A stretch of 64,000 nt of DNA, from the NCBI RefSeq assembly GCF_014639075.1, contig NZ_BMFS01000001.1, positions 124,001-188,000 on the forward strand, given 5' to 3'. The DNA is from Glycocaulis albus (GTDB lineage: Bacteria; Pseudomonadota; Alphaproteobacteria; Caulobacterales; Maricaulaceae). The notes beneath the pieces are model-generated. The model saw nothing but the letters and a program-made list of their open reading frames with translations. It made no database searches and was not told the origin of the DNA. Shown in pieces: positions 1 through 64,000 of the stretch (positions are counted from its first letter, which is position 1; the number at the start of each line of letters is the position of its first letter). Position numbers and translations under genes: made by a program.

Positions 1-89
1 AGGCTGGCAGAGAGAGGCAGTATCACCGTGCCTGCCAGTGCGACGGACCCGGCAAAGCCTGCGAGCGCGTGTTTGAAACCGTGCAACAT
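1..89 (-). CDS. Secreted protein, 5' end only (partial)
   Basis: Reading leftward from an ATG at 87-89, 29 codons stay open to the window edge. They encode a classic export signal: a short basic n-region (MLHGFKH) followed by a hydrophobic Ala/Gly/Val/Leu core and small residues near residue 29. An AGGGG lies about 11 bases upstream of the ATG. The gene is divergent from the LytTR regulator, so 90-265 would hold both promoters. Only the signal peptide is visible, so no function can be given. The call rests on signal-peptide character alone and the start is plausible rather than proven. Confidence 0.45.
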   Translation of the reverse strand, partial: MLHGFKHALAGFAGSVALAGTVILPLSAS

Positions 90-265
90 GTCTGGAATAT
101 CCCCTGTGGCTGCATGACTGTCAGAGGCGGCGCAGATGCGTGCCGCTGACCCGAGCCATTGCCGCAGAGCCTGTCCGGTTCCAGCGCCGTTTCGCTGATT
201 GACTGGACCTGTTCGTGAATGGCGCTATGCCTGTCATTCACGTTTCGTGAGTGGCAGGAGGAGCA

Positions 266-1036
266 ATGCTGCCGGTTTCTGAAAACGCGCAGACCGTGTT
301 GCGCCGGTGGTCGGTGCGGGCCGTCTGGATTGTCGCGATCGGTACATTCCTCGCCATACTTGGCCCTTACGGCACCGGCCAGGTAGGCTGGCCGCGCGTA
401 TGGGTTTACTGGGTGGGGCTGATTGCGCTGGGTGCTGTTGTCGGCTGGACGGCCGGTCCGCTGGCCCAACGCCTGTTCCCCGGCCTGCCGGACTGGGCCC
501 ACTACGCTGTGGCGGGGTTTTGCATTTCCGTTCCCGTCACGGCGGCGGTTTTCACCATTAACATACTCATGCAAGGACGGGTCGTATGGTCCGCTCTTCC
601 GGTAACCTGGTTTTTCGTGCTGGTTATCTGTGCGTTCGTCACCGGCATCGCCTGGCTGGCTGACCATATGCAGCTTTTGCGCGCGGCCGCGCACAGTGCG
701 GCCGATACCGCTGCCACGGCATCTGCCGCCCTGACAGACAAGCTGCCCCATCGCCTGCGCCGGGCGCGCCTGATCGCCATGAGTGCGGAGGATCATTATC
801 TGCGCGTGCGCACCGATGCGGGCGAAGCGCTGATCCTGATGCGTCTCTCCGACGCGGTGGCCGCGTGTTCTGCCCTAAACGGGGCGCAGGTTCACCGCTC
901 ATGGTGGGTGGCGCGTGACGCGGTTGCCGATGCGCGCAAGGGCGATGGCCGCGGCACGCTCATTCTCGAAGATGGCAGCGAAGTGCCGGTCAGCCGCAGC
1001 TATTATCCGGCGCTTCGCGAGGCAGGGTGGTTCTGA
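266..1036 (+). CDS. Membrane-anchored LytTR-family DNA-binding regulator
   Basis: A 256-residue transcription factor. Four hydrophobic segments (about residues 18-35, 45-65, 80-103 and 110-132) are followed by an Ala-rich linker and a C-terminal LytTR DNA-binding domain from about residue 160 (AEDHYLRVRT, QVHRSWWVARDAV and PVSRSYYPALREAG are typical LytTR signatures). Such proteins bind DNA while anchored in the inner membrane; the signal sensed is unknown. The ATG at 266 is preferred to a GTG at 251 because AGGAGG at 256-261 is ideally spaced from it. There is no histidine-kinase or receiver domain nearby, so it is probably a one-component regulator. Confidence 0.85.
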   Translation: MLPVSENAQTVLRRWSVRAVWIVAIGTFLAILGPYGTGQVGWPRVWVYWVGLIALGAVVGWTAGPLAQRLFPGLPDWAHYAVAGFCISVPVTAAVFTINILMQGRVVWSALPVTWFFVLVICAFVTGIAWLADHMQLLRAAAHSAADTAATASAALTDKLPHRLRRARLIAMSAEDHYLRVRTDAGEALILMRLSDAVAACSALNGAQVHRSWWVARDAVADARKGDGRGTLILEDGSEVPVSRSYYPALREAGWF

Positions 1037-1043
1037 TCTTCGC

Positions 1044-1499
1044 TTACTTGAACATGCCCTCGCGCAGATTGATGCCGTGTTCGGTCCAGGCCTTCAGCGC
1101 GCACAGCATCTGCATCCAGCCGCTGCAATTGCCGTAGGAGGCCTTCAAGCCCTCCGCCGTCTGGCGCCAGCCCTCTTCCTGCACGGACACCAGCGTGCGC
1201 CCGTCCTCCAGTGCCTCGAAACTCATCGTCACGCGCGTCTTGTAGGGCGCATCGGGCTCGTCGGCGTCCCAGTCGAAGACGATGCGCTCATTGTCGATGA
1301 CTTCCACCACATTGACGGGGAAGCTGCCGGGAAAGTCATGAAACGACCAGTGGACGACCGCACCGGTTTCCAGCCGGCCCCTGGCGCCGCCAGTGGTAAA
1401 ATAGCGCGACAGCGTATCGGGGTTCACCACTGCCTCGAACACGTCTGCGACCGGCCGGGCGATGCGTGCGCCGACCCTGAATTTCAGTTCCATATCCAT
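1044..1499 (-). CDS. SRPBCC/AHSA1-family protein
   Basis: A 151-residue START-like (SRPBCC, Aha1/CalC type) protein. It opens with the usual RVGARIARPVADVFEAV strand/helix and contains FDW, TRVTMSFEALEDGRT and the C-terminal helix GWMQMLCALKAWTEHG seen in this family. These proteins form a hydrophobic ligand pocket; ligands are mostly unknown. The start at 1499 follows AGGACAG on the minus strand. It is divergent from an ArsR-type regulator, a very common pairing in which the ArsR protein controls the SRPBCC gene, and the shared control region holds a perfect palindrome. Confidence 0.85.
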   Translation of the reverse strand: MDMELKFRVGARIARPVADVFEAVVNPDTLSRYFTTGGARGRLETGAVVHWSFHDFPGSFPVNVVEVIDNERIVFDWDADEPDAPYKTRVTMSFEALEDGRTLVSVQEEGWRQTAEGLKASYGNCSGWMQMLCALKAWTEHGINLREGMFK

Positions 1500-1543
1500 G
1501 ATGCACCTGTCCTGATTTTGAGGTTGCCCTGACGAGCCCAAAT

Positions 1544-1565
1544 CATGTTATAAAAATATAACATG
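1544..1565. promoter_or_regulatory. Perfect inverted repeat between ArsR and SRPBCC genes (probable operator)
   Basis: Arms CATGTTATA (1544-1552) and TATAACATG (1557-1565) are exact reverse complements around an AAAA spacer. The right arm includes the ATG of the ArsR-type gene. The position between two divergent genes, one encoding a winged-helix repressor, makes it the obvious autoregulatory operator. The half-site TGTTATA also resembles Zur half-sites, but the 4-base spacer differs from the 1-base spacer of Zur boxes. Confidence 0.7.
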
Positions 1566-1892
1566 TCAAGCGATGATAAAATGGACCGTGTTTTCAAGGC
1601 TCTGGCGTCCCGCATCCGGCGGGAGTTGCTGGACTGCCTGAAGGATAATCCGCGCACGACGGGCGAGCTTTGCGAGCGCTTTGATACGCTCGACCGCTGT
1701 ACGGTCATGCAGCATCTCAAAGTGCTTGAGCGCGCTGATCTGATCATCGTCCAGCGCAAGGGACGCGAACGCTGGAACCATCTCAACCCGCTGCCCATCC
1801 GGCATATCCAGGATCGCTGGATCGGACCGCATGCAGACCAGGCCGTCACCCTGCTGGACCGGCTGAAATCCGATCTTGAAGGAACAGACTAG
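1563..1892 (+). CDS. ArsR-family winged-helix repressor
   Basis: A 109-residue transcription factor with the ArsR/SmtB fold: MDRVFKALASRIRRELLDCL (first helices), TTGELCERF (helix 3) and the recognition helix TVMQHLKVLERADLI, then the wing VQRKGRERWNHL. No conserved metal-binding ELCVCDL motif is present, which fits the non-metal subclass paired with SRPBCC partners. The start is ambiguous: ATG 1563 would give a leaderless mRNA embedded in the palindrome, and ATG 1581 would give a 103-residue protein; neither has a strong ribosome-binding site. Its stop overlaps the stop of the opposing membrane-protein gene by a few bases. Confidence 0.88.
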   Translation: MSSDDKMDRVFKALASRIRRELLDCLKDNPRTTGELCERFDTLDRCTVMQHLKVLERADLIIVQRKGRERWNHLNPLPIRHIQDRWIGPHADQAVTLLDRLKSDLEGTD

Positions 1893-2188
1893 CGTTTGCG
1901 CCAGAGGATGAGGGCGCACACGCCGATAACGGCGGCAATGGCGAGAAGCTCAAGAATGGAAGCGCCGAACAGGCGCGGCTCGGCCAGCGGGGCCAGCCGC
2001 GCGACCAGGCCGCCGACACCGCGCGCGGTTTCCTCGCCTCTGAAACCGGCCGCAACCGCCAGTGCCACCAGCACCAGCGCCACCAGAACGGCGAGCCGCA
2101 TGCTGCCGCCCGGATCACCCGATGCGTTCTGGCGTGCGCGTGCCGCGCGGGCGCGGTGGGTGCGGGAGAGGAAAGGACGGCGGGTCAT
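1889..2188 (-). CDS. Small hypothetical membrane protein
   Basis: Up to 99 residues. It has an Arg-rich N-terminus, a hydrophobic segment (about residues 31-47), a polar middle and a second hydrophobic segment near the C-terminus ending in LWRKR, i.e. two membrane spans with a positive tail. I do not recognise a family. An internal ATG at 2101 (starting MRLAVLVALVLVALAV) is an alternative start that would turn the first segment into a signal-anchor. Neither start has a strong ribosome-binding site. It is convergent with and slightly overlaps the ArsR gene. Confidence 0.5.
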   Translation of the reverse strand: MTRRPFLSRTHRARAARARQNASGDPGGSMRLAVLVALVLVALAVAAGFRGEETARGVGGLVARLAPLAEPRLFGASILELLAIAAVIGVCALILWRKR

Positions 2189-2453
2189 GGCTGCAAGCTA
2201 GCATCCCTGCGGGCGGGTTCAACGCCAGTGCGCCTATCGCCTTGTCTTGCCGGGCAGGCGATTTTGCGGCATAACAGACCCGCACGGGCGGCCGTTTCGG
2301 CCCGGCGGAATACTGGAAGACCCCGCGTGATACAACGCCTACCCCTTCAGCCTTCCCCGCATTGCAAGTCCGTTCGCCGCGACCGGGACGCCGGACGCGA
2401 CTGAACTCTTGCGCCGGACGCGGCGCAGCACTACGGGAAAGGTTACCCCGAAA
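2189..2453 (+). other. Non-coding leader region upstream of the cold-shock gene
   Basis: No convincing gene is visible in these 265 bases. The stretch next to the start (2400-2453) probably contains the 5' untranslated region of the cold-shock gene, since cold-shock mRNAs often have long structured leaders. I saw no clear riboswitch or strong hairpin by eye. Confidence 0.35.
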
Positions 2454-2666
2454 ATGACGACCGGTACTGTCAAATTCTTCAATACCACCAAAGGATTCGG
2501 CTTCATCACCCCGGATGATGGCGGCAAGGACGTGTTCGTGCACATCACGGCTGTCCAGGCTGCTGGCCTGACGGGCCTGAATGATGGCCAGCGCGTGTCT
2601 TTCGAGACCGAGCCGGACACACGCGGCAAGGGCCCGAAGGCGGTTGATCTGCAACTGGCCGACTAA
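2454..2666 (+). CDS. cspA: Cold-shock domain protein
   Basis: A 70-residue single cold-shock domain protein. RNP1 ([10 protein letters not shown]) and RNP2 (DVFVHITAV) are both intact and the protein starts at the family-typical [14 protein letters not shown]. It is expected to bind single-stranded RNA/DNA and melt mRNA secondary structure. The ATG at 2454 follows AAAGG about 10 bases upstream. A strong intrinsic terminator 48 bases after the stop makes it monocistronic. Whether it is cold-induced cannot be read from sequence. Confidence 0.95.
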
Positions 2667-2714
2667 AGCTGCGCCCAAAGCTCCCTGATCAGGGGCGGGC
2701 ATTGGCAAAAAATG

Positions 2715-2745
2715 GCGCGGAGGGGTTTTCCTTCCGCGCTTTTTT
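2715..2745 (+). terminator. Intrinsic terminator of the cold-shock gene
   Basis: GCGCGGAGGG (2715-2724) pairs with CCTTCCGCGC (2730-2739) with one G-U pair, followed by six T (2740-2745). Confidence 0.88.
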
Positions 2746-2890
2746 GTGCCCGAGACTGACATGTAATAGTATTACGTGATCACACCTTCGTGCGCCAACA
2801 GCGCCGATGTCTTTAATTGTCCGCGCACAGCGCTAGGATGCCCGCCGATTTCCTGAACTGAACCCCACGAACCATACCAAAGGTGAGGAT

Positions 2891-5113
2891 ATGATTGATC
2901 GTCTGATGTACGGCGCAGCCGCCGCAGCCCTGGTGCTGGCAGCCTGCGAGCAGCCACCTGCGGCCCCCGCACCGGAAGAAAACGGCACAAGCGAAGCTGA
3001 AATGTCCGCTTCTGACGCGGCGGCTGATGCCGCTGCCATGCCTGCCGCGGAAGGCGGCGCGCTGGCCGCGCTGGACAATAATCCGTTTGCCGAGGAGTGG
3101 ACCGAGAATTTCGGCGCACCGCCGCTGGACCAGATCAACGAAGCACACTTCATGCCGGCGTTTGAGGCCGCGATTGCCGATCATGCGGCCGAGATCGCCG
3201 CCATTGCCGGCAATCCCGAGGAGCCGACCTTCGAAAACACCATGCTGGCCATGGAAATGTCGGGCCGTGGCCTTAGCCGGGTTGCCGCCGTGTTCGGCAA
3301 TCTGACGAGTTCTGCGTCCAATGACGAGCTGCGCGCCATCCAGCGCGAAGTGAGCCCGATGCTGGCCCGCCACAGCGCGTCCATCACGCTGAATGGTGAT
3401 CTGTTTGCCCGCATCGACACGCTCTACCAGAACCGCGCCGATCTCGACCTGTCGGAGCAGCAGGCCCGCCTTCTGGAAGTGACCCATGACCAGTTTGTGC
3501 GCGCCGGTGCGCAGCTGGGCGAGGAGGAGCGCGCGCGCTATGCGGAAATCCGTTCCGAGCTGGCCACGCTCTACACGCAGTTCTCCCAGAACGAGCTGGG
3601 CGACCGCGAGAGCTGGTACATGGAATTGCCGGAGGGCGCGCTGGAGGACCTGCCCGCCTCCATGGTGAGTGCTGCGCGCGCCGCTGCCCGTGCGCGTGAC
3701 ATGGACGGGGCCATCATCACGCTGGACCGTTCCAGCGTGGAGCCCTTCCTTGAAACCTCGCCTGATCGCGAGCTTCGCGAGCGTGCCTGGCGCGGCTTCT
3801 ACAATCGCGGCAATAACGATAACGAGTTCAACAATAACCAGCTGATCCGCGATATTCTGGTGCTGCGCCAGGAACAGGCGCAATTGCTGGGCTTTGAGAG
3901 CTGGGCGCATTACCGCACCGCCGGCACGATGGCCGAAACGCCCGAAGCGGCCATCGACCTGATGGAACAGGTCTGGTGGCCTGCCCGCCAGCGCGCGCTC
4001 GAAGAGCTGGCCGACATTCAGGCCATGATCGATGCCGAAGGCGGCGATTTTGAAGCCGAGGGCTGGGACTGGCGCTACTATACCCAGCGCGTGCGCGAGG
4101 AGCGTTACAGCATCGATCCTGCCGAAGTGGCCCAATATCTTGAGCTCGACCGCATGATCGACGCGATGTTCTACACGGCCGGGCGCCTGTTCAATATCAG
4201 CTTCCACGAGCGCAACGACATTCCGGTCTATCATCCCGATGTTCGCGTCTGGGAAGTCCATAACGCCGAAGGTGATGTGATCGCCCTGTTCTACGGCGAC
4301 TATTTCGCCCGCCAGGGCAAGCGTTCCGGCGCCTGGATGAGCTCGTTCCGGGCCCAGAACGGGATTACCGGCGAAATTCCGCTGATCCTGAACAATTGCA
4401 ACTACAACCGGCCGGCGGAGGGCGAGCCTGCGCTGATCTCCTTCACCGATGCGACGACGCTCTTCCATGAGCTCGGCCACGGCCTGCATGGCATCCTGTC
4501 CAATACCGAGTATCCGTCCTTGGCGGGCACATCGGTGGACCGCGACTTTGTCGAATTCCATGCGCAGATTCTCGAGCACTGGCTGGCCCAGCCGGAAATT
4601 CTCGAGACCTATGCTACCCACTATGAGACCGGCGAACCGATGCCTGTGGAATTGCTGGAGCGGGTGCTGGAAGCCCAGACCTTCAATGCCGGGTTCGAGA
4701 ATGTCGAATTCCTCAATTCCGGCTTTGTGGACATGGCCTTCCACCTGGAAGAAAACCCGTCGGAGATCGACGTGGAAGCGTTCGAAGCTGAAGTTCTCGA
4801 AAGCCGCCAGAATCTGCGCCAGATCCCGATGCGTCACCGCTCAACCCACTTCCTGCACAGCTTCTCCGGTGAGGGCTATGCAGCCGGCTATTACAGCTAT
4901 CTGTGGGCGGGCGTGCTCGACAATGACGGGTTTGCGGTCTTCGAGGAAGCCGGTGACATTTTCGATCCCGAAGCCTCGCAGCGCCTCTATGAGGTGTTCT
5001 CCGGCGGCAATACCCGTCCGGCCATGGAGCTCTATACCGGCTTCCGCGGGCGGGAGCCTTCGGTGGAGCCGCTGCTTCGCAACCGGGGCCTGCTGACCGA
5101 GGTCGAAGGCTAG
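2891..5113 (+). CDS. M3-family metallopeptidase lipoprotein (peptidyl-dipeptidase Dcp-like)
   Basis: A 740-residue exported zinc peptidase of the M3 (thimet/Dcp) family. A lipoprotein signal ends in LAAC (lipidated Cys about residue 19), followed by an Ala/Pro/Glu-rich linker to about residue 60. The helical M3 body then carries the zinc site HELGH at residues 526-530 with the third ligand Glu at 555 (in DFVEFHAQ). The typical C-terminal AGYYSYLWAGVLDNDGF motif lines the active site. Dcp enzymes remove C-terminal dipeptides; the lipid anchor puts this one in the periplasm. The start follows AGGTGAGG, and a terminator ends the unit, so it is monocistronic. Confidence 0.92.
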   Translation: MIDRLMYGAAAAALVLAACEQPPAAPAPEENGTSEAEMSASDAAADAAAMPAAEGGALAALDNNPFAEEWTENFGAPPLDQINEAHFMPAFEAAIADHAAEIAAIAGNPEEPTFENTMLAMEMSGRGLSRVAAVFGNLTSSASNDELRAIQREVSPMLARHSASITLNGDLFARIDTLYQNRADLDLSEQQARLLEVTHDQFVRAGAQLGEEERARYAEIRSELATLYTQFSQNELGDRESWYMELPEGALEDLPASMVSAARAAARARDMDGAIITLDRSSVEPFLETSPDRELRERAWRGFYNRGNNDNEFNNNQLIRDILVLRQEQAQLLGFESWAHYRTAGTMAETPEAAIDLMEQVWWPARQRALEELADIQAMIDAEGGDFEAEGWDWRYYTQRVREERYSIDPAEVAQYLELDRMIDAMFYTAGRLFNISFHERNDIPVYHPDVRVWEVHNAEGDVIALFYGDYFARQGKRSGAWMSSFRAQNGITGEIPLILNNCNYNRPAEGEPALISFTDATTLFHELGHGLHGILSNTEYPSLAGTSVDRDFVEFHAQILEHWLAQPEILETYATHYETGEPMPVELLERVLEAQTFNAGFENVEFLNSGFVDMAFHLEENPSEIDVEAFEAEVLESRQNLRQIPMRHRSTHFLHSFSGEGYAAGYYSYLWAGVLDNDGFAVFEEAGDIFDPEASQRLYEVFSGGNTRPAMELYTGFRGREPSVEPLLRNRGLLTEVEG

Positions 5114-5140
5114 GCCAGCTTCTGCCTGTTGAATGGGAAG

Positions 5141-5171
5141 GGCGCGCTCCGGTTTCGGGGCGCGCCTTTTT
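5141..5171 (+). terminator. Intrinsic terminator of the M3 peptidase gene
   Basis: GGCGCGCTCC (5141-5150) pairs with GGGGCGCGCC (5157-5166) around a 6-base loop with one G-U pair, followed by TTTTT. The aminotransferase gene converges on it. Confidence 0.88.
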
Positions 5172-5191
5172 CGTGAGCGGCCGCCGTGTTT

Positions 5192-6379
5192 CTAGGCGCT
5201 GAAATAGCCCTTCAGATTGCGCGCCGCCTGGCGGATGCGCTGCTCGTTCTCGACCAGCGCCAGACGGATATGGGTGTCGCCGCGCTCGCCAAAGCCGAGG
5301 CCCGGGGCAACGGCCACGCCGGTCTTGTCCAGCAAGTCCTTGGCGAACTCTACCGAGCCCATATGGGCAAATCGCTCCGGTATGGGTGCCCAGGCAAACA
5401 TGGTGGCGGGCGGTGACGGGATGTCGAAGCCTGCCCGGCCAAAGCTTTCCACCAGCACGTCGCGGCGCTTCTGATAGGTCTCGCGGGCGAAGGCGACATG
5501 GTCCTGAGGACCGTCCAGCGCGGCGACAGCCGCGATCTGGACCGGCGTGAAGGCGCCGTAATCGAGATAGGATTTCACCCGTTTCAGAGCCGCTATCAGA
5601 CGGGCGGACCCGGCCGCAAACCCGATCCTCCAGCCCGGCATGGAGTAGGTTTTCGACATGGAGGTGAACTCCACCGCCACCTCGCGCGCGCCCTCGACCT
5701 GCAGGATGGAGGGCGGCGGGTTGCCGTCGAAATAGATCTCCGAATAGGCGAGGTCGGAGATGAGGACGATATCGTTAGCTTTCGCGACCTTCACCGCCTC
5801 GCGGTAGAAATCCAGATCGACCACTTGGGCGGTCGGGTTGGAGGGGAAGTTCAGCACCATGGCGGACGGCGCGGGCACTGAGCGCCTGCACGCTGTCACC
5901 GCATCGGCGAGGAATTGTTCAGGCGAGCTGAAGCTGACTGCCCGCACTGCCGCGCCCGCAATGATGAAGCCGAACATGTGAATGGGGTAGGAGGGGTCCG
6001 GCACGATAATGACATCGCCCGGCGCTGTAATGGCCTGCGCCAGATTGGCCAGCCCCTCCTTCGAGCCCAGCGTCACGCAGACTTCCGTTTCCGGGTTCAG
6101 GCCTACATCAAAGCGGCGCTCGTAATATCGGGTGAAGGCCCGGCGCAGGGCGGGCACGCCCTGGCTTGCTGAATAGCGGTGGGCGCGCGGGTCGCCCGCC
6201 ACCTCTTTGAGCTTTTCCACGATATGCGGCGCAGGCGCGAGATCAGGATTGCCCATGCCAAAATCGATGATGTCGCGGCCTTCCTTGCGCCAGGCGGCCT
6301 TCATCCGGTTCACTTCGGCAAAGACATAAGGCGGCAGGCGGCGTTCGCGGTAGAAAGGATCGTTTCCGGTCTGGCCCAT
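5192..6379 (-). CDS. PLP-dependent class I/II aminotransferase (AlaC-like)
   Basis: A 395-residue fold-type I aminotransferase. It has the substrate loop FGMGNPDL near residue 45, GSKEGL at the PLP-phosphate site, DPSYPIH, NFPSNPTAQ and the Schiff-base lysine in SMSKTYSMPGWRIGF (K243). The SKTY-MPGWR signature and overall length match the AlaC/YfdZ glutamate-pyruvate aminotransferase group rather than classical AspC; homologues are also annotated as LL-diaminopimelate aminotransferase, so the substrate is not certain. It begins 6 bases after the ABC permease stop and is the last gene of that leftward operon, though no functional link to the transporter is evident. Confidence 0.85.
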   Translation of the reverse strand: MGQTGNDPFYRERRLPPYVFAEVNRMKAAWRKEGRDIIDFGMGNPDLAPAPHIVEKLKEVAGDPRAHRYSASQGVPALRRAFTRYYERRFDVGLNPETEVCVTLGSKEGLANLAQAITAPGDVIIVPDPSYPIHMFGFIIAGAAVRAVSFSSPEQFLADAVTACRRSVPAPSAMVLNFPSNPTAQVVDLDFYREAVKVAKANDIVLISDLAYSEIYFDGNPPPSILQVEGAREVAVEFTSMSKTYSMPGWRIGFAAGSARLIAALKRVKSYLDYGAFTPVQIAAVAALDGPQDHVAFARETYQKRRDVLVESFGRAGFDIPSPPATMFAWAPIPERFAHMGSVEFAKDLLDKTGVAVAPGLGFGERGDTHIRLALVENEQRIRQAARNLKGYFSA

Positions 6380-6385
6380 GGCCGC

Positions 6386-7858
6386 CTATTCCTCGTCCCT
6401 GACAGGCTTCTTGCGTGAAAATATCCGTTTTACGGAATCGGCATTGGCGTGGCCGAGCGCGCCTTGCTGGAAGACCGATGCGGCGCCCCAGAGCACCAGG
6501 AACAAGGTGAGCAGCATGACCGCGGTGGTGCCGGCTATCTCCCACAGGGGCGGGTCGGACGGCAGGCGCGCAATCATGATGAAGGGCGTCCAGATGGGTA
6601 CCCAGGACACGATCTGGACCGCCACCGAATCGATGGAGCGCATGGCAAAGACCAGGATCATCAGGGGCAGCATCAGCACCAGAATGAGCGGACTCATCAG
6701 CGTCTGGGCATCATGCAGCGTTTCGCAGAGCGAGCCGAGCGCGAGGAAGATGGCGCCATACATCAGATAGCCGACCATGAAATAGCCCAGTGCCGCCAGG
6801 AAGAGGCCGGGTTGTACCGCTTCGCCGATCAGGCCGGCCAGCTCCGGGTCGATTCCCTGCAGGAAGGTGCCCGCCAGCAGCATCACCGTCGTGCCGATCA
6901 GTCCCCACACGGCGAACAGGGTGAAGGATACGGCCGCGACACCCAGAAGCTTGCCGACCAGCAGGTCGCGCACCCGCACGGTAGACAGCAGCAGCTCGAT
7001 GATCTTGCCGCCCTTCTCCTCGATCAGGCTGGTCAGCAGCATGTTGGCGACCGAGAAGATCGCGGTCCACAGCATGATCGCAAGGACTATTGCCACGATG
7101 AAGGGCGCCCAGTCGGCCGCGCCTACCTCGCTGTCATCGACGGTGGCGGGATTGAAATTGCGGATTTCCGGCTCAAGCGAAGACAGTTCGCGGATCTCGG
7201 CAGGGTCCAGCCCGCGTTCGGCAAGAGCCTGTTCGCGGACGTGGTCGCGCAGGGCGCGCCGGGCTGCGCCCGACAGGCTCTGCTCGGTAACATTGGTGGA
7301 GTAGTAGTTGATCAGCGGCAGGTCGGAACCGGCCTCCTGGCTGATGAACACGGCGGCGAACAGGCTGCGCGGACCGTCCGGCGTTGCCACCTGACGCTCG
7401 CCCAGCAGATAGGGCCGCAACCCTTCCAGCGTGCGGGCCGGTGCGTCCAGCCGTATCAGGCGTCCGGTGCCCGCCGCGATCATGTCGGCGCTGCCCTGCA
7501 TGCCGAGGATTTCCAGCGCGTCGTCCAGCCCGTCCAGGCCGAGCGGATCGGCATCAAATGCCGCCAGCGCGCGTTCGCGTGTTGCGGCATCTGCCGACAC
7601 GGCAGCGGCCGCCTCCAGGGCGGCGCGCGTCTGCTCGCGCCGTTCCCGCTCGATGGATGCCTGGATCACGTCATCAAGACCAGTATTGGTCTCGTCAATG
7701 ATGACGTAATGGCGCACAGGCTGCGCCGACTGGACAAGCGCCGGGATCGACGCGCCGATGAGCATGAAAAGCGGCACCGAGGCGAGCGACAGCCAGAAGC
7801 CCCAGGTCGCCACATAGGACAGGTATTCGCGGCGGGCGATAAGATAGATGGCGCGCAT
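6386..7858 (-). CDS. ABC-2 type transporter permease (NatB-like)
   Basis: A 490-residue ABC-2 permease. One N-terminal membrane span (about residues 18-40) is followed by a large extracytoplasmic domain (about 45-245). A block of five to six spans follows, containing the family-typical EEKGGKIIELLLSTVRVRDLLVGKLLG stretch after the second span. This topology is that of Na+-efflux NatB and related exporters; the substrate is unknown. The gene starts 3 bases after the ATPase stop, so the two are translationally coupled subunits of one transporter in the inner membrane. Confidence 0.88.
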   Translation of the reverse strand: MRAIYLIARREYLSYVATWGFWLSLASVPLFMLIGASIPALVQSAQPVRHYVIIDETNTGLDDVIQASIERERREQTRAALEAAAAVSADAATRERALAAFDADPLGLDGLDDALEILGMQGSADMIAAGTGRLIRLDAPARTLEGLRPYLLGERQVATPDGPRSLFAAVFISQEAGSDLPLINYYSTNVTEQSLSGAARRALRDHVREQALAERGLDPAEIRELSSLEPEIRNFNPATVDDSEVGAADWAPFIVAIVLAIMLWTAIFSVANMLLTSLIEEKGGKIIELLLSTVRVRDLLVGKLLGVAAVSFTLFAVWGLIGTTVMLLAGTFLQGIDPELAGLIGEAVQPGLFLAALGYFMVGYLMYGAIFLALGSLCETLHDAQTLMSPLILVLMLPLMILVFAMRSIDSVAVQIVSWVPIWTPFIMIARLPSDPPLWEIAGTTAVMLLTLFLVLWGAASVFQQGALGHANADSVKRIFSRKKPVRDEE

Positions 7859-7861
7859 GGC

Positions 7862-8809
7862 TTACTGGCCTTCCACAGGCTGAAGGGGGTCACTGGCCGA
7901 TACCAGCCGGACAAAGGCATCATGAAGATGGGGGCGGACCGGCTCGAACCGGGTCAGGCGCACGCCCGCCTCGACGCAGGCACGCAGAACATGCTGGGGA
8001 TCGATGCCGGCAGCCAGTGCGACCTGCCAGAGCGTGACCCCGTCCACGTCCTTCTCAAGGCGTGTAACCTCGCCGAAGCGCGAGAGCAGGGCGCTGATAT
8101 CGTCGTCTGAATCAACACCGATGGTGACAAGGCGCGGCACGACGGCCAGCGCCTCATCCACCTTGCCATCAAAGATTTTCTGCCCTCGCGCCATCAGGAC
8201 AATGCGGTCACAAATGCGCTCGGCCTGCGCCATGACATGGGTGGAGAAGAGTATGGTCCGGCCGGCGGCAGCCTGTTCGAGGATCACATCTTCCAGCATG
8301 GCCTGATTGACCGGATCGAGTCCCGAGAACGGCTCGTCGAGAATGATGAAATCGGGTTCGTGGATGATGGCCGCGATGATCTGGACCTTCTGGGCCATGC
8401 CCTTGGACAATTCCTTGACCTTCTTGCCGGCGCTGGCGGCCAGCCCGAAACGTTCGAGAGCCGCCGCGGCCCGGCGCCTGGCTTCGGCTGCCGGAACGCC
8501 TTTCAGGCGGGCGAACAGGGCGATGACCTGCTCGGCGGTCATCTTGCGGTAGACGCCGCGTTCCTCAGGCAGGAAGCCGACGCGGTCGAGCGCCCGCAGG
8601 GTGGGCGGCTGACCGAACAGTTTCGCACTGCCCGCATCGGGGCGGATAATACCCAGCGCCATGCGCAGCGTGGTCGTCTTGCCTGCGCCATTGGGGCCGA
8701 GAAAGCCTGTGATGGAACCGGCAGGCACGCTGAAGCTGACATCCCTGACCGCGGGAAAGCCGGAGAAGGTCTTGGTCAGTCCGCTTACGTCCAGGGCAGG
8801 CATTGTCAT
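7862..8809 (-). CDS. ABC transporter ATP-binding protein (NatA-like)
   Basis: A 315-residue ATPase. Walker A GPNGAGKTT (residues 38-46), a GFLPEERGVYRKM Q-loop region, the signature LSKGMAQKVQ (a divergent LSGGQ), Walker B FIILDEPFSGLDP and the switch His in FSTHVM are all present. A C-terminal domain of about 80 residues (DUF4162 type) follows the nucleotide-binding domain, as in NatA-type exporters. It powers the adjacent permease and is the first gene of the three-gene leftward operon. A second in-frame ATG lies two codons downstream. Confidence 0.92.
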   Translation of the reverse strand: MTMPALDVSGLTKTFSGFPAVRDVSFSVPAGSITGFLGPNGAGKTTTLRMALGIIRPDAGSAKLFGQPPTLRALDRVGFLPEERGVYRKMTAEQVIALFARLKGVPAAEARRRAAAALERFGLAASAGKKVKELSKGMAQKVQIIAAIIHEPDFIILDEPFSGLDPVNQAMLEDVILEQAAAGRTILFSTHVMAQAERICDRIVLMARGQKIFDGKVDEALAVVPRLVTIGVDSDDDISALLSRFGEVTRLEKDVDGVTLWQVALAAGIDPQHVLRACVEAGVRLTRFEPVRPHLHDAFVRLVSASDPLQPVEGQ

Positions 8810-8942
8810 CGTCGAAAAATCCGGTTGTCTGGCGGGAAATCACACTATGTTGAACCGTGTTTAGGGTGCCCGTTCCGGCCTGTCATCCCGGTCAGCCCGA
8901 AATAGCGACGTCTAACACCGATTTAATGTCAGGAGAGCAGGC

Positions 8943-9359
8943 ATGAGCCCCGCAGCAGAAGGATGTCCACTGGATTTTTCAACCCTGACACCGCCGCGCC
9001 AGCCGCGCTGGTATCTGGCCCTGCCGGAAGGCTTTGAAGCCGGGGCCGAGCCCCATGAACGCACGGCCGGGATTGCCTTGGCGCAGGCCGATGCTCTGGC
9101 GTGCTTCAAGGCCATTGCGCTGGATGCGCCGCGGACGCGAATTGTCCGCGAGGCGGGCGCCCAGCTGGAGCTTGAACAGAAAAGCGCAGTGTTCGGCTTC
9201 ACGGACAAGATCACAATCGAAGCGATGGATGCCGGGCCAGGCATGGCCGCCCTGGCCATATATTCGCGCGCACTGATCGGCTATTACGACTTTGGTGTAA
9301 ACCGCAAACGCGTGCGCCGCTGGCTGGATGCCTTCTATGCAGCGGGCAAGGCGAAATAA
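8943..9359 (+). CDS. DUF1499-family protein
   Basis: A 138-residue protein resembling DUF1499 (CPLDFSTL..P near the N-terminus, a central RTRIVREAGAQLELEQKS-like strand pair, FGFTDKITIEA and YSRALIGYYDFGVNRKRVRRWLDAF at the end). DUF1499 proteins have no settled function. There is no signal peptide or membrane segment. AGGAG lies upstream of the ATG. Its 3' end overlaps the convergent DinB-type gene by about 25 bases. Confidence 0.75.
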   Translation: MSPAAEGCPLDFSTLTPPRQPRWYLALPEGFEAGAEPHERTAGIALAQADALACFKAIALDAPRTRIVREAGAQLELEQKSAVFGFTDKITIEAMDAGPGMAALAIYSRALIGYYDFGVNRKRVRRWLDAFYAAGKAK

Positions 9360-9832
9360 AGAAGGTCCAGCGACGGCGGCTCGGTGACGCCCAGCTGGCG
9401 CAATATGTGGCTGGCCTGGCCGCGATGATGGGTCTGGTGGTTGAACAGATGCGCCAGGATCACGCCCAGCGGCAATTCCTTGGCCTCGCCGCGCGTGTTT
9501 CCATAACGGATCACGGTCGCAAAATCGGCAGAGTCCAGGCCGGTGACATAGGTCATCAGCCGCTGGTCCTCCGCCTCGCGGGCGGCGCGCAGATCACCGA
9601 AATTTTCGTAGAGAATGGTGTCGAGACGGGCAGGAGCCTCGCCTTCGCCGGTCAGCCGGTAGAGCCAGATCCGGTCCGCCACCAGCAGGTGGTTGAGCGT
9701 GCCGTGGAGGCTGCGGAAATAGGCCTTCACATCCTTCTTGCGCTCGGTGTCTTTCAGCGCGGTCGCCGCGTCGTAAAGCCGGGCATTGGCCCATGCATTA
9801 TAGGCGGCAAATCGGCGGAAATGATCGTGCAC
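9335..9832 (-). CDS. DinB-family putative metal-dependent enzyme
   Basis: About 165 residues with the DinB/YfiT four-helix fold. HDHFRRFAAYNAWANARLY opens helix 1, HGTLNHLLVADRIWLYRLTG supplies the first metal His, and HLFNHQTHHRGQASHIL supplies the C-terminal His pair. These proteins bind Ni/Zn; several act as thiol-dependent transferases, but the substrate here is unknown. The proposed start is a GTG at 9832, directly before HDHF; the reading frame stays open further upstream without family similarity. It overlaps the DUF1499 gene tail to tail. Confidence 0.82.
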   Translation of the reverse strand: MHDHFRRFAAYNAWANARLYDAATALKDTERKKDVKAYFRSLHGTLNHLLVADRIWLYRLTGEGEAPARLDTILYENFGDLRAAREAEDQRLMTYVTGLDSADFATVIRYGNTRGEAKELPLGVILAHLFNHQTHHRGQASHILRQLGVTEPPSLDLLYFALPAA

Positions 9833-9946
9833 GGCTCTGTATTCCCTCGCTGACAGCGTTTCTCCCAGACGATCAGGTGTAGAGCAAGGAATGGTCCGGT
9901 CAAATCCCGGCCCGCACAATGGCAGGCCGGGAGGGTCCGATCCGGA

Positions 9947-10882
9947 TTACTGGCGCGTGATTGCAGGCTGGACCGCAAATTGCGGCGCGATCCGCAGATC
10001 GCTCGCCCATTTGAGCTTTTCAAACAGGAGAAGCAGCGTGCCGTTATAGTCAACCACCCGGTTGATAAGCCCCTTGCGCGGCAGGTGCAGCGCGCTTTGC
10101 GGGTGCTCGTGATGGTGGTCGTGAATGGCCTCGCCACCTGTGAGCAGGGCGAGCGTCCAGTCAAGCCAGGCAGGCGTCTTCAGGTGCCCGAACACGTTCA
10201 CGCCCAGCGTCGTGGCGTGAAACTGCACGCCGCGGGCCGTGACGGCGGCGGCATGGAGCAGGAAGGTCAGCAGGAGCGATCCGCCCGAGAGGAAGACGGC
10301 CAGATAGATCAGGGCCGGGATCACCAGATGTACTACAAGCGACAGCCAGTTATAGTGGTGATCGACCCATTTCACGCCCGGCATGTCGCGCAGCCACATG
10401 GCCAGAGGGCGCTGAAGATCATTGGGATCACGGAAGATGATCCAGCCAAACCATGCCCACACCTTGCTTTCATGCGGGTTGTGCGGGTCGCCCGGCTTGT
10501 CGGACAGGCGGTGGTGCTGGGAGTGGTAGTTGATCCAGTCCTTGAACCGGCCCTGCATCGCGATCACGCAATTGAGGGCGGTCAGCATCTGCGCGGGCCA
10601 TTTCAGCTCGCCGGAGCGATGCTGCCAGATCCGGTGCAGGACACCGATGCCGAAATTGCAGATCACCAGGGTCACCGCGCCGACCGCCATGGCCAGCGGC
10701 ACATACCACCAGTGGAAACTCAGGCCTTCAAGCGCCAGGCCAAGCACAATGGCGCCAATCATCCCGATGACACCTATGGCCGGGTAGATCAGCGCGGCAA
10801 ACACGCTGGTCCAGTCCAGATTGCCCCAGCTTTTCTCGATGGCCTCGGAGCGGGGGCGGGCAACAATTTTCGTCAAACTCAA
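9947..10882 (-). CDS. Acyl-CoA/fatty-acid desaturase (delta-9 type)
   Basis: A 311-residue integral-membrane di-iron desaturase. The three histidine boxes are intact: HRIWQH (83-88), HSQHH (120-124) and HDHHHEHP (254-261). Hydrophobic spans lie about 28-52, 59-80, 177-197 and 201-217. It matches the stearoyl-CoA-desaturase type that introduces a double bond into saturated acyl chains to tune membrane fluidity. It is a single gene with about 250 bases upstream before fabI, so both a desaturase and the FAS II enoyl reductase are encoded side by side, divergently. Confidence 0.9.
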   Translation of the reverse strand: MSLTKIVARPRSEAIEKSWGNLDWTSVFAALIYPAIGVIGMIGAIVLGLALEGLSFHWWYVPLAMAVGAVTLVICNFGIGVLHRIWQHRSGELKWPAQMLTALNCVIAMQGRFKDWINYHSQHHRLSDKPGDPHNPHESKVWAWFGWIIFRDPNDLQRPLAMWLRDMPGVKWVDHHYNWLSLVVHLVIPALIYLAVFLSGGSLLLTFLLHAAAVTARGVQFHATTLGVNVFGHLKTPAWLDWTLALLTGGEAIHDHHHEHPQSALHLPRKGLINRVVDYNGTLLLLFEKLKWASDLRIAPQFAVQPAITRQ

Positions 10883-11131
10883 ACCTCGACTTTAAGGGGC
10901 GGCCGGCCGCACAAGCGTGCGAATTGCGGAGCAAACGCTGGCACGATCTGCCACCTCTGACCAGCCGGTTTGGCCATCATGACCCCATCAAATTGACGTC
11001 ATTATGACCGGAAAGTTCACATGCGTGCGGCTCGACGCCGCAGCCCCTATCCGCTATTCGACGGGAAACAGCCTTGCACCGGCCCGGAATCACCGGCCGG
11101 ACGCAGCCAACATATCGGGAGGGATTTCCCC
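10883..11131. other. Divergent promoter region between desaturase and fabI
   Basis: About 250 bases without a supported gene. It must hold the promoters of both flanking lipid genes. TGAC and its complement recur around 10978-11010, but I see no clean operator. Confidence 0.35.
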
Positions 11132-11962
11132 ATGAGCGACAGCGTGTTTCCGGCCGGCAATCTGATGAAGGGCAAGCGCGGGCTTGTCATGGGTGTGGCC
11201 AACAAGAACTCGATTGCCTGGGGCATCGCCCAGCAGCTCGCTGCGCAGGGCGCAGAGCTCGCCTTCTCCTATCAGGGCGAGGAGCTGGAAAAGCGCGTGC
11301 GCCCGCTGGTGGAAAGCCTGCCCGGAGAGCCCTTCATGGTCACCGCCGACGTGACCGATGACGCCTCCATGGATGCCTGCTTTGAAGCCCTGAAGAAGAA
11401 GTGGGGCAAGATGGACTTCCTCGTCCACGCCATTGCCTTTGCGGGCAAGGACGAGCTGCAGGGCTCCTTCACCCACAACACGACGCGTGAGGGCTTCAAG
11501 CGCGCCATGGACGTGTCGGCCTTCTCCTTCGTCGACGCGGCCAAACGTGCCAGCGCGATGATGCCGAGCCGCGAGGAAGGCGGCGGCGCGATGATCTCCA
11601 TGACCTATCTGGGGTCCGAACGCGTTGTGCCCAACTACAATGTGATGGGGGTGGCCAAGGCGGCTCTGGAAGCCTCCACCCGCTATATCGCGCGCGATCT
11701 CGGCCCTCTGGGTATTCGCGTGAATGCGATTTCGGCCGGCCCGATGCGCACGCTCGCCATGGCTGGCATTTCGGGCGGCCGCACGCTGATGAAGACCGGC
11801 AAGGACTGGTCGATGCTCAAGGAGGACACCCGCATGGAGGGTGTCGCCGGGGCCGCGCTCTACCTGCTCTCCGATCTTGGCCATTCGTGCACCGGTGAAG
11901 TGCTCCACGTGGATGCCGGCTTCCACGCGGTGGGCGTGCCGGATATCGGCGAGGAAGGCTAG
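11132..11962 (+). CDS. fabI: Enoyl-[acyl-carrier-protein] reductase (NADH)
   Basis: A 276-residue SDR-family enoyl-ACP reductase, the last step of each FAS II elongation cycle. The cofactor motif is the FabI variant MGVANKNSIAWGIA. The catalytic pair is conserved as Tyr159 (MTYLGSER), Tyr169 and Lys176 (NYNVMGVAKAALE), with the same spacing as the Y146/Y156/K163 set of E. coli FabI. The ISAGPMRTLAMAGI substrate loop is present. The ATG at 11132 follows GGGAGGG. This is the enzyme inhibited by triclosan; no resistance substitution is asserted. Confidence 0.95.
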   Translation: MSDSVFPAGNLMKGKRGLVMGVANKNSIAWGIAQQLAAQGAELAFSYQGEELEKRVRPLVESLPGEPFMVTADVTDDASMDACFEALKKKWGKMDFLVHAIAFAGKDELQGSFTHNTTREGFKRAMDVSAFSFVDAAKRASAMMPSREEGGGAMISMTYLGSERVVPNYNVMGVAKAALEASTRYIARDLGPLGIRVNAISAGPMRTLAMAGISGGRTLMKTGKDWSMLKEDTRMEGVAGAALYLLSDLGHSCTGEVLHVDAGFHAVGVPDIGEEG

Positions 11963-11990
11963 GCGGAGTTCGACAGCCGGCCTCCGGCAT

Positions 11991-12002
11991 GTTACATGTA
12001 AC
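11991..12002. promoter_or_regulatory. Palindromic operator upstream of the MazE-like/MazF pair
   Basis: GTTACATGTAAC is a perfect 12-base palindrome placed 14 bases before the antitoxin ATG and just upstream of its CGGAGGG ribosome-binding site. Toxin-antitoxin operons are normally autorepressed, so this is a likely antitoxin-binding site; the link is inferred. Confidence 0.6.
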
Positions 12003-12016
12003 GGTCGGAGGGCGTC

Positions 12017-12226
12017 ATGGGTATCAATGAACGGGTGAGCAAACATCGCGAAGCCCTGCGGGCAGCGGGCTTGCGTCCCTTGCAGATATGGGTGCCGGAT
12101 ACGCGCCAGCCGGGCTTTGAGGACGCGTGCCGTGAACAGGCCGCGCGCACCGCAGATGCCGACCGCGCTGATGCCGGTCTCAGCGCCTTTGCCGACGCGG
12201 CGCTCGCCGACCTGGACGAGCATTAG
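12017..12226 (+). CDS. MazE-like antitoxin (DUF3018 family)
   Basis: A 69-residue protein with the DUF3018 pattern: [27 protein letters not shown], then a C-terminal Ala/Asp-rich tail including [12 protein letters not shown]3018 proteins are found immediately upstream of MazF-type toxins and act as their antitoxins: the N-terminal half binds DNA and the flexible acidic tail neutralises the toxin. CGGAGGG sits at optimal distance from the ATG. The toxin start codon lies 4 bases after this stop. Confidence 0.85.
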
Positions 12227-12230
12227 GGCG

Positions 12231-12554
12231 GTGAAGCGCGGGGATATTGTCATCGTCGCCATGCCGGGCGATTTCGGCAAGCCGCGCCCCGCGCTCGTGC
12301 TGCAGGCGGATTATTTCGCGCAGACGTCCACCGTCACGCTCGCCCTCATTTCTTCGACCCTCGTGGATGCGCCATTGCTACGGATCACGCTTGACCCGTC
12401 AGAAGAGAACGGGCTGCGGGCCCGCTCGCAGATCATGGTCGACAAGGTGATGAGCGTGCGCCGCGAGCGCGTCGGCAAGATTATCGGCAAGGCCGATTCC
12501 GACACGCTATTGAGCGTGAACAGGTCTCTTGCCGTGTTCCTGGGCTTTGCTTAG
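12231..12554 (+). CDS. mazF: MazF/PemK-type endoribonuclease toxin
   Basis: A 107-residue CcdB/MazF-fold toxin beginning with the family hallmark VKRGDIVIVAMPGDFGKPRPALVLQAD (GTG start at 12231). The catalytic Arg in KPRPALV and the later S-I/T strand (ALISSTL) and QIMVDKVMSVRRERVGKIIG segment are all intact. MazF toxins cleave mRNA or tRNA at short sequence motifs. It is coupled to the DUF3018 antitoxin and overlaps the convergent acyltransferase gene by 4 bases, so the module sits tightly in chromosomal sequence with no flanking mobile element. Confidence 0.88.
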   Translation: MKRGDIVIVAMPGDFGKPRPALVLQADYFAQTSTVTLALISSTLVDAPLLRITLDPSEENGLRARSQIMVDKVMSVRRERVGKIIGKADSDTLLSVNRSLAVFLGFA

Positions 12555-13699
12555 GGCCTGAATTTCATGCCCATCAGGGGCCGCAGGATCGCTATGCGTG
12601 ATGCGGCCTCTGCGATGGCCCAGCTGCCAAGCAGCGTGATCGCGGCCACGAGCAGAAACTCGCCCGGTCCGCCAAGGCGGATATTCCACGCCGTGATCAG
12701 GTAGATCGCGCTGACCGTGATGGTCTGGTGGACGATAAAGACCGGGAAGATCAGCACGTTCAGCCGCGCGAGCAGGGCCGAACCGGCGCGTATGAGCCGT
12801 CTTGCCAGCCAGATCAGTGTGACAATCATCCACCAGGCGTAGGCAAGGCGCATGATGCGCCAGAGCGTGGCTTCCACAGGGTTGGCAAAGCGGGCATCGA
12901 AATCGAGATAGGCGAAGACCAGCAGGCCCGCGCCTGCCAGCGTCAGGGCCAGCGCAAGCGGTCCGGCCCGGTCTGCTACCTGCCAGAAGCCGTGTGACCG
13001 GCCTGCCAGCACACCGAAGATCACGAAAGTCAGCGAGTAGGCGTGGGTTGCCCAGTCCCACACCAGATTGTGGGTCGCCGGAAAGCTGTCAGCCAGCGTG
13101 AAGCGGATCAGCAGGAGGGGCAGGACGGGCAGGACGAGGAAGGCGGCAGGCCCAGCAGGCCCTTGCCACACCCGCTCCAGCCTGAAACGCGCCAAAGCGG
13201 GTGTATGGGGCAGGACAGGTGCCAGGATCAGCGCGTAGACGAGGATATAGACGACATACCAGAAGTGGTTCCACGTGGGTGTGACGATCGAGAACGCGCT
13301 GCCAAAATCGAGATAGTGCGGCCAGAAGGCGAGAATGCCGGGTTCGATCTCGCCGTTGGTGCGAAGCTCGAAATAGGCCTGCGGCATCACGATCACCGCC
13401 ATGCCGAACACCAGCGGCACTAAGAGCCGCCAGACGCGCTCCAGCATGAAGCGGCCCGTGCCGAGCTTTCCTGCCAGCATGGCCATAGCCACGCCCGAGA
13501 TGAAGAAGAGCAGGGGCAGACGCCACGGGCTCATCAGCATCATGGGCAGTTCCAGCGTGGTGCCCGCATACGCGCTTTTGACATGCCAGCCCCACGTCAC
13601 ATAGCCCATGCCGGTGTGATAGAGGATCAGCATGGCGAAGGCGAAGACGCGCAAGGCGTCGAGATCGGGGCGGCGGGCGGAAGGGATCCGCGCGTCCAT
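12551..13699 (-). CDS. Acyltransferase-3 family membrane protein (OpgC-like)
   Basis: A 382-residue polytopic protein with about ten membrane spans. It begins RRPDLDALRVFAFAMLILYHTGMGY, in which the invariant His of acyltransferase-3/OpgC proteins is present. LLFFISGVAMAML and TPTWNHFWYVVYIL are also typical. Members O-acylate or succinylate periplasmic glucans, polysaccharides or lipids; the acceptor here is unknown. Its ATG overlaps the stop of the upstream epoxide-hydrolase-like gene (ATGA), placing it last in a leftward operon with rarD. Confidence 0.85.
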   Translation of the reverse strand: MDARIPSARRPDLDALRVFAFAMLILYHTGMGYVTWGWHVKSAYAGTTLELPMMLMSPWRLPLLFFISGVAMAMLAGKLGTGRFMLERVWRLLVPLVFGMAVIVMPQAYFELRTNGEIEPGILAFWPHYLDFGSAFSIVTPTWNHFWYVVYILVYALILAPVLPHTPALARFRLERVWQGPAGPAAFLVLPVLPLLLIRFTLADSFPATHNLVWDWATHAYSLTFVIFGVLAGRSHGFWQVADRAGPLALALTLAGAGLLVFAYLDFDARFANPVEATLWRIMRLAYAWWMIVTLIWLARRLIRAGSALLARLNVLIFPVFIVHQTITVSAIYLITAWNIRLGGPGEFLLVAAITLLGSWAIAEAASRIAILRPLMGMKFRP

Positions 13700-14670
13700 C
13701 AGCCGAACCGCCGTCCCAGCCAGTCGAGGAGATGGGCGTTCAGGGTCTCCGGAGCTTCATACTGCGTCCAGTGGCCGATATCCTCGATGACATGCATCTC
13801 CAGATCCTTGCACAGGGCCGGCATCCATGCGGTGAGTTTTGGCGGCAGCATGAAGTCGCATTCGGCAGAGATCATCAGGCAGGGCATGGAAAGCCGGTGA
13901 TCGACACCGCCCATGCGCTGCCAGTTCGCATCGAAATTGCGGTACCAGTTGATGCCGCCCCGGAATCCCGTTTGCGCGTAGATTCGGGCATATTGCGCGC
14001 GTGTCTGCTTTGGTACCACCACATCGTCTTCTGATTTCAGCCCGCCGCGCGCGACGAAGTTCTCAAAGCGCTTTGGCAGATGGGTGATGGAGGGCGGCAG
14101 CTTTTCCAGATCGGCCGAGGGAGGCGGCGCGCCGAAGACGAAGTCGAAGAAATCGCTTTCGCGGCCCGTGAACAGATTGTCTGCGGCCTCGTCCTGGAAG
14201 CGCACGATATAGTGTTCGTCCCCGCCCAGTTCGCGGAAAACCTCCAGTGGCGGCTTCGATCCACGTGGCAAATGGGGTGTGTTCACCCCTACCGCGCCCA
14301 GGAAGCGCTCCGGGATCAGACAGGCCGCGTGCCACATCAATATGCCGCCCCAGTCATGGCCCACCATCACCGCCTTCTCGATGCCAAGCGCATCTAGAAG
14401 GCCCGCAATGTCGCCGGTCAGCCGGTCGACATGGTAGGCGTCCACCTGATGGGGTGCATCCGATGCGCCAAAGCCGCGATTGTCCGGCGCGATGACCCGG
14501 TAGCCTGCGCGGGCCAGTGCCTCGATCTGCGCCGCCCATGACAAGGCCAGCTCTGGCCAGCCATGCAGGAGCAGGACGGGCAGGCCGCCGGCTGGTCCCG
14601 CCTCGTGAACGGACAGCGTGACCTGGCCCACATTGATGCGGCGGGCGGGCGGCATGGACGGGTGGGTCAT
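13699..14670 (-). CDS. Alpha/beta hydrolase, epoxide hydrolase type
   Basis: A 323-residue alpha/beta hydrolase. The oxyanion HGWP is at 36-39, the nucleophile elbow GHDWGG places Asp106 as nucleophile (Asp rather than Ser marks the epoxide-hydrolase/dehalogenase branch), and the catalytic His300 is in EDIGHWTQYEAP. A cap domain lies between about 130 and 235. Expected reaction: hydrolysis of an epoxide to a vicinal diol via an alkyl-enzyme ester; substrate unknown. Its stop overlaps the acyltransferase start and it begins directly after the rarD stop. Confidence 0.87.
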   Translation of the reverse strand: MTHPSMPPARRINVGQVTLSVHEAGPAGGLPVLLLHGWPELALSWAAQIEALARAGYRVIAPDNRGFGASDAPHQVDAYHVDRLTGDIAGLLDALGIEKAVMVGHDWGGILMWHAACLIPERFLGAVGVNTPHLPRGSKPPLEVFRELGGDEHYIVRFQDEAADNLFTGRESDFFDFVFGAPPPSADLEKLPPSITHLPKRFENFVARGGLKSEDDVVVPKQTRAQYARIYAQTGFRGGINWYRNFDANWQRMGGVDHRLSMPCLMISAECDFMLPPKLTAWMPALCKDLEMHVIEDIGHWTQYEAPETLNAHLLDWLGRRFG

Positions 14671-15618
14671 CTAGCTCTCCCTCGCTATGGCGCGTCGGCG
14701 TGAGCTTAGAAGATCAAGGGTGAAGACGGCCAGTCCCGCCCAGATGAAGGCAAAGGTGATGGCGTGAGCAAAGGTGAATGTCTCGCCCCAGATAATGCCG
14801 ACGCTGAACTGCAAGGTGGGGGCGACGAATTGCAACAGGCCGATCGTGGCAAAGTGCAGCCCCCTTGCCCCGATGATGAAGAGCAGCAGCGGCGCCACCG
14901 TCATCGGGCCGGTGAGAATGAGCAGTATGGCCTGTCCCGGCGCGGCGAGAAACGAGCCGCCTCCGCCGGAGGCTTCAAGGAAGAACAGGGCCACAAGCGA
15001 GGGCAGGGAGATGATCAGCGTTTCCCAGAACAGGCCGACACGGCCGTCGGTGGCGATCGTCTTCCTGATATAGCCATAGGCGGTGAAGGAGGCGGCGAGA
15101 AACAGCCCGATCCAGGGTATCTCGCCGACGGCCACGATCTGGTTGATGACGCCGATGACGGCAAGTCCCACCGCCACCATGCGCAAGCGTCCGAAGCGCT
15201 CGCCTGCGATAAACACACCAACCGCCACATTCATCAGCGGATTGATGAAATAGCCGAGCGATACGTCCAGTACGCGGTCGGCATTGATCGCCCAGACAAA
15301 CACCCACCAGTTCGACGCGATGAGGATCGCGCTGAAGAGCAGCATCGCCATGGCCCGCCTGTCAGTCATCAGCCGCCAGGCGGTGGGCGCGCGGCCCGCC
15401 ATCCAGACCAGAAGCGCCAGCAGGGGCACCGACCATACGGCCCGGTGCAGCACGATCTCGGTGGCGCTGGCAAAGCCCAGGAATTTGTAGAAGGCCGCTG
15501 AAAGCCCCCAGATCACATAGGCCGACAGGGCCGCCGCGCCTGCTCGTCCGGCATCCAGACGTCCGCTATCAGGTGGCGGTGCAACAGGAGCGGCGGACGG
15601 ATCAGCAGGGGCAGCCAT
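14671..15618 (-). CDS. rarD: RarD-type EamA-family transporter
   Basis: A 315-residue drug/metabolite transporter with ten predicted spans in two EamA repeats. RarD signatures are present: AYVIWGLSAAFYKFLG, EIVLHRAVWSVP, SNWWVFVWAINADRVLDVSLGYFINPL and the late LLFIIGARGLHFATIGLLQFVAPTLQF. A Pro/Ala-rich N-terminal extension of about 30 residues precedes the first span, so the start could be further in. RarD homologues are annotated as chloramphenicol-sensitivity permeases, but their physiological cargo is unknown. It is the first gene of the three-gene leftward operon. Confidence 0.9.
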   Translation of the reverse strand: MAAPADPSAAPVAPPPDSGRLDAGRAGAAALSAYVIWGLSAAFYKFLGFASATEIVLHRAVWSVPLLALLVWMAGRAPTAWRLMTDRRAMAMLLFSAILIASNWWVFVWAINADRVLDVSLGYFINPLMNVAVGVFIAGERFGRLRMVAVGLAVIGVINQIVAVGEIPWIGLFLAASFTAYGYIRKTIATDGRVGLFWETLIISLPSLVALFFLEASGGGGSFLAAPGQAILLILTGPMTVAPLLLFIIGARGLHFATIGLLQFVAPTLQFSVGIIWGETFTFAHAITFAFIWAGLAVFTLDLLSSRRRAIARES

Positions 15619-15687
15619 GCCCGGGCTCTTACTCCCGCTGGCACCTCAAAGTCATTCTGTTTCTTGCGTCAGATGCAGTACGGGCAA

Positions 15688-15718
15688 GCAAAGGCCCCGC
15701 TCCGGGTGGAGCGGGGCC
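15688..15718 (-). terminator. Probable terminator of the M28 peptidase gene
   Basis: An 11-base perfect stem, GGCCCCGCTCC (15693-15703) with GGAGCGGGGCC (15708-15718). On the minus strand it is followed by TTTGCTTG, a weak U tract. It lies between the M28 gene stop and the rarD start. Confidence 0.65.
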
Positions 15719-15745
15719 GGTTGCACGCAAGGCCAGACAAGGTGC

Positions 15746-17488
15746 CTAGCGGTTTTCCATCATGGCGTCGCGAAGGCCGCGGAACTCATTGCCCTCATAC
15801 CAGTTCGGCCATTCATCACTGTCGGCGATGCGGCGCGCGACGGTGTAGAGCAGGCGTGTATCCTCCTCCAGGCCGGACAGATCCCAGTCCGGGTTATATT
15901 CGTCGGCAGGCTGGTGGTAGCGGTTCATGCGGTAGGCCAGTGCCGCCGTCTCCACATATTCGCGGCCATGCTCGACATGCACCGAGCCGCCACCGGCATA
16001 CAGCATGGGCACGCCGACGCGTGCCAGGCTGACATGGTCGGAGCGGTAGAAATAACCCGCTTCCGGGTTGGGATCGGGTGTGAGATAGCGTCCACCCTGG
16101 GCTTCGGCTTCTTCGCGCAGAATGTCCTCGATCTCCGACGCTCCGTAGCCCACAACCACGACATCTTCAGTGCGGCCAACGGGGAGTTCGCCATCGATAT
16201 TGAGGCCGGCCACGATGGAATTGAGCGGCACGGTCGGGTTGGCTCCGAACCAGGCCGAGCCCAGCAGGCCTGACTCCTCGGCCGTCACGGCAACAAAGAG
16301 GATCGAGCGGCGCGGCTGCTCGCCCAGCGCAAAGGCTTCCATCATTTCCATGATGGCGGCGGTGCCGGTCGCGTTATCGACCGCGCCATTATAGATATTG
16401 TTCTCTGCCGAAAAGTTGAGCCGCACGCCCAGATGATCCCAGTGCGCCATCAGCAGGACATACTCGTCCGGTGCTTCGGCCCCTTCGACCATGCCGATGA
16501 CATTGTTGGACGTCAGGCGGCGCAGGCTGGTGTGCAGTTCGGCGCTCATTGCCGCGCCCTCCAGCGCGACCGGCGTGAAGTCCGGTTCTGCCGCTGCTTC
16601 AGCCAGGGTGTCGAAGTCATGGCCCGTGGCGGCAAACAGCGCGCGCGCGGCATCAAGGTGGATCCAGCCCTGCACCGGCACCAGATCGGATGGCGGCATG
16701 TCGAGCGTGAACTGCGGGCCCGTCCATGAGGCAACCACCGTGTCCCAGCCATAGCTGGCCGGTTCGGTCTGGTGGACGATAATGGCACCGGCCGCGCCCT
16801 GACGGCCCGCCTCCTCATACTTGTATGTCCAGCGCCCGTAATAGGTCATCGCCTCGCCATTGAAGCGGCCGGCATTGGGCTGGGCATAGCCGGGATCATT
16901 GACGAGAATGACCACCGTCTTGCCCTCGACATCAAGCCCCTCATAGTCGTTCCAGCCATATTCCGGCGCCACGACGCCATAGCCGACAAACACCAGCTCG
17001 GTATCGGCGATGGCGACATGCTCTTCCGGGTTCTGGCTCCAGTAGACAACGTCCTGTCCCATCGTCATGCCCATGGGTTCGCCATTGACGGAGATGTCCA
17101 GGCGCGAACGCTCTTCATCCAGCGTTGCCTCGATCAGCGGTACGGGCTGGTACCAGCCCTCGGTACCGGCCGGTTGCACGCCTACACGCGCCAGCTCGTC
17201 GGCAATCCATTGTGCTGCGCGTTCACCGGCTTCAGCGGCCGGCGCGCGGCCCTCGAAACGGTCATCGGCAAGCGTCGCGATGCGGAAATGCAGGTCGTCC
17301 TGTGTGATCTGCGCGCTGGTATCGCCGGCTGGTGGCCAGTCTCCCGCATCGGCGGAGGGCTCGGCAGATGTTTCCGGAGCGCTTTCCCCGGCGGGCGCCC
17401 CGGCCGGTGCGGCAGGCTCATCACTGACGGGTTCACTGCAAGCTGCCAGCAGCGCGGCGGCCGCTGTCAGGGTCCACAAACGTAACAT
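15746..17488 (-). CDS. M28-family zinc metallopeptidase, lipoprotein
   Basis: A 580-residue exported M28 aminopeptidase-type protein. The lipoprotein signal ends LLAAC (Cys about residue 18) and is followed by a Pro/Ala/Glu-rich linker. A PA-type inserted region (about 150-310) precedes the M28 core. Zinc-site motifs are in order: LMAHWDHLG (His, Asp), GAVDNATGTA (bridging Asp) and VTAEESGLLGS (Glu-Glu), then the late AGGGSVHVEHG His. It should release N-terminal residues from peptides in the periplasm. The start at 17488 follows GGGAGGG. The bases around the ATG (GTTATAATGTTAC) loosely resemble a Zur half-site pair. Confidence 0.88.
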   Translation of the reverse strand: MLRLWTLTAAAALLAACSEPVSDEPAAPAGAPAGESAPETSAEPSADAGDWPPAGDTSAQITQDDLHFRIATLADDRFEGRAPAAEAGERAAQWIADELARVGVQPAGTEGWYQPVPLIEATLDEERSRLDISVNGEPMGMTMGQDVVYWSQNPEEHVAIADTELVFVGYGVVAPEYGWNDYEGLDVEGKTVVILVNDPGYAQPNAGRFNGEAMTYYGRWTYKYEEAGRQGAAGAIIVHQTEPASYGWDTVVASWTGPQFTLDMPPSDLVPVQGWIHLDAARALFAATGHDFDTLAEAAAEPDFTPVALEGAAMSAELHTSLRRLTSNNVIGMVEGAEAPDEYVLLMAHWDHLGVRLNFSAENNIYNGAVDNATGTAAIMEMMEAFALGEQPRRSILFVAVTAEESGLLGSAWFGANPTVPLNSIVAGLNIDGELPVGRTEDVVVVGYGASEIEDILREEAEAQGGRYLTPDPNPEAGYFYRSDHVSLARVGVPMLYAGGGSVHVEHGREYVETAALAYRMNRYHQPADEYNPDWDLSGLEEDTRLLYTVARRIADSDEWPNWYEGNEFRGLRDAMMENR

Positions 17489-17637
17489 TATAACGCCCTC
17501 CCAAGGGTTTAGCGGATTTTTGGCCAGCATGCCCTGTCTGGCGTAAAGGTCCAAGCCTGCATTGCCGGTACTCGACAGGACGGGCTTGAACCGTTCAAGG
17601 TGCGCGGCCCGGCAACCACCAGTCCTGAGAGCGCCCG

Positions 17638-18576
17638 ATGACCGATCCTGCCAGCCTTGATGCGGTCCAGCTCAGCCTTGGCCCCGTGTTTCAAAGCGTT
17701 CTGCCGGTCAGCCTGGCGGTCATCATGTTTGCGGTGGCCCTCACCTTGCGCGTGGAGGATTTTCTGGCACTGGCCAGACGCCCTGCGCAGTTTGCCGGTG
17801 CGGCCCTGACCCAGATCCTCCTCTTGCCGCTGGCAACGCTGGGCCTCGTCATGGTGCTGCAGCCCCAGCCCTCCATCGCGCTGGGCATGATCGTGGTGGC
17901 GTGCTGCCCGGGCGGGAATGTCTCGAACTTCTTCACCCATCTTGGCCGGGGCGATACCGCGCTTTCGGTGTCGCTGACGGCAACCTCCAGCCTTCTGGCG
18001 GCGCTGGCGACGCCGGTCTCCATATTGTTCTGGAGCGGGCTTTACGGCCCGACGCGCGAACTGGTCGATGCGCTGGATGTCGATGCGCTGCCGTTTGTCA
18101 TGCAGACCATGGTAATCCTTGCCGTGCCGCTGGTCCTGGGCATGGCACTGGCGGCGCGGGCGCCCGGATTTGCGCGCCGCTTGCGGCCCGTCACGTCGAT
18201 GCTCGCCATGGCGATCCTTGTCCTGATCATCCTTGGCAGCCTTGCGGGCAATGCGGACCTGCTGCTCATGGGCGCGGTCGCCATCTTGCCGACCGTCATC
18301 CTGCACAACGCCATGGCGTTGCTGCTGGGCTATGCGACCGGCTGGGCCTTGCGTTTCGATGCCCGCGGGCGGCGCGCCATGACGATTGAAATTGGCATTC
18401 AGAATTCAGGCCTCGGCCTTGTAATCCTGCTGGGTGCGCTTGGCGGGCTTGGCGGTGCTGCCGCGGTCATTGCCGTCTGGGGCATCTGGCATCTTCTGTC
18501 GGGTCTGGGGCTTGCCTATGCGTTCCGTCTGACCGACCATTTGCGCCAGCACAAACTTGCCGGAGGACGCCCATGA
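17638..18576 (+). CDS. Bile acid:sodium symporter (BASS) family transporter
   Basis: A 312-residue polytopic membrane protein. Signatures of the BASS/SBF family are ACCPGGNVSNFFTHLGRGD (the crossing helix after span 4), LSVSLTATSSLLAALATPV, and the second-repeat motif TIEIGIQNSGLGLVI. These proteins couple Na+ influx to uptake of organic anions such as bile acids, pantoate or 2-keto acids; the bacterial substrate is often not a bile acid. The gene overlaps the downstream amidohydrolase by 4 bases (ATGA), strongly suggesting that transporter and enzyme handle the same compound. Confidence 0.9.
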   Translation: MTDPASLDAVQLSLGPVFQSVLPVSLAVIMFAVALTLRVEDFLALARRPAQFAGAALTQILLLPLATLGLVMVLQPQPSIALGMIVVACCPGGNVSNFFTHLGRGDTALSVSLTATSSLLAALATPVSILFWSGLYGPTRELVDALDVDALPFVMQTMVILAVPLVLGMALAARAPGFARRLRPVTSMLAMAILVLIILGSLAGNADLLLMGAVAILPTVILHNAMALLLGYATGWALRFDARGRRAMTIEIGIQNSGLGLVILLGALGGLGGAAAVIAVWGIWHLLSGLGLAYAFRLTDHLRQHKLAGGRP

Positions 18577-20354
18577 CCCACCAGCTGAAGATCGTGAACG
18601 GCCTCGTCCATGACGGTTCGGGGGCGCAGCCCTACAGGGCCGATATCGCCATCGACCATGGCCGGATCAGCGCGGTGGGCACTGATCTGGGCGAGGCGCG
18701 CGAGACCATCGATGCAACAGGATGCATCGTGACGCCGGGCTTTATCGACATTCACACCCATTACGATGGACAGGCGACCTGGGATGACCGGATGGAGCCT
18801 TCCATCCGCCATGGCATCACCACCGCCATCATGGGTAATTGCGGGGTGGGCTTTGCGCCGGTGCGCAAGAACGACCATGACCGCCTCGTACGCCTGATGG
18901 AGGGGGTGGAGGATATTCCCGGCACCGCGCTCCATGAGGGCCTGAAATGGAACTGGGAGAGCTTCCCCGACTATCTCGATGCGCTGGAGGCGATGCCGCG
19001 CACGATCGATATCGCGGCCATGATCACCCACGACCCGCTGCGCGTGTATGTGATGGATGAGCGCGCGAGCTTTGATGCGCAGGCCTCTGACGAGGACATC
19101 GCACGCATGCGAAAGCTGGTACGCGAGGCGCTGGAGGCGGGCGCGATAGGTTTCTCGACCGGGCGCTCGGACCTGCACCGTACAGCCGATGGCGAGTGGA
19201 CACCGGCATCCGAAGCTACCGCCAAGGAGCTCACGGGTATTGCCGAGGCCTTCAAGGGCCTCACCCATGGCGTGCTGCAGGCGGTGTCTGACTTTGACTT
19301 GCAACGTTCGGAGGAAGCCTTCCCGAAGGAGTGGGAGGTGGTGGAGAAATACGTGAAGGCGGGTGGCGGGCGCCCGGCTTCCATCTCCCTCATGCAGCGC
19401 GATCTGGCGCCCGATCAGTGGCGCGACATTCTTAAAGGAGTCGAGAAACTCAACGCCGAGGGCGTGGATATGCGCGTGCAGGTCGCCCCGCGCGCGATTG
19501 GCGTGTTCCTCGGTCTGCAATGCACCTTCCACCCCTTCATGGGCCACCCCTCCTACAAGGCGATCGCGCACCTGACGCTGGAGGAACGGGGCGCCCGCAT
19601 GAAGGAACCGGCCGTCAAGGCGCAAATCCTCTCTGAAAAGCCCGACAAGGTGTCCGTCGAAGGCTCGTCGGTACCGCCGATAGCCGATGTGATGCTGGAA
19701 GCGATGGAGTTCGTCGCCGAGAAGCTGTTCATGCTGAGCGATGATCCCGATTACGAGCAGTCCGGCGAACAGTCGATTGCGGGCCGGGCCCGTGCGCGCG
19801 GCGTGTCAGTCTGGGAAGAGCTTTATGACACGGTGACCGCGCGCGACGGCAAGGAGCTGATCTATCTGCCCATCTATAACTATACCGAGATGAGCTATGA
19901 CAATGTGCTGACCATGATGCGCCACCCGCAGGCCCTGATCGGGCTGTCCGATGGCGGCGCGCATGTCGGCACGGTCTGTGATGCAAGCTTCCCGAGCTAT
20001 CTTTTGAAATACTGGACCCAGGAGCGCACGCGCGGCGAGCGCATGGAGCTTTCCCGCGCCGTGCAGATGCTCTCTGCCGACATCGCCGACTTCCTGGGGC
20101 TCAATGACCGGGGCCGGATAAGGGTGGGCCTGAAGGCCGATCTCAACGTGATCGATCTCGATAATCTCAAACTGGAAGCTCCGCACATGGTTGCCGACCT
20201 GCCCGCAGGCGGTCAGCGCCTGTTGCAAGGGGCAAGCGGCTACCGGGCGACCATCGTCTCGGGCGAGGTCGTGGTGCGTGATGACAGCGTGACCGAGGCC
20301 CGCCCCGGCCGCCTCATCCGCGCCGGCCGGCAAATGGCGATGGCGGCAGAGTAA
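18573..20354 (+). CDS. Amidohydrolase-superfamily D-aminoacylase-like enzyme
   Basis: A 593-residue metal-dependent hydrolase of the N-acyl-D-amino-acid deacylase group. The beta-sandwich N-terminus (LKIVNGLVHDGSG) leads into TPGFIDIHTHYDGQ with the HxH metal pair. GNCGVGFAP follows with the typical Cys, then IGFSTGRSD, and a late LSDGGAHVG with the metal Asp. The C-terminal sandwich ends in GVNVID-like KADLNVIDLDNL. It is longer than classical D-aminoacylases (about 480-500) and matches the larger amidohydrolase_3 type. Expected activity is hydrolysis of an N-acyl amide or cyclic ureide. It is translationally coupled to the BASS transporter. Confidence 0.85.
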   Translation: MTHQLKIVNGLVHDGSGAQPYRADIAIDHGRISAVGTDLGEARETIDATGCIVTPGFIDIHTHYDGQATWDDRMEPSIRHGITTAIMGNCGVGFAPVRKNDHDRLVRLMEGVEDIPGTALHEGLKWNWESFPDYLDALEAMPRTIDIAAMITHDPLRVYVMDERASFDAQASDEDIARMRKLVREALEAGAIGFSTGRSDLHRTADGEWTPASEATAKELTGIAEAFKGLTHGVLQAVSDFDLQRSEEAFPKEWEVVEKYVKAGGGRPASISLMQRDLAPDQWRDILKGVEKLNAEGVDMRVQVAPRAIGVFLGLQCTFHPFMGHPSYKAIAHLTLEERGARMKEPAVKAQILSEKPDKVSVEGSSVPPIADVMLEAMEFVAEKLFMLSDDPDYEQSGEQSIAGRARARGVSVWEELYDTVTARDGKELIYLPIYNYTEMSYDNVLTMMRHPQALIGLSDGGAHVGTVCDASFPSYLLKYWTQERTRGERMELSRAVQMLSADIADFLGLNDRGRIRVGLKADLNVIDLDNLKLEAPHMVADLPAGGQRLLQGASGYRATIVSGEVVVRDDSVTEARPGRLIRAGRQMAMAAE

Positions 20355-20503
20355 TCGCCATCGACAAGACGACCGTTCAGGCGCATGATTCAAGGCTCAG
20401 GGATCAGCGCGCCATCCGCCAAAGGGACGGATGGCAGACCGGCGCGCCCTGCCCGCCACGGCATGGGCCGTAATCTCGCGGGTCAGCCGGCGGAGTGACG
20501 CCC

Positions 20504-20650
20504 ATGGCCAAAGGCCAGATGCGGGGCAATAAGGAAGCCAAAAAACCCAAGAAGGAAAAGCCGAAAGTGACGGCCGCCGCGCCGCCGCGTACGGCTATCG
20601 ACCGGATGAAAGAGTCGCAGGACCGCTCCAAGGCGCGCAAGCCGAGCTAG
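20504..20650 (+). CDS. 48-residue Lys-rich small protein
   Basis: ATG at 20504 to TAG at 20648-20650. The product begins MAKGQMRGNKEAKKPKKEK, continues with an Ala/Pro stretch and ends IDRMKESQDRSKARKPS, so it is very basic and probably unstructured. Small proteins with the MAK-QMR-NKE-KKPKK start are widespread in proteobacterial genomes as hypothetical proteins, which supports reality despite the size. CGGAG lies 8-12 bases upstream. Function unknown; the charge suggests nucleic-acid or ribosome contact, which is inference only. Confidence 0.7.
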   Translation: MAKGQMRGNKEAKKPKKEKPKVTAAAPPRTAIDRMKESQDRSKARKPS

Positions 20651-20656
20651 GCGGTC

Positions 20657-20965
20657 CTAGCCGTTCAGCGGCTCAACCTCGCGCTCGATCTGTGACACGC
20701 GGTCGCCCAGTACGGCTATGTCGTACTGGGATTGCAGGCTGAGCCAAAAGGCTGGCGTGGTGCCGAGCGCACGCGCCAGACGGCAGGCCATTTCTGCTGA
20801 TATGGCCTGCTTTGCGTTCACAATACGCGATATGCTTGCAGGCGTAGTGCGCAGGCGGGCCGCCAATGCGCTCGCGGACAAGCTTAGCGGCACCATGAAG
20901 TCCTCCTTGAGCACTTCACCGGGGTGAATGCCCAGACCCAGAAGAGGGATGTTAGCGCCGTCCAT
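20657..20965 (-). CDS. higA: HigA-family antitoxin
   Basis: A 102-residue XRE-type helix-turn-helix antitoxin with the VapI/HigA layout: HPGEVLKEDFMVPLSLSASALAARL, TTPASISRIVNAKQAISAEMACRLARALG and TTPAFWLSLQSQYD. It represses its operon and neutralises the HigB nuclease. It lies 12 bases downstream of higB, in the toxin-first order typical of hig modules. The C-terminal tail (VSQIEREVEPLNG) is short. Confidence 0.93.
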   Translation of the reverse strand: MDGANIPLLGLGIHPGEVLKEDFMVPLSLSASALAARLRTTPASISRIVNAKQAISAEMACRLARALGTTPAFWLSLQSQYDIAVLGDRVSQIEREVEPLNG

Positions 20966-20977
20966 TTTTCAGCTCCG

Positions 20978-21265
20978 CTAGTGGTAGTCTGTGATCTCGA
21001 CATCGGCAGGACCCGCATCGGTCCACACAAAACATACCCGCCACTGATCATTGATCCGGATCGAGTATTGTCCGGCGCGATTGCCCTTTAGCGGCTCAAG
21101 CCGGTTTCCCGGCGGGGCCCTGAGGTCATCGAGCGCTGACGCGGCGTTGAGCTGCGCCAGTTTGCGTGCGGCAATGCGGGTCACGCTCGCCCATCCGGCC
21201 TTTCGCGGCACATTTCCGGTTTCCGCAAACCTGCGGGCCTCCTGATCACGCCACGAAACGATCAT
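20978..21265 (-). CDS. higB: HigB-type RelE-superfamily toxin
   Basis: A 95-residue RelE/HigB-fold toxin. It has ARKLAQLNAASALDDLRAPPGNRLEPLKGNRAGQYSIRINDQWRVCFVW followed by the final strand ADVEITDYH, the standard HigB pattern with the catalytic Arg/His set. HigB cleaves mRNA on the translating ribosome. Toxin precedes antitoxin on the minus strand. Only 31 bases separate its start from the gltB stop, so its promoter must lie within or at the very end of gltB; the palindrome at 21280-21297 is the likely operator. Confidence 0.9.
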   Translation of the reverse strand: MIVSWRDQEARRFAETGNVPRKAGWASVTRIAARKLAQLNAASALDDLRAPPGNRLEPLKGNRAGQYSIRINDQWRVCFVWTDAGPADVEITDYH

Positions 21266-21279
21266 ACGACGAAAATATT

Positions 21280-21297
21280 ACGCATTACGCAATGCGT
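21280..21297. promoter_or_regulatory. Inverted repeat upstream of higBA (probable HigA operator)
   Basis: ACGCATT (21280-21286) and AATGCGT (21291-21297) are perfect 7-base inverted arms separated by ACGC. The element starts 15 bases upstream of the higB start and touches the first base of the gltB stop codon. Confidence 0.6.
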
Positions 21298-24200
21298 CAA
21301 ACTTTCACTTTCTCCACGCCGCCGCTCTCCACATAACCTGCCTCGAAGGGGCGGACATGGCGGATGGCGCGCTTGCGGCGCTCCCAGTCGGCCAGGATCG
21401 CCGCGCCATGGCGTGAGCCTGTGGCCTCGACATGCGCCTCGATCAGTGACCGGCAGCGGGCTTCTGCATCGGCGTCGAGATCGCTGACGAACACAGTCTC
21501 TGCATTGAGGCGCGGTTCCAGCCTGTCTCCCTCGTCCAGCACGAAGGCTTCCCCGCCGGTCATGCCGGCGGCGAAATTGTCGCCCACCTTGCCCAGGATC
21601 ACCGCCACGCCGCCTGTCATGTACTCGCAGCCATTGGCGCCGCATCCCTCGACCACGACTGTCGCACCGGAATTGCGCACCGCAAAGCGCTGGCCCGCCC
21701 CGCCAGCGGCGTAGAGTTCACCCGATGTCGCCCCGTAGAGCACCGTGTTGCCGATGATCGCATCGCCCGGTGCCTCGCGAGTGCAACCGCCGAACGGACG
21801 GATGGCGATGACGGCACCGGAGAGGCCCTTGCCGACATAGTCATTGGCATCGCCTTCCAGCTCAATGCGCAAGCCCTTTGCCGCGAAGGCGCCCAGTGAC
21901 TGGCCGGCAGAGCCGTTCAGATGAAGCGTGAGCTGGCCATCGCTTAGCCCATCTGGGCCGAACTTGCGCACAATGGCAGAGGAGACGCGCGTGCCGACCG
22001 CGCGGTCGGTGTTTCTGACATCATAGACAAGCTGCATCTTCTCAGCGCGCGAGAAGACGGCGCTGGCGTCTTTGAGAATCTGTTCGTCCAGGCTCGGCGC
22101 GACCGCATTGCGCTGGGTGCGCGTGGAGCGCGGCGGACGGGCATGGGGATCGACCCGGACCAGAAGCGGATTGAGGTCGAGATCATCGAGATGCTCCGCG
22201 CCCCGGCTGACCTGATCAAGCAGATCGGCGCGTCCGATCACGTCCTCGATGGAGCTCGCGCCGAGGCGGGCCAGAATCTCTCGCGCATCGCGCGCGATAA
22301 ACGTCATCAGGTTGACCACATGGTCGGCCAGGCCGGTAAAGCGCTTGCGAAGTTCATCATCCTGCGTGCACACGCCGACCGGGCAGGTATTGGAATGGCA
22401 CTGGCGCACCATCAGGCAGCCCAGCGCCACAAGGCTTGTGGTGCCGATGCCGAACTCTTCAGCGCCCAGCATGGCGGCGATTACGATGTCGCGGCCCGTA
22501 CGTATCCCGCCATCGGCGCGCAGGGTGACGCGCTCACGCAGGCCATTGAGGGAGAGCACCTGATGGGCTTCAGAGAGGCCCAGCTCCAATGGCGCACCGG
22601 CAAACTTGATGGAGGTCTGGGGGCTTGCGCCCGTACCGCCCACATTGCCGGAGATGAGGATCACGTCCGCATGGGCCTTGGCAACGCCTGCCGCCACTGC
22701 GCCCACACCGGCCGCGCTGACGAGTTTCACCGCTACGCGCGCGTCGGGGTTGATCTGTTTGAGGTCATAGATGAGCTGGGCCAGATCCTCGATGGAGTAG
22801 ATATCGTGGTGGGGCGGAGGGCTGATCAGCGTCGTGCCGGGAATGGCGTGGCGCATTTTCGCGATGAACTTCGTCACCTTGAAGCCGGGCAGCTGGCCTC
22901 CCTCGCCGGGCTTGGCCCCTTGTGCCACCTTGATCTCAATCTCGCGGCATTCATTGAGATATTGCGCCGTTACTCCGAACCGGCCCGAGGCGATCTGCTT
23001 GACGGCCGAGTTCATGTTGTCGCCATTGGGCAGGGGCTTGTAACGGGCGGGATCCTCCCCGCCCTCGCCGGAGACGGATTTGGCCCCGATCCGGTTCATG
23101 GCGACGTTGAGCGCCCCGTGGGCTTCGGGCGACAGCGCGCCCAGGCTCATGCCGGGCGTGACAAAGCGCTGGCGTATCTCGTTGACGCTCTCGCAGGCCG
23201 AAATATCGATGGCCGGGCCCAGGGCACGCATGTCCAGAAGGTCACGCAGCTGGATGGGGGGCTTGGACTGCTGCAGCTCCACGAACTGGCGGAAGGCTGA
23301 GTAATCCTCATTACGCACGGCTTTCTGCAGGGCGGTGACGCTCTGGGCCTCCACCGCGTGCACTTCGCCGGAGCTGCGCTGGCGGTAGAAGCCGCCGACG
23401 GGCAGGCGCACCGCGCCTTCCATTCCCCACGCCCAGCGGTGCAGCTCGGCAAGCTTCTGTTCAAGGCCGGACAGGCCCACGCCGGAAATACGGCTGGTCA
23501 CCCCGCCGAGATATTCGGACGCCACCGCGCGCGAGAGGCCGAGCACCTCGAAATTGCATCCGCCGCGATAGGAGGAGATGACCGCAATCCCCATCTTGGA
23601 GAGGATTTTCATCAGGCCGGCATCGAGCGCCTTCTTCATCTGGAAAGCGCGCTTTTCCGGTGTCAGCTGGCCAAGGCCGCGCAGCGTGCGCGTCACCACC
23701 GTTTCAAAGGCGACATAGGGGTTCACGGTGGTTGCGCCGAGACCGATCAGCACTGCGCAGGCATGGGCATCCATCGCGTCGGCGGCGCGAACATTCAGCG
23801 AGACATGGGTGCGAAGGCCTTCACGCGTCAAATGCGTGTGGGCGGCCCCGACCGCCAGCGCCATCGGCACCGCGCAGCGCTCCGGCCCCAGCGCCTCATC
23901 GGTGAGGACGAGGTGCTGGGCCTTGCCGTCACGCACGGCCGCCGCGGCATCGGCGCGTATCCGGTCCAGCGCCTCCCGCAGCCCTGTGCCGCTGCCCGCA
24001 GCATCCTCTAGCGCGAAGGTGCAGTCGATCTCGGCCACACCCTCGCCCAGCACGCCGCGCAGGCGCTGATACATGCCATTGGTGAGAATCGGGCTGTCCA
24101 GCACGAACACATCAGTCTGTGTCTCGTCCGTCGCGAGGATATTGCCCAGATTCTTGAACCGGGTTTTCAGGCTCATCACCCGCCCTTCGCGCAGCGGGTC

Positions 24201-25811
24201 GATTGGCGGGTTGGTGACTTGCGAGAAATTCTGCCGGAAATAGTGGTAGACGGGCCGGTAGCGGGTGGAGAGCACGGCCAGCGGGCTGTCATCGCCCATC
24301 GAGCCGATGGCTTCCTTGCCGTCCTCGGCCATCGGCGCAAGGATGATCTCTATATCCTCCAGGGTGAGACCGGCCGCCGCCTGGCGGCGTGCGCGCATCT
24401 CCTCGTCCCACAGGACAGGTTCCGGGCCGGGCCCGACCTCAGCCTCGATATCGCGGATATTGGACAGCCATTCATCATACGGATGCTTGGCGGCGAGATG
24501 GTCGAGTATCTCGTTGGCATCAAAGAACTGCCCGGCATCAAGATCGACTGCCACCATGCGTCCCGGCTCGATGGAGCCGCGCCGCGCCACGCGCGATTGC
24601 GGCAAAGGCGTCATGCCGGTTTCAGACCCCACCACCAGCAGATCGTCATGGGTGCGCAGCCAGCGAAGCGGACGAAGGCCGTTGCGGTCCAGCCCTGCCA
24701 CCGCCCAGCGCCCGTCACAGGCGGCCAGCGCCGCCGGGCCGTCCCACGGCTCCATCACCGAGTTGCAATGCTCGTAGAGGCCGCGCCAGCGGGCTGGCAT
24801 GATGTCGGCCTTTTTCGACCAGGCCTCCGGGATGAGAAGGGCCTTGGCCATGGGCGCTGTGCGCCCGGCGCGTACCAGCACCTCGAACACCTGATCGAGG
24901 GCGGCAGAGTCCGATGAGCCGGCCTGGATGACGGGTTTGACCACGTCTTCGGCGTCGGCAAAGGCCTTGGACGCCATGAGAATCTCATGGCTTTTCATCC
25001 AGTTCACATTGCCCTTGAGCGTATTGATCTCGCCATTATGGGCGAGCATGCGAAAAGGCTGGGCGAGCTTCCATTCGGGGAAGGTGTTGGTCGAGTAGCG
25101 CTGGTGGAAAATGGCAAAAGAGGAGACAAAGCGCTCGTCGGTGAGGTCCGGGTAGAAGCGGTCAATCGCTTCGGCCAGGAACATGCCCTTGTAGATGATG
25201 TCGCGCGTGGAGAGCGAGGCGATGTAGAAGCCCGGCAAATTCTCCTCGCGTGCGCGCTTCTCGATGCGCCGGCGCACGATATAGAGCTGGCGGTCAAGGA
25301 TATGGGCTTTCTTGCCGCGCGGATCATCAAACAATATCTGCTCGATCGCGGGCCTTGTGGCATTGGCTTTCTCGCCAAGGCAGGAGGGGTCGATCGGCGT
25401 TTGCCTCCAGCCATAGAGCCGGAAGCCCGCGCGCAGGATTTCGGTTTCCACAATGGTGCGGCCGCGCTCCTGCGCGGCAAAGTCCGTGCGCGGCAGGAAG
25501 ATCATGCCGACGGCGACCGGGCCTTCGCCCGGAATGTGGCCGGTGCGCGCCACCTGTTCTTTAAAGAAATCCTGCGGCACGCCCACGCGCACGCCTGCCC
25601 CGTCGCCGGTCTTGCCATCGGCATCGACCGCGCCGCGGTGCCAGACCGCTTTGAGCGACTTGATCGCCAGCTCCACCACTTCGCGGCGCGGCTCGCCGTC
25701 AATCGCGGCGATCAGGCCGACGCCGCACGCATCGCGTTCGGAGGCGGGGTCATAGCTGCCCGCCTCAATCAGGCGCTGGCGCTGTTCCAGATAGGCGTTC
25801 ATCCCGGTCAT
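21297..25811 (-). CDS. gltB: Glutamate synthase (NADPH) large subunit
   Basis: A 1504-residue GOGAT alpha subunit that makes two glutamates from glutamine, 2-oxoglutarate and NADPH electrons. Domains in order: glutamine amidotransferase with its nucleophile at Cys29 (ERDACGVGL, exposed after propeptide removal), central domain, FMN-binding synthase barrel (PGEGGQLPGFKV, ISPPPHHDIYSIEDL, GGTGASP) and C-terminal beta-helix with repeated GXXGXG turns. The [3Fe-4S] cysteines are in CLMVRQCHSNTC. Its ATG overlaps the gltD stop (ATGA), so the order is gltD then gltB with translational coupling. A second in-frame ATG lies three codons in. Confidence 0.97.
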   Translation of the reverse strand: MTGMNAYLEQRQRLIEAGSYDPASERDACGVGLIAAIDGEPRREVVELAIKSLKAVWHRGAVDADGKTGDGAGVRVGVPQDFFKEQVARTGHIPGEGPVAVGMIFLPRTDFAAQERGRTIVETEILRAGFRLYGWRQTPIDPSCLGEKANATRPAIEQILFDDPRGKKAHILDRQLYIVRRRIEKRAREENLPGFYIASLSTRDIIYKGMFLAEAIDRFYPDLTDERFVSSFAIFHQRYSTNTFPEWKLAQPFRMLAHNGEINTLKGNVNWMKSHEILMASKAFADAEDVVKPVIQAGSSDSAALDQVFEVLVRAGRTAPMAKALLIPEAWSKKADIMPARWRGLYEHCNSVMEPWDGPAALAACDGRWAVAGLDRNGLRPLRWLRTHDDLLVVGSETGMTPLPQSRVARRGSIEPGRMVAVDLDAGQFFDANEILDHLAAKHPYDEWLSNIRDIEAEVGPGPEPVLWDEEMRARRQAAAGLTLEDIEIILAPMAEDGKEAIGSMGDDSPLAVLSTRYRPVYHYFRQNFSQVTNPPIDPLREGRVMSLKTRFKNLGNILATDETQTDVFVLDSPILTNGMYQRLRGVLGEGVAEIDCTFALEDAAGSGTGLREALDRIRADAAAAVRDGKAQHLVLTDEALGPERCAVPMALAVGAAHTHLTREGLRTHVSLNVRAADAMDAHACAVLIGLGATTVNPYVAFETVVTRTLRGLGQLTPEKRAFQMKKALDAGLMKILSKMGIAVISSYRGGCNFEVLGLSRAVASEYLGGVTSRISGVGLSGLEQKLAELHRWAWGMEGAVRLPVGGFYRQRSSGEVHAVEAQSVTALQKAVRNEDYSAFRQFVELQQSKPPIQLRDLLDMRALGPAIDISACESVNEIRQRFVTPGMSLGALSPEAHGALNVAMNRIGAKSVSGEGGEDPARYKPLPNGDNMNSAVKQIASGRFGVTAQYLNECREIEIKVAQGAKPGEGGQLPGFKVTKFIAKMRHAIPGTTLISPPPHHDIYSIEDLAQLIYDLKQINPDARVAVKLVSAAGVGAVAAGVAKAHADVILISGNVGGTGASPQTSIKFAGAPLELGLSEAHQVLSLNGLRERVTLRADGGIRTGRDIVIAAMLGAEEFGIGTTSLVALGCLMVRQCHSNTCPVGVCTQDDELRKRFTGLADHVVNLMTFIARDAREILARLGASSIEDVIGRADLLDQVSRGAEHLDDLDLNPLLVRVDPHARPPRSTRTQRNAVAPSLDEQILKDASAVFSRAEKMQLVYDVRNTDRAVGTRVSSAIVRKFGPDGLSDGQLTLHLNGSAGQSLGAFAAKGLRIELEGDANDYVGKGLSGAVIAIRPFGGCTREAPGDAIIGNTVLYGATSGELYAAGGAGQRFAVRNSGATVVVEGCGANGCEYMTGGVAVILGKVGDNFAAGMTGGEAFVLDEGDRLEPRLNAETVFVSDLDADAEARCRSLIEAHVEATGSRHGAAILADWERRKRAIRHVRPFEAGYVESGGVEKVKV

Positions 25812-27244
25812 TCGGCAGGCTCCAGCTCACGTGTCTGCGCAGATTCCGCGCGCGCCATCAGATCGGCATGAATGGTGGCGGCAGCGTCCTGCCCGTCCTT
25901 TATGGCCCACACCACCAGCGAGGCTCCACGCACGATGTCTCCGCCCGCATAGACGCCGGGAATGCTGGTGCGGCAGCGCTCGGTGACGCGCACGGTGCCG
26001 CGCGGGGTCAGTACAGGCCCGCCGCCGCCACAGGCGGCATCGACATCTTCTGCCTCATAGCCGAGCGCCGCGATGACCAGGTCACCGTCCAGATCGGTTT
26101 CTGCGCCTTCCAGCACAATGGGCTGGCGGCGGCCGTCACGGTCCGGCGCGCCCAGCCCCATACGCTGTACACGCACGCCCGAGAGGGTGGTGGCATCACC
26201 CTTGAGTGCCAGCGGGGCGGAAAGCCATTCAAACACGACGCCTTCTTCCTCTGCGTGGGTCACTTCGCGCAAGGAGCCGGGCATGTTCTCACGGTCTCGC
26301 CGGTAGAGGCAGGTGACTGAGGCTGCGCCCTGACGGATCGCCGTGCGCACGCAGTCCATCGCCGTATCGCCGCCTCCAATGACGACGACCTTGCGCCCTT
26401 TCGCCTGCAGCCGGGCTTCATCGGCAATCGTCTCGCCAAAGCCGCGCCGGTTGGAGGCGGTAAGGTAATCGAGTGCGGGGATCAGGCCGTCACTGCCCGC
26501 ACCCGGACAGGTGAGCGCCCGCGCCTTGTAGGTGCCGATGGCCAGAAACACCGCGTCATGGCGCTCGCGCAGCTCCTCAAGGCTCACATCACGGCCCAGC
26601 TCAGTGTTGAGCTGGAAGGCGACACCGCTTTTCTGCAGACGCTGTGTGCGCCGTTCCACCACCGATTTGTCCAGCTTGAAATTGGGAATGCCGTAAATCA
26701 GCAGACCTCCGGCCCGGTCGTGCCGATCATAGATGGTTACGCTGTGTCCTTGTTCGCGCAGACGCTCCGCCGCGGCAAGGCCCGCCGGGCCAGCGCCGAC
26801 AACACCGACGCTGAAGCCGGTTTCGCGCTTGACCCGGATGGGCTGTATCCAGCCCTCTTTCCACGCTGTCTCGGTGATGTGGGTTTCGACCGCACCAATG
26901 GTGACCGCACCATGGCCGGACTGCTCGATCACGCAAGACCCTTCGCACAGGCGGTCCTGCGGGCAGATACGGCCACAGATTTCCGGCATGGTGGAGGTGG
27001 CGCTGGAGCGCTCCCAGGCCTCTTCCATGCGGCCTTCCGCGGCCAGCATCAGCCAGTCTGGAATATCGTTATGCAGCGGGCAGCCCGACTGGCAGAAGGG
27101 CACGCCGCACTGTGAACAGCGCGCGGCCTGATCGGCACCCGCCTTGGGATTGAAGGGCCCATAAATCTCGTCGAAATCCTTGCGCCGCTCCTTCGCGGGG
27201 CGCTTGGCCGGGTAGCTCTGGTCCAGCTCGGTGAAACGGAGCAT
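25808..27244 (-). CDS. gltD: Glutamate synthase (NADPH) small subunit
   Basis: A 478-residue GOGAT beta subunit that passes electrons from NADPH through FAD and [4Fe-4S] clusters to GltB. The N-terminal cysteine motifs CSQCGVPFCQSGCPLHNDIPDW and ICGRICPQDRLCEGSC form the two clusters. The FAD site is VGAGPAGLAAAERL and the NADPH site VIGGGDTAMDC, followed by the late AGDIVRGASLVVWAI. The length is normal. It is first in the gltDB operon; 27245-27276 supplies the leader with a GGAGAGCGCC-like ribosome-binding region. Confidence 0.97.
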   Translation of the reverse strand: MLRFTELDQSYPAKRPAKERRKDFDEIYGPFNPKAGADQAARCSQCGVPFCQSGCPLHNDIPDWLMLAAEGRMEEAWERSSATSTMPEICGRICPQDRLCEGSCVIEQSGHGAVTIGAVETHITETAWKEGWIQPIRVKRETGFSVGVVGAGPAGLAAAERLREQGHSVTIYDRHDRAGGLLIYGIPNFKLDKSVVERRTQRLQKSGVAFQLNTELGRDVSLEELRERHDAVFLAIGTYKARALTCPGAGSDGLIPALDYLTASNRRGFGETIADEARLQAKGRKVVVIGGGDTAMDCVRTAIRQGAASVTCLYRRDRENMPGSLREVTHAEEEGVVFEWLSAPLALKGDATTLSGVRVQRMGLGAPDRDGRRQPIVLEGAETDLDGDLVIAALGYEAEDVDAACGGGGPVLTPRGTVRVTERCRTSIPGVYAGGDIVRGASLVVWAIKDGQDAAATIHADLMARAESAQTRELEPAE

Positions 27245-27392
27245 GGCGCTCTCCTTCGCGGCGAGAAGTGATTGAAGGCGGATGTCTGGTGCGCGTCAAA
27301 CCGGGTGTACGCTTTGTCCGGACATGTGCTGCATTGCAACATGAAGATGACGGGCGCGCAAGCGGGATCAGGCCCGCCCTGCCAGCCGTAAT

Positions 27393-27407
27393 TGACAATC
27401 ATTCGCA
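27393..27407. promoter_or_regulatory. Fur-like box upstream of bfd
   Basis: TGACAATCATTCGCA matches 12 of 15 positions of the 7-1-7 Fur consensus TGATAATCATTATCA. A weaker second copy (TGAGAATGCGTCGCG) starts at 27425. Both lie 70 and 50 bases before the bacterioferritin-associated ferredoxin start, a gene classically derepressed under iron limitation. Matching was done by eye. Confidence 0.6.
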
Positions 27408-27476
27408 GACATGAGACATGCAAATGAGAATGCGTCGCGATAAGGCGCTTTCCCGGCATCAAAGGTTCGCCCGCCC

Positions 27477-27677
27477 ATGTATGTATGCATCTGCAACGCC
27501 CTGAAATGCTCGCAGTTCCGCGAGGCCGCGCAAGGCGGCGCGCAGGACGTGACGAGCGCGTTCAAGGCGTGCGGGGCCAAGCCGCGCTGCGGGCGCTGCT
27601 TTGAAGAGGCGGCCAGCCTGATCGAGCAATCGCTGGCGCCCATGGAGCCCATGCCGCACGCCATCGCCGCCGAATAG
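27477..27677 (+). CDS. bfd: Bacterioferritin-associated ferredoxin
   Basis: A 66-residue [2Fe-2S] protein of the Bfd/BFD-like fold. Ligands are C4 and C6 (VCICNAL) and C38 and C41 (RCGRC), the CxC-x31-CxxC arrangement of Bfd. In characterised bacteria it docks on bacterioferritin, delivers electrons to the haem and so releases stored Fe2+. The partner bfr gene follows 121 bases downstream in the same direction, and a Fur-like box precedes this gene, consistent with iron-dependent mobilisation. Confidence 0.92.
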   Translation: MYVCICNALKCSQFREAAQGGAQDVTSAFKACGAKPRCGRCFEEAASLIEQSLAPMEPMPHAIAAE

Positions 27678-27798
27678 GGCTGGCTGCAAACGCCTCTTAG
27701 AAACAAAAGCAAACAAAATCAGGGGCTTGGGCTTTCGTCTTGGCGCTCCATCCTGTAGTCTGTGCGCAAATCAGGCAAACCGGCAGGAGGCGAGGGCC

Positions 27799-28281
27799 AT
27801 GAAAGGCGATAGCGGCGTTATCGAGCATCTCAACAAGGCGCTCAAACTGGAGCTGACCACGGTCAACCAGTATTTCCTGCATGCCCGCATGTTCAAGAAC
27901 TGGGGCTTCAACAAGATCGCCAAGATCGAGTACGAGGAATCCATCGACGAGATGAAGCATGCCGACATGCTCATTGACCGCATCCTCTTCCTCGAAGGCC
28001 TGCCTAATGTGCAGGATCTGGGCAAGGTGATGATCGGCGAGACGCTCAAAGAATGCCTGGAGCTTGATCTGAAGGCCGAACACAAGGCCCACCCGATCTA
28101 CAAGGACGCCATCGCCCATTGCGAGGAAGTGCGCGATTACGGCTCACGCGACCTTCTGGAAGTGATCCTGAAATCCGAAGAAGAGCATATCGATTTTCTC
28201 GAAACCCAGCTCGAAATCATCGGCCGCATCGGCGAGGAGCGCTATATGCAGTCCATGCTGGGCGAGCAGGAGGCGGGGTAA
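27799..28281 (+). CDS. bfr: Bacterioferritin
   Basis: A 160-residue 24-mer-forming iron-storage protein. Ferroxidase ligands are E18 (LKLELTTVNQYF), E51 and H54 (DEMKHADM), and the later Glu in ELDLKAEH and EEEHIDFLE; the haem-axial methionine is M52. GCAGGAGGCGAGG precedes the ATG at 27799, which fixes the start. The complete ferroxidase set indicates an active iron-oxidising subunit. It pairs functionally with bfd just upstream. Confidence 0.96.
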   Translation: MKGDSGVIEHLNKALKLELTTVNQYFLHARMFKNWGFNKIAKIEYEESIDEMKHADMLIDRILFLEGLPNVQDLGKVMIGETLKECLELDLKAEHKAHPIYKDAIAHCEEVRDYGSRDLLEVILKSEEEHIDFLETQLEIIGRIGEERYMQSMLGEQEAG

Positions 28282-28401
28282 GGCGGGCTGCCTGGCGGCG
28301 TCTTGGTCTAGCAGACGGAGGTCCCGGATAGCCGCTATGCAGCTTCCTGGATTTCAACGAACATATGCTTTTGAACTCCCGGAAAGCGCAGAGCGCTAAT
28401 C

Positions 28402-28436
28402 GGGGACCTGTTGCAAGGTGAAGCGGCAGGTTCCCC
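28402..28436 (+). terminator. Stem-loop after bfr (weak terminator candidate)
   Basis: GGGGACCTG (28402-28410) pairs with CAGGTTCCCC (28427-28436), with one bulged base. There is no T tract behind it, so it may be a processing or stability hairpin. The rest of 28282-28510 shows no supported gene. Confidence 0.35.
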
Positions 28437-28510
28437 TGCTACGCTCTCTCCGCACTTTTCTCTCCCTTCCCGCCTTGCCAGCGCGGCCCTGAACCGTTAA
28501 GTCCAGACCT

Positions 28511-28525
28511 CGTTACAGAATAACA
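28511..28525. promoter_or_regulatory. Zur-like box upstream of the ZIP transporter gene
   Basis: GTTACAGAATAAC at 28512-28524 matches 10 of 12 defined positions of the Zur core GTTATA-N-TATAAC. It lies about 50 bases before the start of the zinc-transporter gene, a normal repressor position. The match was made by eye. Confidence 0.55.
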
Positions 28526-28573
28526 TTACGGCAGCGCGCCCACCGGCGCTGATCCTGCCGGTCTGGAGTTCTC

Positions 28574-29458
28574 TTGGATTCGGTGGCGCTCACGCTCGTT
28601 TTTGCCCTGCTGGCCGCCGGTGTGGTGCTGCTCACGCTCGCCGGCATGCGTTTTGCCGCGCGCTATACGCGTGCCCATTCGCCCCTGCTTGCCGCGTTCT
28701 CCGCCGGCCTCTTGCTGACCATCGCTATCCTGCATCTGATCCCGGAGTCGCTCGCCGGGTCGGATATCGCGCTGTGGATGGTCGCGGCGGGTCTGGGGCT
28801 CGGCATCGTGTTGCGCAGCCTGTCGGCACGAATCGCGCCTGACCGGGTAAAGGCCGCCGCGATGGCGCCCGTATTTGCGATTGCCCTGCACGCCAGCTTT
28901 GACGGGCTGACCTACACGATTGCCTTCGCTTCGGACTCCTTTTCCGGCCTCGCTGCGGGGGCGGGCCTGCTCCTGCACAAGCCCGCCGATGCTGCCGTGT
29001 GCTTCATCCTGTTGCAGCGCGCAGGTGTCAGCGATGGCCGCGCCGCATTCTGGTCCTTTGTGGCTGCGGGCGCTTCCACCCTGGTGTTTGCAGGCATTAC
29101 CGCACCGTTTGCCGGCGCGTTGTCGCCTGCGCTGGTAGCGGGTCTGCTGGGGCTGGCCGCTGGCGTGCTGATCCATGTCTCGGCTGCGCATCTTCTGGTC
29201 CATGCGCGCACGGGCGGGCTTCGCCGCGCCGCGCCGATGGTGGTGCTGGGGATTGTCGCGGCAACTGGCCTGACGGCGGCGCACAGGGCCGGACACGACC
29301 ATCACCACCACGCCCATGACCATGATCATGCGCATGACGATGCGCTGGTAATTTCTGCCGCGCCGCATTTCGGCCCTGTCGGCGGTCCAGCCTCATCCCG
29401 GAACGCTTCAGGCCCTGCCAGCGTTCACCGTGTGAGCCAATCAGGAGAGCAGCCATGA
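28574..29458 (+). CDS. ZIP-family metal permease
   Basis: A 294-residue polytopic protein with the ZIP transport-site residues: HLIPES (54-59), HASFDG (106-111, equivalent to the ZIP HNxxDG in span 4) and HKPAD (135-139, span 5). The C-terminus carries a His/Asp-rich tail (HDHHHHAHDHDHAHDD), a likely cytoplasmic or periplasmic zinc trap. ZIP proteins import Zn2+ or related divalent metals. The start is a TTG at 28574 behind GGAG; a GTG three codons later is possible. It overlaps the next gene by 4 bases (ATGA) and has a Zur-like box upstream. Confidence 0.85.
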   Translation: MDSVALTLVFALLAAGVVLLTLAGMRFAARYTRAHSPLLAAFSAGLLLTIAILHLIPESLAGSDIALWMVAAGLGLGIVLRSLSARIAPDRVKAAAMAPVFAIALHASFDGLTYTIAFASDSFSGLAAGAGLLLHKPADAAVCFILLQRAGVSDGRAAFWSFVAAGASTLVFAGITAPFAGALSPALVAGLLGLAAGVLIHVSAAHLLVHARTGGLRRAAPMVVLGIVAATGLTAAHRAGHDHHHHAHDHDHAHDDALVISAAPHFGPVGGPASSRNASGPASVHRVSQSGEQP

Positions 29459-30213
29459 AACGCTTCATCCTTGCCTCGCTTCTGGCCGGAACGGCCCTTG
29501 CCCCCGCCTTCGCGCAGGAACACGAGCACCGCCACGCCGGAACCCATGTGCACGGGCTTGCCGAGCTGGCTGTTGCGATGAACCCGGACGGCACGCTGGT
29601 CGCGGAACTGGAAAGCCCGCTCTACAATCTCGCCGGATTTGAACGCGCACCGCGTGATGAGAGTGAGTATGCGCTGGTGGCGGCGGCTATAGCCGCGCTG
29701 GAGAGCGATGCCCGCCCTGCCTTCAACGCAGAGGCCGGCTGCGCACCGGGTGAAACGCAGCTCGAAGGCTTCCCGCCCGCGGGAGCCGAGGCCCCCGGTC
29801 ACAACCATGATCACGAGCATATGGAGCATGATGGCGGGGAGGCGCATGACCACGCCCACGATCATGATCACGATCATCACGCGGATGATCATGACGAAGT
29901 GTCCGATGCAGCCGCGCACATGCACGATCATTACGGCGATCACAGCGAAGCCGAAACGCCGCCCCGGGACCACGCCCATGACCATGAACATGCGCAGGGT
30001 CACAGCGAGGATGATGGCGAGCCGCGCTATTCTGACGGCTTTGTGACCTGGACATTTGCCTGCACATCGCCAGATCGGCTGACCCGTATTGATGCGAGCG
30101 GCCTGTTCGACGGCTTTGAGCGTCTGGAGCGCATAAACATTCAGTTTTTCGATGGCGTTCGCAGTGCGTCGGACACGCTCACGCCAAGTTCCGCGGCGCT
30201 ATCCATCCGCTAA
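29455..30213 (+). CDS. ZrgA/DUF2796-family His-rich periplasmic zinc-binding protein
   Basis: A 252-residue secreted protein. A signal peptide ends about residue 20 (TALAPAFA), then EHEHRHAGTHVHGLAELAVAM opens the DUF2796 domain. A central His/Asp-rich block (about residues 115-190) with many HDH, HEH and HAHDHDHDHH repeats offers multiple Zn2+ sites. The C-terminal domain TWTFACTSPDRLTRIDASGLFDGFERLERINIQF is the conserved part of ZrgA. Family members are Zur-regulated periplasmic zinc collectors. It overlaps the ZIP gene start-to-stop, so zinc capture and import appear coupled. Confidence 0.88.
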   Translation: MKRFILASLLAGTALAPAFAQEHEHRHAGTHVHGLAELAVAMNPDGTLVAELESPLYNLAGFERAPRDESEYALVAAAIAALESDARPAFNAEAGCAPGETQLEGFPPAGAEAPGHNHDHEHMEHDGGEAHDHAHDHDHDHHADDHDEVSDAAAHMHDHYGDHSEAETPPRDHAHDHEHAQGHSEDDGEPRYSDGFVTWTFACTSPDRLTRIDASGLFDGFERLERINIQFFDGVRSASDTLTPSSAALSIR

Positions 30214-30215
30214 AG

Positions 30216-30232
30216 ACGTTATATTGTAACGT
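30216..30232. promoter_or_regulatory. Zur-like box upstream of the DUF3299 gene
   Basis: ACGTTATATTGTAACGT has perfect 6-base outer arms (ACGTTA/TAACGT). Its core GTTATATTGTAAC matches 11 of 12 defined positions of GTTATA-N-TATAAC. It sits 2 bases after the ZrgA-like stop and 47 bases before the DUF3299 start. Confidence 0.65.
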
Positions 30233-30278
30233 GTAAGCCGTGCTTGCCGCGAGCCGGGTGTGTGCACACATTCGGGCC

Positions 30279-30803
30279 ATGGTGTTACGCACGCTTCTGA
30301 TCAGCCTGTTTCTGACCGCCAGCCTTTTGGCGGGCGCCGCCCGTGCCGGTGACGGCGACAATGTCCGCTCCATCGTGTGGGCCGACCTGTTGCCCGAGGG
30401 CGAAAGCGAGCGCCTGTCGCGCCTGCAACAGATGCAGGCGGTCGAGCTGGGCTTTGATCATTTTGGAACCGAGCAGTTCCCGCAGATCATGAGCTTTGCT
30501 GCTGTGGAGGAGCTGGATGGACAGCGTGTGCGTCTGGGCGGATATATCCTGCCGTTTGACTATTTCTCCGGCGGCCGGGTGACCCGGTTCCTGCTGGTGC
30601 CTTATGTGGGTGCGTGCATTCATGTGCCGCCGCCCCCGCCCAACCAGCTTGTCTATGTGGAAACCTCCGAGCCGGTGGCCGTCGAGGGGCTGTGGGATCC
30701 GGTCTACGCCGAAGGCGTGCTGCGCATACAGCGCCAGGATACCGACCTTGCCAGCGTGGCCTATACGCTGGAGCTGGATTCAATCACGCCTTACCGGCCG
30801 TGA
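30279..30803 (+). CDS. DUF3299-family exported protein of zinc-uptake loci
   Basis: A 174-residue protein with a signal peptide (VLRTLLISLFLTASLLAGAARA). The DUF3299 core follows: IVWADLLPEG near the start, then QRVRLGGYILPFDYF and FLLVPYVGACIHVPPPPPNQLVYV, with the family-invariant Cys-Ile-His motif. DUF3299 genes typically accompany the DUF2796 protein and a MacB-like ABC pair in Zur-controlled operons (PA4063-PA4066 type). Here the ABC genes are missing and a ZIP gene takes their place. The ATG at 30279 is chosen because it begins the signal peptide; a GTG at 30240 is possible. Confidence 0.85.
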   Translation: MVLRTLLISLFLTASLLAGAARAGDGDNVRSIVWADLLPEGESERLSRLQQMQAVELGFDHFGTEQFPQIMSFAAVEELDGQRVRLGGYILPFDYFSGGRVTRFLLVPYVGACIHVPPPPPNQLVYVETSEPVAVEGLWDPVYAEGVLRIQRQDTDLASVAYTLELDSITPYRP

Positions 30804-31093
30804 TGGTGCCGCCGCGCAATTGCCCCATTAACGGACATTAACCGCCATTCTTGGCCGCTAGCCATGACAGGCCGGAGATGCCGACTCCGGCTTGGCGCGC
30901 GTCCGTGAGCATCAATCTTGCGAAGCGTGTGCCGGGATCCGCCCGGATGTCCCAGCGCGGCACACAAATCGCACTGAGGGGGGCGATGGAGCGCCAGCGC
31001 GGCGCCGTGGCGGGTCCCACCTCGCGCCAATAGAGCGCTTTGAATTCCCCGAGTTCCGAAATATGCTCGCCCCGACTCATCGAGGGGAAACTC
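30804..31093. other. Intergenic region before the PagL-like gene
   Basis: No secure gene in 290 bases. The minus strand is open from about 31093 to 30838, and its translation (ending ISGLSWLAAKNGG) looks somewhat protein-like, but it lacks a recognisable family and a good start. Paired TTAA motifs near 30828-30841 (TTAA-N6-TTAAC) resemble a CtrA site with one base too little spacing. Confidence 0.35.
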
Positions 31094-31657
31094 ATGCGCA
31101 AAACCATCATGTCCGGCCTTGCCGCGGCCGCGCTGGCAACGGGCGCTGCCCAGGCACAGATCAGCGAATTCCGTCTGGGCGTTGTCGCCCATGATCTGGC
31201 CCGCAATATCGAGGACGGGGTGCAGATAAGCGGGCAGATCGTATTCGACAGCCCGGATTTCCTGGCGCCGGTCTGGTCACCGCGCCCCTATCTTTACGGC
31301 TCGTTCAACTCGGCGGGTAATACCAATCTGGGGTCCGCGGGCTTCTTGTGGACCGGCAATTTCTCCGAGCGCTGGTCGGTCGATGGCGGTTTCGGCGTCG
31401 CCTACCATGATGGCGTGCGCGACGTGTCCCAATTGCCGCCGAGCGATCCGGACCGTATCCGTCTGGCCAATTCACGCGCTCTTCTGGGCTCGCGCTTCCT
31501 TTTCCACACCCAGCTGGGACTCGACTATGCCGTGACGCCCAGCGTGGCTGTGGGTGTGTATTACGAGCACTTCTCGAACGGGCAGATTCTCGGTCAGGGC
31601 CGCAATCAGGGCCTGGACGAAATCGGCGCACGCATCAGCTGGCGGTTCGGCCGCTAG
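31094..31657 (+). CDS. PagL-like acyloxyacyl hydrolase (lipid A 3-O-deacylase family)
   Basis: A 187-residue outer-membrane beta-barrel. The signal peptide ends AAQA (about residue 21), followed by alternating amphipathic strands (YLYGSFNSAG, GFLWTGNF, WSVDGGFGVAYHDG, FHTQLGLDYAV). The PagL catalytic motif is visible as EHFSNGQI with His159 and Ser161, and a candidate Glu176 in GLDEIG. The protein ends in an aromatic-flanked strand (ISWRFGR). PagL trims the 3-O acyl chain of lipid A in the outer membrane. GAGGGGAAACTC precedes the ATG. Confidence 0.88.
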   Translation: MRKTIMSGLAAAALATGAAQAQISEFRLGVVAHDLARNIEDGVQISGQIVFDSPDFLAPVWSPRPYLYGSFNSAGNTNLGSAGFLWTGNFSERWSVDGGFGVAYHDGVRDVSQLPPSDPDRIRLANSRALLGSRFLFHTQLGLDYAVTPSVAVGVYYEHFSNGQILGQGRNQGLDEIGARISWRFGR

Positions 31658-31664
31658 CGGCTCT

Positions 31665-32234
31665 TCATTCGAACCATTCAGACCCGAGCGCCGGTCCCTG
31701 GGCATCAGGGGCCGGCGTTTCGCCGTTTGGATCGCTGCCGCGCGGCACATAGGTCCAGGCGCCAAGGATGTCCCAGCGCCCGGCACCAGGCGCGCGCACC
31801 TGCATGACATAGGCAAAGGCGCCGTCATCCAACGGGGCCCACCGCGCGCGCAAATCCTCGCGCACCGACCCTTCCTCGCCGCTGTCGCTCCAGCCGGTCA
31901 TGACCAGCGCGCCATTGGCATCGATCTCCCCCGACAGGTCGTAATAGAAGAAATCGGGGTTATAGGTCTCGCGCCACTGGCCGGTATCGGGGTCAACGAA
32001 AAGGGCGCGCTGGAGCGTGTTGCCGTCGCCGCCCTCGACCATTTCCACGACTTCGCAGGCATCGGCATCAAGCACGTAATAGCTCTGCCCGCCATAGATG
32101 CCGGTCTGTTCGTAGCGGTTCCAGTCACCGGACAGGAAGACCAGCTCTTCCAGCGTGGCGGTGTCGCATTGCGCTGATGCTGCGCCGCTGAGGCCAGCTA
32201 TACCCGCCAGCACGACAGGAATGGAAATTCTCAT
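31665..32234 (-). CDS. Secreted protein of unknown function, paralogue A
   Basis: A 189-residue exported protein with a signal peptide ending SGAASA (about residue 20), then EELVFLSGDWNRYEQ, LFVDPDTGQWRETYNPDFFYYDLSGEI and a C-terminal WTYVPRGSDPNG motif. It resembles DUF1579-like beta-barrel proteins that begin with a FL-G-W motif. The neighbouring gene at 32336-32932 encodes a recognisable paralogue with the same landmarks in the same order. The start at 32234 follows GGAGGG. Function unknown. Confidence 0.75.
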   Translation of the reverse strand: MRISIPVVLAGIAGLSGAASAQCDTATLEELVFLSGDWNRYEQTGIYGGQSYYVLDADACEVVEMVEGGDGNTLQRALFVDPDTGQWRETYNPDFFYYDLSGEIDANGALVMTGWSDSGEEGSVREDLRARWAPLDDGAFAYVMQVRAPGAGRWDILGAWTYVPRGSDPNGETPAPDAQGPALGSEWFE

Positions 32235-32335
32235 GACTGCGCCCTCCATGACAAAGCCCTGCTGGCAGGAATGAAGCCACAAAGCGGTGCAATCTGCCAG
32301 GGAAAACCGTGCCGGAGAGGGCGCATTCCGGGTGA

Positions 32336-32932
32336 TCAGAAAAGGCCGCCGGGGCTGGCCGGGCCGGTTGTGCCTGCCGCCGGTGCGGCGCCGTTCGGAT
32401 CAATGCCGCTGGGCACATAGGTCAGGAGCGCCCAGTCAGTCCAGGTGCCGGTTTCAGCATCATGTTGCTGGAAATGCTGGATCACGTGACCGTTCTCCAG
32501 TTTTTGCCAGCGCCCCCGGAAACCGGCGCTGCGATGACCTGCGCCGGGACGGAAATAGGTGATCTCGCCTTCAAGATGCATGGAGTCATCGCCATAGGGT
32601 GCGCCTGAATAGTCGATATGGACATTCGCGCTCACCCAGATCTGACGCCATTGGCCGGTATGGAGATCGACAAAGTTCAGGCTGTGCCCGTCCATTCCCG
32701 CGCGCACGGGCTGCCAGTGCTCGTGCAGGACACGCCCGCCGCCGCCCGCCGATATCCGGTTATGGCCCGCGAACGCGCCATCGGCCCCGTACACATTCCA
32801 GGCCCCTTCCCAGAAATCAAAGGCCGAGTGGACTGCGCTTCGAGAGCATCCGGACTGCTGGCTGTGCGCCGCCCCGGTCATAATGATGGAAAGCCCGGCA
32901 CATCCGGCCAGAATGAGAGTCCTCGTCAGCAT
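32336..32932 (-). CDS. Secreted protein of unknown function, paralogue B
   Basis: A 198-residue exported protein: lipoprotein-like or Sec signal ([19 protein letters not shown]), then [34 protein letters not shown] and the late [16 protein letters not shown]. It shares with the downstream gene the F(L/W)-G-W start, FVD-(x)-TGQWR centre and TYVP-G-DPNG end, so the two arose by tandem duplication. A Cys at residue 11 in a LAGC context could be lipidated. It begins divergently from purA. Function unknown. Confidence 0.75.
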
Positions 32933-33077
32933 AGCCGGCGCTCCTTGCCTTCATGTGAGTCCAGCCTGGCCGATCTCTCCGGGCCGGGACAATCCACATT
33001 CACGTGAGCACGCGCACTTGCGGGCCGCGCCCGCGCCCTTTAAGCCGTCATTCCGCATATCAAGCGGAGTTTCTCTC

Positions 33078-34367
<1,290 letters not shown>

Positions 34368-34394
34368 GTTGGCCGTTCGTGGGATGCAGTTTGT

Positions 34395-34498
34395 CCTCCC
34401 CCGTTTACGGGGGAGGTGTCAGCGCAGCTGACGGAGGGGCGACCTTTCGTGCAATCCCCCCCGGCTCTTCGAGCCACTCCCCCCGTGAACGGGGGGAG
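34395..34498. repeat. Composite four-hairpin intergenic repeat after purA
   Basis: Four stem-loops in about 100 bases: CCTCCCCCGT/ACGGGGGAGG (34395-34416), GTCAGC/GCTGAC (34418-34432), GGCTC/GAGCC (34463-34475) and CTCCCCCCGT/ACGGGGGGAG (34477-34498). The outer two hairpins are near-identical, giving the element a mirrored layout like dispersed palindromic elements of alphaproteobacteria. It separates convergent purA and the oxidase gene and may act as a transcription block or mRNA stabiliser. Confidence 0.75.
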
Positions 34499-34513
34499 AA
34501 AACGCGATAGTTG

Positions 34514-35668
34514 TTACTCCCCGACCCGCTCCAGGCCGGCCATTCGCCGTGCAATCCGGGCATGACCCTCGAGCTGGCGGGCGGTTTCCTCTGCTGACGG
34601 GTTCGTATCGGCAAGGTCCAGATCCGTGGTCCCGCCCAGCACGACCGAGCTGCGGCGCGGAAACATGTAGAGTATCCCGTTCTCATACGCCGTATAGGCA
34701 TAGTCCAGCTCCGGCTGGGGCAGGAGCATGGTCAGCTGGCCTGCCATGGGGCGCAACTCATCATCGCCAAACACATCGCGCGCGCCGAGACCGGTACAGT
34801 TGACGATCACGCGTTCAGACAGGCGCGCAACGTCCGAGGGTGTCTCGAACCGCGCGGTCACTATGCGCCCGCCTGCGTTCTCGAAATCACTCATCAGGGC
34901 GCGCAGATAGATATCCGGATCGATCATCAGTACATGGTTTTCGGTCACCGATGGATAGCCGAACCAGCGATCGGGGTCGGTATGGCGCACAAGGCCGGGG
35001 TAGAGATGATCGAGCGGCTGGGGCTCTCTCGGAGCATCAGGTGTGCGCAGCGAGAAATCATACTGGCGCAGCCAGTACACCCCGTAACGCGGATCATTGG
35101 CGAAGTGCTGGAAGGCGCGCTGGCTGGTCCGGGCGGCATCGATGAAACGGGCCATGAAGGCCTCGTCGATCGATGTGCGGCGATAGAGGCTGGACGGCCC
35201 CCAGACCGCACCGGCGATATTGGAGGTGGTGTGGGGTGGCAGCGCCTCGGCATAGATGGTCACATCCATCCCCCGGCGGCGCAGAAGCAGGGCGGTCGTC
35301 AGCCCGATCACGCCGCAGCCCAGCACGGCCACGGAGCGCTCATTCGTGGCGGCCAGCAGCGCGCGCTCTGCTTCAGCGGCGGTGCCCCAGCTCATCGTCA
35401 CGCCTGCGCCGCCATGGCCGTAGTGGTGAACAAGTGTCTTGCGCCGGTCAAAGCGCTCGGCGCGTACCACATAGCCCGCTTCGCGGAAGGGCCTGAGGCC
35501 CACCACCTGACGGATGATGCGGCGCGCGGAGATGTCGGCGGGCACGAAATTGGGCGGCTGGTCCAGCGAGGGCGTCAGCGCCGGGGCCCGGCCTGCCGAT
35601 ACCAGAGGCGCAGCTGCCAGGCCCAGCCCGGCACCGGAGAGGAGTTTCAGCGCGGAGCGGCGGTCCAT
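34514..35668 (-). CDS. Tat-exported D-amino-acid-oxidase-like flavoprotein with permuted domain order
   Basis: A 384-residue FAD oxidoreductase. The N-terminal MDRRSALKLLSGAGLG is a twin-arginine signal. Residues 57-60 (GLRP) and 81-87 (HHYGHGG), normally at the C-terminal end of D-amino-acid oxidases, here precede the FAD dinucleotide motif VAVLGCGVIGLTTALLL (117-122 GCGVIG). After TTSNIAGAVWGP the usual DAAO order runs to the strand VVLGGTTDLDLADT, and the protein stops where GLRP would normally follow. The expected reaction is oxidative deamination of a D-amino or imino acid in the periplasm; substrate unknown. Confidence 0.85.
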   Translation of the reverse strand: MDRRSALKLLSGAGLGLAAAPLVSAGRAPALTPSLDQPPNFVPADISARRIIRQVVGLRPFREAGYVVRAERFDRRKTLVHHYGHGGAGVTMSWGTAAEAERALLAATNERSVAVLGCGVIGLTTALLLRRRGMDVTIYAEALPPHTTSNIAGAVWGPSSLYRRTSIDEAFMARFIDAARTSQRAFQHFANDPRYGVYWLRQYDFSLRTPDAPREPQPLDHLYPGLVRHTDPDRWFGYPSVTENHVLMIDPDIYLRALMSDFENAGGRIVTARFETPSDVARLSERVIVNCTGLGARDVFGDDELRPMAGQLTMLLPQPELDYAYTAYENGILYMFPRRSSVVLGGTTDLDLADTNPSAEETARQLEGHARIARRMAGLERVGE

Positions 35669-35726
35669 GGGCAGGCCTCACTGGTTGGTCGAAGGCGCCA
35701 AGCCTGCCCCGGGACCGGCCAAAAAT

Positions 35727-36809
35727 CTATTCGGCGTTCAGCATTTCCTCGCGGATACGCACCGCCGTGTCGGGAAAGTCTGTAAACACGCCATCGACGC
35801 CCAGTGCGAACAGGGCCCGCAACTCATCATCGGTATCGCCGTCTGCCAGAAGCGAAGGCGCATCGTCGCGGTGCGTCCAGGTATGGACCACGAGGCCCAG
35901 AGCGTGTGCGCGCTCCAGATAGCCCGTGCTGGAACCATCGGGGTTCAGCAGCAGGCCCTTGTATGCGCCGATGGCATCGGCAAATTCGGCCACCTGTTCC
36001 AGGCTGTAGCCATTCATGTCGCCGCCCGGCTCGCTGCCATAGTGCAGCATGGCCAGAGGCAGCGGCGTCATCGGGCGCAGGCGCTCCAGAAACGGTGCAT
36101 CAAAGGACTGGATAATGACGAGGGCGGTATCGGTGTTGAGGCCGCGCGCCTCCAGCTCGGCGATCAGGATGGGGGCGGGATCGAGACCCATGGCGGTATG
36201 TTCGGCCGGTAGCTTGATTTCCGGCTCGACCGGGATTTCGCAGGCGCAGGCCGCTTCGGCCTCTGCAGCGAGATCGAGGAATTCGCCAAACGTCATCACC
36301 GTGTCGAGACCGTCATGTTCATCAGACCGGCCGGGATAGACCTGCCTTGCGCCAAGCGAGCGCAACTCCTCGGCGGTGAAGTCCATCACCCACCAGTCCT
36401 CGCGTCCCATCAGCTCGCGGCGGCGGTCGGCGAACTCGGGCCTGTCGGCCACGTCGGTAGAGGTTGAGAGATACGGGTCATGGCGTACGATCAGTACACC
36501 GTCGCGCGAGACCATGAGATCGGGTTCCAGGATGTCCGCGCCCTGTTCCAGCGCCAGCATATAGGCCGAACGGGTATGTTCGGGCCGATAACCGCTTGCG
36601 CCTCTGTGTGCGATGATGGCGGGCAGCTCACCGGTCAGCGTCGGGAAGGTGCCGATCTCGCGCGTGTCCTCGGCCAGCTGGCCTGTCACCTGCCCGGGCG
36701 TGCGTTCGGGCAGGGCGGGTTCGTCTGCCGGCGGCTCGCCTGCCGGATTGCAGGCGGCGAGCGCCACTAGCAGGGCGGGCAGGAGAAGACTGGTGCGCAA
36801 GATTGACAT
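35727..36809 (-). CDS. Glycerophosphodiester phosphodiesterase lipoprotein (GlpQ-like)
   Basis: A 360-residue exported GDPD-family TIM barrel. The lipoprotein signal ends LAAC (Cys20), followed by a Pro/Glu-rich linker. Catalytic/metal motifs: IIAHRGASGYRPEHT (His68), DILEPDLMVSRDGVLIVRHD (Glu95, Asp97, His110), VEPEIKL and the final GVDGVFTDFPD. It hydrolyses deacylated phospholipids to glycerol-3-phosphate and an alcohol. The lipid anchor places it in the periplasm, so it would recycle phospholipid head groups. It is a single gene, separated by about 150 bases from rplS. Confidence 0.92.
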   Translation of the reverse strand: MSILRTSLLLPALLVALAACNPAGEPPADEPALPERTPGQVTGQLAEDTREIGTFPTLTGELPAIIAHRGASGYRPEHTRSAYMLALEQGADILEPDLMVSRDGVLIVRHDPYLSTSTDVADRPEFADRRRELMGREDWWVMDFTAEELRSLGARQVYPGRSDEHDGLDTVMTFGEFLDLAAEAEAACACEIPVEPEIKLPAEHTAMGLDPAPILIAELEARGLNTDTALVIIQSFDAPFLERLRPMTPLPLAMLHYGSEPGGDMNGYSLEQVAEFADAIGAYKGLLLNPDGSSTGYLERAHALGLVVHTWTHRDDAPSLLADGDTDDELRALFALGVDGVFTDFPDTAVRIREEMLNAE

Positions 36810-36908
36810 GGATGGCCCCCGGCTGGATTCGCTTCGGGCAGGAGGTTAGCTGCACCGGCGCGTGTTTGGCAGTGACAAATCCATGACGCGCACCCTCAGG
36901 GGCAAACG

Positions 36909-36940
36909 AAAGACGCCCACCGTTGCCGATGGGCGTCTTT
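36909..36940 (-). terminator. Intrinsic terminator of the rplS operon
   Basis: On the minus strand an 11-base stem (arms AAAGACGCCCA and TGGGCGTCTTT at 36909-36919 and 36930-36940) is followed by CGTTT. The A/T ends make it usable in both directions. It closes the leftward ffh-rpsP-rimM-trmD-rplS series. Confidence 0.85.
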
Positions 36941-36962
36941 GCATTCCGGCGGTGCGGAAAAA

Positions 36963-37346
36963 TTAGTCGCGGCTCTCGATGCCGTGGCCCGAGGTGCGCT
37001 CGGCGATACGGGCGGACTTACCGCGGCGGTCGCGCAGATAGTAGAGCTTGGCGCGGCGCACATGGCCCTTGCGCTTCACTTCGATGCTTTCCACCAGCGG
37101 GGAGTAGAGCGGGAAGACGCGCTCGACGCCTTCGCCAAACGAGATCTTGCGCACGGTGAAGCTCTCATTGAGCCCGCCGCCTGAGCGCGCGATGCACACG
37201 CCTTCAAAGCGCTGGACGCGCTCGCGCTCGCCCTCGCGGATGCGCACGCCGACGATCAGCGTGTCACCGGCGGAAAATTCCGGGAGCACTTTCTCGCCAA
37301 GAACGCGCGCGGCTTCTTCCTGTTCGAGCTTCTGAATGAGGTTCAT
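36963..37346 (-). CDS. rplS: 50S ribosomal protein L19
   Basis: A 127-residue L19 at the 30S-50S interface. It has [95 protein letters not shown] and the short terminal tail. It overlaps the trmD stop by 4 bases (ATGA), the conserved trmD-rplS junction of bacteria, and is the last gene of the operon before a strong terminator. Confidence 0.98.
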
Positions 37347-38047
37347 CTCGTCTCTCCATCCCGCCGCTGATATCTCGCCCAGAGATCCGGACGGCGGTCC
37401 TTCGTTGCCTGTTCTGCCTGCTCACGCCGCCAGTGAGCGACCTTTCCATGGTCGCCGCCCAGCAGCACGTCGGGGATCTCCCGCCCCTCCCACACCCGCG
37501 GGCGGGTGTATTGGGGATATTCGAGGAGATCACCCTCGAAACTCTCGTCTTCGGTTGATGCCATCTTGCCCAGTACGCCGGGGATTAGCCGCACGCACGC
37601 CTCGATGAGGTATTGCGCGGGTATCTCTCCACCGGCAAGGACGGCATCGCCGACGCTTACCTCTTCCATGCCGCGCGCCTCGATGACCCTCTGGTCGAAG
37701 CCTTCAAAGCGCCCGCATACCAAAATCACGCCCGGCCCTTCCGCCCACTCCCGGACCATGGTCTGAGAGAGCGGTTTGCCGCGCGGTGTGAGGCAGATCA
37801 GCGGGCGCGCATCGCGCTCCACACTGTCTACCGCCTCCGCAATCACATCCGGGCGCAGCACCATTCCAGGGCCGCCGCCAGCGGGGGTGTCATCAACGGA
37901 GGCGTGCTTATGACGGGAAAATGCGCGGATGTCCACCGTCTCTAGCGCCCATTTGCCCTCTTTGAGCGCAGTGCCGATCAGCGACACGCCAAGCGCGCCG
38001 GGAAAGGCTTCCGGATAGAGGGTGAGAACGGTGGCGGTGAAGGTCAT
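37343..38047 (-). CDS. trmD: tRNA (guanine-N1)-methyltransferase
   Basis: A 234-residue SPOUT methyltransferase that makes m1G37 and prevents frameshifting. The knot motifs [15 protein letters not shown] and [15 protein letters not shown] form the SAM site, and [19 protein letters not shown] near residue 50-68 is the typical N-terminal loop. The C-terminal tRNA-binding region includes [28 protein letters not shown]. It normally follows rimM directly; here two secreted-protein genes intervene. Overlap with rplS is retained. Confidence 0.97.
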
Positions 38048-38095
38048 GGGAGGGGGTGTATGCGCCAGCAGGCGCTACGGGGCAAGGGGGTGCGC

Positions 38096-38737
38096 TTACC
38101 CCGCATCGCACAGATTGGGAAGGGCAGACGGATCGGGCGGCGGCGTGGGCTGCTCGAGCCGCCTTCCCGGCATTACTATCACCCGGGATTCCGCTGACAC
38201 CTGTTCATCCAGACAATACGCGGTGTCAGCTGGTGCGAACCGATAACGTTCTGCGGACACTCGCATGGCATCGGTGAGCAAGCGGATCACGAAGGTGCTG
38301 TTGTGATTGCTGATGCACTGTACGTCAGGCGCGGGGTCAGCGCCGTTGGCCGCAGGACGCAGAGCGAGTGCACACATCATGTGACGGGCGCGATTTTCAA
38401 CTGCGCGGGCAGGGAAGACCGGCACGCCTCTGACAAGAACCTGACCGAGCGACGGTCTCCATGCACCGCCCTCCGCGCGCTCCATCAGCAATGTATCCGC
38501 CGTTTCATGGACAGCTCGATTGCCCCTGCTGGTGATACGCTGATGCGGCAATGGCAGATCCACCCTGGCAATCGCGGCTTCCGCGGCGGACTGGATAGCG
38601 GCGGCGTCTTCGTGATCTGCCGGGCAGGCCACGGTGAAGCCGGCTGGTCCCTGATCGGTTATATCGTCCCCCAGTGCCGTCAGAGTGCAAGTAACAGGCT
38701 GGGAAGCGGTCAGAGCGATTGCCAGTATCAGGATCAT
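38096..38737 (-). CDS. Secreted Cys-containing protein, tandem copy 2 (rimM-trmD interval)
   Basis: A 213-residue protein with a short hydrophobic export signal (ILILAIALTASQPVTC). Shared landmarks with the upstream copy, in order: GPAGFTVACPADHEDAAAIQSA, HMMCALALRPAANGADPAP, QCISN, the RFAPADTAYCLDE strand and the terminal DPSALPNLCDAG. Six or so conserved cysteines suggest disulphides in the periplasm. No family recognised. It sits 48 bases upstream of trmD in the same direction, so it may be cotranscribed with ribosomal genes. Confidence 0.75.
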   Translation of the reverse strand: MILILAIALTASQPVTCTLTALGDDITDQGPAGFTVACPADHEDAAAIQSAAEAAIARVDLPLPHQRITSRGNRAVHETADTLLMERAEGGAWRPSLGQVLVRGVPVFPARAVENRARHMMCALALRPAANGADPAPDVQCISNHNSTFVIRLLTDAMRVSAERYRFAPADTAYCLDEQVSAESRVIVMPGRRLEQPTPPPDPSALPNLCDAG

Positions 38738-38746
38738 CGTGGCCGC

Positions 38747-39388
38747 CTATCCCGCTTCGCAGAGGTTTGGCAGCAAGTCCGGATCGGGAGCAGGAGGCGC
38801 TTCTTCCTGCTCGCCGGTGGCCCGGTCCAGCTGGGTGGCGGCAATCTCGAAGCGTCTGTCGTCGCAGTAGGAGGCGTTAACAGGCGCAAAGCGCCAGAGA
38901 GGCGCCAGTTGCATCATTGCTGCGGTTTGCTGGCGTACGACCGTATCTATTGCGGGGTTGCTGATACACGCTGCATTCGGCTGCGGATCCGCCCCGTTGG
39001 CGCCGGGCGTGAATCCGATCGCGCAGAGCATGTTGACCGATCCTCGCGCGGTGGTCCGCCCGGACAGTACAGGCGCTGCCTGCACCAGTGCCTGCGCGGG
39101 GGCAGGCTGCCAAACACCGCTTTCACTCTGCATGGTTATCTGGCGCGCCGCCCACAGCATGGGCGGCGGATTTCCGCCCTGACGGCGCGGGCGCGGCAGC
39201 GGCAGATCCATCGCGGCGATGGCGGCTTCTGTGGCGGCCTGGATAGCGGCGGCGTCTTCGTGATCTGCCGGGCAGGCTACGGTGAAGCCTGTGGGCCCAC
39301 GTTGCTGGATGTCACGGCCCTGCGGGGTGAGACTGCACACTACCGGTTCGGATATCAGCGCCAAGGCACTTGCCAGTATCAGGATCAT
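38747..39388 (-). CDS. Secreted Cys-containing protein, tandem copy 1 (rimM-trmD interval)
   Basis: A 213-residue paralogue of the downstream gene and exactly the same length. It starts MILILASALALISEPVVCSL and shares GPTGFTVACPADHEDAAAIQAA, NMLCAIGFTPGANGADPQP, ACISNPA, RFAPVNASYCDDR and DPDLLPNLCEAG. Similarity is strongest in these blocks and weak between them, so the duplication is not recent. The 9-base gap to copy 2 shows tandem organisation. Function unknown; secretion and paired cysteines point to an envelope role. Confidence 0.75.
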   Translation of the reverse strand: MILILASALALISEPVVCSLTPQGRDIQQRGPTGFTVACPADHEDAAAIQAATEAAIAAMDLPLPRPRRQGGNPPPMLWAARQITMQSESGVWQPAPAQALVQAAPVLSGRTTARGSVNMLCAIGFTPGANGADPQPNAACISNPAIDTVVRQQTAAMMQLAPLWRFAPVNASYCDDRRFEIAATQLDRATGEQEEAPPAPDPDLLPNLCEAG

Positions 39389-39467
39389 CGCGGGGGCCCC
39401 TTCACAACTTCCGGGGGAAGATTAGGCAGGCGGGCCAGGAACGCGCAAGCGCAAACAGACCCGGCGG

Positions 39468-39992
39468 CTACTCCTCCACGCCCTCATCACCGGCATCGAT
39501 TGTCTCGGGCGGGTTGATGACGAGGCGGGATTTGGCAATCTCCACAACAGGCACGGCTTCGCGGGTGAAGGGGATGAAGAGCGCGCCTTCGGGGGTGGTG
39601 AGCTCCAGTATCTCGCCCGCACCGAAATCATGCACGGCCTTCACCCGGCCAGCCGGAGAGCCGTCCAGATGCTCTGCCGTCAGGCCGATCAGGTCTGAAT
39701 AGTAGAACTCGTCCTCATCGGGCTCGGGCAGGGCGGCGCGCGGCACGTGCAGGAGCGTGCCCTTCATCGCCATGATCTGTTCGCGGGTGACCGGTTCCTT
39801 GAACGACACGATTACGGCCTCGCCGCCGGAGGACCGGGCGGTCTTGGGCGTGAGGATGGTCTTGCCATCCTTGTCCAGGAACGGGCCGTAGGAGGCGACA
39901 TTGGCCGCCTCGCCAAAGGCGCGCAGCTTCGCCTCGCCCCTCACCCCATGGGCGCCGACAATGGCGGCAATGACGATGAGGGGGTTGGTCAT
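39468..39992 (-). CDS. rimM: Ribosome maturation factor RimM
   Basis: A 174-residue 16S processing protein that binds S19 during 30S assembly. The N-terminal barrel has VIAAIVGAHGVRGEAKLRAFGE and the PRC-barrel half has FYYSDLIGLTAEHLDGSPAGRVKAVHDFGAGEILEL and FIPFTREAVPVVEIAKSRLVINPP. The start at 39992 follows AGGAAACC. It lies downstream of rpsP, as usual, but is separated from it by a repeat-flanked GIY-YIG gene and from trmD by two secreted-protein genes. Confidence 0.96.
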   Translation of the reverse strand: MTNPLIVIAAIVGAHGVRGEAKLRAFGEAANVASYGPFLDKDGKTILTPKTARSSGGEAVIVSFKEPVTREQIMAMKGTLLHVPRAALPEPDEDEFYYSDLIGLTAEHLDGSPAGRVKAVHDFGAGEILELTTPEGALFIPFTREAVPVVEIAKSRLVINPPETIDAGDEGVEE

Positions 39993-40017
39993 GTCGTGGT
40001 GGTTTCCTGATATAATG

Positions 40018-40067
40018 CCCCTCGTTCTTCGAGACGCTGTCTTGCGAAAGCTCCTCAGGATGAGGGG
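40018..40067. repeat. Palindromic repeat unit R1 (orientation a)
   Basis: An imperfect palindrome whose ends are CCCCTCGTTCTTCGAGAC and CTCCTCAGGATGAGGGG. It is head to head with R2, 23 bases away. It shares its ends with R2-R6. Confidence 0.85.
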
Positions 40068-40090
40068 CAATTTGCCTTGTGTCGAAACCT

Positions 40091-40139
40091 GATCCCTCAT
40101 CCTGAGGAGGCCGAAGGCCGTCTCGAAGGGCGAGGGATC
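40091..40139. repeat. Palindromic repeat unit R2 (orientation b)
   Basis: Ends GATCCCTCATCCTGAGG and TCTCGAAGGGCGAGGGATC, with a GGCCGAAGGCC inner stem. It is the inverse of R1. Its last two bases overlap the GIY-YIG stop codon (40138-40140). Confidence 0.85.
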
Positions 40140-40440
40140 ATAACTTCTGCGGCTTGAAGCCGCGTGAGGAAAGCTCCGGCAGCACGGAGAACTCCCCGCG
40201 TATCAGCGCTTCCTTCTTGGCCCGGCTCCAGCCTTTGATCTGGCGTTCGACCGAGATCGCCTCGGTGATGCGGTCAAACCCTTCGGAAAACACCAACTCT
40301 ACGGGCAGGCGGCGCGACGTGTAATCGCCACCGACGCCCGCCTGATGCTCGCCGATACGCGGTCCCAAGTCTGACCCGCGCGCCGAGCCGGTGTAATATG
40401 AACCGTCAGCGCAACGCAGAATGTAGACCCAGGCGTTCAT
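40138..40440 (-). CDS. GIY-YIG domain nuclease, enclosed by palindromic repeats
   Basis: A 100-residue single-domain GIY-YIG protein of the YhbQ/UvrC-N type. WVYILRCADGSYYTGSA carries the variant GIY-YIG pair (VYI and YYTG), GPRIGEHQAG gives the Arg/His helix, and the metal Glu is in ITEAISVERQIKGWSRAKKEALI. These enzymes cut DNA; cellular roles of the free-standing form are unclear. Repeat pair R1/R2 touches its 3' end and R3/R4 begins about 10 bases before its start, which splits rimM from rpsP. The layout suggests the nuclease gene and repeats entered together. Confidence 0.88.
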   Translation of the reverse strand: MNAWVYILRCADGSYYTGSARGSDLGPRIGEHQAGVGGDYTSRRLPVELVFSEGFDRITEAISVERQIKGWSRAKKEALIRGEFSVLPELSSRGFKPQKL

Positions 40441-40450
40441 TGCTGCGCCT

Positions 40451-40505
40451 CAAACCCTCGTCCTTCGAGACGCTCGCTGGCGCTCGCCCTCAGGATGAGG
40501 GTTTG
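40451..40505. repeat. Palindromic repeat unit R3 (orientation a)
   Basis: Ends CAAACCCTCGTCCTTCGAG and CTCAGGATGAGGGTTTG, with an inner CGAGAC...GCTCG stem. It begins 10 bases upstream of the GIY-YIG start and is paired head to head with R4. Confidence 0.85.
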
Positions 40506-40524
40506 GTTTGATCGGCGCAATGTT

Positions 40525-40583
40525 GTCATTCCCTCATCCTGAGGGCCACCGCAAGGTGGCGTCTCGAAGGACGAGGGAATGAC
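40525..40583. repeat. Palindromic repeat unit R4 (orientation b)
   Basis: Ends GTCATTCCCTCATCC and ACGAGGGAATGAC, with an inner GCCACC-GCAA-GGTGGC stem. It is the inverse of R3, 19 bases away, and ends 14 bases before the rpsP stop. Confidence 0.85.
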
Positions 40584-40597
40584 GACGTTGAGGCTGA

Positions 40598-41092
40598 TTA
40601 AGCCTTTTCTTCTTCAGCCGGGGCTTCCTCGGCAGCGGCCTCTTCGGCCGGGGCCTCGGCGGCAGCTTCTTCAGCAGCCGGCTCTTCAGCAGCGGCTTCT
40701 TCAACCGCTTCCTCAGCCGGAGCGGCCTTGGCTTCGGCTTCAGCGGCCTTTTTGGCTTCTTCCTTCTCGGCGCGCTCGGCAGCGCGTTCCTTGGCGGCCT
40801 GACCCGGCTCGGCCTTTTTCGGGTTATTGCCCGCTTTCCAGTCATAGAGGCCTTCAGCGGCGAGGAAGCGCGCGACGCGGTCGGTCGGCTTGGCGCCTTT
40901 CTTGATCCATTCGGCGGCTTTCTCGGCGTCGAAGGTCACGCGCTCGGCGTGGTCTTTCGGCAGCATCGGGTTGTAGGAACCGATACGCTCGATGAAGCGG
41001 CCATCGCGGGGATCGCGGCTGTCAGCCACGACGATGCGGTAGTAAGGGCGTTTCTTGGCGCCCGCGCGGGCGAGACGGATTTTAACAGCCAT
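40598..41092 (-). CDS. rpsP: 30S ribosomal protein S16 with long acidic C-terminal tail
   Basis: A 164-residue S16. The core (about residues 1-85) is standard: [40 protein letters not shown]. Beyond it the protein continues with [32 protein letters not shown] and an Ala/Glu-only region to the end, roughly doubling the 80-90 residues usual in many bacteria. Such tails occur in alphaproteobacterial S16 but this one is long and low-complexity. It lies between ffh and the repeat-flanked nuclease gene. Confidence 0.96.
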
Positions 41093-41121
41093 GGTGTGAA
41101 GTCCTTTTGGTGTTGAAACGA

Positions 41122-42648
41122 TTATTTCTTCTTCGGGAAGCCGGGCGGCAGGCCATCAGGCCCCAAAGGTGCGCCAGTGCCCGGCAGGCCCGGCAAACCA
41201 CTTAATCCCGTTGGGGATTTTCCTTTCAGCAGGTCATCGGCAGCGCCCCCGAGGCCGCCACCAAGCCCTCCCAGACCGCCGCCCATGCCAGCGCCCATTC
41301 CGGGGGGCATGCGCCCGCCCGGCATGCCGGGAAGGCCCTTGCCCTTGCCGGCGCGCTTCATCATGTCGGCCATCTGGATATGCATTTTCAAAAGCCGGTT
41401 CACCTCCGGCACGCCGACGCCCGCGCCGGCCGCGATGCGCTTTTTCCGGCTGGCTTTCAGGATATCGGGTTTCGCCCGTTCCTGCGGCGTCATGGAAAGG
41501 ATGATGGCTTCCTGGCGTTTCAGCGCCTTGTCATCAAACCCGCTGGCGGCGGCCTGCGCCTTCATCTGCTTGTTCATGCCGGGCAGCAGGCCCATGATGC
41601 CGCCAAGCCCGCCCATTTTCTGCAGCTGGACCAGCTGATCGCGCAGATCATTGAGGTCGAACTTGCCCTTCGCCATCTTTTTGGCGAGGGCTTCGGCCTT
41701 CTCATGGTCAATCTCGGCGGCGGCCTTTTCCACCAGCGAGACGATATCGCCGCGTCCGAGAATGCGGCCCGCAAGGCGTTTCGCATCGAAGGCATCAAGG
41801 CCATCGATCTTCTCTGACGTGCCGAGAAACTTGATCGGCAGGCCGGTGACCCAGCGCATGGAGAGGGCCGCGCCGCCGCGCCCGTCACCATCCATGCGGG
41901 TGAGAACAAGCCCGGTCAGTTTCAGCCGCTCATTGAAGCGCTTGGCGGTTTCCACCGCGTCCTGACCGGTCAGCGCATCGGCGACCAGCAATATCTCGCG
42001 CGGACGGGTCTCGGAGGCGATTTTCGCCGCCTCGCCCATCATCTCCTCGTCCAGCGTGGTGCGGCCTGCGGTGTCGAGGATGACGACGTCAAAGCCCTGC
42101 AGGCGGGCCGAACTCATCGCCCGGCGCGCGATCTCAACGGCTGTCTGGCCCGCAACGATGGGCAGGCTCGGCACGCCGGCCTTCTCGGCCATCTGGGCAA
42201 GCTGCTCCATGGCGGCCGGGCGGCGCGTGTCGAGCGAGGCGACGAGCACCTTCTTCTTCTCGCGCTCCGCAATGCGCTTGGCGATCTTGGCGGTGGTGGT
42301 GGTCTTGCCCGAGCCCTGCAGGCCGGCCATGAGGATGGCGATGGGCGGCTCGCCTTCCAGCGACAGACGCTCCGGCTCGCTGTCACCGCCCAGCAGTTCC
42401 ACCAGCCCGTCATGGACGATCTTGATGACCTGCTGGCCGGGCGCGACCGAGCGGATGACCGCCTCGCCAACCGCTTTTTCCCGGACCTTGGAGATAAAAT
42501 CCTTCACCGCAGGCAGGGCGACATCGGCTTCCAGCAGCGCAACGCGGATTTCGCGCAGCGCCGCGTCCACGTCCTTTTCAGACAGCGCGCCCCGGCCGGT
42601 GATCCGGTCGAATACGCCTGACAGTCTTTCGCTCAGCGCGTCGAACAT
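41122..42648 (-). CDS. ffh: Signal recognition particle protein Ffh
   Basis: A 508-residue SRP54 GTPase that binds 4.5S RNA and signal sequences and delivers nascent membrane proteins to FtsY. The N domain is followed by the G domain with P-loop [13 protein letters not shown] (109-121), [24 protein letters not shown] and [15 protein letters not shown]. The Met-rich M domain includes [16 protein letters not shown]. The C-terminus is an unusually long Gly/Met/Pro/Leu-rich tail ending PGFPKKK. The ATG at 42648 ([13 protein letters not shown]) is the canonical start. Confidence 0.97.
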
Positions 42649-42882
42649 GTTGCCGTCCAAACCCTTGGTCTGCATACCGCGCAAACGCAAAACCACCCCG
42701 CCGGGCGAGCCTTCGCCGGGCAGGGCACCTTCCCAGCCTCCGGGAGTTGTTCCGCCCCGTCGATGCGGGAAGCGGCTCCGTGTGCTGGCAAGGCAAGCGG
42801 TTAGTGCGCTTGCTTATGAGGGCGTGGCATTACGCGCGGGACGGCCAAGAGTCAAGGAAAGAGGGGCTTTACCTGTTTGCCC

Positions 42883-42931
42883 GCCCTCGTGCTTCGAGAC
42901 ACCGCCTGACGGCGGCCCTCAGCATGAGGGC
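42883..42931. repeat. Palindromic repeat unit R5 (orientation a)
   Basis: Ends GCCCTCGTGCTTCGAGAC and CCCTCAGCATGAGGGC, with an inner CCGCC-TGAC-GGCGG stem. It carries a compensatory change (GTGC/GCAT instead of GTCC/GGAT) that keeps the outer stem paired. The rest of 42649-42882 is the ffh leader, with nothing else recognised. Confidence 0.85.
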
Positions 42932-42947
42932 TGTGTATGTGCTTACT

Positions 42948-42997
42948 CCCCCTCATCCTGAGGGCGAACGAAGTGAGCGTCTCGAAGGACGAGGGGG
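42948..42997. repeat. Palindromic repeat unit R6 (orientation b)
   Basis: Ends CCCCCTCATCCTGAGGGCG and TCTCGAAGGACGAGGGGG. It is the inverse of R5, 16 bases away. It directly abuts the dipeptidase stop codon at 42998-43000. Confidence 0.85.
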
Positions 42998-44410
42998 TTA
43001 TTCCGCCAGCCGGTCCAGTATGCGCGCCCAGGAGCGTATGCCCTTGCGGAAGCTTTCCAGCTCATACTTCTCGTTCGGGCTGTGGATATTGTCGTCCTCA
43101 AGGCCGAAGCCCGCGAGGATGGTATCCATCCCCAGATGCCGCTTGAAATCGCCCACAATGGGGATGGAGCCGCCACAGCCCATGAGAGCCGGCTCGGTCT
43201 CCCACTCATCGCGCAGCGCCTCCAAACACGCCTGCAGGGCCGGATTGGTCACGTCCACGGAGAGGGCTGGCGCGCCGGTATCGCGGCGCGCGAATACGGC
43301 CTCACAGTCGGCGGGCAGGCGGCTCGTCACATGCGCCTCAAACGCCTTCCACACTTTTTCCGGGTCCTGACCTGGCACCAGGCGGAAGGAGATTTTCGCG
43401 CTGGCCTCGGCCGGGATCACGGTCTTGAAGCCTTCGCCGGTATACCCGCCCTTGATGCCGTTGATTTCGGCGGTGGGCCGCGTCCAGATCTGTTCGAGCA
43501 CCATGCGGCCTTCTTCCCCTGCGGGCACGGAGAGGCCGATATCGCCGAGGAAGCGGCTTTCAGAGAAGTTCAGCGCCTTCCATTGTTCCAGCACGGGCGC
43601 AGGCACGTCCTCCACGCCATCATAGAAGCCCGGCAAGGTCACCCGGCCCGTCTCGTCATGAAGATCGCCGAGGATCTGCGTCAGCAGGGTGATCGGGTTG
43701 CGCGCCGCGCCGCCATAGAGCCCGGAATGGAGATCGCGGCTCGCAGCCTTCAGGGTCACTTCGCCTGCCGTCATGCCGCGAAGGCTCGCCGTGATGGCGG
43801 GCGTCTTGCGGTCCCACATATTGGTGTCGCACACGAGGGCAAAGTCCGCCTTGATCTCCTCGCCATGCTCGGTCAGCCAGGGCTCAAGGCTGGGGGAGCC
43901 GCTTTCCTCCTCGCCCTCGAAGAAGATCGTCACCTTGCAGGGGAGCGATCCGGTCTCTTCCTTCCAGGCGCGGCAGGCCTCGATGAAGGTGCGCAGCTGG
44001 CCCTTGTCATCGGCGGCGCCGCGCGCGCGGATGTATTTCGATCCATCGGCTCTGGTCTTGATCTCCGGCTCGAACGGGTCAGCTTCCCACAGCTCCAGCG
44101 GATCAACGGGTTGCACATCATAATGGCCGTAAAAGAGCACGTGGGGCGCATCGGCTGTCGCCCCCTCATGGTGGGCCACGACAAAGGGATGGCCAATCGC
44201 CGGCGCAACGCGGGCGTCAAAGCCAAGGCCCTTAAGCTCATCGGCAAGGCTCTGCGCGGCCTTCAGGCACTCATCCTTGTAGGCCGGATCGGTGGAGATG
44301 GACTGGATGCGCAAGAGCTGGTCATAGCGCGCCAATGCCGCGTCGAAATCCGCCTCCTGACGGGCCAGAACCGCGTCCAGCGTGCTGGATGATTTGGTGT
44401 GTCCGTCCAT
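42998..44410 (-). CDS. M20-family dipeptidase
   Basis: A 470-residue di-zinc M20 peptidase of the CNDP/dipeptidase type. Metal ligands: FYGHYDVQP (His96, Asp98), RGAADDKGQL (bridging Asp), FFEGEEESGS (catalytic and metal Glu), CDTNMWD and a late His. The dimerisation/lid domain is about 205-370, with KAASRDLHSGLYGGAARNP at its start. It should hydrolyse dipeptides in the cytoplasm; there is no signal peptide. Its 3' end is fused to repeat R6. It is divergent from the AT-rich DUF4238 gene. Confidence 0.92.
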   Translation of the reverse strand: MDGHTKSSSTLDAVLARQEADFDAALARYDQLLRIQSISTDPAYKDECLKAAQSLADELKGLGFDARVAPAIGHPFVVAHHEGATADAPHVLFYGHYDVQPVDPLELWEADPFEPEIKTRADGSKYIRARGAADDKGQLRTFIEACRAWKEETGSLPCKVTIFFEGEEESGSPSLEPWLTEHGEEIKADFALVCDTNMWDRKTPAITASLRGMTAGEVTLKAASRDLHSGLYGGAARNPITLLTQILGDLHDETGRVTLPGFYDGVEDVPAPVLEQWKALNFSESRFLGDIGLSVPAGEEGRMVLEQIWTRPTAEINGIKGGYTGEGFKTVIPAEASAKISFRLVPGQDPEKVWKAFEAHVTSRLPADCEAVFARRDTGAPALSVDVTNPALQACLEALRDEWETEPALMGCGGSIPIVGDFKRHLGMDTILAGFGLEDDNIHSPNEKYELESFRKGIRSWARILDRLAE

Positions 44411-44583
44411 GGCGGTCTCTCCGGTGGCGAAGGGTGGTGTAAGGCGTGAGGGCCTTACTTAAGCCCCGGCGGAGAGGCGGGCAAGGATGGGGGGCGGCGT
44501 TAAAACCAGCGTTAGCTAATTGAAATTAATTTCGAAGCAGCTCGTAGTCGAGCGATTGTGCGACGTAAAAAAAGAAGGCTGGT

Positions 44584-45672
44584 ATGGCTGACCGAAAGAA
44601 CCAGCATTTTGTGCCCAGAACGCTTTTGAAGCCTTGGACTTTAGAGTGCAGTGGCAAGGCAATAAATTTGTTTAATATTAGATTAAAAAATGGAATTCAA
44701 AATGCACCAGTAAAAAATCAATGCTCAAAGAATTATTTTTATGGGAAAGATCTGAGGTTAGAGAAATTCCTTGGAGTTGTTGAAGGAATATTCTCAGAAA
44801 TTATAAGAGGGCTGCCTACCGCCAATAATTTAGAGTTGGGACAGCATCTGTCGATACTGCGAGAGTTTTGTTTTCTTCAGCATCTGCGGACTGAGAGGTC
44901 GCTTGCCGAAGAGGCGGTGATGTTGCGAGAGATGTATGATCGGATATTTCACAATGCGTTGCCCGAGGGACATAATGTCCCAACCCACGAAAGAATTGTC
45001 GAGGAGTCTATGCAGCGCTGGCATGAAACAGTTAAATATACAATAGATCTAAAAGGGGTTTTTATTTTAAACAATAGCAATACTCCATTTATCATATCGG
45101 ACGACCCTGCTATTCATACAAATAAATTTCATATAAGAAGGTTACGCAGTACAAACTTCGGGATTCAAAACTCAGGTATGATATTGACTATGCCGCTCTC
45201 ACCTAGAATGGCCGTGATGTTCTATGATGGGGATGTATATACAGTTCCAGATAAAAATGGATTTAAATTGACAATGAGTTCAGATGCTGATGTCAAGGCC
45301 CTAAATGAGCTACAATACTTAAAAGCAAATGCAAATATATACTTTGCAGATTGGAATAAATTAGAAATTATTCGGGAGGAATTCTGTGATATTGTAGAAA
45401 GAAGGTTGCCCGTCCATTTTCGATTGAATCTGTTGGTTCCAGTAGAAGGCAAGGAGGGTGTCTTTAAGATGGCAGACGATCAGTCGGCAAATCCAGCTGG
45501 TCGGAGTATGATCCACATTGAGAGTGTCTCGTTTCAACCCCGTTCGTGGCCATCACAATTGCGCTTTAGATCGAAGATGTTTGGCTACTCCGACGGAAGC
45601 AGCGCCGGGCTTTTACGGCATCAATGGGCGATAGAAGCGGGCATGGATAAGAGAAACAAGGTCAAGCTGTAG
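44584..45672 (+). CDS. DUF4238-family protein, AT-rich and probably horizontally acquired
   Basis: A 362-residue protein starting MADRKNQHFVPRTLLKPW, the diagnostic (N)QHFVPR-x-L-x-x-F/W opening of DUF4238. An FIISDDPAI motif lies near residue 175, followed by a PLSPRMAVMFYD strand; these are other conserved family blocks. Biochemical function is not established. Base composition changes sharply: several 60-base lines at 44640-45420 have only about 27-35% G+C against well over 60% in neighbours, with rare AT-ending codons. The final 100-150 bases return toward host composition. AAGAAGG precedes the ATG. No transposase or repeat is visible at its edges. Confidence 0.8.
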   Translation: MADRKNQHFVPRTLLKPWTLECSGKAINLFNIRLKNGIQNAPVKNQCSKNYFYGKDLRLEKFLGVVEGIFSEIIRGLPTANNLELGQHLSILREFCFLQHLRTERSLAEEAVMLREMYDRIFHNALPEGHNVPTHERIVEESMQRWHETVKYTIDLKGVFILNNSNTPFIISDDPAIHTNKFHIRRLRSTNFGIQNSGMILTMPLSPRMAVMFYDGDVYTVPDKNGFKLTMSSDADVKALNELQYLKANANIYFADWNKLEIIREEFCDIVERRLPVHFRLNLLVPVEGKEGVFKMADDQSANPAGRSMIHIESVSFQPRSWPSQLRFRSKMFGYSDGSSAGLLRHQWAIEAGMDKRNKVKL

Positions 45673-45751
45673 GCACCCCACCTTCCCATTTCCTCCCTCA
45701 TCCCCTACGTCTAGCGCCTGATCCGCCCGCCAAAGCTGAAAGCGCTATCCC

Positions 45752-46705
45752 ATGCTGAAAATTGCCTTCCAGATGGACCCGATCACGGGCGTCAACGTGA
45801 ATGCGGATTCCACCTTCGATATTGCGCTGGAAGCCTTCTCCCGCGGCCATGAAATCTGGGTCTATGAGCCCAAGGACATGGCCATGGAGGATGGCAAGGT
45901 GCGCGCGCGGGCGCGCCGCGTTACCGCCCTGCAGCGCGTGCAAGGCGAGCATGTGGTGCTGGACGAGGCAGTGGTCATGGACCTTGCGGGCGTCGACGTG
46001 ATCTTCCTGCGCCAGGATCCGCCCTTTGACATGGCTTACATCACCTCCACCCACATGCTGGAGGCGTTGCAACCCGGCGTGCTGGTGGTCAATGACCCGG
46101 CAGAGGTGCGCAACGCCCCTGAAAAGCTGTTCGTCACGCGCTTTGAAGGGCTGATGCCGCCCACCCTCATTTCCTCCTCGCTGGCTGATATCCGCGCCTT
46201 CTTCGAGGCGCACGGGCGCGACATCGTGGTCAAGCCGCTCTTTGGCAATGGCGGGGCGGGCGTGTTCCGCATCCGGGATTCTGCCGAGAACCTTGCCTCG
46301 CTGCTGGAACTGTTCGCACAGGTCAGTCGCGAGCCGCTGATGGCTCAAGGGTTCGTTCCCGATGTGCGAAATGGCGACAAGCGCGTGATCCTTGTGGATG
46401 GCGAGCCTGCGGGCGCGATCAACCGCGTGCCGGCCGAGGGTGAGGTGCGCGCCAACATGCATGTCGGCGGCAAGGCGGTGCAGTCCGACCTGACGGAGCG
46501 CGATCTCGAAATCTGCCGCATTATCGGCCCGGAATTGAAGGCGCGCGGCCTCGTCTTTGTCGGGATCGACGTGATCGGGGACTATCTGACCGAGATCAAT
46601 GTCACCTCGCCGACCGGCATTCAGGAGCTGCGCCGCTTCTCCGGCATTGATGTCAGCAAGATGCTGATCGACTGGGTGGAGGCAAAACGGGGCAAGTCCT
46701 CGTGA
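45752..46705 (+). CDS. gshB: Glutathione synthetase
   Basis: A 317-residue ATP-grasp ligase adding glycine to gamma-glutamylcysteine. It has LKIAFQMDPITGVNVNADSTFDIALEA, FLRQDPPFDMAYI, NDPAEVRNAPEKLFV, VVKPLFGNGGAGVFRI (ATP-grasp), MAQGFVPDVRNGDKRVILVDGEP and the metal/ATP motif VGIDVIGDYLTEINVTSPTGIQE. The overlap with the next gene (GTGA) indicates translational coupling. gshA is not in the window. Confidence 0.97.
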   Translation: MLKIAFQMDPITGVNVNADSTFDIALEAFSRGHEIWVYEPKDMAMEDGKVRARARRVTALQRVQGEHVVLDEAVVMDLAGVDVIFLRQDPPFDMAYITSTHMLEALQPGVLVVNDPAEVRNAPEKLFVTRFEGLMPPTLISSSLADIRAFFEAHGRDIVVKPLFGNGGAGVFRIRDSAENLASLLELFAQVSREPLMAQGFVPDVRNGDKRVILVDGEPAGAINRVPAEGEVRANMHVGGKAVQSDLTERDLEICRIIGPELKARGLVFVGIDVIGDYLTEINVTSPTGIQELRRFSGIDVSKMLIDWVEAKRGKSS

Positions 46706-47451
46706 TCGATCCGCTGCACCTGAAAATGCAATGGGCGCTCTCCTATCCGTTCACGCGGCCGGAGGGCGATTTCCTGTTCGTGGATGGCCGCACGCTCGAT
46801 ATCCGGTCGCGCCGTGGCCCGATAAGCGGCTGGCAGGTCGTGGATGGCGGCCATATCCGCTCTCTCGCCGAAGTGGTGGGGGCGGAGAGGGCGGCACGGC
46901 TTGATGAGGGCGCGTATCACCCGGTAGTGGCGGTGGGCTCCAACGCCGCGCCGGTGCAGCTTCAAAGGAAGTTTGCGCGGTATATCGATGACGTGGTGAT
47001 CCCGGTCGTCGCGGTCAGCCTGCCCGGCCATGTCATCGCTTGGGCCAACCGTATCGCCGCCTATGGCTCGGTGCCGGCAACGCTGGCCGACGAGCCGGGC
47101 GCGAGCGTGTCGGCCTGGGCGACCTTGCTGTCTCCGCGCGACTACGCGCTGATGAACGCCACCGAAGATCTGGGCGTCGTTTATGAGGCGGTGCCAGTGG
47201 CGGTGGAGGGCGCGCCGGAGGCCGTGCACGGGCCGTTTGAGGCCTATCGCTGCCTGACCGGGCATTTCGATGTACGCGTCAGCGCGTTTAGCGCGGTGAA
47301 CTCGCGGCTTCCCGCCGGCAATCAGTGGACCGCGCAGGAGCTTGCCATAGCCCGCCTTGGCCTTGAAACGCCGGTCGACAGGTTTGTGGCGGAAACGGTC
47401 AGCGATGCGACGCTGGCGGCGCAAAGGGACAGGAAGCTGAGTGGGAAGTGA
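46702..47451 (+). CDS. Protein of unknown function coupled to gshB (possible GGCT-like fold)
   Basis: A 249-residue cytoplasmic protein with a GTG start overlapping the gshB stop. No family is recognised with certainty. The motif VVAVGSNAAPVQLQRKF recalls the YGSN phosphate-loop-like signature of gamma-glutamylcyclotransferase folds, followed by AWANRIAAYGSVPATL and a Glu-rich central part. Coupling to gshB makes a role in glutathione turnover attractive, but the motif is partial and this is inference. There are no membrane spans or signal. Confidence 0.55.
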   Translation: MIDPLHLKMQWALSYPFTRPEGDFLFVDGRTLDIRSRRGPISGWQVVDGGHIRSLAEVVGAERAARLDEGAYHPVVAVGSNAAPVQLQRKFARYIDDVVIPVVAVSLPGHVIAWANRIAAYGSVPATLADEPGASVSAWATLLSPRDYALMNATEDLGVVYEAVPVAVEGAPEAVHGPFEAYRCLTGHFDVRVSAFSAVNSRLPAGNQWTAQELAIARLGLETPVDRFVAETVSDATLAAQRDRKLSGK

Positions 47452-47482
47452 GTTGTCATGGCCCGGCCTCCACTCCTTACAG

Positions 47483-47587
47483 TCGTCATTCCAGAAGCCC
47501 GAAGGGCTATCTGGAACCCAGTCGTTTTAAAATCGCTGGGTTCCGGGTCTCCCCCGGATCAAGTCCGGGGTTCGCCCGGAATGACGA
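47483..47587. repeat. Composite palindromic repeat with GTCATTCC ends
   Basis: Outer arms CGTCATTCC (47484-47492) and GGAATGACG (47578-47586) are exact complements. Inside, CTGGAACCCAG (47511-47521) pairs with CTGGGTTCCGGG (from 47536), a GCCCGAAGGGC hairpin lies near 47497-47507 and a CCCCGGATC...TCCGGGG hairpin near 47552-47570. It matches the style of widespread alphaproteobacterial intergenic repeats and differs from R1-R6. Confidence 0.75.
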
Positions 47588-47620
47588 AGAGAAGGGGCTG
47601 TGGTGCAGGACGGCCTGAGA

Positions 47621-49060
47621 TCACCCCACCAGAAAGGGCCTGCCGCAGCGCACATCGCGCAGGTAAAGCTCTGATTCCGCGATTGTCAGGCCGAGATCGG
47701 TCAGCAGGGTATCGACGACGCCGAGCGAGCTGTTCAGCGCGCCCGATAGCGGCAGGCCGAGGCCCAGCAGATTGATTTGCGCGCCAAGGCCGGAGCGGAT
47801 CACTTCCGGCCGCCCGCTTTCCACATGTTCATGGGTGAGCACCGCCTCCACCTCGCGCCCGGAGGAGAGGTCTACCCGCAGAAGTGAGCCCAGCAGGCCC
47901 AGCGCGCCGGTGATACGTGCCTTGGCCGGTGATGTCTGTACCGCAAAGCGCGCCTCGGCCCGCCCGTCGGGATGGCAGGTGAGCGAGACAAGGCGCGCGC
48001 TGGCGGTGGCGTTCTCTATCTGAACTGAGAGACGGCCGAGCCCCGCACCCACGCTGACATCAAGGCCGAGCTGGCGGGTGTGCGCCACTGCCCCTTCCAG
48101 CCCGGCGCCGTAGACGGAGGCAGATTGAGGCGGCTGGCCGACACCCAGATCGATGCTCGCCAGCGGAGCGTTCACGGCCAGGCTCACCTGCCGCCCGCCT
48201 TGCGCGGCGAGCGCGCTCGCCATGACCAGATCGGCCAGGCCGATATCGGCCCCGCTGGCGAGGCTTGCCAGCGTCATGGCCGGGTCAAGGCTCAATATGT
48301 CGCCAATGCGCACCTGCCGGCCCGCATGGGATGAGTGGCGGGAGAGCACATCAAGGATGGCGGGCGCGTCAGAGCCCATGGCGGTGACCGCCGCGCTCAG
48401 CGCCTCGCCGAGCCTCACCCGGCTGTCCAGAAGCGTATCGTAGCTGGCCGCCGTCAGCCCGGCCTCCAGCGCCAGCGCGTCCAGAAAGCCCGGGACCGAG
48501 ATGCGCGCATCGGCGAGAGCGCGATAGTCCATGACGGTAATCTGGCCCGAATAACCCGTCAGCGCGGCCAGCACCGCGCCGGAATACCCGCCTTCAAGGC
48601 GTACAAGGCGTGAGGCGATGGCAAAGCTGACCATGTCCTGCCGGGCAGCAGTGGCCTCGGCGCGGGCGCGCCACTGGCGGTCACCCGCGCGTATGCGCGA
48701 GGTGTTTACCGAGCGCAATTCCACATGGGCGGCATTATAGGGCTCGATACGCGGGCGGAAGCGTTCATGCGGCTCACGCTCCGGGGCGGGCTGGTACAGG
48801 CCCGGCTCGACGACGATATCGAACCGGTCCGGGTCAAAGCCCTGATCGGAGAGGACGGCTCTGGCGCGGGTGAGCGAATAGTCCTGGTCACGGACGGCGA
48901 TCAGGGCGATGAGATCGGCCGTCGCCTGCAACTCGCGCTTGTGCAGATGGTCAAGAATTTGAGTGAGCGTCAGCACCAGAAGCAGTGCGCCTGCCGCGAT
49001 GCCGCTGGCCATGAGGGGCGCAGCTGCGCCAGATGTATCCCGGATAAAGCGCGCAATCAT
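47621..49060 (-). CDS. TadG-family pilus-assembly-associated protein
   Basis: A 479-residue protein with the TadG/DUF2134 start: RDTSGAAAPLMASGIAAGALLLVLTLTQILDH, a single N-terminal span whose segment contains the Flp-processing-like hydrophobic helix, then ELQATADLIALIAVRD. The remainder is a long, Ala/Leu-rich exported region without the von Willebrand domain of classical TadG. The ATG overlaps the TadE-like stop by 4 bases. No other tad genes (cpaA-F, tadA-C) are in the window, so this pair is separated from a complete locus. Confidence 0.78.
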   Translation of the reverse strand: MIARFIRDTSGAAAPLMASGIAAGALLLVLTLTQILDHLHKRELQATADLIALIAVRDQDYSLTRARAVLSDQGFDPDRFDIVVEPGLYQPAPEREPHERFRPRIEPYNAAHVELRSVNTSRIRAGDRQWRARAEATAARQDMVSFAIASRLVRLEGGYSGAVLAALTGYSGQITVMDYRALADARISVPGFLDALALEAGLTAASYDTLLDSRVRLGEALSAAVTAMGSDAPAILDVLSRHSSHAGRQVRIGDILSLDPAMTLASLASGADIGLADLVMASALAAQGGRQVSLAVNAPLASIDLGVGQPPQSASVYGAGLEGAVAHTRQLGLDVSVGAGLGRLSVQIENATASARLVSLTCHPDGRAEARFAVQTSPAKARITGALGLLGSLLRVDLSSGREVEAVLTHEHVESGRPEVIRSGLGAQINLLGLGLPLSGALNSSLGVVDTLLTDLGLTIAESELYLRDVRCGRPFLVG

Positions 49061-49500
49061 GACAGCCCTCCATCGCGGATGACCTGGCTGTAAGTGACCT
49101 GATCAGAGGGCAGGGGCAGCAAGCCCCGGAACACATAGGCCGGGTGGGCGCTGGCATCGTAACGCACCACGATTTCGGTAAAGCCTGCCTGCGGTATCTC
49201 CACCGCCACGCTCGCCCGCTCCGGGTCTATCAGGAAGTATCGTGGCAGTGTGTCAGCGACATGGCGCTCCACAATGGCTGCGCGCTCGGCCGCGGAGAGG
49301 CCTGCAATGGATGAGCGGGCTGCCTCGGCGGTCAGTTGCTGCAGGCTTATATGCGTTGAGAAAAGCAGCCCGTAGGCGATGGTGCCTGCCAGCAGCAGGA
49401 TCATCAGCGGAGCCAGCAGCGCGAACTCTACCGCCGAAACGGCCCGTGTATCGCGCAGGAAGGGGCTGCATGCGAGAGCAGCCGGGAACAGGAATCGCAT
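49057..49500 (-). CDS. TadE-family pseudopilin-like protein
   Basis: A 147-residue protein with the TadE-like motif DTRAVSAVEFALLAPLMILLLAGTIAYG: a Glu five residues into the hydrophobic helix follows the family prepilin-peptidase pattern. The extracellular part follows with SLQQLTAEAARSSIAGLS. The start at 49500 is fixed by AAGGAGGT with optimal spacing. It is cotranscribed with the downstream TadG-like gene. TadE-like minor pseudopilins work with the Flp/Tad pilus. Confidence 0.85.
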   Translation of the reverse strand: MRFLFPAALACSPFLRDTRAVSAVEFALLAPLMILLLAGTIAYGLLFSTHISLQQLTAEAARSSIAGLSAAERAAIVERHVADTLPRYFLIDPERASVAVEIPQAGFTEIVVRYDASAHPAYVFRGLLPLPSDQVTYSQVIRDGGLS

Positions 49501-49594
49501 CACGCACCTCCTTATTGCAGGGATACAATATGCAACCTGCAAGTGCATAGGTACGCGAAACGGATTAATGCAACTTATACGAGCATGGTAAATT

Positions 49595-49906
49595 TCAAGC
49601 GGCGGGCTTCAGGCGGGTGGCGAGCGCGCTTACCCGCCAGACGATCCAGACCGCTGCCCAGACATTGCCCAGAAACGGCAGGGGCAGGATGAAGGCAAGC
49701 GCGATCAGCTTGTTAGGCTCAAACAGCCAGATGATCACGGCCAGAAAAACGAAGCCGAGATAGAGGTCGATCAGGGCAACCACGCCCCACGGGTCCTCTA
49801 CCATGGCCGAAAAGCTGGCGCCGATACTGGCAGCTTGCGACGCCCAGAGAATGCTGGCCAGGAGGGCGATACCGCCTGCGCCAAGGAGGATGCGAAGAAG
49901 GGTCAT
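49595..49906 (-). CDS. Small hypothetical three-span membrane protein
   Basis: A 103-residue membrane protein with three hydrophobic segments: about residues 3-20, 38-55 (GVVALIDLYLGFVFLAVIIWLFEP) and 65-90 (ALAFILPLPFLGNVWAAVWIVWR). The spacing resembles small DUF families such as DUF1475, but I cannot assign one. The start at 49906 follows GGGAG. Genes on either side are convergent or unrelated. Confidence 0.6.
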   Translation of the reverse strand: MTLLRILLGAGGIALLASILWASQAASIGASFSAMVEDPWGVVALIDLYLGFVFLAVIIWLFEPNKLIALAFILPLPFLGNVWAAVWIVWRVSALATRLKPAA

Positions 49907-49965
49907 GGCTGACTCCCGTACGGGTGAGGTTGCCCTCACCGATACGAAGCGCAGCCAATGCCGGT

Positions 49966-51279
49966 TCAGCCTTGCCTGGTATCGTCAGCCGCTTCCGCTG
50001 GCATCGGCATGTCGGCAGGCGCGCGATAGCGTTCCTCGTCGAGTTCGCCCTCCCATTTGGCGACCGCGACGGACACAGCCGCATCGCCGGTGACGTTCAG
50101 TGCGGTGCGGGCCATATCCATGATCCGGTCCACCGGCAGGATGAAGCCGACAATGATGGCGATCTGCTCTGGCGGCACGTTGAATGTGCTCAGGACGATC
50201 GCCAGCAGGAAGAGACCCGCGCTGGGTATGCCGGCAGCGCCGATGGACGCAATGGCCGCGGTAAAGGCGATCATGAAATAGTGCGTCAGCGTCAGGTCAT
50301 AGCCAAAGGCCTGGGCCGTAAACAGGGCCAGAATACCCAGATAGAGCGCCGTGCCATCCATGTTGATCGTGGCGCCAAGCGGCAGCACCGAACCGGCCAC
50401 AGACCGCTTTACACCCAGATTGTCGACGACATTGGTGATGGTGACAGGCAGGGTCGCCGATGACGAGGCGGTGGAGTAGGCGACGGCCTGCGCATCGACA
50501 ATGCCACGCACGAAGTTCAAAAGCGGCAGGCGCAGGACGAACTTTATCAGCCCGCCATAGACCAGCACGGCGTGGGTGAAGAGCCCCAGATAGACGGTGA
50601 GGATAAGAAGCCCGATGGAGGCAAAGGCCTCCAGCCCCTGGCTGACCGTGGTGTAGGCGACGAGCGCGAACACGCCGAACGGGGCCACTTCCATCACCAT
50701 ATGGGTGACTTTCAGCACGACATCAGAGGCGGAGTTGAACAGATCGCCTACCGGCTTTCCGGCCTTGCCCGCCATCAATATGCCGATGCCCAGCAATACC
50801 GCGAAGAAGATCACGGCGAGCACATCACCATCGGCGAGGGCGGCGACCGGGTTGTCCGGCACGATGGCCATGAGACGGCTCGCCAGGCTCTCGGTCTCGG
50901 TGGAGACGGGCACAGCGTCCGCGCCGCCCAGGTCTGCGCCCGCGCCCGGCTGGAAGAGCAGGCCAAAGATGATGCCGATAATGTTGGCAAAGAAGGTGGT
51001 GCCAAAGTAGAGCGCGATTGTCTTGCCGCCGATGGGGCCAAGGCGCTTGGGATCACCCAGCGCGTATACGCCCGCCACCAGCGTGGTGAGGATCAGCGGC
51101 ACGATAAGCATGCGGATCAGGCGGATGAAGAGATCGCCGACCGGGCGGACATAGCTCTCGATCAGATTGGTGGCGGCCTCTGCGCCCATCATCTGGGACA
51201 TCAGGGCCCCAAAGCCGATGCCCAGAACCAGCGCGCCCAGCACGCGCTTCCACAGCGCCGTTCCAAACCACCATTTCAT
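49966..51279 (-). CDS. Dicarboxylate/amino acid:cation symporter (DAACS family)
   Basis: A 437-residue GltP/DctA-type symporter. It has RPVGDLFIRLIRMLIVPLILTTLVAG, the HP1 serine-rich loop YSTASSSATLPVTI, the span-7 motif GATINMDGTAL, and AIASIGAAGIPSAGLF with VGFILPVDRIMDMARTALNVTGDAAVSVAVAK (HP2 and span 8 Asp/Arg/Asn substrate site). It imports glutamate, aspartate or C4-dicarboxylates with H+/Na+. The Arg in VDRIMDMARTALN is at the position that distinguishes acidic-substrate carriers. The start at 51279 follows GGGGAG. Confidence 0.93.
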   Translation of the reverse strand: MKWWFGTALWKRVLGALVLGIGFGALMSQMMGAEAATNLIESYVRPVGDLFIRLIRMLIVPLILTTLVAGVYALGDPKRLGPIGGKTIALYFGTTFFANIIGIIFGLLFQPGAGADLGGADAVPVSTETESLASRLMAIVPDNPVAALADGDVLAVIFFAVLLGIGILMAGKAGKPVGDLFNSASDVVLKVTHMVMEVAPFGVFALVAYTTVSQGLEAFASIGLLILTVYLGLFTHAVLVYGGLIKFVLRLPLLNFVRGIVDAQAVAYSTASSSATLPVTITNVVDNLGVKRSVAGSVLPLGATINMDGTALYLGILALFTAQAFGYDLTLTHYFMIAFTAAIASIGAAGIPSAGLFLLAIVLSTFNVPPEQIAIIVGFILPVDRIMDMARTALNVTGDAAVSVAVAKWEGELDEERYRAPADMPMPAEAADDTRQG

Positions 51280-51376
51280 GTGAGGCGCTCCCCGCAGCAA
51301 AGCATGAGCGTCATAGCCTAAGCGCCGCGCGCGCAGCGTCAATCAGGCGATGCGGCAGGCAGAAGGGAGAAGCGGA

Positions 51377-51697
51377 TCAGGAGCGGGCCCGGCGCTGGCG
51401 GGTCAGGGCATCAAAGCCCTTGATGAAGGCGATGCGCGCCATCAGTACGGCCCAGATGGAGCCGATCACCAGAAGCAGAACGCCATGGGCCTCGCCCGCC
51501 CAGATGCGCGAGACAAGAATGATGGCCAGCGCAAAGATCATGTGCCGGCCGACATGGCGCCATGTCAGGTCGCGATAGCGTGATGCCCGGCGCATGGTGC
51601 GCGCCGAAAACCAGCGCCACGCGCTGCCCGCCTGCCCGGCATCATGCCGGTCGCGGTCGGTGGCGCTTTGCGCGATATGGTGCATCGTATCAGCCAT
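51377..51697 (-). CDS. Small membrane protein with cytosolic Arg-rich N-terminus
   Basis: A 106-residue protein with a polar, Asp/Arg/His-rich N-terminal half (to about residue 50), two membrane spans (about 52-66 and 72-87) and a basic tail QRRARS. It does not match a family I can name. The frame is codon-consistent with neighbours, and the next gene on this strand is upstream beyond 200 bases, so it is monocistronic. Confidence 0.55.
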   Translation of the reverse strand: MADTMHHIAQSATDRDRHDAGQAGSAWRWFSARTMRRASRYRDLTWRHVGRHMIFALAIILVSRIWAGEAHGVLLLVIGSIWAVLMARIAFIKGFDALTRQRRARS

Positions 51698-51832
51698 AAG
51701 ATCAGGATACGGAACTTAATCGCGTTCGTCAACAGGAATCAAATAGCTGATTTTTCGTCGCTTAAATCCTTTACGACACTTCTATGACTGTCACAGTTTT
51801 TAATAAAGTATGAGCGGGCGGGCGCTGCAAAC

Positions 51833-51865
51833 GAAAACCCCGCCGCGGGGGCTCCGCAGCGGGGC
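51833..51865 (-). terminator. Intrinsic terminator after ahpD
   Basis: On the minus strand GCCCCGC pairs with GCGGGG around a further inner GC pairing, followed by TTTTCGTTT. It closes the ahpD unit. Confidence 0.75.
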
Positions 51866-51907
51866 TTTCCGGGGTGCCGTGTGACGAGGGCGCTACACGC
51901 GCTCAGA

Positions 51908-52441
51908 TCAGGCCGCGGCGGCGGCTTCGGCCTCAATCACGCTGGCGGCGGCATTGACTACCGAGGCGATGCGCACCGCGGTCTGGATCTGGTCAGCCGT
52001 GATGCCATGCTGACGCAGCTCTGTGTCATGCGCATCGATGCACATGCCGCAGCCATTGATGGCCGAGACGGCCAGCGACCAGAGCTCGAAATCGGCCTTG
52101 TCGACGCCCGGATTGGCGATGACATTCATGCGCAGGCGGGCGGGCAAGGTCTTGTAGTCCTTGGCCGAGGCCAGGTGCACGAAGCGGTAATAGACATTGT
52201 TCATGCCCATCACGGCGGCGGCGGCCTTGGCGGCGTTCACCGCTTCGGGCGACAGCGTGCCCTCCACTTCACCCAAGACCGCGCGGATCAGCGCCGCATT
52301 GCCTGTCGCCCAGGCCGAGGCCAGGAAGCAGCCATATTTCTTCTGGTCGTCCAGCGCGGTTTCGCGCGCCAGCGAGGAGAGGTTCAGCCGGATGTCCTTG
52401 GCGTAGTCGGGAATATGCTCTTTGAGGCTCTCAAGGCTCAT
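51908..52441 (-). CDS. ahpD: Alkylhydroperoxidase AhpD
   Basis: A 177-residue AhpD, a helical peroxidase-reducing protein. The active-site CGMC at Cys131/Cys134 with His138 (CIDAHD) is the redox centre; Glu119 and His residues in the preceding helix complete the relay. AhpD reduces AhpC in many actinobacteria and some proteobacteria. Downstream of ahpC on the same strand, it is separated by a strong terminator-like hairpin (52477-52515), so its expression may be attenuated. Its own GGAG lies just before the ATG. Confidence 0.93.
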
Positions 52442-52476
52442 GGGAAGGCTCCGTGATTTCGTGTCTTGCAGATATG

Positions 52477-52515
52477 AAAACGGGCCGCGCCGGGAGGAGT
52501 GACGCGGCCCGTTTT
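52477..52515. terminator. Bidirectional stem-loop between ahpC and ahpD
   Basis: AAAACGGGCCGCG (52477-52489) and CGCGGCCCGTTTT (52503-52515) are perfect 13-base arms around a 13-base loop, with A and T tracts at both ends. In the ahpC direction it acts as an intrinsic terminator, which would lower ahpD transcription relative to ahpC. Confidence 0.82.
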
Positions 52516-52540
52516 GCAGGGCTTAAAAGGGGTGAACCCT

Positions 52541-53095
52541 TTAGGCCGCTTTGAGCGTCTCGCCGCCGACCGCGCGGTTGCACGGGCACAGCTCGTCAGT
52601 TTGCAGCGCGTCGAGCACGCGCAGCGTGTCTTCCGGGTTGCGGCCGACATTGAGATTGGTCGCATAGACGTGCTGGATCGTGTTCTGGTCGTCCACGATG
52701 AAGGTGTAGCGATAGGCCACGCCTTCGGGCGAGCGGATGCCGAGCTGGTCCACCAGCGAGCCCGTGGTGTCGGCAAACTGCCACTGGTTCAGCTTGTTGA
52801 GGTCGGCATGTTCGCGGCGCCAGGCCAGCTTGCAGAACTCATTGTCGGTCGAGCCGGTCAGCACGACGGCGTCGCGGTCGGCAAATTCGTCATTGAGCTT
52901 GGCAAAGGCGACAATCTCGGTGGGGCACACGAAGGTGAAGTCTTTCGGGTAGAAGACGATCACCTTCCACTTGCCCGGGAAGCTGGCCTGCGTCAGCGTC
53001 TCGAACGCGGACTCGCCGTTTTCCTCATGGTGGTTGAAGCCCGGCTTCACACCGGTGATCTCAAATTCGGGAAGTTTCTGGCCGATACCCAGCAT
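52541..53095 (-). CDS. ahpC: Alkyl hydroperoxide reductase AhpC (2-Cys peroxiredoxin)
   Basis: A 184-residue peroxiredoxin that reduces H2O2 and alkyl hydroperoxides. The peroxidatic Cys57 is in FTFVCPTEI and the C-terminal cysteines Cys170/Cys172 (ELCPCNR) include the resolving one. The start at 53095 follows AGGAG with good spacing. It is divergent from oxyR across a 132-base region with LysR-type dyads, so OxyR very likely activates it. The downstream neighbour ahpD supplies a possible reductant. Confidence 0.95.
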   Translation of the reverse strand: MLGIGQKLPEFEITGVKPGFNHHEENGESAFETLTQASFPGKWKVIVFYPKDFTFVCPTEIVAFAKLNDEFADRDAVVLTGSTDNEFCKLAWRREHADLNKLNQWQFADTTGSLVDQLGIRSPEGVAYRYTFIVDDQNTIQHVYATNLNVGRNPEDTLRVLDALQTDELCPCNRAVGGETLKAA

Positions 53096-53151
53096 CGTCG
53101 TCTCCTGTCTGACTTGATATGATTGGCAACGCCGCATTGCGGTGTTTGCTG

Positions 53152-53225
53152 TTGCAGCAAATGCTATGCTGCGTTTGCGAAAGCAAATCGATTGTCTCTG
53201 GATCAGCGATAGGCTATCTCGATAG
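53152..53225. promoter_or_regulatory. Divergent ahpC-oxyR control region with dyad symmetries
   Basis: Inside the 132-base ahpC-oxyR gap, TTTGC-GAAA-GCAAA (53174-53187) and GATAG-G-CTATC (53208-53218), followed by GATAG at 53221, are inverted repeats. The ATAG/CTAT elements match the ATAG-N7-CTAT style of OxyR boxes in sequence but not exact spacing. The second dyad overlaps the oxyR ribosome-binding region and would suit autoregulation. Confidence 0.55.
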
Positions 53226-53227
53226 CC

Positions 53228-54166
53228 ATGAGCGCGAATCTTCCCACATTGCGGCAATTGCAATTCCTCATCGTGCTGGCAGAGCATGGCAATTTCAGCC
53301 GTGCCGCCGAGGCCGCCCACGTCACCCAGCCCACGCTGTCGGCCGGTATCAAGGAGCTGGAGCTGAGCCTTGGCACCACGCTGGTGGAGCGTGGCGCCAG
53401 AGGGGCCAGCCTGACGCCCGCGGGCGAGGCGGCAGCGGCACGTGCGCGCACCATTCTCACCGAGGCCGAAGACCTGGTGCATGCCGCACGCGCAGCAGGC
53501 GAGCCGCTCGCCGGGCAGTTCCGCCTTGGCGTGATCCCGACCATTGCGCCTTTCCTGCTGCCGCGTGTCCTGCCCGCCCTGCGTGACGAGTTTGGCCAGC
53601 TGGAGCTGTTCCTGCGCGAGGATCTGACCCCGCGCCTTGTCGATGCTCTGAAAGAGCGCCGGCTGGATGCCGCGCTGATCGCGCTGCCCTATGAGGCCGC
53701 AGGAATCGAGACGCGCGCCATCGCCATGGACGAGTTCCTGTTTGCCTGTTCCCCGGATCACCCTCTTGCCGATGCCAGCCCGCTTGATCCGGCGATGCTG
53801 GCGGACGAATCCCTGCTCTTGCTGGAAGATGGCCATTGTCTGCGCGATCACGCCTTGAGCGTATGCTCGGCCAGTCACAGCGCGGCGGGCCCCGGCTCGG
53901 GGCGCGCTGATGCGGCCAGGTCGGACTTTGCCGCCACCAGCCTGCACACGCTGGTGCAGATGGTCAGGAGCGGGCTGGGCGCAACCCTCCTGCCGCGCCT
54001 GGCGGTCGATGGCGGTGTCGCCGAAGGGCTGGGCCTTGTCATCAAGCCCTTCAATCCGCCGGTTGCGGGCCGCGAGATCGGCATGGCCTGGCGGCGCGGC
54101 TCTGCGCGTGCGGACGAGGCTGCAAAACTGTCCGAGGCGGTCAGGGCAGCGCTGGCGCCGCGCTGA
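53228..54166 (+). CDS. oxyR: OxyR-type LysR-family peroxide sensor
   Basis: A 312-residue LysR regulator. The winged helix-turn-helix is at residues 6-65 (LRQLQFLIVLAEHGNFSRAAEAAHVTQPTLSAGIKELE). In the sensing domain Cys204 and Cys213 (EDGHCLRDHALSVC) are spaced exactly as Cys199/Cys208 of E. coli OxyR, so it should form the H2O2-induced disulphide. Substrate-domain residues around AATSLHTLVQMVRSGLG match the family. It is divergent from ahpC and likely controls both. Confidence 0.95.
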   Translation: MSANLPTLRQLQFLIVLAEHGNFSRAAEAAHVTQPTLSAGIKELELSLGTTLVERGARGASLTPAGEAAAARARTILTEAEDLVHAARAAGEPLAGQFRLGVIPTIAPFLLPRVLPALRDEFGQLELFLREDLTPRLVDALKERRLDAALIALPYEAAGIETRAIAMDEFLFACSPDHPLADASPLDPAMLADESLLLLEDGHCLRDHALSVCSASHSAAGPGSGRADAARSDFAATSLHTLVQMVRSGLGATLLPRLAVDGGVAEGLGLVIKPFNPPVAGREIGMAWRRGSARADEAAKLSEAVRAALAPR

Positions 54167-54235
54167 TCTTCACGCTCGCGCAATAAAAGCAGTACATAGC
54201 TTGCGGCGACTTGCCGCCTGGGGAGACGTGCCGCC

Positions 54236-55045
54236 ATGAGCCTGATGCTGCTGGTCCTGATCGCGATCGTGCAGGGCCTGACCGAGTTTCTGCCCGTTTC
54301 CTCCTCTGCCCACCTCATACTGGCCCCTCTGGCCTTTGGCGTGGAGCCGCAAAGCGTGCTCATCGACGTGATGGCGCATCTGGGCTCGCTGCTGGCGGTC
54401 ATGGTCTATTTCCGCAAGGAGATCGGCGAGGTGATTATGGGCGTGCTGGCCTGGTTCTCCGGCCGCATGACGCCGGGCGGGCGCCTTGCTCTGCTGGTCG
54501 TCATCGCCACGCCGCCGGTGATGATCGCGGCGGGCATTCTCTACTTTACCGGCTGGATGGATGCGGTGCGCTCTCCGGCCATCATCGCCGCGGCGACGCT
54601 GGTCTTTGCCCTGCCGCTCTGGCTGGCTGACAAGTATGGCGCGCGGGTGAAAGCGGTGGAGACGCTCACATACAAGGATGCGGCGCTGATAGGCCTTGCG
54701 CAGGCGGTGGCGATGATACCCGGCTCCAGCCGGTCTGGTCTGATGATGACGGCGGCGCGCATGCTGGGCGCCGAGCGCTCTGCGGCAGCCCGCTTTGCCA
54801 TGCTGACCAGCATTCCCGTCATTGCCGCCTTTGGCCTGCAATCGGGCATCGATCTGGCGCGCGGCGAAGATCCCGGCGCGAGCCTCACTGACGGTCTGAT
54901 CGCGGTTGGGCTCTCATTTGCGGCGAGCCTTGTGGCGATCCACCTCCTGCTGAAGCTGGTGGACCGGTTCGGCTTCCTGCCCTTCGTGATCTACCGCATC
55001 GCGCTGGCGTGCGCGATCCTGGCTGTGATCGTGTTTGTGGTTTGA
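54236..55045 (+). CDS. uppP: Undecaprenyl-diphosphatase
   Basis: A 269-residue BacA/UppP polytopic phosphatase that recycles undecaprenyl pyrophosphate, the carrier lipid for peptidoglycan and polysaccharides. Signature 1 is QGLTEFLPVSSSAHL (Glu17, Ser, His26) and signature 2 is MIPGSSRSGLMMTAAR with the catalytic Arg. Overproduction raises bacitracin resistance in other bacteria. It is followed by an intrinsic terminator and is monocistronic. Confidence 0.96.
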   Translation: MSLMLLVLIAIVQGLTEFLPVSSSAHLILAPLAFGVEPQSVLIDVMAHLGSLLAVMVYFRKEIGEVIMGVLAWFSGRMTPGGRLALLVVIATPPVMIAAGILYFTGWMDAVRSPAIIAAATLVFALPLWLADKYGARVKAVETLTYKDAALIGLAQAVAMIPGSSRSGLMMTAARMLGAERSAAARFAMLTSIPVIAAFGLQSGIDLARGEDPGASLTDGLIAVGLSFAASLVAIHLLLKLVDRFGFLPFVIYRIALACAILAVIVFVV

Positions 55046-55064
55046 AAATCCCAACACGTTGAAA

Positions 55065-55105
55065 CCCCGGACGCGAAACGATCCGGGGCTTTGAGCCTGT
55101 TTTTT
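55065..55105 (+). terminator. Intrinsic terminator of uppP
   Basis: CCCCGGA (55065-55071) pairs with TCCGGGG (55082-55088), followed by a CTTTGAG spacer and TTTTTT at 55100-55105. Confidence 0.75.
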
Positions 55106-55167
55106 GTGAGGTCCCGGCTTTGCGCTATCGCTTGGCCGGGATTTCACCGATTGCGGGTAAACCCGCC

Positions 55168-56130
55168 CTACTCGGCCGCGGCGAACTGCCCGCCCTGGCG
55201 GAAGCGGTAGAGATAGCCCGGCACGACCGATTCCACCGAGGCCGGGCTGATACCCAGATCGCCAAGCCCCGGCGTGCCGTCTGCCACCACATTGTCGCTC
55301 TTCAGCAGCGTCACCTGGTCGCGCGTCAGCACGGTGGGCACGAAGGGCAGGGCACCCGCCAGCTCTCCGGCAAACCCTATCCCATAGGCGGCAAGCCACG
55401 GCACCGGCACCAGAAGCCGGGGACGCCGGATGGTGGCCGTGATGTATTGGAGCAAGTCCTTGAAGCTGTAACTTGCCGGTCCGCCAAGCTCATAGGTCCT
55501 GCCTTGTGCAGCCGGGCTTTCCAGTGCGGCCAGCACTGCCGCGCCGACATCACCGGCCCAGACCGGCTGGAACAGGGTCTTGCCGCCGCCGATCAGCGGC
55601 AAGGCGGGCGTGTAGAGCGCCATCTGGGCAAACCGGTTGAAGAAGCTGTCCTCGGCGCCGAACACGATGGACGGGCGCAGGACGGTGGCGGTGGGGATGG
55701 CGTCCAACACCGCCTTTTCGCCTGCGGCTTTGGTCTGGGCGTAGAGCGACTTGCTGTCAGCATCGGCACCAATGGCCGAAATCTGCACAAAGCGGCTAAT
55801 TCCGGCGTCCTTTGCGGCCTGTGCGATCGTCTGCGCGCCTTGCGCCTGTACCGAGCGGAAGGTCTGGCGGCCTGACTGGGCCAGAATGCCGGTCAGGTTC
55901 ACAACTGCGCTGGCGCCTTCAACCGCGCGCTCGATGGAGGCCTTGTTACGCACATTGGCCTGAACCAGCTGTATCTGGCCAACACTGGCCATGGGCTTCA
56001 GGTCAATGGCGGTGTGGGGCAGGCGCGTAGGCACGCGGACCCGGTAGCCGGCCTTGACCAGAGCGCGCACTGCATAGCGCCCGATAAAGCCCGAGCCGCC
56101 AAACACCGTGATCATTTCATCGCGCAGCAT
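55168..56130 (-). CDS. NAD(P)-binding NDUFA9-like SDR protein
   Basis: A 320-residue atypical SDR of the complex I NDUFA9-subunit/NmrA type. The nucleotide motif is VFGGSGFIGRYAVRALVKAGYRVRV (residues 8-32), then AVVNLTGILA, the atypical catalytic region SLYAQTKAAGEKAV and LRPSIVFGAEDSFFNRFA. A C-terminal helix TYELGGPASYSFKDLLQYI binds the quinone-site region in NDUFA9 homologues. Bacterial forms are probably assembly or quinone-pathway (CoQ) factors rather than bona fide complex I subunits here. The start at 56130 follows GGGAG. Confidence 0.85.
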   Translation of the reverse strand: MLRDEMITVFGGSGFIGRYAVRALVKAGYRVRVPTRLPHTAIDLKPMASVGQIQLVQANVRNKASIERAVEGASAVVNLTGILAQSGRQTFRSVQAQGAQTIAQAAKDAGISRFVQISAIGADADSKSLYAQTKAAGEKAVLDAIPTATVLRPSIVFGAEDSFFNRFAQMALYTPALPLIGGGKTLFQPVWAGDVGAAVLAALESPAAQGRTYELGGPASYSFKDLLQYITATIRRPRLLVPVPWLAAYGIGFAGELAGALPFVPTVLTRDQVTLLKSDNVVADGTPGLGDLGISPASVESVVPGYLYRFRQGGQFAAAE

Positions 56131-56299
56131 GTGGCCTCTCCCTTGAGCCTGGCGGTTTCGCGGTCCAGCGGCTTGCGAACACCGTCGATGTCGGTAGCGG
56201 ATAGACCAAATTTGCGCCCCGTTGGCAACGCCGCACAAGGCGCGTTGACAGCGCCCGCGCCCGCATTTATCACCGCGCCTCCGACGCCTTCAGAAATAT

Positions 56300-56386
<87 letters not shown>

Positions 56387-56413
56387 TCAATTTGTCGATG
56401 GCGACACACAAAA

Positions 56414-56438
56414 GCGGCCCCTTGCGGGGCCGTTTTGC
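56414..56438 (+). terminator. Intrinsic terminator of the tRNA-Leu gene
   Basis: CGGCCCC (56415-56421) and GGGGCCG (56426-56432) around loop TTGC, preceded by AAA and followed by TTTTGCGTTT. It lies 30 bases after the tRNA. Confidence 0.85.
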
Positions 56439-56469
56439 GTTTCAGGTGTTTGCAAGCGGCAGAGCGGCC

Positions 56470-56859
56470 CTAGCGCTGCAACAGCCATGCGCGGGCTTCG
56501 GTTTCGCAGGCGAAGGGTTGCAGCTTTACCGCAAAGGCGCGTGCGGTGCTTTCCATCACCATGTAGGGCCGTGTGCGTTCGCCATGGGAGACATGGGCGC
56601 AGCGGCGCGGTGACAGCTCGTCCATGATAAGCTCGATCGCATTGACCAGGTCGGCGATCTCGTAGGCTATGCTGGTCTGGGTGGTCTCGATCAGTACGCC
56701 ATTTATCCGCGTGCCGCGGCCGGCAGTGACCATGCGTTCAGCGGCATCACGCAACACGGTGCCCGTCAGTTTGCCGGCAAGACGCAGCGTCAAGATGCCG
56801 TGAATATCGGTCTCGATGCGGATCGGGTCCACATCGGGTGTCTGATTGTCGAGAGGCAT
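56470..56859 (-). CDS. Small STAS/SpoIIAA-like domain protein
   Basis: A 129-residue protein of the SpoIIAA-like (DUF2256-/STAS-like) fold seen in proteobacteria: RIETDIHGILTLRLAGKLTG, then AERMVTAGRGTRINGVLIETTQTSIA and LVNAIELIMDELSPRRCAHVSH. Most members lack the phosphorylated Ser of true anti-sigma antagonists and their roles are open. It is a short cytoplasmic protein with no partner genes around it. Confidence 0.6.
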   Translation of the reverse strand: MPLDNQTPDVDPIRIETDIHGILTLRLAGKLTGTVLRDAAERMVTAGRGTRINGVLIETTQTSIAYEIADLVNAIELIMDELSPRRCAHVSHGERTRPYMVMESTARAFAVKLQPFACETEARAWLLQR

Positions 56860-57008
56860 GGGGAGATGGCCTTTATGGCTCTGGGTGGCAGGTCGGTTAT
56901 CTCGGGATAACCATGCCTAGGCCGGGATTGTTGCCAAATCGTGGCACACAGCGCGCATGGCACCCTTGCATATATGCAAGGGATACGGCTTGCAGGCCCC
57001 AGGCAGCC

Positions 57009-57755
57009 CTAGAAGCGATAACGCAGATTGAGCGCGAACAGCGGGAAAGAATCATACTTGTCGAGATCGCGCCGCGCCTGTTCCACCTGCAGTTCCAGAT
57101 CGGCGAGGAAGGCCGGATCATTGGCCAGCAATCCGGTCACTTCATAGCTGATGCTGGGGGTGCCTTGGCGGTAGATGCCCGCTTCAACACTGACTTCCAC
57201 CGGACCGTTCCAGGGGCGGCCAGCCAGACCTGCACCGGCAAACCAGGCATTGGGCGCAAACCGGGCCTCGCCCGTCAGCCGTCCGACGTCGGCGGCAGCA
57301 TAGACATTGTCACCGATCTGGTAGTCGCTGGCCGGCTGGGCGTTGTAGACCGCCTTGTTGAAATTGTAACGGGCACCGGCCGTGAGGAAGAAGACGCGGC
57401 GGAACGGAAAGAAATCGATGCCCGCTCCGACGCTCGCCAGACGCAGCGAGAAATCGCTGGCGATATCGGCGACTGTCTGATCGTCGGAATAGACAAGGCC
57501 GGCGGCATGAGCGCGGATCTGCAGATAGTCGTTTATCCTGTAACCACCCTCCAGCCCGACGCCCAGCGTGCCGGCGCGTATGCCCACGAAGGCGCGCTGG
57601 TCGGCATCGGTCGAGGCGGTAAAGGCGCCGGAACCGGCGGCGGGTGGTGGCTGGGCACCGGCAGCGCCAAGCGACGTCGAAAGCAAGACAACAATCAGCA
57701 TGACAGCGAAGGTTAGCGATGACCGGCTTTGGCCGCAACCTCCGGACGTCCACAC
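57009..57755 (-). CDS. Outer-membrane beta-barrel protein
   Basis: Up to 248 residues. A hydrophobic signal sequence ends GAAGAQ (about residue 35 from the GTG at 57755). Amphipathic strand repeats follow (RAFVGIRAGTLGVGLEGGYRIND, LRLASVGAGIDFFPFRRVFFLTAGARYNF, VEVSVEAGIYRQG), and the protein ends in the barrel-insertion signature LFALNLRYRF (C-terminal Phe). An ATG at 57701 would leave a signal with no positive charge, so the GTG start is favoured weakly. Function unknown. Confidence 0.75.
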   Translation of the reverse strand: MWTSGGCGQSRSSLTFAVMLIVVLLSTSLGAAGAQPPPAAGSGAFTASTDADQRAFVGIRAGTLGVGLEGGYRINDYLQIRAHAAGLVYSDDQTVADIASDFSLRLASVGAGIDFFPFRRVFFLTAGARYNFNKAVYNAQPASDYQIGDNVYAAADVGRLTGEARFAPNAWFAGAGLAGRPWNGPVEVSVEAGIYRQGTPSISYEVTGLLANDPAFLADLELQVEQARRDLDKYDSFPLFALNLRYRF

Positions 57756-57841
57756 GCCTCATCCGCCGCAGGCCTCCGATTGACGCCGCGCGCTATATCG
57801 CCCCATAGGGTAGGATGACAGACGAAGCAGGAACCCAGCCC

Positions 57842-58456
57842 ATGAGCATTCACTTCCACAAGAACGATCTGCCCGCCGGGCTGGAGCTTGGAAAGCGTGT
57901 GGCCATCGACACCGAGACTCTTGGCCTGTCGCTGGTTCGTGATTCCCTGTGTCTTGTGCAGCTGTCGGCCGGGGACGGGGATGCGCATATCGTCCAGCTG
58001 GACCGCTCTTCCTACGACTGCCCGAACCTGAAGGCCCTGCTGGCGGATGAGGGTGTGGAGAAAATCCTGCATTTTGCGCGCTTCGATATAGCCATGATCG
58101 CGCGCGATCTGGGTGTCACGCTGCGGCCTGTGTTCTGCACCAAGATCGCCTCGAAGCTGGCGCGCACCTATACAGACCGGCACGGGCTGAAGGACGTGGC
58201 CCGTGAAATTGCGGGCGTGGAACTGTCCAAGCAGCAGCAAAGCTCTGACTGGGGCGCAGACGAGATCAGCGAGGCCCAGCTGAAATACGCCGCCGATGAC
58301 GTGCTGTACCTTCACCGGATCCGTGACGGGCTGGAGTCCATGCTGATCCGCGAGGGGCGCATGGAGATGGCGCGAGCCTGCTTCAGCTTCCTGCCCACGC
58401 GGGCGGCCCTTGATCTGGCCGGGTGGGCCGAGACGGATATTTTCGCGCACAGCTAG
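57842..58456 (+). CDS. Ribonuclease D-like 3'-5' exonuclease (single-domain)
   Basis: A 204-residue DEDDy exonuclease: AIDTETLGLS supplies Asp23 and Glu25, HFARFDIAMIARDLG the next Asp, and YAADDVLYLHRIRDGL the final Asp with the catalytic Tyr. It lacks the HRDC domains of full RNase D and matches the short alphaproteobacterial form. A role in RNA 3' end processing is expected. The preferred ATG is 57842 (MSIHFHKNDLP); an ATG nine codons upstream is possible. Confidence 0.88.
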   Translation: MSIHFHKNDLPAGLELGKRVAIDTETLGLSLVRDSLCLVQLSAGDGDAHIVQLDRSSYDCPNLKALLADEGVEKILHFARFDIAMIARDLGVTLRPVFCTKIASKLARTYTDRHGLKDVAREIAGVELSKQQQSSDWGADEISEAQLKYAADDVLYLHRIRDGLESMLIREGRMEMARACFSFLPTRAALDLAGWAETDIFAHS

Positions 58457-58549
58457 CCATGTCACAGGGCGGGCATTCGCGCGCCTGCCTTGAAATGGCC
58501 GTGGCAAGGGTCCACAAAGCCGTGCGGGGACAATTTTCAGGCATCGGGT

Positions 58550-59221
58550 ATGAGCACGCTGACATTCGCAGCAGCCGAGCCATCGGCAAGCCGGGCGGTC
58601 GAGGCCGCGCGCCTGCGTGCGCGTGTCGTGCGCAATGCGCGCATCGTCCTGATCGTGCTGATCGGCGCGCTGGCCGCCAATCTGCTGGTGCAGTCCTTGC
58701 TCTCCGGTGACCGGGAGCCGGCGAGCCGGCCGGCGGCCGTGGGAAGCGGGGAGCGGATCATCAATCCGCGCTTTACAGGACGCGATGCGAACGGGCGTGC
58801 CTATGTGCTCACGGCGGACTCGGCTGTCCGGCGGATGGTGGGGCTGGGAAACCTCACTGACCTTGAAAATCCGCGCATCGACTACGCGCTGCTGTTTGGC
58901 GGGTCGCGCCGGCCCGATGCATCCGAAGTATTGTCGCGTCTGGGTGTTTATGATGATGCCACGCGTACCTTGCGCATGTCCGACACGGTGCGTTTTTCCA
59001 CCCGGTCGGGCTATGAATTCCGTACGGAAGGCGCTTCGATAGACTTGAACGAAGGTGTGGTATACGGCGAGGAACCCGTGCAGGGGCGTGCGCCCTGGGG
59101 CGGCGTGCAGGCGTATGGATTCGAACTGCATGAGGATGGCCGGCGTTTGCGCTTTACCGGGGGCGTGGTGACGCGCTTTTATGTCGGTGACGGCGCGCCC
59201 GCGCCCGAGGAGGACCAATGA
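58550..59221 (+). CDS. lptC: LPS export system protein LptC
   Basis: A 223-residue bitopic inner-membrane protein. A single N-terminal span (about residues 31-50, IVLIVLIGALAANLLVQSLL) anchors a periplasmic beta-jellyroll (NPRFTGRDANGRAYVLTADSA, DLENPRIDYALLFG, GVYDDATRTLRMSDTVRFSTRSGYEFRTEGASIDLNEGVVYGEEPVQG). LptC passes LPS from LptB2FG to LptA. Its stop overlaps the lptA start (ATGA) in the conserved lptC-lptA order. Confidence 0.93.
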   Translation: MSTLTFAAAEPSASRAVEAARLRARVVRNARIVLIVLIGALAANLLVQSLLSGDREPASRPAAVGSGERIINPRFTGRDANGRAYVLTADSAVRRMVGLGNLTDLENPRIDYALLFGGSRRPDASEVLSRLGVYDDATRTLRMSDTVRFSTRSGYEFRTEGASIDLNEGVVYGEEPVQGRAPWGGVQAYGFELHEDGRRLRFTGGVVTRFYVGDGAPAPEEDQ

Positions 59222-59811
59222 GGCTGATTATTGCCGTTACGGCCCTGGCGGTTGCCAGCATGGTGAGTGCTGGCGCTTTCGCCCGGCAGGAGGCACCCGA
59301 CTTCCTGGACATCAGTTCTGATGATCAGGAAATCCTCGATCAGCAGGACCGCGTCCGGTTCATCGGCAATGTCAACGCCGTGCGCGGCGACACGCGGCTG
59401 CGCGCCGACGAAGCCGAAGCCTGGCTGGCACGCAATCCCGAGACGGGGCAGCGCCGGATTGAGCGTATCACCGCTCAAGGCGATGTATTCTACGTCACCG
59501 CGACCGAGACTGCGCGCGGCGACCGGGCCGTCTACACCCTGTCAGATGAAGTCATCGTGCTGACGGGCGCCGTGGTCCTGACCCAGGGCTGCAATGTCTC
59601 CACCGGGCAGGAATTGCGGATAAATCTGCAAACCGGCATTTCGCGCCTTACCGGCGGCAATGGCCGCGTGCGCAGCCTGTTCTTTTCGCAGGATGAAGAA
59701 CGCCCCGCCGGGAGCGAGAACTGCCCGTCCCCGCCGGTTCCCGGTCCTGCGCCGCGCAGCTATGACAGCGATTTTCCGGCTTCCGGATCTGGTGCTCCGG
59801 CCGCGAACTAG
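59218..59811 (+). CDS. lptA: LPS transport periplasmic protein LptA
   Basis: A 197-residue periplasmic OstA-like protein. The signal peptide ends GAFA (about residue 22), followed by jellyroll repeats QDRVRFIGNVNAVRGDTRLRADEAEAWL, RIERITAQGDVFYVTATETARGDRAVYTLSDEVIVLTGAVVLTQGCNVSTGQELRINLQTGISRL. It polymerises as the LPS bridge. The last 40 residues are a Pro/Ser-rich tail not found in E. coli LptA. It is translationally coupled to lptC. Confidence 0.94.
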   Translation: MRLIIAVTALAVASMVSAGAFARQEAPDFLDISSDDQEILDQQDRVRFIGNVNAVRGDTRLRADEAEAWLARNPETGQRRIERITAQGDVFYVTATETARGDRAVYTLSDEVIVLTGAVVLTQGCNVSTGQELRINLQTGISRLTGGNGRVRSLFFSQDEERPAGSENCPSPPVPGPAPRSYDSDFPASGSGAPAAN

Positions 59812-59814
59812 GGC

Positions 59815-59847
59815 CTGTCCTCAGGACAGACGCGCTCGTGTGCGTCT
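59815..59847 (+). other. Two adjacent stem-loops in the lptA-lptB gap
   Basis: CTGTCCT/AGGACAG (59815-59829) and AGACGC/GCGTCT (59828-59847) are consecutive perfect short stems just after the lptA stop. No T tract follows. The 170-base gap to lptB is unusually large for this operon, so these hairpins may separate transcript halves or protect mRNA ends. Confidence 0.5.
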
Positions 59848-59985
59848 GGTGCCGGCTTTACAGCCCTGCGGTCTTGTCATGAGGGTGCTGCCCCTTGCAA
59901 GGATGGGGCCAGTTGCGCGTGCTTCACCAAATGTTAGGCCTGCGCCAGTAACCCTGTTTATCGGGATTTGAGGGTGGTGCCGGGA

Positions 59986-60726
59986 ATGACCATGCCAGAC
60001 AGCAGCGCTGACGGCCTCCATGTCGATTCGATCGGCAAGGCGTTCGGCAGGCGTGTCGTGGTGAAGTCGGTTTCACTCAAAGTGTGCCGCGGCGAGGTTG
60101 TCGGACTGCTCGGCCCCAATGGCGCGGGCAAGACCACCTGCTTTTACATGATTACCGGGCTGATACCGGCCGATCATGGCCGTATCGTGCTGGATGGAGA
60201 GGACATTACCGCCTTTCCGATGTTCCAGCGCGCGCGTCTGGGGATCGGTTATCTGCCGCAGGAAGCCTCGATTTTCCGTGGCATGACGGTCTATGAAAAT
60301 GTCACGGCCACGGCGGAGATCGCCGAAAAGGACAAGACGGCACGCAAAAAGCTGGTCGAGGACCTGCTCGAGGAGCTGGGTGTTGACCATTTGCGCGACA
60401 GTCCGGCCATGGCTCTCTCGGGCGGTGAGCGCCGCCGGGTGGAAATTGCGCGCGCACTGGCAACGCGTCCCGGTTTCATCCTGCTGGACGAGCCGTTTGC
60501 CGGCATCGACCCGCTGGCGATCGCCGATATCCGCGATCTGATCCTGTTTCTCAAACAGCGCGGGATCGGCATTCTCATTACCGATCACAATGTGCGCGAA
60601 ACGCTGCAGATAACCGATCGCGCAGCGATCATTCATGACGGGCAGGTGTTGTTCGAGGGCAAGCCCGAGGCCGTGCGCGCCGATCCGTCCGTGCGCCGCG
60701 TCTATCTCGGCGACAGTTTTCAGTAG
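59986..60726 (+). CDS. lptB: LPS export ABC transporter ATP-binding protein LptB
   Basis: A 246-residue ATPase powering LPS extraction with LptFG. Walker A GPNGAGKTT (43-51), Q-loop GYLPQEASIFRGM, signature LSGGERRRVEIARAL, Walker B FILLDEPFAGIDPLA and the switch His in ITDHNVRETL are perfect LptB hallmarks. The start is not certain: ATG 59986 (after GAGGG about 11 bases away) is chosen over ATG 59992. It is followed by rpoN after 11 bases. Confidence 0.95.
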   Translation: MTMPDSSADGLHVDSIGKAFGRRVVVKSVSLKVCRGEVVGLLGPNGAGKTTCFYMITGLIPADHGRIVLDGEDITAFPMFQRARLGIGYLPQEASIFRGMTVYENVTATAEIAEKDKTARKKLVEDLLEELGVDHLRDSPAMALSGGERRRVEIARALATRPGFILLDEPFAGIDPLAIADIRDLILFLKQRGIGILITDHNVRETLQITDRAAIIHDGQVLFEGKPEAVRADPSVRRVYLGDSFQ

Positions 60727-60737
60727 GGCAAGACCGG

Positions 60738-62237
60738 ATGACGAAGCTCGGACAAAGGCTGGAGGCAAGGCAGGGGCAGGGTCTGGTGATGACCCCGCAG
60801 CTCCAGCAGGCCATCAAGCTGTTGCAGCTGAACAATATGGAGCTGGCCGAGTTCGTCGAGGAAGAGCTGGAGCGCAACCCGCTGCTGGAGCGTGATGAAC
60901 GCCCCGAGCCGGGAGGAGAGGATGAGCGCAATGCGGCCATGGATTCTGGCGATCCGCATGGCGAGCTGAGCTTTGATGCGCCGTCGGCTGCAGCCGACGA
61001 GGCGCTCGATGCCGACCGCGAGGCGATGTACGCCGACAGCGCGCCCGACATGGCCGGAGCCAGGGATACCGGCGGGGCGGTGGACTGGTCGCGCGCCGGC
61101 AAGGGTGGCGGCGGCTTTGATGGCGAGGATTTTGACGCCGCGGCGCATGCCAGCCGCGAGAAAACCCTGCGCGAGCATCTGCACGACCAGCTGGCGGATC
61201 TCGCACTGACCAGTGCGGACCGGCTCATCGCCGCCCATCTGATCGATCTGGCTGACGATGACGGCTATATGCGTGCCGATCTTGGCGAAACCGCAGAGCG
61301 CCTTGGCGTTACCGTCTCCGAGGTGGAGGCGCTGCTCGCGCGCCTGCAGGCGTTCGAGCCAGCCGGCGTCATGGCGCGCGGGCTGCAGGAGTGTCTGGCG
61401 ATACAGCTGGCCGAGCGTGACCGTCTGGACCCGGCCATGGCGGCCCTGGTGGATAACCTGCCGCTGCTGGCCAAGCATGACTATGCCGGCCTCCGGTCGA
61501 TCTGCGAGGTGGACCAGGACGATCTTGAGGACATGATCGCCGAGTTGAAGCGGCTGACGCCCAAGCCGGGCCTTGCCTTCGGTTCTGACAATACGCGTGC
61601 TGTCGAACCGGACGTGTATGTGCGTGAGCGCCCGGATGGCAGCTGGGCGGTGGAGCTGAACACAGACACGCTGCCGCGCGTGCTGATGAATAACCGGTAT
61701 GCCGCGCAGATCGCGGGCAGCGCCCGCTCGGCGGAGGAAAAGACCTTCATCACCGAATGCGCGCAGAATGCCTCATGGCTGGTCAAAAGCCTCGATCAGC
61801 GCGCCCGCACCATCCTGAAAGTGGCCAGCGAGATCGTCCGCCAGCAGGATGCGTTCCTGGCCAAGGGCGTGGCCTGGCTGCGGCCGCTGAACCTGAAGAC
61901 GGTCGCGGACGCTGTGGGCATGCACGAAAGCACGGTCAGCCGCGTCACCTCGAATAAATATGTGTCGACGCCGCGCGGCCTGTTCGAGCTGAAATATTTC
62001 TTCACCTCGTCCATTGCCTCGGCCGATGGCGGCGAGGCGTATTCCGCCGAGGCGGTGCGATACCGTATCAAGGCCATGATCCAGGCCGAAACCATCAACG
62101 AGATCATGAGCGATGATGCGATTGTCGACCGGCTTCTGGCTGACGGGATCGAGATTGCCCGGCGCACCGTGGCAAAATACCGCGAGGCGATGAATATCCC
62201 CTCCTCGGTGCAGCGCCGCCGCATGATGAAGCGTTAG
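60738..62237 (+). CDS. rpoN: RNA polymerase sigma-54 factor
   Basis: A 499-residue sigma-54. Region I is Gln/Leu-rich (LGQRLEARQGQGLVMTPQLQQAIKLLQLNNMELAEFVEEEL), followed by an acidic region II and the core-binding region with FEPAGVMARGLQECLAIQL. The HTH (MHESTVSRVTSNKYVSTPRGLFELKYFFTS) is followed by the RpoN box ARRTVAKYREAMNIPSSVQRRR for -24/-12 promoters. The position between lptB and hpf-ptsN is the conserved proteobacterial arrangement. Confidence 0.97.
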   Translation: MTKLGQRLEARQGQGLVMTPQLQQAIKLLQLNNMELAEFVEEELERNPLLERDERPEPGGEDERNAAMDSGDPHGELSFDAPSAAADEALDADREAMYADSAPDMAGARDTGGAVDWSRAGKGGGGFDGEDFDAAAHASREKTLREHLHDQLADLALTSADRLIAAHLIDLADDDGYMRADLGETAERLGVTVSEVEALLARLQAFEPAGVMARGLQECLAIQLAERDRLDPAMAALVDNLPLLAKHDYAGLRSICEVDQDDLEDMIAELKRLTPKPGLAFGSDNTRAVEPDVYVRERPDGSWAVELNTDTLPRVLMNNRYAAQIAGSARSAEEKTFITECAQNASWLVKSLDQRARTILKVASEIVRQQDAFLAKGVAWLRPLNLKTVADAVGMHESTVSRVTSNKYVSTPRGLFELKYFFTSSIASADGGEAYSAEAVRYRIKAMIQAETINEIMSDDAIVDRLLADGIEIARRTVAKYREAMNIPSSVQRRRMMKR

Positions 62238-62367
62238 CACGCTGGTGCCCGAAACCTGTCCTGCACGTCATTAACCAGTTATCTGCATTGACGCCCCCGC
62301 CCGGCTTGCTACCGTCACTGCATCCGGTACAGAACCGGATATTCGGCCACGCGTTGTCTTGAAGCGC

Positions 62368-62397
62368 CAGGGGCCTTTTTGAAAAAGGGCTCCTGCA
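62368..62397 (+). other. Stem-loop in the rpoN-hpf gap
   Basis: CAGGGGCCTTTTT and AAAAAGGGCTCCTG form a long imperfect hairpin about 40 bases before the hpf start. Without a T tract behind it, it may be an attenuator or a processing site. The surrounding 62238-62432 should hold the hpf promoter. Confidence 0.5.
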
Positions 62398-62432
62398 GCC
62401 AGCGCAACGCGCCAGCGGCAGATGGAGTCATC

Positions 62433-63059
62433 ATGCACATCCAGTTTGTTTCCAAAGGTATCGACGTTTCTCCCGCCCTTCGCGAACGCATTGAGGGCAA
62501 GGTGGAGGAGGGTACGGCGAAGTATTTCAGCCGTCCCGGCGAGGCGTTTGTAACCGCCGCCAAGGAAGGGTTCGGCTTCCGGGTGGAATGCGCCCTGCAC
62601 CTGCCTTCGGGCGCCTTCCTGCAGGCCACCGGCGAGGGGGCGGATGCCTATGCGGCTGCCGAGATTGCCGTCGGACATCTGGAAAAACGCCTGCGCCGTT
62701 ACAAGCGCCGCCTGAAGGATCATCACGCAGAGAACAAGTTGGAACTGCCCGCGGAAGAAACACCCATTGTGGTGTTCCGCGGCAATGGACGCGCCGTCAC
62801 GCTGGATGAAGATGACAGCGATCTTGATGATGGCGGCGCTACGGGCGGCAGCGAGCCGGTGATTGTCGCCGAGACAGTGGGTGAGCTGCGCACGCTGACG
62901 GTGTCGATGGCGGTCCATGAGATGGACGTGCTCGATACCCCCTTCATGCTGTTTCGAAATGCGGCAAGCGGATCGCTGAATGTCGTCTACAGACGCCCTG
63001 ATGGTCATGTGGGGTGGATTGATCCGGCCCGAGAGGCTAAAGACGGCGCCGTTCGCTGA
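62433..63059 (+). CDS. hpf: Ribosome hibernation-promoting factor (long form)
   Basis: A 208-residue long HPF. The N-terminal S30AE domain (VSKGIDVSPALRERIEGKVEEGTAKYF through LEKRLRRYKRRLKDHH) binds the 30S decoding site. After a linker of about 45 residues, the C-terminal domain MAVHEMDVLDTPFMLFRNAASGSLNVVYRRPDGHVGWI is the dimerisation domain that pairs 70S into 100S ribosomes. GGAG precedes the ATG at 62433. A terminator stem spans its stop codon. Confidence 0.95.
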   Translation: MHIQFVSKGIDVSPALRERIEGKVEEGTAKYFSRPGEAFVTAAKEGFGFRVECALHLPSGAFLQATGEGADAYAAAEIAVGHLEKRLRRYKRRLKDHHAENKLELPAEETPIVVFRGNGRAVTLDEDDSDLDDGGATGGSEPVIVAETVGELRTLTVSMAVHEMDVLDTPFMLFRNAASGSLNVVYRRPDGHVGWIDPAREAKDGAVR

Positions 63060-63072
63060 ACGGGGCCTTTTT
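63045..63072 (+). terminator. Intrinsic terminator overlapping the hpf stop codon
   Basis: GGCGCCGTTC (63045-63054) pairs with GAACGGGGCC (63058-63067) with one mismatch, loop GCT, then TTTTT. The hpf TGA (63057-63059) sits across the loop and the 3' arm. It would uncouple ptsN from the upstream mRNA. Confidence 0.75.
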
Positions 63073-63100
63073 CCGGCCCGCCGACAAGCAAAGGCGTGAC

Positions 63101-63565
63101 ATGGCATTGTCAGACCTGATCCCGCCCGGAGGGGCGGTGGCAGACCTGCCCGGCACAAGCCGCAAGCAGGTTCTCCAGTCATTGTGTGACCTGGCACAGC
63201 GCACCTTGCATGTGCCTGCGCGAAGGGTGCTGGATGCCGTCATGGAGCGTGAGAAGCTGGGGTCTACGGGTGTCGGCGATGGCGTGGCCATCCCCCATGC
63301 CCGCACCAGCGATGTCGACCGTGTCTGCGGCGTGTTCGCACGCCTGAAAACGCCGGTTGATTTCGACGCCATGGACGGACGCCACGCCGATCTGGTCTTC
63401 CTGCTTCTGGCACCGGAAGATTCCGGGGCTGAGCATTTGAAGGCTCTTGCGCGCGTTGCCCGGCTCTTCCGCCGGGAGGATATCCGCACCGCGTTGCGCG
63501 CGGCGCCTGATTCAGCGGCTGTGAACGCCATTCTGTCGGGGATGGCCCATACGGACGCGGCGTAG
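63101..63565 (+). CDS. ptsN: PTS IIA-like nitrogen-regulatory protein PtsN (EIIA-Ntr)
   Basis: A 154-residue EIIA-Ntr of the nitrogen phosphotransferase system. The phosphoryl-accepting His66 is in GVAIPHARTSDV. MEREKLGSTGVGDG and DAMDGRHADLVFLLLAPEDSGAEHLKALARVARLF are typical. It regulates K+ transport, carbon and nitrogen metabolism by protein contacts. rpoN-hpf-ptsN is the conserved order; here a terminator precedes ptsN, so it likely has its own promoter in the short gap. Confidence 0.95.
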   Translation: MALSDLIPPGGAVADLPGTSRKQVLQSLCDLAQRTLHVPARRVLDAVMEREKLGSTGVGDGVAIPHARTSDVDRVCGVFARLKTPVDFDAMDGRHADLVFLLLAPEDSGAEHLKALARVARLFRREDIRTALRAAPDSAAVNAILSGMAHTDAA

Positions 63566-63573
63566 GGCGCGGA

Positions 63574-64000
63574 TCAGCGCTGCATCCCGGCTTCGATGTG
63601 TCCGTCAGCGTGCACGATCGCGTGCTTCATGCCTTGCGAATTGTATTGCGCGCTGACATGGCCCTTTGAATCCACCGCGATAATCCCGCCATCCCCGCCA
63701 AGCTCGGCGATATCGTCGAGCGCGCCCTTGACGGCCTCGTCGAGCGAAGATCCCAGGTAGCGCATGCGTGCGGACACGTCGGCCGCCGCATTGGCGCGCA
63801 TGAAGTATTCTCCCTGGCCGGTGCAGGACACGGCAACACGCGCATCGGCCCAGGTGCCCGACCCGATAATGGGCGTATCGCCGACCCGCCCCCAACGCTT
63901 TCTGAGCGTGCCGCCGGTAGAGGTGGCGCCGCACAGAATGCCGTCGCTGTCGAGCACAACGCAGCCGACCGTTCCAGTCGCGATCTCGCGCCCATCCGGT
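63574..64000 (-). CDS. Isoaspartyl peptidase/L-asparaginase family protein (5' truncated by window edge)
   Basis: The C-terminal (beta-subunit) part of an Ntn-hydrolase: 141 codons are visible and the gene runs off the right end. The autocatalytic nucleophile Thr is visible in ATGTVGCVVLDSDGILCGATSTGG. The later RVGDTPIIGSGTWADARVAVSCTGQGEYFMR and LGGDGGIIAVDSKGHVSAQYNSQGMKHA are family-typical. It is a precursor that self-cleaves before that Thr and hydrolyses iso-Asp peptides or asparagine. The convergent ptsN gene ends 8 bases away. Confidence 0.88.
   Translation of the reverse strand, partial: PDGREIATGTVGCVVLDSDGILCGATSTGGTLRKRWGRVGDTPIIGSGTWADARVAVSCTGQGEYFMRANAAADVSARMRYLGSSLDEAVKGALDDIAELGGDGGIIAVDSKGHVSAQYNSQGMKHAIVHADGHIEAGMQR

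Follow-up and report, generated by a model that had tools for sequence, protein, structure and literature searches.

The closest described relatives of the locus analysed here are the zrgABCDE genes of Vibrio and PA4063-PA4066 of Pseudomonas aeruginosa, and the transporter served by their ZrgA-type protein is debated. As far as the cited excerpts go, the Vibrio ABC pair is described as an importer (PMC9820375, PMC9817125), and ZrgA of V. cholerae is reported to act as binding protein for ZrgBC (PMC9820375). The P. aeruginosa ABC pair has been reinterpreted as a MacB-type exporter, with PA4063 and PA4066 given a supporting role in export, and the excerpted argument for export states that homologs of ZrgA and DUF3299 are invariably associated with ABC genes (PMC11481552). 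Another account, in the part cited, leaves the partner of ZrgA (PA4063) to future work, be it a transporter of the same operon or another zinc transporter (PMC8561739). Here we describe a lineage that keeps the genes for a ZIP-family permease, ZrgA and DUF3299 behind Zur-like boxes, with the ABC pair placed elsewhere and carrying no such box. The interest of the lineage is that its ZrgA and DUF3299 genes have parted from the ABC pair and are linked to a ZIP permease; no earlier report of a ZIP-ZrgA neighbourhood was found in the open-licence literature.

The window is the whole analysed stretch of 64,000 nucleotides of Glycocaulis albus DNA, and the features of the locus in window coordinates are as follows:

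28512..28524, + strand: Zur-like box 5' of the ZIP gene, GTTACAGAATAAC, two mismatches to the core
28574..29458, + strand: ZIP-family permease gene, 294 aa, TTG start, Pfam Zip 22.4 bits, fold matches
28889..28990, + strand: M1/M2-type metal site of the ZIP (H106, D110, H135, K136, D139), from the alignment of 48 rows
29174..29191, + strand: H201 and H206 in helix 7 of the ZIP, from the alignment of 48 rows
29294..29341, + strand: His-rich C-terminal tail of the ZIP, from the sequence, low model confidence
29455..30213, + strand: ZrgA / DUF2796 His-rich gene, product predicted to bind zinc, 252 aa, ATG start, PF10986 115.6 bits
30218..30230, + strand: Zur-like box between zrgA and the DUF3299 gene, GTTATATTGTAAC, one mismatch to the core
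30240..30803, + strand: DUF3299 (ZrgE / PA4066 type) exported-protein gene, open frame, PF11736 143.1 bits

The preliminary description had grouped the ZIP, ZrgA/DUF2796 and DUF3299 genes together with a four-base overlap between the first two, and both points are borne out, the grouping by the reading frames and the Pfam and fold matches, the overlap by an ATGA at 29455 in which the zrgA ATG lies inside the ZIP stop codon. The TTG start of the ZIP gene is also kept in two relatives (G058 and G078), and the start of the DUF3299 gene is more likely the ATG at 30279, as judged by eye from relatives and from the signal peptide. All three genes are under purifying selection, with dN/dS of 0.12-0.29 against three relatives and of 0.12-0.24 for the ZIP gene alone.

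For the assignment of the permease to the ZIP family, the fold is stronger evidence than the Pfam score, which stays under the curated cut-off of 35.1 bits. Among the five relatives scanned, three exceed that cut-off (L051, which has the same gene order, 48.6 bits; L063, 67.7 bits; L176, 43.5 bits), L129 falls below it with 24.0 bits and L119 gave no Pfam Zip match; the scores of 48.6 and 67.7 bits belong to ZIP relatives of 39% and 32% identity. The AlphaFold model, made from 48 aligned ZIPs, reached a pLDDT of 87.1 and reads as eight membrane helices. All six of its Foldseek matches at E <= 0.001 were ZIP entries, and BbZIP or bacterial Zrt/Irt-like entries filled ranks 1-8 of the VIA-align comparison with Z 13.9-18.7, against 8.5 for the row that follows; model residues 1-238 were superposed on BbZIP 53-309, with a numbering offset that grows from 52 to 71 between the two ends. 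The likeness to BbZIP came from this model comparison only, and a link by sequence alone was rejected, as the PDB profile search was empty at E <= 0.1 and phmmer returned unrelated chains only. Judging from the membrane side in the ZIP fold, the His-rich tail is probably periplasmic. A search of the same genome for a second ZIP found none.

The two neighbouring proteins resemble their P. aeruginosa counterparts, of which 7ahw (PA4063) and 4hsp (PA4066) are the nearest solved structures. ZrgA, which passes the PF10986 cut-off of 27.4 bits and scores 87.3 bits against NCBIfam ZrgA, below the cut-off of 185, contains a His-rich loop and an HVHG motif, with predicted zinc binding; it matches 7ahw at E 8.4e-15 and 8ezw, which we take to be V. 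cholerae ZrgA, at E 3.1e-7. The DUF3299 protein passes the PF11736 cut-off of 22 bits and matches 4hsp at E 2.5e-29. A second DUF3299 gene of the genome (contig C4, 8339-8749) was considered as the site of an ABC pair and rejected, since an ATPase lies near it (L045:5613-6368, E 3e-68 to the ABC-pair ATPase profile) but no permease. Genes for a TonB receptor and for a Peripla_BP_2 protein make up the rest of its surroundings on C4.

The two Zur-like inverted repeats announced beforehand with 10/12 and 11/12 matches were found at 28512-28524 and 30218-30230, with sites scored by mismatches over the 12 positions of the core GTTATA-N-TATAAC. Genome-wide enrichment of this core was rejected, because only 13 sites with at most two mismatches occur in the genome compared with 27 in the reversed control; the evidence is therefore position and conservation, and no regulon was called from counts. 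The box at 30218-30230 is the sole one-mismatch site among those 13, and the first box shares all 13 bases with the core of the znuM box of C. crescentus, whose promoter bound Zur in gel shifts according to the cited excerpt (PMC4176598). A box with at most two mismatches precedes the ZIP gene by no more than 100 bp in 9 of the 11 related triads scanned, the two triads with no such box there being L124 and L137, and the remaining 113,177 bp of the 11 loci hold three boxes, two of them before DUF3299 (L118, L119). Of the second box, G058, G078 and L119 have a perfect copy in the corresponding position. Neither L120 (Glycocaulis profundi) nor any of three g5 genomes shows one there at two or fewer mismatches; the second box is therefore a local feature.

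Both a Fur gene and a Zur-like gene are carried by the genome. The Zur-like protein scores 108 bits against NCBIfam Zur, below the cut-off of 167, and its gene on contig C8 faces that of a ZnuD-like TonB receptor (334 bits against NCBIfam ZnuD, below the cut-off of 950), and a box with two mismatches lies in the interval separating the two genes. The boxes conserved in place and this arrangement agree with the Zur-type control already suggested for the locus, which makes the cluster a candidate member of a Zur regulon whose promoter box would be bound by Zur.

Gene order was compared in 150 genomes of the order, 51 of which gave ZrgA matches, counted as 56 places; the count covered ZrgA, ZIP and the permease rather than the ATPase or DUF3299, adjacency was defined as a match-start distance of 3.5 kb for ZIP and 4.5 kb for the permease, and split matches were merged by hand. 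A ZIP lies within this distance of ZrgA at 34 of the 56 places. At 27 of the 34 the ABC permease is adjacent too, with the ZIP on the strand opposite to both in every case, and the other seven have no adjacent permease, one being present elsewhere in the genome in 7/7. The permease accompanies ZrgA without a ZIP at a further 10 places, so that it is adjacent to ZrgA at 37 places and not adjacent at 19, of which four are weak ZrgA matches near or below the cut-off (G048, G023, G092 and G025:C2). Neither ZIP nor permease lies beside ZrgA at 12 places, nine with a permease elsewhere and three in genomes without one; all four weak matches belong to these 12. The weak match in G048 looks CobW-like by eye.

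In a second survey, patterns derived from an alignment that covered both gene orders picked out 74 ZIP loci in named genomes. The complete ABC operon accompanies the ZIP in 42 of them, 41 with a divergent ZIP opposite ZrgA-ATPase-permease-DUF3299 and one with the same layout and a split ZIP. Triads without ABC genes, for which the preliminary description had proposed a search, are represented by 11 co-directional ZIP-ZrgA-DUF3299 loci, from Glycocaulis, Oceanicaulis, Alkalicaulis and their kin. One further locus is ZIP-DUF3299 (Marinicauda salina), 17 have a ZIP without ZrgA or DUF3299, and the remainder are one without ZrgA, one cut by a contig end and one with no match. As the two genome samples overlap (L118 and G058, for example, are the same contig as judged by length), the 74-locus and 56-place counts are not independent. 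In Marinicauda G039 the ZIP-DUF3299 pair is present and a ZrgA match was not found in the genome; a ZIP of such kind can therefore do without ZrgA. The co-directional loci are, within this order, exceptions that contradict the invariable ABC linkage of ZrgA and DUF3299 stated in the excerpt of PMC11481552.

Outside the order, a class sample of 385 genomes contained 31 with ZrgA matches, 29 of them outside the order, and the surroundings were inspected in 24 of these 29, the remaining five being below the cut-off. An ABC permease lies beside ZrgA in 21 of the 24 loci, in agreement with the linkage argued for in PMC11481552, and one of the three others, L256, ends at a contig edge. A ZIP is near ZrgA in only three of the 24, namely L239 and L256 from one genus, with a ZIP divergent from ZrgA and a perfect box between, and L235, with a more distant ZIP. 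Outside-order ZrgA loci are thus mostly permease-linked, and the uncoupling and most of the ZIP linkage therefore belong to one order.

The preliminary description had stated that the ABC genes are absent. This holds for the locus, where the MacB-like ATPase and permease that mark the zrg and PA4063-4066 operons were not found, and fails for the genome, which has a MacB-like pair on contig C4. Queried with the L063 permease, the genome gave one strong match, C4:174999-176243, with 53% identity and E 5.7e-137, carrying FtsX and MacB_PCD domains. The ATPase adjoins it, trxB lies upstream and a LysR-like gene downstream. The same trxB linkage occurs in G058, G078, G034, G123, G133 and G039, the three g5 genomes having one extra gene between trxB and the ATPase, and the pair is retained in all six sampled genomes with a co-directional triad, G. 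albus included. A tree of 29 permeases gathers the seven trxB-linked rows into a single group (support 100/99), which stands, under midpoint rooting only, beside zrgA-linked or unlabelled rows. The ABC pair was probably uncoupled once, in the ancestor of Glycocaulis, Oceanicaulis and Marinicauda, one relocation being the simplest account of the trxB linkage. In the 19-kb stretch at the G. albus pair, the only match to the Zur core with at most three mismatches is about 6.9 kb away, and no box with at most two mismatches was seen near the trxB-linked pair in any of six further stretches of 12-13 kb (L103-L107, L109).

Other zinc permeases of the ABC type were also searched for. No ABC-3 (ZnuB) match was obtained in the six genomes of the same genus or in the seven of genus g5. 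In the family as a whole, PF00950 matches occur in 41 of 79 genomes, with none in the genera g1 and g5; the majority are weak matches (E 8e-9 to 9e-4), in frames mostly longer than 320 aa, and are read as putative cobalamin/siderophore-type permeases, the stronger ones being in G168, G083 and G156.

The reading we favour, and hold to be moderately probable, is that a ZIP under Zur control imports zinc with the help of a trap in the periplasm, and that the ABC pair was separated from this module in a single event. No recognised importer other than the ZIP lies in the locus, and neither an ABC-3 protein nor a second ZIP was found in the genome; we therefore take the locus for a ZIP importer with a trap, in agreement with the preliminary description in placing a ZIP beside a periplasmic His-rich protein. 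In such a module, Zur would repress the locus, and zinc would pass the outer membrane, probably via the ZnuD-like receptor encoded beside zur on C8. ZrgA and the His-rich ZIP tail could then catch periplasmic zinc and raise its concentration at the mouth of the ZIP, to which ZrgA may hand it over and which would carry it inward without ATP. DUF3299 may act as an envelope helper, and the MacB-like pair, after uncoupling, would stand behind trxB outside the visible Zur regulon. Against this reading, linkage is not interaction and the metal site of the ZIP is altered. The two triads with no box before the ZIP, the Marinicauda ZIP in a genome with no ZrgA match, the predominance of permease-linked ZrgA outside the order and the ZrgBC partnership reported for V. 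cholerae ZrgA also count against it.

The retention of the ABC pair in six of six triad genomes fits another explanation, in which ZrgA and DUF3299 serve the MacB-like pair in trans, as a split export system like the one put forward for P. aeruginosa, with the ZIP as no more than a co-regulated neighbour. It also agrees with the permease lying beside ZrgA at 37/56 places in the order and at 21/24 loci outside, and with the export-support role given to PA4063 and PA4066 in the cited part of PMC11481552. We nevertheless consider it rather unlikely, as Zur-like boxes were missing around the trxB-linked pair in 6/6 further stretches and close by in G. albus, and thus nothing suggests its co-induction with ZrgA and DUF3299; moreover, ZrgA stands without an adjacent permease at 19/56 places (four weak matches). 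The lineage offers natural strains in which a ZIP partner and an ABC partner of ZrgA predict different knock-out results.

The metal site was compared in a ZIP alignment (A4) of 48 rows, 12 of triad or ZIP-DUF3299 type, 24 ABC-linked and 12 other. The window ZIP has the M1 ligands of helices 4 and 5 (H106, D110, H135, D139), of which the first three are conserved in 48/48 rows and the acid at 139 is missing in 4 of the 12 triad-type rows. By their spacing these residues would be equivalent to the M1 ligands of BbZIP. The helix-5 motif is HKPADA in the window ZIP and in L118-L120, compared with the usual HEFPEG among relatives, and it places a lysine (K136) at the M2 position, where an acid is usual; from motif spacing and the structural alignment we infer that K136 lies at or next to D208 of BbZIP. 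In helix 7, H201 is present in 12/12 triad or ZIP-DUF3299 rows and in 0/36 others, and H206 in 12/12 triad-type, 0/24 ABC-linked and 11/12 other rows. The 12 H201-bearing ZIPs resemble one relative group and therefore do not represent 12 independent events.

Since the second metal site is rebuilt by K136 and H201, the ZIP might no longer be a zinc importer and could handle another divalent metal or act as a sensor. Loss of the usual acid to K136, the restriction of H201 to the triad-type rows and the 10-20 fold decrease of M1 zinc binding caused by D208K in BbZIP, as given in the excerpt of a preprint (PMC11952358), point in this direction, but H106, D110 and H135 remain in every row and the gene stands behind a Zur-type box with a dN/dS of 0.12-0.24, so that we regard such a change of function as improbable. 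The idea of the preliminary description that a ZIP was brought in as importer in place of the ABC pair, which fits a triad without ABC genes, is very improbable and was rejected, being contradicted by the pair on C4, by ZIP and permease both adjoining ZrgA at 27/56 places and by the whole operon beside a ZIP in 42/74 loci, Hyphomonas and Henriciella among them; an ABC pair in the same neighbourhood of relatives is what that description itself had named as evidence against it.

Returning to the ZIP importer with a zinc trap, we tentatively extend it to a possibility in which we place limited confidence. ZrgA could be a dedicated ZIP partner, making a binding-protein-fed secondary importer, with K136 as a permanent stand-in for the second ion that favours release and the His-rich trap offsetting the loss of binding strength. 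On this view the MacB pair would form a dispensable export arm of the same response to zinc starvation, gone from the cluster in this clade.

Like PA4063-PA4066, the locus encodes proteins of the ZrgA and DUF3299 types behind a Zur box (PMC11481552, PMC8561739), whereas that operon, as far as the excerpts outline it, has a MacB-like pair in between and no ZIP, and in the window a ZIP leads the cluster with the pair elsewhere. The zrgABCDE genes of Vibrio similarly comprise zrgA (DUF2796) and zrgE (DUF3299) under Zur control (PMC9817125, PMC9820375), but the five genes outlined there include the ABC pair zrgBC and no ZIP. The divergent loci of Hyphomonas and Henriciella contain ZIP, ZrgA and DUF3299, and in some of them the promoter region common to the divergent genes holds a Zur-like box; they differ in having the ABC pair, the ZIP on the other strand, mostly HEFPEG in helix 5 and no H201. 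The permease itself shares with BbZIP and ZupT the ZIP fold and the His-x3-acid pairs in helices 4 and 5, and is distinguished from them by the lysine at M2, His201 in helix 7, the His-rich tail and the ZrgA neighbour. The window ZIP could be seen as a natural counterpart of the engineered D208K BbZIP.

The Zur regulon may take in two metallopeptidases, encoded by the M28 and M3 peptidase genes of the window, at which the following features were located.

Window 2763-2775: Zur-like palindrome GTAATAGTATTAC, ~130 bp upstream of the M3 peptidase gene
Window 2891-5113, plus strand: M3 peptidase gene
Window 15746-17488, minus strand: M28 peptidase gene, lipoprotein-like
Window 17482-17494: Zur-like box GTTATAATGTTAC, at the M28 peptidase gene

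When compared across the genus, the position of the box at the M28 gene was kept in 6/6 genomes, including one whose protein shares 67% identity. A box with at most three mismatches was likewise present ~90-130 bp upstream of the M3 gene in all six genus genomes, despite letters that vary from one genome to another. The box at the M28 gene overlaps the likely start codon.

Upstream of the ZIP permease gene lies a further gene, and a similar one, judged by eye, also precedes ZIP in Marinicauda and the relatives G058, G078 and G123.

Window 27727-28281: ferritin-like gene, ahead of the ZIP gene

The window's own genome carries a second DUF3299 gene on contig C4.

L045:8324-8947 (G000:C4:8339-8749): second DUF3299 gene

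It adjoins a gene for a TonB-dependent receptor, and genes close by encode a Peripla_BP_2 protein as well as an ABC ATPase; ZrgA was not found with it, and no box with two or fewer mismatches was found across the 20-kb stretch. ZrgA-DUF3299 pairs lacking adjoining ABC or ZIP genes occur at six loci (L060, L065, L066, L258, L259 and L262), with a CobW-like gene close to the pair in L060 and L262, as judged by eye. In the related genus g5 (loci L105, L106 and L107), a single gene separates trxB from the MacB-like ABC pair.

L105:4212-5408: DUF547 protein gene, between trxB and the ABC pair
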